From contig JAUUZA010000017.1 in assembly GCA_030590165.1 (NCBI GenBank), positions 1 to 13,707 on the forward strand: a DNA stretch of 13,707 nucleotides. Reading direction: 5' to 3'. This DNA is from Candidatus Altarchaeota archaeon. GTDB lineage: Archaea > SpSt-1190. The position numbers and the translations under genes were made by a program. This document shows positions 1 to 13,707 of the stretch, one piece after another (within the stretch, counting starts at the first letter, position 1; each line of letters starts with the position of its first letter). The notes under the pieces were generated by a model. The model made no database searches, was not told the DNA's origin, and worked only from the letters and a program-made list of their open reading frames with translations.

Positions 1-17
1 AAAAAGTTTGGATTTTA

Positions 18-305
18 ATGAAATTTAATAAATTAAGACTATTAAAGCGTGAAATGAGGGGCCCTTTGGCTAATCACAAAAACGCCAAAATCTTCAAACA
101 AGTTCATTCTAACACTTTCAAGAAAAAAGGTAGACTATATGCAATTGAAGATAATAAATTTAAGACGGTTCAAAAACTTATTGAAAGTCTTGAAACATCT
201 CTCGTATTTTCAGGAAAAAACTTCAATAAAAAATATATGACATCTTCCTTAACAGAAAAGAAAATAATTTCAGCCTTTCTCTCAAACAAACTTCCTTTTG
301 AATAA
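18..305 (+). CDS. Small basic protein of unknown function, possibly 5'-truncated by the window edge
   Basis: This is a 95-residue lysine-rich frame starting at the ATG at 18. I do not recognise a family. It has no signal peptide, no membrane segment and no cysteines. The frame stays open upstream to base 3 without a stop, so the true start may lie outside the window and the ATG is only the first visible choice. The stop (TAA 303-305) sits just before the TATA box of the PAC2 gene, a tight arrangement typical of this window. Codon use (AAA, ATT, TTA rich) resembles the neighbouring genes, which is the main reason to accept it. A competing minus-strand frame over 170-457 overlaps the PAC2 start and is less likely. 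Confidence 0.5.
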   Translation: MKFNKLRLLKREMRGPLANHKNAKIFKQVHSNTFKKKGRLYAIEDNKFKTVQKLIESLETSLVFSGKNFNKKYMTSSLTEKKIISAFLSNKLPFE

Positions 306-308
306 TCA

Positions 309-315
309 TATAAAA
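309..315 (+). promoter_or_regulatory. TATA box of the PAC2-family gene
   Basis: TATAAAA lies 26 bases (first base to start codon) before the ATG at 335, with no purine-rich ribosome binding site between them. In archaea the TATA box is centred roughly 25 bases before the transcription start, so this spacing predicts a leaderless mRNA starting at or beside the ATG. The spacing is seen; transcription is inferred. Confidence 0.6.
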
Positions 316-334
316 CCTCACCTTCACTTCTTGG

Positions 335-1012
335 ATGTTCAAAGAAATTAAAGGAAAAACACTCATTACGGGATTTCATGGTATAGGTATGGTTGGTTTT
401 ATTGCTGTTGATTACCTCATAAAAAAACTCAAAGCAGAAAAAATTGGTTGGATACATAAGGAATATTTACCTTGTGTTGTTTTTTCAACAGAGAAGGGAT
501 TAGAAATGCCAATTGAATTTTATAAATTAAAAGACATAGTCTTCATGAAAATCAATTTAGTACTCGAAAAAAAAGTACTTGGTAAATTCTTAAAATATCT
601 TTTTACTGAAATAAATAAGAATAAACCAAGGAAAATCTTAGTTCTTGGTGGTCTAGCAACAAGTAAAAAAAATATATATGGAGTTGCCAACTCATTTGCT
701 TCTCCTCTTTTAGAAGAATTAAAATTAAAACGCTTCCCAAAAGACATAACTGTTTTTGGACCAATGGCAGGAACTTTAATAGAATCAGAAAGGCTCAAAA
801 TTCCTGCTGTTTGTATTCTTCCAAATGCCTCTCCAAATTTACCAGACCCAGAAGCAGCATCAAGAGCAATAACAAGACTTTCAAAATACTTAGATTTCAA
901 AGTAAATGTTTCAGACCTTAAAAAAGAAGCAAAAAAGATTGAAGCCCGTATAAATGAAATGAAAGCCAAAACAGACGTAAAAGATGAATTATCTGAGCGA
1001 ATGTTCGTCTAA
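335..1012 (+). CDS. PAC2-family protein (proteasome assembly chaperone homologue, PbaA/PbaB-like)
   Basis: This 225-residue protein matches the PAC2 family, whose archaeal members PbaA and PbaB are proteasome-assembly-chaperone homologues. The family hallmark GFHGIGMVG is at residues 13-21, followed by a helix (AVDYLIKKL) as in other members. A central ILVLGGLATS strand-loop, a VFGPMAGTLI segment and the PDPEAA motif followed by a helix complete the usual fold. The final ~30 residues are helical and charged. The protein ends in M-F-V, which resembles the Hb-Y-X tail used to dock onto the 20S proteasome but has Phe in place of Tyr. It appears to be transcribed alone from the TATA box at 309-315, with 52 bases separating it from the secretion operon. 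PAC2 assignment is strong; proteasome binding is inferred. Confidence 0.85.
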   Translation: MFKEIKGKTLITGFHGIGMVGFIAVDYLIKKLKAEKIGWIHKEYLPCVVFSTEKGLEMPIEFYKLKDIVFMKINLVLEKKVLGKFLKYLFTEINKNKPRKILVLGGLATSKKNIYGVANSFASPLLEELKLKRFPKDITVFGPMAGTLIESERLKIPAVCILPNASPNLPDPEAASRAITRLSKYLDFKVNVSDLKKEAKKIEARINEMKAKTDVKDELSERMFV

Positions 1013-1036
1013 TTGACTTAAGAGTATTCCCCAATC

Positions 1037-1043
1037 TTTAAAT
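1037..1043 (+). promoter_or_regulatory. TATA-like box of the secretion/pilus operon
   Basis: TTTAAAT, continuing as TTTAAATGTA, begins 28 bases before the GTG at 1065. The same ten bases begin at the same 28-base distance before the GTG at 10442. There is no convincing ribosome binding site before 1065; a short T-run (1061-1064) directly precedes the start. The layout suggests a leaderless transcript driving the genes from 1065 to 10411. Confidence 0.55.
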
Positions 1044-1064
1044 GTAAATAAAGGGTTTAGTTTT

Positions 1065-3230
1065 GTGGCTTTTAAGATTAAAAAGGCGAGTAGAAAGAAG
1101 AAAACTCAAAATGCCAGTCTAGTCTTAAAAAATATTTTAAAACGAATCAGAAGGGGCCTTAACTCAAAAATAAAAAATAAATTAATGAAAAAAGCTAAGG
1201 AAATGAATGTTTCTTTAACAAATACTGATATAGAAAAAGCTGTAGAATTTGAAATCAATAAACTCCTCGTCCAAGAAAAAGCTTCAATTGAAAAAGCGGC
1301 AGTTCAAATTATGAAAAATCCGGAAATGTCTGATGCAGCAGTTGGTTCCATACTCAGTAAAATTGAAAACAGACTTGGTCAAATTGAAAGTGGTATGATT
1401 CCTTCACCATTAATGAATGTCCCATCTGGAAAACAAATGCCTATTGAAACTGATATTGGTGGAAAAAAACTAAGTCATAAAATAAATGCACAAATTCAAA
1501 TAGATAAACCAAAAATTGGAACAAATCTTTCTGCTAAAAATGAAGGGGGTAGATATATGGTACCATATGGATACATGGCACCAATGTTTAATCAAATGAC
1601 AGGACCACAAATAATTGAAAAAGTCCAAGAACTCTACCATGTTCCTTTTGAAGCGGGAGCTAAATTAAAACAAAAAATCAGAGAAACTTATCCTTTAATT
1701 CCTGAAAATCCAAAACAAGGTGAAAAAGTTTCGGCGTGGGCATATATTCACTGGGAACAAAAAAGCAAGGAATTAATTTATGAATTAGTTGAACCTAAAC
1801 TTTCCAAATTTGAGAAACAATTATTAGACAAACTAGAAGATAAATTAGAAGAAAAATTGGACATTCTTTTCGTTCCAAAAGGTAAGGGAAAACATAAAAC
1901 TTACTTACGTAAAAAGATTAAAGAAGTCGTAAACCTTTTTGGTTGGAAAATGAGTCAAGAGACTGCAAGTAAAATTGAATATTATGCCTTCAGAGATTTT
2001 ATTGGATTTGGAAAAATTGAGGCATTAATGCACGATCAAAATATTGAAGATATCAGTTGTGACGGAGTAAATATTCCTTTGTATATCTTCCATCGAAAAC
2101 CAGAATATAACCAGATGAAAACAAATATTTACTTCACTGATAAAGAAGAACTTGATAGTTTTGCAATAAGACTCGCACAAAAATCAGGGAGAAGTATTTC
2201 AGTTGCGGCCCCTTTATTGGACGCATCATTACCTGACGGTTCACGTCTTCAATGTACTCTTGGAAGTGATATTGCAAGACGCGGAAGTAATTTTACAATT
2301 CGTAAATTTTTGAAAGAACCTTTAACTCCTCCAAAATTAGTTGACTTTGGAACTTCCAGTTCACTCGCACTTGCATATATTTGGATGTGTGTCGAATATG
2401 GAAAAAGTATTTTAGTTTCAGGAACAACTGCCACTGGAAAAACTTCATTTTTAAATGCAATTAGTTTATTCATAAGACCCGAACTAAAAGTAGTTTCAAT
2501 TGAAGATACAGCCGAACTAATGCTTTCTTTACCAAACTGGGTTCCTCATGTTGCAAGACAGGGATATGGAGGAAAAGAGTACGGTTCTGTTGATATGTTT
2601 GCACTATTGAAAGCATCTCTCAGACAAAGACCCGACTATGTAATAGTAGGAGAAGTTAGGGGTGCTGAAGCAAGTGTAATGTTTCAAGGTATGGCAACCG
2701 GCCACCCTGCATTAGCCACCATCCACGCCGACTCTTTACAAAGATTAGTTGACAGATTAACAACACCACCAATTAATTTAAGCGCAGCCCTTATGGAAAA
2801 TCTTGACATAGTTATATTTTTAGTGAGAACAAAAACAGAAGGAAAATTCATAAGACGAATAAATCGAGTTTATGAAATTGCAGGAGTGAATGTTCGAGAC
2901 TCAAAAATAATTCCAAATAAACTCTTTGAATGGGACCCTGTAAAAGATGAAATAAACCATACTGGAAAAAGCCTCATCCTAAAAAAGATTTCAGATTTTA
3001 AGGGAATCAAATATGAAGTTGTATTCAAAGAAATTGAAAGACGTTCACTTTTTATTGATTGGTTAAAAACCAATAATATTTTCAATTTTACTCAATTCAA
3101 CCAGTGGATTGCTTCATACTATGCAGAACCAGATAAAGTAATGGAACGAGTGATAAATGATGTCAGACGAAAACTTCAAACAAAAAACCACAAAGTGGGC
3201 AATGAAAAACTTCACGGGTCTGGCAAATAA
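1065..3230 (+). CDS. Type II/IV secretion ATPase, archaeal FlaI/TadA/VirB11-like
   Basis: This 721-residue cytoplasmic ATPase would power assembly of a pilus-like filament. Walker A (GTTATGKTS) begins at residue 453. An Asp-box-like SIEDTAEL follows, then the Walker B region VIVGEVRG with E530, then the His box GHPALATIHAD (H547, H554). The N-terminal core domain with FGKIEALM and DISCDG precedes the motor domain. The C-terminal ~110 residues (FEWDP, a GKS segment, then a helical region) match the usual end of archaeal PilT/FlaI-type ATPases. The protein is long because of a ~300-residue N-terminal region that starts very lysine/arginine rich and continues as charged helices. The start is GTG, apparently leaderless. 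Its 3' end overlaps the next gene by about 74 bases. It belongs to the broad family, but which filament it serves is inferred from the neighbours. Confidence 0.93.
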   Translation: MAFKIKKASRKKKTQNASLVLKNILKRIRRGLNSKIKNKLMKKAKEMNVSLTNTDIEKAVEFEINKLLVQEKASIEKAAVQIMKNPEMSDAAVGSILSKIENRLGQIESGMIPSPLMNVPSGKQMPIETDIGGKKLSHKINAQIQIDKPKIGTNLSAKNEGGRYMVPYGYMAPMFNQMTGPQIIEKVQELYHVPFEAGAKLKQKIRETYPLIPENPKQGEKVSAWAYIHWEQKSKELIYELVEPKLSKFEKQLLDKLEDKLEEKLDILFVPKGKGKHKTYLRKKIKEVVNLFGWKMSQETASKIEYYAFRDFIGFGKIEALMHDQNIEDISCDGVNIPLYIFHRKPEYNQMKTNIYFTDKEELDSFAIRLAQKSGRSISVAAPLLDASLPDGSRLQCTLGSDIARRGSNFTIRKFLKEPLTPPKLVDFGTSSSLALAYIWMCVEYGKSILVSGTTATGKTSFLNAISLFIRPELKVVSIEDTAELMLSLPNWVPHVARQGYGGKEYGSVDMFALLKASLRQRPDYVIVGEVRGAEASVMFQGMATGHPALATIHADSLQRLVDRLTTPPINLSAALMENLDIVIFLVRTKTEGKFIRRINRVYEIAGVNVRDSKIIPNKLFEWDPVKDEINHTGKSLILKKISDFKGIKYEVVFKEIERRSLFIDWLKTNNIFNFTQFNQWIASYYAEPDKVMERVINDVRRKLQTKNHKVGNEKLHGSGK

Positions 3231-4032
3231 TCTAGGCCTTATTGAAACTATGAAAGTTTCAATGAAGAAATCAGGAATACCCATGACAAGTGATGAATAT
3301 TCTTCCCTTCTTCTGGCTGCTGCTCTAATCATTCCACTTGGCCTTGCATTTCTAATTTCATTAATTCTTATGATTCTTGGAACTGATTTGATTATGTTAA
3401 TCCCATATTTCACTATAATTTTTGTTGTATTAGCCTCTTTAATTATGGTTATTGGCTACCTTTATCCGGGAATGAAAATGTCCGACATAAAAAAAGATAT
3501 TATGAATAATCTACCTTTTTCAACTATTTATTTAACAACCTTATCTGGGTCAGGAATGAATGCAGTTCAAATGTTTAAAATCTTAGGCCATTTTAGTGAA
3601 TTCGGGGAAGTCAGTAAAGCCTCTCAAAAAATTGTGAGAGACGTAGAACTTCTTGGTGTAGATATTGCAACTGCATTGGAAAAAGCAGCTGAACGAACCC
3701 CAAGTTCACAACTTCGTGAATTATTTTGGGGAATGCGTAGTACAATGACAACGGGTGGAAACTTAAATAATTTCTTAATGGAAAAATCCCAAAGTTATAT
3801 GTCGGATTACAGACGCTTCCTAGATAAATTTGTTGATCAGATGTCAATACTAATGGAAGTTTATATCACAGCTGTAATTGTAGGTTCAATCTTTTTCATT
3901 ATCATGGGAGTAATCTTGAGTCTTATGGGTGGAGGTCAACCCTTAGCAATGGTAAGACTCTTAGTATACATCGGGATACCGATGTTATCAATAATGTTTA
4001 TGATAATAATTGCAGGGATGAGTCCGGAGTGA
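3157..4032 (+). CDS. TadC/FlaJ-like membrane platform protein (type II secretion system F domain), first copy
   Basis: This 291-residue inner-membrane platform protein is predicted to be the partner turned by the upstream ATPase. Two hydrophobic segments (about residues 50-73 and 75-104) precede a cytoplasmic helical F domain (about 117-230, with NNLPFSTIYLTTLSGSG and a GGNLNNFL turn). Two more membrane segments follow (about 233-256 and 264-288). The C-terminus is short. Tandem ATGs at 3157 and 3160 follow a GTGAT element (3150-3154) that can pair with archaeal 16S rRNA. The spacing favours 3160 slightly. Either start leaves a ~70-base overlap with the ATPase gene; a later ATG at 3202 would shorten it to 29 bases. 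Archaeal Tad/pilus loci commonly carry two such proteins, as here. Confidence 0.9.
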   Translation: MMSDENFKQKTTKWAMKNFTGLANNLGLIETMKVSMKKSGIPMTSDEYSSLLLAAALIIPLGLAFLISLILMILGTDLIMLIPYFTIIFVVLASLIMVIGYLYPGMKMSDIKKDIMNNLPFSTIYLTTLSGSGMNAVQMFKILGHFSEFGEVSKASQKIVRDVELLGVDIATALEKAAERTPSSQLRELFWGMRSTMTTGGNLNNFLMEKSQSYMSDYRRFLDKFVDQMSILMEVYITAVIVGSIFFIIMGVILSLMGGGQPLAMVRLLVYIGIPMLSIMFMIIIAGMSPE

Positions 4033-4038
4033 AGGTGA
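4031..4038 (+). promoter_or_regulatory. Ribosome binding site for the second TadC-like gene
   Basis: GAAGGTGA lies four bases before the ATG at 4043 and overlaps the stop codon of the first TadC-like gene (TGA 4030-4032). It matches the archaeal GGAGGTGA consensus and supports this start and translational coupling. Confidence 0.65.
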
Positions 4039-4042
4039 AAAT

Positions 4043-5143
4043 ATGAATTCAATAAAATTTTCAATTATTTCTACGATTACTTTAATTATAATTACCTCTT
4101 CACTATACGGATTTGAACTTTCAAAAATTTTTCCAATTCTCCCTATTATTATCTTTATTGGGGCAATGCCTTATTTAATTAAAACATATTTAAAATATAC
4201 TGAAATTAAATCAATGGAAGTTGTTTTTCCTGAATTTTTAAGAAATATTTCGGAATCTCAGAAGAGTGGTATTACAATTACTCAGGCCATAACAAACTCA
4301 ATCAAAATTGATTATGGTGTTTTCTCAAAAGAAGTAAAAAAAATGGCAGTTCAAATTAGTTGGGGTATCCCCTTACCTAATGTACTTGAAAAATTTTCAC
4401 AAAGAGTGAAACAAAGTTCTTTTTTAAAAAGAAGTGTTGCAATTATTCTAGAGGCACATAGAAGTGGAGGGGACATAGCACAAGTTATGGAACGTGTTGC
4501 TGAAAGTTCACGAATGATTAAAGATTTAGAGGCTGAAAGAAAGAGCAAATTTAATCAACAACTTCTAGTAATGTATGCCATATATTTAATTTTTATTGTA
4601 ATTATTCTTTCATTAAATAAAATTCTTTTACCTATGTTTGCACTTTCATCAGGGCAAGATGTTGGAGGTGTTGCAATATCTATGGGGACTATTGACCCCA
4701 ATTTTTATAGAACAATATTCCAACACATGATTTTAATTCAAGCCGTCTTTGCAGGTTTAATAGCAGGACAAGTTGGCGAAGGTTCAGTTGTTGCAGGAAT
4801 AAAACATAGTGCCATAATGTTAGCAATTGGTTCACTCGCTTTTGTATTCTTCCTCGCACCACAAAGTATACAAATTACTGTTGAATCTAATTATGATATT
4901 TATCCTCCAAATTCATTATATTCCCTAGAAGGTTTTGTATTAACAACAGATAGGTCTCCTATTTCTGGAGCAGATGTTGAAATAAATATATTAGACACAA
5001 GTTACCAAACTACAACTGATAATTTTGGTCTCTTTTCTTATGAAATAATTTTACCCTCCCAAACAGGTCTTCACGAAATAAAAATATCTGCAGAATCCAA
5101 AGAAGGAAAGGGAAACCACAAATTGGAGGTGTCTGTAGGTTGA
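4043..5143 (+). CDS. TadC/FlaJ-like membrane platform protein, second copy, with a C-terminal extracytoplasmic beta domain
   Basis: This 366-residue protein has two N-terminal membrane segments (about residues 4-22 and 28-48) and a cytoplasmic F domain (about 63-170, starting FPEFLRNISESQKSG and including HRSGGDIAQVMERV). Three further membrane segments follow at about 174-199, 229-246 and 256-273. The last ~93 residues are unusual. After the final membrane segment comes a soluble, beta-rich stretch (LEGFVLTTDRSPISGADVEI, then TTTDNFGLFSYEI) that reads like a carboxypeptidase-regulatory-like or CNA-B-like domain. Five membrane segments with a cytoplasmic F domain put this tail outside the cell. 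A strong ribosome binding site at 4031-4038 supports the start. It is encoded 10 bases after the first copy and overlaps the next gene by four bases (TTGA). Confidence 0.88.
   Translation: MNSIKFSIISTITLIIITSSLYGFELSKIFPILPIIIFIGAMPYLIKTYLKYTEIKSMEVVFPEFLRNISESQKSGITITQAITNSIKIDYGVFSKEVKKMAVQISWGIPLPNVLEKFSQRVKQSSFLKRSVAIILEAHRSGGDIAQVMERVAESSRMIKDLEAERKSKFNQQLLVMYAIYLIFIVIILSLNKILLPMFALSSGQDVGGVAISMGTIDPNFYRTIFQHMILIQAVFAGLIAGQVGEGSVVAGIKHSAIMLAIGSLAFVFFLAPQSIQITVESNYDIYPPNSLYSLEGFVLTTDRSPISGADVEINILDTSYQTTTDNFGLFSYEIILPSQTGLHEIKISAESKEGKGNHKLEVSVG
5125..5131 (+). promoter_or_regulatory. Ribosome binding site deciding a TTG start
   Basis: GGAGGTG lies eight bases before the TTG at 5140. There is no nearby in-frame ATG at the start of the signal peptide, so this strong site is the reason to accept the rare TTG as the start of the cysteine-rich gene. 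Confidence 0.65.
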
Positions 5144-5874
5144 AAAGCCTCTTCTTTTTTTTCTTAATTATTTCTGTCTTTGCAGTTTGTGGGGATAGAC
5201 TTTGTGAAACTTCAGAAATTGGAAATTGTATTGATTGTTCAACAATAAATACTAATTATGTTTGTGACCAATTCCCAAATAGTATCCCTTCTTATGATCC
5301 TGATTGTAATACAACTGTCAGTCAAACTTGTTATGACAGTGAATTCACTTATTCAGACGGAAGAGGAACTTCCTGCTTTCCTGGTAATTGCACTGAAGGT
5401 GTTGGTTGTACTTCTTCTTGTTCAATAGACACACATTGTTCATCAAACTTTTGTATTTCTAATACATGCGAAAAAACCTGTGATAATTGCAACATAACTG
5501 CAACATACGATGTTCAAGCTCTCGGAACTACTATTTATTTTGGTCAACCAACTTTCGTAAGTTTTAGAGTGAATAGAAATGGTGGAACCTCCCCAGTTGC
5601 AATTTCAGCAAGAGGGCCTTGTACCTTAAATTACACAAGCTCTTTAACACTAGGGTCGTATGGGATAGTAGTTGTTCGTATTGATAACTGTAAATTTAAG
5701 GGGGTAAGTAGTATTGAATTGACCGCAGGAAGTGCTAAGGGAACAGTACATTTCCTAAGTTATCCTACTTTAATGTACTCAATTGGAGACATGCCAAAAA
5801 GTGGTGTAGGGTCAGCATCGATGTCATCAAAAATGAATGCAATTCCTTTGGAGGTTAAAACATGGGTAAATTAA
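5140..5874 (+). CDS. Secreted cysteine-rich protein, operon-encoded
   Basis: This 244-residue protein starts at TTG 5140, overlapping the TGA stop of the gene before it. Residues 3-15 are a hydrophobic signal sequence, and the likely mature N-terminus is at about 15-17 (VFA then VCGD). Sixteen cysteines fall between residues 17 and 117. They include CGDRLC followed by NC..DC, a pattern seen in small archaeal and bacterial cysteine-rich surface modules, and a second CSxxxxC-type cluster (CSIDTHCSSNFC). Two further cysteines lie in the C-terminal part, which is beta-rich and Ig-like (about 120-210). Such a cysteine density implies extracellular disulphides. Its place directly after the platform proteins suggests a filament tip, adhesin or assembly component; this is inference. 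I do not recognise a named family. Confidence 0.8.
   Translation: MKSLFFFFLIISVFAVCGDRLCETSEIGNCIDCSTINTNYVCDQFPNSIPSYDPDCNTTVSQTCYDSEFTYSDGRGTSCFPGNCTEGVGCTSSCSIDTHCSSNFCISNTCEKTCDNCNITATYDVQALGTTIYFGQPTFVSFRVNRNGGTSPVAISARGPCTLNYTSSLTLGSYGIVVVRIDNCKFKGVSSIELTAGSAKGTVHFLSYPTLMYSIGDMPKSGVGSASMSSKMNAIPLEVKTWVN
5850..5856 (+). promoter_or_regulatory. Ribosome binding site for the class III pilin-like gene
   Basis: GGAGGTT lies five bases before the ATG at 5862, inside the end of the cysteine-rich gene. It fixes the pilin-like start and indicates coupling between the two genes. Confidence 0.65.
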
Positions 5875-6473
5875 AAGGTCAAGCTTCTCCTGACTTTGCA
5901 ATGTCAGCAATGATATTTTCAACAGCAATTCTTTTCGTCTTTTTTCATATTTCCAGGACTTACTACACTAGGACTTGGGAAGTTTCACACCTTGAAAAAT
6001 CTGCAAGAGCTCAAAACTTAATTTTATTTTTAACAAGTGAAAATGGAAATTGGTCAGTAAATCCATTTGAAAGTGAAGCTATTGCATTTGGGGAAGGGGA
6101 AATAAATGAAACTCAACTCCAATATTTTTTCGGAATGCCTTATCAAACAGTTCAACATAAATTAAATTTCCCGCACGAATTTAAAATTGAAATTTGGAAA
6201 CTTCCGAGCATTGGAATAACTTCAGATGTGTCTGATTTTTATATAAATGAAACTGTTAAAATTAATTTTAAAACAAATGAAAATTGTAGCTTTTATATTG
6301 TAATGGTTGGAACCCAAGGAAGTACCGGAGTAAGTTATTGGAATACCTCAATAGGAAAATATCATGGTTTTAATTTTGAATTACAATCAGGTGTTTATTC
6401 TCTTCAAGCAATAGCAACAACAATAGATGGAAAATATGGTGCATATGAATCAACATTTAGGGTGGTCCAATGA
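5862..6473 (+). CDS. Type IV pilin-like protein with class III signal peptide
   Basis: This 203-residue protein begins MGKLKGQASPDFAMSAM: a short basic leader, a Gly6-Gln7 processing site and then a hydrophobic segment to about residue 28. That matches the archaeal class III (type IV prepilin-like) signal peptide, Q-x-S-x-E, with Asp11 in place of the usual Glu. Cleavage by a prepilin peptidase after Gly6 would leave a filament-competent N-terminal helix. The remainder (about 35-203) is beta-rich with Asn-x-Ser/Thr sequons and no obvious catalytic residues. The gene overlaps the cysteine-rich gene by 13 bases and the following gene by four (ATGA). Pilin-like behaviour is supported by the N-terminus and the motor genes upstream; whether it is a major or minor subunit cannot be told. 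Confidence 0.8.
   Translation: MGKLKGQASPDFAMSAMIFSTAILFVFFHISRTYYTRTWEVSHLEKSARAQNLILFLTSENGNWSVNPFESEAIAFGEGEINETQLQYFFGMPYQTVQHKLNFPHEFKIEIWKLPSIGITSDVSDFYINETVKINFKTNENCSFYIVMVGTQGSTGVSYWNTSIGKYHGFNFELQSGVYSLQAIATTIDGKYGAYESTFRVVQ
6461..6466 (+). promoter_or_regulatory. Ribosome binding site for the second pilin-like gene
   Basis: GGTGGT lies three bases before the ATG at 6470, which overlaps the previous stop as ATGA. It supports this start over any internal one. Confidence 0.45.
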
Positions 6474-7111
6474 TAAGAAGTGCAGAAGCAGTAATAGCAA
6501 GTGTTCTCATGTTAGGGACAGTCATTTACCTTTTCAATGTTCCAAAAACCCAAAGTAATGACCCAATTGAACAATATATTCGAAGTATTTTAGATAGTTA
6601 TTCTGATGTTGCTAAATTACTAGGAACAAAGGACCCTTACACCTTAAAATTACTTTTAGATGCCTCAATGCCAAATGGATATGACCAACGAATTGTAATT
6701 AATTATTTTAAGAACATAATTTCATATACGGGGATAGGTTCGGCTCCAAATGAATTTTACTTTCTCTTACCAGCACAAGGAACTTCAAGTTTACCTAATT
6801 CTGAAATGAAATCAAATTGGTTTCGTTCAGTTTTTAGAATAAAAAATTCAAGTCCAGAAATAATAAAAGGGGAAAAATCAATATCTGCAAGTTTATACAA
6901 ACCTATCCTTATTGAAGGTGGAACAAATCTTCCAATTGACCTTGACTCTGTAATTGTTTTCACTGATGATGAAAAACTTAATTCAACACTTACAACTTAT
7001 GAAGATTATTATGATCATACTATTGTCGGATTAATAGTCACTCTTGATATTGATGCAGGTGAAACAAAAAATTTATATGTATATTATTTGGTTGGTGATG
7101 ATTATGAATAA
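6470..7111 (+). CDS. N-terminally anchored, pilin-like surface protein of unknown function
   Basis: This 213-residue protein starts MIRSAEAVIASVLML, with a hydrophobic helix to about residue 24 and then an extracellular-looking soluble part. The Glu at position 6 within a hydrophobic N-terminal helix resembles mature type IV pilin N-termini, but there is no clear leader-plus-Gly processing site. It may therefore be a minor pilin-like subunit or a simple N-terminally anchored protein. The soluble part has a helical section (about 33-90) and a beta-rich C-terminal section ending in alternating hydrophobic strands. No cysteines and no catalytic motif are seen. The start overlaps the upstream stop by four bases, and its stop is overlapped by the DUF2341 gene start, so it is translated as part of the same operon. 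Confidence 0.7.
   Translation: MIRSAEAVIASVLMLGTVIYLFNVPKTQSNDPIEQYIRSILDSYSDVAKLLGTKDPYTLKLLLDASMPNGYDQRIVINYFKNIISYTGIGSAPNEFYFLLPAQGTSSLPNSEMKSNWFRSVFRIKNSSPEIIKGEKSISASLYKPILIEGGTNLPIDLDSVIVFTDDEKLNSTLTTYEDYYDHTIVGLIVTLDIDAGETKNLYVYYLVGDDYE
7094..7099 (+). promoter_or_regulatory. Ribosome binding site that fixes the DUF2341 gene start at 7104
   Basis: GGTGAT ends four bases before the ATG at 7104. An in-frame ATG exists further upstream at 7044, but starting there would place ~20 mixed residues before the signal peptide. The site and the signal peptide together favour 7104. Confidence 0.55.
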
Positions 7112-8693
7112 AAAATTAATTCTATTTTTGTTATTAATTCCATCAATGGCTTGGTGGAATACTAATTGGAATTATTCAAAATCGTTAACTGCAAATAAAG
7201 GGGTGTCTTTATTCACAGGTCAATTTAAATTAAACACTGAAACTTTAATTACTGCTGGAAAAGTTAAACATGATTGTGGTGATTTACGAATTATTGAAAG
7301 TAATTCAATAGCTTATTACTTAGTTGGTTGTAATAAAACTTATTCTCAAGTATTTTTTGATGTTGATTACAGTGGAAATGATTTTAACATGTATTATGGA
7401 AATCCTTCGGCGTCAAGTACTGCCACAACCAGCTTTTTCAGCTTTTACGACGGATTTTCTGGATATGTTGCAGGAAGCGACGGTTCCCCTACTTGGAGTA
7501 TTAAAACTGGAAGTTTTAATGTAAATTATACAAATAGTAGTTGGAGATATGTATTGAATACAAGTTCAGAATCTATTGCAACTGCATATACTCCTTCGGG
7601 GAATTTCACTGTTTTTGTAGAAACAAGTGACTCCGGAACTGGAAAACCAGGTATAATTTATAGTTATATTAATTCAACACATTATAGTGCAGTTTATTTG
7701 GACGGGACATCAGTCATGATACGTGAAAATATTTCATCTCGTTCACTTGGTTCATTCACTATTAATGATTTCAATCACATATTATTAGAAATTATTGATT
7801 CAACAGTCAATGTATATGTGAATGGAGATTCTAAAGGAAGTGGAATTTATTATCCCGGTTCAGTTGGATTATATGCTCTTCCTTCTTCATCATCTCAAAC
7901 CATTTATGATGAATTCATTATTCATAACAGTGATGAAGTAACTTGGTCACTTGGGTCGGAACAAAGTATTCCTGCCTTAACTTATGAATTTATTGGATCT
8001 GAAAATGCAAATATGCGAACTCTTATTGCTCATATGAATGAAGGAGAAAATTTAGTAAAATTTACACTCGAAACTCAAGAAATTACTGGAATCGTAGACA
8101 ATAATGAAGAAGCGTATTTAGATTGGGCATACATAAATTTCAACTCAAGTGGTTATTTTGTTAATAGTACTTTTTTTAAAATTGATGCTGATTCATTTAA
8201 TTATACACAAGGAGAATATCGCTTTGATTTAACTTATTCAAAAACAACAGCACAATACAAAAAATGGCATATAGTTCAATTTTTCAATGATTTCTCATCT
8301 ATTAAACACATAATTTTTATGACAGCCAATCAAAGTGGAACATATAGCCCAGACTTATTTCCTTGGACAAGTTGCACTGGTTATGTTAATACAACAGGAA
8401 ATGGAACCTGTTCATCAAATATGCATTCATCTGCAGGGATTTTCCATTTTGGAGATGTTGATTTTTGTGGTATTCATTACGGAAGAACCAATCCTTCAGA
8501 AATATATGACAATATAGACATGGTCAAGTTTGATAATTATAAAAAGGTTTTTTGGCAGTCATATGACGGATGCGACAAATTCACTGAAGAAACAAATTTA
8601 ATTTGTGGGGTCGATTTTTATAATTGTACTGCCACCAACACAAAACCTGCAAAAACATTATTTTATGTGAATGATGAACCACACAGTCTTTAA
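7104..8693 (+). CDS. Secreted DUF2341/concanavalin-like surface protein, N-terminal part of a broken frame
   Basis: This frame gives 529 residues from the ATG at 7104. It begins with a signal peptide (MNKKLILFLLLIPSMA) and the mature protein starts WWNTNWNYSKSLT, the hallmark opening of DUF2341 domains. The YYGNPSAS motif closes that domain near residue 110. A concanavalin/LamG-like beta sandwich follows (FYDGFSG to WSLGSEQ, about 115-290), then another beta-rich region and a cysteine-bearing segment (TSCTGYV, FCGIHYG, YDGCDKF, ICGVDFYNC). DUF2341 proteins are surface proteins often linked to glycan or solute binding. The frame ends at TAA 8691-8693, but the same frame resumes as clearly similar coding sequence after a second TAA at 8700-8702 and continues to 9257. 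The protein is therefore probably only the first three quarters of an original ~717-residue product. Confidence 0.78.
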   Translation: MNKKLILFLLLIPSMAWWNTNWNYSKSLTANKGVSLFTGQFKLNTETLITAGKVKHDCGDLRIIESNSIAYYLVGCNKTYSQVFFDVDYSGNDFNMYYGNPSASSTATTSFFSFYDGFSGYVAGSDGSPTWSIKTGSFNVNYTNSSWRYVLNTSSESIATAYTPSGNFTVFVETSDSGTGKPGIIYSYINSTHYSAVYLDGTSVMIRENISSRSLGSFTINDFNHILLEIIDSTVNVYVNGDSKGSGIYYPGSVGLYALPSSSSQTIYDEFIIHNSDEVTWSLGSEQSIPALTYEFIGSENANMRTLIAHMNEGENLVKFTLETQEITGIVDNNEEAYLDWAYINFNSSGYFVNSTFFKIDADSFNYTQGEYRFDLTYSKTTAQYKKWHIVQFFNDFSSIKHIIFMTANQSGTYSPDLFPWTSCTGYVNTTGNGTCSSNMHSSAGIFHFGDVDFCGIHYGRTNPSEIYDNIDMVKFDNYKKVFWQSYDGCDKFTEETNLICGVDFYNCTATNTKPAKTLFYVNDEPHSL

Positions 8694-8702
8694 CGTATTT
8701 AA
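8691..8702 (+). other. Two in-frame TAA codons interrupting one coding frame
   Basis: TAA at 8691-8693 and TAA at 8700-8702 lie in the same frame, with two codons between them. Coding-quality sequence continues in that frame on both sides. A one-base loss in the T-run at about 8688-8690 plus a one-base gain near 8704-8706 would explain it. In the shifted frame the intervening codons read T-Y-L-S, giving a smooth join to P-S-G-L-T-C. This could be real decay or an assembly or sequencing error. Confidence 0.7.
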
Positions 8703-9257
8703 GTTCCTTCTGGGCTTACTTGTAAAATTAATCAAGAAAGTTTTTCTGATTTAGTTGATTCATCAAAAATAAATAAAGGTTTAAATGATCTTGAATGTTA
8801 TGGCACAGGTAATTTAAGTTATTTTAGAATGTTCACTTCTCCCCCTTATGAAGCCACACGTTTCTTTAATGAAAAACCAGAAATATACCAAATAACTTTA
8901 ACTGGTCCTGAAACAAGGGGAAAATTAAATGTTTGTGGAGTTCCTATTTTTGGGAATCTCCTCCCATTTAAGTGTTCAGACACAAATATGTTTATTGAAG
9001 GTAACTTTAGTCAAGGACGCCATACTTTTTATGTCTTTAAAACTAAGAGTGAAAAAAGTTACAAAGACCCAAGTGGTGGACGTACCCTTTCAACAACAAT
9101 ACAACGAGTACAACCAATTGACCCACCACTTGCAGGTGCAAAAGAAATTGGGCCTCCAATAAATCCTCCAACCCATAACATTATCTCTTCAAGAAGAATA
9201 TTCTATTCATATGAAACAGCAGTCGAAATGGTGATTACAGCATGGAAAAACATCTAA
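8703..9257 (+). pseudogene. C-terminal part of the DUF2341 surface protein, separated by in-frame stops
   Basis: After the second TAA the frame of the DUF2341 gene stays open for about 184 codons (VPSGLTCKINQ onward) to TAA 9255-9257. The first ATG in it is at 8829, which would give an independent 142-residue protein, but the 42 codons before that ATG are equally protein-like. The ATG at 8829 also lacks a signal peptide and a clear ribosome binding site. The segment is beta-rich, with cysteines (LTC, LEC, NVCG, FKC) that probably pair among themselves or with those in the upstream part. A proline-rich linker follows (about 9111-9175), then a short hydrophobic-charged end. The end overlaps the next gene by 16 bases. 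If the upstream stops are errors this is not a separate gene; if real, it is a remnant. Confidence 0.65.
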
Positions 9258-10411
9258 AAGGTCAATTTTATGTCTTGGCATCCTTCATAGTAGGAATGTA
9301 TATTTTTTTCATACTTAAAATGTTCACTTCAACTACAACAAGTTTCCAAACTCCAGACATTCCACAAATAGCTTATGTTCACGATGCAATTCAAGACGCT
9401 ATTAATTCAGGCCACGGTATTTCCCTCGTTCTTGATTCACTAAGTTTTTTACCAGAACCAATAGGTGTCAGATGTAAATCGTGGGCAACAGAGGAAGGAA
9501 GTTGCAGTCTTAACATGGACGATTGGGCATGTGGAGTAAATGTTACTGTAATATATAGTGGAAAAAGTGAATTAGAAGCAACCGAAAATTTGTTTATACA
9601 AACCTTCGAAGTGAATGAATCACGAACCCCTATATCTATTTTTTCAAATGAAAGCACAAATTTATATAAAATAACTTCTGATGTTGGGCGTTCTTCCGGA
9701 ACAATTCAGGACACTTCAGGAAAAACAATTAAAGGTAAATGGACTGGAAACTCCTTAAGCTTCAGAGTGAATTTAGTAAAGAATCAAGTAAAAACAGTAT
9801 ATCTTTATCACACCTCGTCTGCCAGTCACGGTCTTTTTGAAGATGTTAGTATTCTGAATGATACTGGTTATGATGGAGAAACTCTTTATACAAATTTAAA
9901 TTCAAAAAGAGATACTGAATATTTTAGTTTGAGTGACTTAAGTGATTTAGGAGATAATGCAGGACCAAGTATGCTTTTCCTACCTGAGGTATATCCAATA
10001 AGTTATGGAACTAATTTATTAGAGTATGTTAAGGAGGGTGGAATTCTTGTTGCCCCACTTGGCTTATGTTTAAGTTCTGGGACTTGTCTCATTGGAAATT
10101 TAGAAGAAATTTCTACGAGTCATAGTGTTGAGGCCATTGGTGACCTAAGTTCACTTAATCCCTTAGACACAAACGGAAACTATTTTACAGATGCCGATGT
10201 TCCGTGGGTTGTTTATTCAAGCGGTGGTCTTAATAATAGTAGAAGCTTAATTGGAGCTTCTGCATATGGTGAGGGTTACGTTATCTTTGTGGGCAATTCA
10301 TCCATACTTAATAATTGGAGTCAGCTTGATGATTTCATTAATCTCCTACTTTCGTGGGGTCTTCCACCAGTTTCAACGACCATAATAAATTGTCCAGAAC
10401 AATGTCCCTAA
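9242..10411 (+). CDS. Large N-terminally anchored pilin-like surface protein with a glutamine-amidotransferase-like C-terminal region
   Basis: This 389-residue protein begins MEKHLKGQFYVLASFIVGMY, a basic leader with Gly7-Gln8 and a hydrophobic helix to about residue 27. It resembles the class III signal peptide of the pilin-like gene at 5862 but lacks the acidic residue at +5. A beta-rich middle region (about 90-215) follows. From about 241 to 375 the sequence alternates strands and helices (SMLFLPEVYP, LLEYVKEGGILVAPLG, EGYVIFVGNSS), like ThuA- or DUF4350-type glutamine-amidotransferase-like folds. A catalytic Cys-His-Glu triad is not evident. Seven cysteines suggest disulphides and an extracellular location. 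The start overlaps the previous frame by 16 bases. This is the last gene of the operon; it is followed by a T-run at 10435-10440. Confidence 0.75.
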   Translation: MEKHLKGQFYVLASFIVGMYIFFILKMFTSTTTSFQTPDIPQIAYVHDAIQDAINSGHGISLVLDSLSFLPEPIGVRCKSWATEEGSCSLNMDDWACGVNVTVIYSGKSELEATENLFIQTFEVNESRTPISIFSNESTNLYKITSDVGRSSGTIQDTSGKTIKGKWTGNSLSFRVNLVKNQVKTVYLYHTSSASHGLFEDVSILNDTGYDGETLYTNLNSKRDTEYFSLSDLSDLGDNAGPSMLFLPEVYPISYGTNLLEYVKEGGILVAPLGLCLSSGTCLIGNLEEISTSHSVEAIGDLSSLNPLDTNGNYFTDADVPWVVYSSGGLNNSRSLIGASAYGEGYVIFVGNSSILNNWSQLDDFINLLLSWGLPPVSTTIINCPEQCP

Positions 10412-10413
10412 AG

Positions 10414-10420
10414 TTTAAAT
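10414..10420 (+). promoter_or_regulatory. TATA-like box of the PIN-gene pair
   Basis: TTTAAAT, continuing as TTTAAATGTA, begins 28 bases before the GTG at 10442. Sequence and spacing are identical to the box before the secretion ATPase at 1065. No ribosome binding site precedes the GTG, so a leaderless transcript is likely. Confidence 0.55.
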
Positions 10421-10434
10421 GTATACAAAACTGA

Positions 10435-10440
10435 TTTTTT
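10435..10440 (+). terminator. Possible oligo-T terminator of the surface operon
   Basis: Six T residues follow the last operon gene by 24 bases. Archaeal termination often uses plain T-runs without a hairpin. The run also lies just before the GTG at 10442, so it may instead be part of the initiator region of the next promoter. Confidence 0.25.
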
Positions 10441-10441
10441 A

Positions 10442-10951
10442 GTGAAATTCGCACTCGATGCTTTAAATTTTTTCAAAAAAACAGATACAAAATTATTAAG
10501 AAATCTTAGCGATAAAATTTTAATTGACGGTTTTATTGAAAAAAATAATGAATTAATTAATTTATCCATTGTTGTACACTCATTATCAAAAATTTGTGAA
10601 AAGGATTATTACAAAAAAGATGGAGTTTATTGGAAAACTTTTGTTGATAAAATACAAGCCAATCTTGAAGAAGTTGCTAGTGACAAGGCGCAAGTTATTA
10701 TCCTTGAAAAAATTATAGTTGAACTGGATAATCATTTTGGAAGATATAAAAATAATGTGCTTCATCGCTCAAAAATTAGAAAAGGGTCAACCTTGTATGC
10801 TTGGGGTGTTAGCTTAACTCTTGCCTCTCAAATGGTTAAAATTCCAGAAATTGAATTAATGAAACAAATCGGAAGAACTAAAATAGTTGATGAAGAAGCT
10901 CAAATTAAAACCATTTCTGAAAGACTCAAAGATGCGGAGGAGATATTATGA
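10442..10951 (+). CDS. Helical cytoplasmic protein of unknown function, coupled to a PIN-domain gene
   Basis: This 169-residue protein starts at GTG 10442, apparently leaderless. It has no signal peptide and is predicted almost entirely helical with many charged residues. The most distinctive stretch is RKGSTLYAWGVSLTLASQMV followed by IPEIELMKQIGRTKIVDE (about residues 113-150), which looks like a compact helical domain. I do not recognise the family. Its stop codon overlaps the start of the PIN-domain gene (ATGA at 10948-10951), and a strong ribosome binding site for that gene lies within its end. The tight coupling suggests the two proteins act together, perhaps as partner or regulator of the nuclease. 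It is not a recognisable VapB-type antitoxin. Confidence 0.75.
   Translation: MKFALDALNFFKKTDTKLLRNLSDKILIDGFIEKNNELINLSIVVHSLSKICEKDYYKKDGVYWKTFVDKIQANLEEVASDKAQVIILEKIIVELDNHFGRYKNNVLHRSKIRKGSTLYAWGVSLTLASQMVKIPEIELMKQIGRTKIVDEEAQIKTISERLKDAEEIL
10936..10944 (+). promoter_or_regulatory. Ribosome binding site for the PIN-domain gene
   Basis: GGAGGAGAT lies three bases before the ATG at 10948 and inside the end of the preceding gene. It is a near-perfect archaeal ribosome binding site and confirms this start. Confidence 0.65.
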
Positions 10952-11607
10952 AACGGATTTCCTGTGACTCCTCAAGTATTATTGCATTAAGTTCAAATTG
11001 TTTAATGTGGGTACTTGATAAATTTGAAACTGAATTTATTATTCCTTTCTATGTAAAAAAGGAAATAATTGACACCCCACTAAAGGGGAAAAAATATTCA
11101 TTCGAAGCCATGAAACACGGTTTATTGATTGGAAACACACTCAAAGTGAAGGAAACTGACCCCATTCTAAGAGATAAAATTATTAAATTATCAAATACAC
11201 TCCTGTCACATAAGGGAAAACCTATTGAAATTATTCAATATGGAGAAGCAGACGCAATTGCTTTGGCTATTAAGGAAGACGTTAGCACCTTACTTGTTGA
11301 TGAAAAAAACACCCGTCTCTTAATTGAAGACCTTGAAGGCCTAAAAAAAGTCATTGAAAGACGAACAGGAAGAGACTTTGAAATAAATAAAACTTCAGCT
11401 CAGGAACTCAATAAACTCCTAAAAGGCCTCAAAATAATTAGAAGCACTGAACTCATAGCTGTGGCAATTAAACGAGGTTTCTTTGATTGGCCATATCCAA
11501 GAGCAGACATAGTCAAAAACGCCTTAACTGCCTTAAAATTTAGTGGATGTGCCATAAGTTCAAAAGAAATCAATGAAACTGTGGATATATTAACACAAAC
11601 CCATTAA
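10948..11607 (+). CDS. PIN-domain protein, predicted RNase, with C-terminal extension
   Basis: This 219-residue protein carries a PIN domain in its N-terminal ~130 residues. Acidic active-site candidates are D7 (CDSSSIIAL), E39 (KKEIID), E100 and D102 (YGEADAIAL) and D118 (LLVDEKNTRLL). Together they would bind Mg/Mn for RNA cleavage. The C-terminal portion (RSTELIAVAIKRGFF, then ALTALKFSGCAIS) resembles the distal part of larger PIN proteins, in which a helix and an 'aGf.is' segment close the domain. At 219 residues it is longer than typical VapC toxins (~130). It is coupled to the helical gene upstream by ATGA. Its stop overlaps the end of the small minus-strand gene by four bases. RNase family membership is well supported; substrate and toxicity are unknown. 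Confidence 0.8.
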   Translation: MKRISCDSSSIIALSSNCLMWVLDKFETEFIIPFYVKKEIIDTPLKGKKYSFEAMKHGLLIGNTLKVKETDPILRDKIIKLSNTLLSHKGKPIEIIQYGEADAIALAIKEDVSTLLVDEKNTRLLIEDLEGLKKVIERRTGRDFEINKTSAQELNKLLKGLKIIRSTELIAVAIKRGFFDWPYPRADIVKNALTALKFSGCAISSKEINETVDILTQTH

Positions 11608-11735
11608 TCTTCTAAGTAAGGTAGAAGCTTTTCAAATTTCTCAATTATAATTTCTTCCTTGAATTCTTTCAACTTTACACCCTCAATGGCTGCTTTTTCT
11701 CTTTTTTCAGCAAGTTCCATTTCATCAAGTATCAT
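11604..11735 (-). CDS. Small 43-residue acidic/charged protein of unknown function
   Basis: On the minus strand an ATG (11735-11733) opens a 43-codon frame ending in TAA at 11606-11604. The product begins MILDEMELAEKREKAAIEG and ends KLLPYLED. It is a charged, probably helical peptide with no signal or membrane segment. A TATA-like ATAAATAA box lies about 25 bases upstream on the same strand, matching the leaderless pattern of other genes here. The region is otherwise empty between two convincing genes, and the gene meets the PIN gene tail to tail with a four-base overlap. I do not recognise a family. Support is the composition, promoter placement and gap filling; conservation has not been tested. 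Confidence 0.55.
   Translation of the reverse strand: MILDEMELAEKREKAAIEGVKLKEFKEEIIIEKFEKLLPYLED
11694..11707 (+). terminator. Possible T-rich terminator downstream of the PIN gene
   Basis: Two T-runs (five T at 11694-11698, six T at 11702-11707) lie about 90 bases after the PIN gene stop. They could end the plus-strand transcript, but the same bases encode lysine/arginine-rich codons of the minus-strand small gene, so the signal is ambiguous. Confidence 0.25.
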
Positions 11736-11755
11736 ATAGCTAAATCAATTTTATG

Positions 11756-11763
11756 TTATTTAT
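11756..11763 (-). promoter_or_regulatory. TATA-like box of the small minus-strand gene
   Basis: Read on the minus strand this is ATAAATAA, centred about 25 bases before the ATG at 11735. The spacing predicts a leaderless transcript. Confidence 0.45.
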
Positions 11764-11818
11764 CCCTTTTCAACTATTGAGTTCTTTATTTATTTACTAA
11801 AACTTGAATTGCTAATCC

Positions 11819-11825
11819 TTATTAT
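11819..11825 (+). promoter_or_regulatory. Weak TATA-like box of the RIO2 gene
   Basis: TTATTAT begins 27 bases before the GTG at 11846. No ribosome binding site is present and a T-run (11841-11845) abuts the start, as at 1065. An in-frame TAA at 11813-11815 excludes a start further upstream. The box itself is weaker than the others. Confidence 0.35.
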
Positions 11826-11845
11826 CCCTCTCTTTCCCTATTTTT

Positions 11846-12655
11846 GTGGATACACGAGACATCACCATCCTTCGTATTATTGACGGTCTTTGGGAGACTT
11901 ACGAATGGGTACCAGTCATTGAAATAAAAGACAGAATAACCTGGCGAATTAGATTCAATCAACACATAAAATCATTGGAAAAACTTGGACTTATTGGATG
12001 GAATAAATCAACTTATGGTGAACCTGCAGTCAAAATAACTGAAAAAGGTATTGATACCTTGGCAGTTTGGGACTTCAAAAAACACGGTGTTATTGACGAC
12101 ATTGGTAATGTAATTGGTGAAGGAAAAGAAGCAGTTGTAGTCTATGCATTAAAAGACAATGAACCAAGAGTAATTAAATTCCATAAATATTATTCAGCAG
12201 AATTTCATAAATTGAAAAGAAGTCTTTCATATTCAGTCATTAATTGGTGGAGAAAAAAAATTGGAAGAGACATACGACCAATTGATTTTCCTCGTGCAAA
12301 AGCCCAAATTGAATATCACGCACTACAAAAACTTCACAAACATGTAACAGTTCCTGAACCTTTTGGAATAAATCGACACGCAATTGTAATGGAATTTATT
12401 GGAGATAAAATTCCTGCCCCACTTCTTTCACAAGTTAAAAAAGAACCTTGGATGAAAGAAGAAATAATGGAAGATTACCAAAAAGCATTAGACCTTGGCG
12501 TCGTTCACGGTGACATGAGTGAATTTAATGTAATGGTTCACGACAAAACATACTTAATTGATTGGCCACAATCAGTCCCAACAGATTTTATAAGTGCGGA
12601 AGAATTAATTAAAAGAGATAAAAAAAATTTGAAATTTGCATTCCGTTCACTATAA
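11846..12655 (+). CDS. rio2: RIO2-type atypical serine/threonine kinase/ATPase
   Basis: This 269-residue protein matches archaeal Rio2, a kinase/ATPase involved in maturation of the small ribosomal subunit. An N-terminal winged-helix domain (about residues 1-80, including RDITILRIIDGLWETYEWVP) is the feature that separates Rio2 from Rio1. The ATP loop GEGKEA is at residues 91-96, the lysine of VIKFHK at K111, the catalytic loop HGDMSEFN with D223 and N228, and the metal-binding IDWPQSV with D239. The family usually has IDFPQ; Trp replaces Phe here. The C-terminus is short, as in other archaeal members. The GTG start is the only one after an upstream in-frame stop. The gene ends two bases from the convergent minus-strand gene. 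Confidence 0.93.
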   Translation: MDTRDITILRIIDGLWETYEWVPVIEIKDRITWRIRFNQHIKSLEKLGLIGWNKSTYGEPAVKITEKGIDTLAVWDFKKHGVIDDIGNVIGEGKEAVVVYALKDNEPRVIKFHKYYSAEFHKLKRSLSYSVINWWRKKIGRDIRPIDFPRAKAQIEYHALQKLHKHVTVPEPFGINRHAIVMEFIGDKIPAPLLSQVKKEPWMKEEIMEDYQKALDLGVVHGDMSEFNVMVHDKTYLIDWPQSVPTDFISAEELIKRDKKNLKFAFRSL

Positions 12656-12657
12656 AT

Positions 12658-13707
12658 TTATCTAAGCATCCTTTTTCTAGGTTGCCTTCGTCTTGTATTT
12701 GTTATTGGAATTCTCCTTTTACTCTTCTTTCCAACTATCCTATTTTTCATTGTTCTAATGCGTCTTCCAGCTCTGTAATATCTACGGTGCCTCATTCTCG
12801 AAACTATTGAGGATAAGAACACTATCAACAATAGGGCAAGTACTGGCATTGCTAAGAGCTCAAGCCTAATCTTAAGAATTTCAAGCTGAACTCTTTGTTT
12901 AATTGTATGAACAAGTAAATCTTGGCGTTCACCAAATTTCAAAGAAACATCTATGAAAGGATTTGCTTCAAGCTCCTCTTCATTTAATTTAATTTTTAAT
13001 TTTAAAGCACTTGTTTTACTGGGTGAAACAAGAACACCACTTAATTGAAACTTTTCAAGTTCACCATCAAGCTCTAGTGAAAGCTGACCTCCAACATAAG
13101 AATTAACACCCCCAACATTACGAACATACACTCTTAACCAAGTTCCATCATAGGTTGCTCTTTCAAGATTAATATTACTGGCATCATCAATTGAAGTAAT
13201 AGTTATTGGAAAAATTTCATCAATAATATTCACAAGAAAATCATCATATCTACCAAAGCGAGCGTCAATATTTGCTTCAAGCCCAGATAGACCAAATTCA
13301 CTCAAATCAACTACATAACTCCTAACAATCTCATCTCCAGGCCACAATAAAAATACCTCATCTTCAATAAGACTTGTCAAAGTGGTTCCATCCTTCATTA
13401 TTCGTGTAAAAGCTGAAACATAGGCTAAACCATCTCCATGATTTGAATATTTAACATAAACCTTTCCAGTTCCTGGGTCATAAAGAACTTCATCAACAGT
13501 AAGATTCAATTGAGGAAGGGGTATTCGATAAACTGATAAAGCCATAGGAACCCCAGCATAACCTGCAGACGTTTGCATCTCACCCCATTTTAACATGGTT
13601 GTAATTTCCTTTCCTGAATCATCCTTAATTCTACGCCCAACACTCATTAATTCAGTTCCTATTATTAAAACTGTTTTAACTTGTAATTTTTTAAGAATAT
13701 CAATAAA
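12658..13707 (-). CDS. Partial gene: membrane-anchored protein with CARDB-like extracellular domains and an arginine-rich tail
   Basis: The minus-strand frame is open from TAA 12660-12658 to the window edge. An internal ATG at 13647 is possible, but the frame continues upstream as plausible protein (KTVLIIGTELMSVGRRI), so the real start lies beyond 13707. Counted from that ATG, two beta-sandwich repeats are visible: one around LTVDEVLYDPGTGKVYVKYS and a second around LERATYDGTWLRVYVRNVGG. Both resemble CARDB-type adhesion modules of archaeal surface proteins. A single membrane segment (about residues 262-283) is followed by a 46-residue tail with 22 Arg/Lys and no acidic residue. Positive residues after the segment place the tail in the cytoplasm and the domains outside. 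Function is unknown; a surface anchor that contacts nucleic acid or ribosomes from inside is only speculation. Confidence 0.75.
   Translation of the reverse strand, partial: FIDILKKLQVKTVLIIGTELMSVGRRIKDDSGKEITTMLKWGEMQTSAGYAGVPMALSVYRIPLPQLNLTVDEVLYDPGTGKVYVKYSNHGDGLAYVSAFTRIMKDGTTLTSLIEDEVFLLWPGDEIVRSYVVDLSEFGLSGLEANIDARFGRYDDFLVNIIDEIFPITITSIDDASNINLERATYDGTWLRVYVRNVGGVNSYVGGQLSLELDGELEKFQLSGVLVSPSKTSALKLKIKLNEEELEANPFIDVSLKFGERQDLLVHTIKQRVQLEILKIRLELLAMPVLALLLIVFLSSIVSRMRHRRYYRAGRRIRTMKNRIVGKKSKRRIPITNTRRRQPRKRMLR

Follow-up and report, generated by a model that had tools for sequence, protein, structure and literature searches.

A DUF2341 gene broken by two nonsense codons in an archaeal pilus locus looks like an assembly error or a recent gene breakage rather than an on/off switch

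Introduction

How should two stop codons in the middle of an otherwise open surface-protein frame be understood? The question is raised by a 13,707-nucleotide stretch of DNA from a Candidatus Altarchaeota archaeon (contig JAUUZA010000017.1), referred to here as the window and analysed over its whole length. At positions 7104-9257 of its forward strand, a frame encoding a DUF2341 protein is interrupted in a manner that could reflect a switch acting on an exposed protein, the loss of a gene, an unusual mode of translation, or a fault in the assembled sequence. Here we place the frame in its locus, compare it with its homologues, estimate the age of the break, and ask how often similar lesions occur elsewhere in the same genome.

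Results

The interrupted frame lies within a cluster of genes on the forward strand. The cluster includes a secretion ATPase of the type IV pilus/archaellum type (1065-3230; T2SSE), whose best NCBIfam match is FlaI-like and falls below the cut-off of that model, followed by two TadC/FlaJ-like membrane proteins (3157-4032 and 4043-5143; both T2SSF). A Cys-rich, secreted-looking protein (5140-5874), a small protein with an N-terminal hydrophobic segment (5862-6473), and a further small protein whose gene overlaps the start of the DUF2341 gene (6470-7111) are all kept in the cluster by synteny; the two small proteins may be minor-pilin-like, the first having no family match above cut-off and the second no family match. 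The next conserved gene (9242-10411) begins within the 3' end of the DUF2341 frame, as it does in G005, the relative with the closest homologue, and the gene order of the cluster is the same in G005, G004 and G002. Judged by its gene content, with a secretion ATPase, two TadC/FlaJ proteins and putative pilin-like genes, this is an archaeal type IV pilus locus. Beyond its membrane part, the second TadC-like protein ends in a carboxypeptidase-regulatory-like (Ig-like) domain (CarboxypepD_reg, E 0.0002, below cut-off), and the homologue on L169 seemingly does likewise.

Translation of 7104-9257 gives 529 codons, a TAA at 8691-8693, the residues Arg-Ile, a second TAA at 8700-8702, and 184 further codons before the stop at 9255-9257, which bears out the sequence-only reading that a single frame is broken by two TAA codons nine bases apart. 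The 5' part (7104-8693) has a GGTGAT-type ribosome site upstream of its start and a signal-peptide-like N-terminus; residues 57-131 match DUF2341 (PF10102) in Pfam with 27.3 bits against a curated cut-off of 23.4. Among homologues, those on L167 and L168 score 83.2 and 35.5 bits, and Pfam returned no DUF2341 match in that of G005, to which the 5' part is nevertheless 50% identical over its whole length. The 3' part (8703-9257; 184 codons) is matched in four further genomes of the family. Its 184 residues are 61% identical to G005 (E 2.9e-78), with 39% identity to G004, 27% to G002, and 49% to a fragment in G003, where the end of the gene alone is present on a 3-kb contig. The openness of this 3' frame is not due to chance, as every one of 20,000 base-shuffled 552-nt sequences contained a stop.

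In three other genera of the family the homologue occupies one uninterrupted frame of 739 (G005), 810 (G004) and 754 (G002) codons, counted from stop to stop, and each of these frames passes continuously across the junction. The two halves had been taken for one protein, and this comparison with intact homologues supports that view: 7104-9257 is one ordinary gene, whose product is a large surface protein with a DUF2341 domain that belongs to an archaeal type IV pilus system. The first start codon 3' of the stops is the ATG at 8829, 42 codons on, and there is no in-frame GTG or TTG between the second stop and this ATG. These 42 codons (8703-8828), earlier described as protein-like, are indeed so; they include two cysteines and are 71% identical to G005 at the amino acid level, which is above the rest of the gene. 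Their low third-position divergence (29%) was considered as an oddity and set aside, since stretches with values just as low are found elsewhere in the gene and in the second TadC gene. A low-confidence structure prediction of the read-through protein from three sequences gave a mean pLDDT of 30.

Two further similarities were noted. In a more distant Altiarchaeota MAG, a 594-aa protein (L169:16296-18080) occupies the same place in the pilus cluster; by eye, its C-terminus is similar to that of the window protein, but tblastn gave no match between the two. A second frame on the same G005 contig as the homologue, of 1248 codons, shows weak similarity to the DUF2341 part (G005:C2:23413-23661; L012, L014).

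The sequence around the stops aligns with G005 with no gap, ALSRMEIPSG in G005 standing opposite SL*RI*VPSG in the window, and this holds over a longer stretch (NDEPHSL*RI*VPSGLTCKIN in the window and NDKPGALSRMEIPSGFTCKIN in G005). The first TAA stands where G005 has Ser (TCA) and both G002 and G004 have Gly; the second stands where G005 has Glu (GAA), G004 Glu and G002 Tyr. Each stop is thus one substitution away from the G005 codon, and the Arg between them is conserved in the homologue alignment. Because the junction is gapless and this Arg is conserved, the lesion consists of two in-frame nonsense substitutions. The gapless alignment rules out a pair of frameshifts at the T-runs and contradicts the proposal of a one-base shift at a T-run followed by a shift back; the T-runs at the stops, 8689-8691 and 8698-8700, comprise only three bases each.

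To place these substitutions in context, we compared 626 kb of this genome with 832 kb of G005 by tblastn, which yielded 475 one-to-one alignments between genes and 125,000 codons; ORFs that by eye read as the antisense of genes, because TGA recurred in them and they were rich in Ser and Leu, were left out. Internal in-frame stops were found in the window gene and in five unrelated conserved genes, at positions that are sense codons in G005. The five are a PGM/PMM-like gene (L025:16146, GAA to TAA), AlaX (L020:1143, GAG to TAG), Memo (L080:12445, TAG), and two genes of unknown function (L084:12897 and L029:4354, both TAA). AlaX is whole in all five relatives where it was found. The reverse scan of G005, over about 122,000 aligned codons, yielded no convincing internal stop, one alignment (L137:4784-5719) being ambiguous near the N-terminus, and a sample of 34,000 codons of G004 yielded no case. 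Two further lesions were noted on one contig of this genome, a stop in CTP synthase within about 35 bases of the end of contig C56 (L029:1-60) and a frameshift in a TrmB-type regulator gene at about L029:11480.

Substitutions outnumber frameshifts among the lesions of this genome, as errors in a short-read consensus would give. All four of the stops with a clear one-step ancestor are G:C to T:A changes, a class that makes up 28% of possible nonsense paths; if all paths were equally likely this would arise by chance in about 0.6% of cases, for a class that was noticed after the fact. Oxidative DNA damage belongs to the same class. Across the genome, sense codons carried no sign of G:C to T:A errors or of a mutator: 976 such changes compare with 824 reverse changes, a skew no greater than that among transitions. 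As a separate observation, a gene for an HhH-GPD DNA glycosylase is present and seemingly split over two contig ends (G000:C40:47-286 and G000:C6:16-249).

The age of the break was estimated from residues of the 3' part that are unique to either branch in three-way comparisons. Counts for the window genome and for G005 were 14 and 18 with G004 as outgroup, 12 and 10 with G002, and 17 and 15 with G003, so that the window branch shows no surplus of changes, although a lesion of very recent date would not show in such counts. Of random substitutions in the 3' part, about 4.8% would create a stop, and from this fraction we infer that a few tens of neutral changes, or about 2% divergence, could pass such a relative-rate test unseen. 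Because the 3' part and the 42 codons are as conserved as in relatives, the lesion either arose very recently or does not exist in the living genome.

Discussion

Of the three causes that the sequence-only reading had put forward, two survive these comparisons: a recent pseudogene and an assembly error. At slightly better than an even chance, we favour errors of the consensus sequence over a genuine pseudogene, because isolated in-frame stops hit several unrelated conserved genes in this genome and not in its relatives. Such errors could arise from damaged or low-coverage DNA or from mixed strains, and the living cell would then make the whole DUF2341 protein. A study of DPANN archaea from hydrothermal-vent sediment (DPANN-HV) used MEGAHIT assembly of 100-bp reads (PMC8091004); the isolate name DPANNHV_H2 indicates short-read assembly of this kind for two of the relatives only. 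Two points weigh against consensus error: the lack of a genome-wide G:C to T:A excess means that there is no massive damage signature, and two independent errors nine bases apart in the interior of a contig are unlikely.

A genuine recent pseudogene, in which the population carries both nonsense mutations and the protein ends at residue 529, leaving the cell with a truncated tip protein or none, is a serious possibility, albeit one that falls short of an even chance. Both changes could then be a single multi-base mutation event, and stops that lie so close together with no other damage to the gene resemble one event. Pilus-tip genes may be dispensable in certain conditions, and the roughly 2% of neutral divergence that could escape the relative-rate test leaves room for a young lesion. 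However, neither the 3' part nor the 42 untranslatable codons show acceleration or further decay, and comparable stops occur here in housekeeping genes, including AlaX and the PGM/PMM-like gene.

The remaining readings (a split gene, readthrough and phase variation) together take only a small share of the probability. It is improbable that the gene naturally encodes two separate proteins, with translation of the second beginning at the ATG at 8829. A 142-aa ORF (8829-9257) does follow the stops as a mechanical translation, and overlapping genes are usual in this operon; however, this ATG has no ribosome-binding site, whereas GGAG or GGTG precedes most genes within the operon, and reinitiation at this position was rejected on that ground. 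A second protein starting there would also forgo the 42 conserved codons with their two cysteines. The gene is undivided in every relative compared, with whole copies in G005, G004 and G002 and no separate downstream gene.

Programmed readthrough or a reassigned UAA, with both stops decoded and a full-length protein made, is very unlikely. The frame goes on under apparent constraint, and three of this genome's internal stops with clear homology fall at Glu codons; against this, TAA is the terminator in 273 out of 459 long ORFs from an initial sample of the genome, and relatives carry sense codons at both sites (Ser/Gly and Glu/Tyr). Neither a TTA nor a CTA anticodon was present among the tRNAs detected, and ARAGORN listed no suppressor among 42 tRNAs in 626 kb; recoding is thus accompanied here neither by a matching tRNA nor by stops conserved in homologues. 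We give a similarly slim chance to a weaker form of this idea, in which several in-frame UAA and UAG codons in various genes of this small archaeon, three of them at former Glu positions, are tolerated through unusual, low-level readthrough and the tip protein would exist as a minor full-length and a major truncated form.

Least likely of all is the phase-variable silencing by slippage at a T-run that was first suggested: phase variation frequently targets surface genes in bacteria, but here the frame was never shifted, so slippage or indels cannot switch the gene, and the T-runs at the stops have three bases. There is no homopolymer longer than three bases within 20 bases of the stops, Tandem Repeats Finder reported nothing at the site, and the repeats near the stops are short ones that A+T-rich DNA could well produce by chance. 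The gene is single-copy, with no silent or second copy found in the genome, and no hypermutable repeat tract shifts its frame.

Taken together, these results point to an ordinary assembly error or to a gene that was broken recently, and not to an on/off switch. There is a general caution in this, in that an apparent surface-gene switch turned out to be two nonsense substitutions in a genome that has others in housekeeping genes; with such stray stops present, gene loss or phase variation should not be deduced from the assembly unless the reads are consulted.

Compared with the homopolymer-based phase-variable surface genes of bacteria, the window gene is alike in being a surface-protein gene with a broken frame; unlike them, it has no long repeat tract or frameshift, and has nonsense substitutions instead. 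Where intact, the family is a conserved component of the pilus locus in a group of DPANN/Altiarchaeota-like archaea, a family about which little is known, and a tip protein there would be relevant to how cells attach or take up DNA. Analogy with PilY adhesins has led to the prediction that the DUF2341 proteins encoded in archaeal pilus loci sit at the tip (PMC4858521), and MMJJ_08210, a DUF2341 protein of the Methanococcus maripaludis pilus locus, received repeated transposon insertions in a screen for transformation-defective mutants (PMC10133366). On the basis of this prediction and this screen we infer the role of the window protein, which by analogy is probably a pilus-tip protein. It differs from the archaeal pilus-locus DUF2341 proteins (PMC4858521) in the two nonsense codons of its frame and in its low similarity outside the family. 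Like them, it is a large, secreted, Cys-bearing protein with DUF2341 near the N-terminus, and its gene has as neighbours those for a secretion ATPase and two TadC-like proteins, together with small pilin-like genes. By description, it is also like MMJJ_08210 (PMC10133366) in that a DUF2341 domain is encoded among pilus genes.
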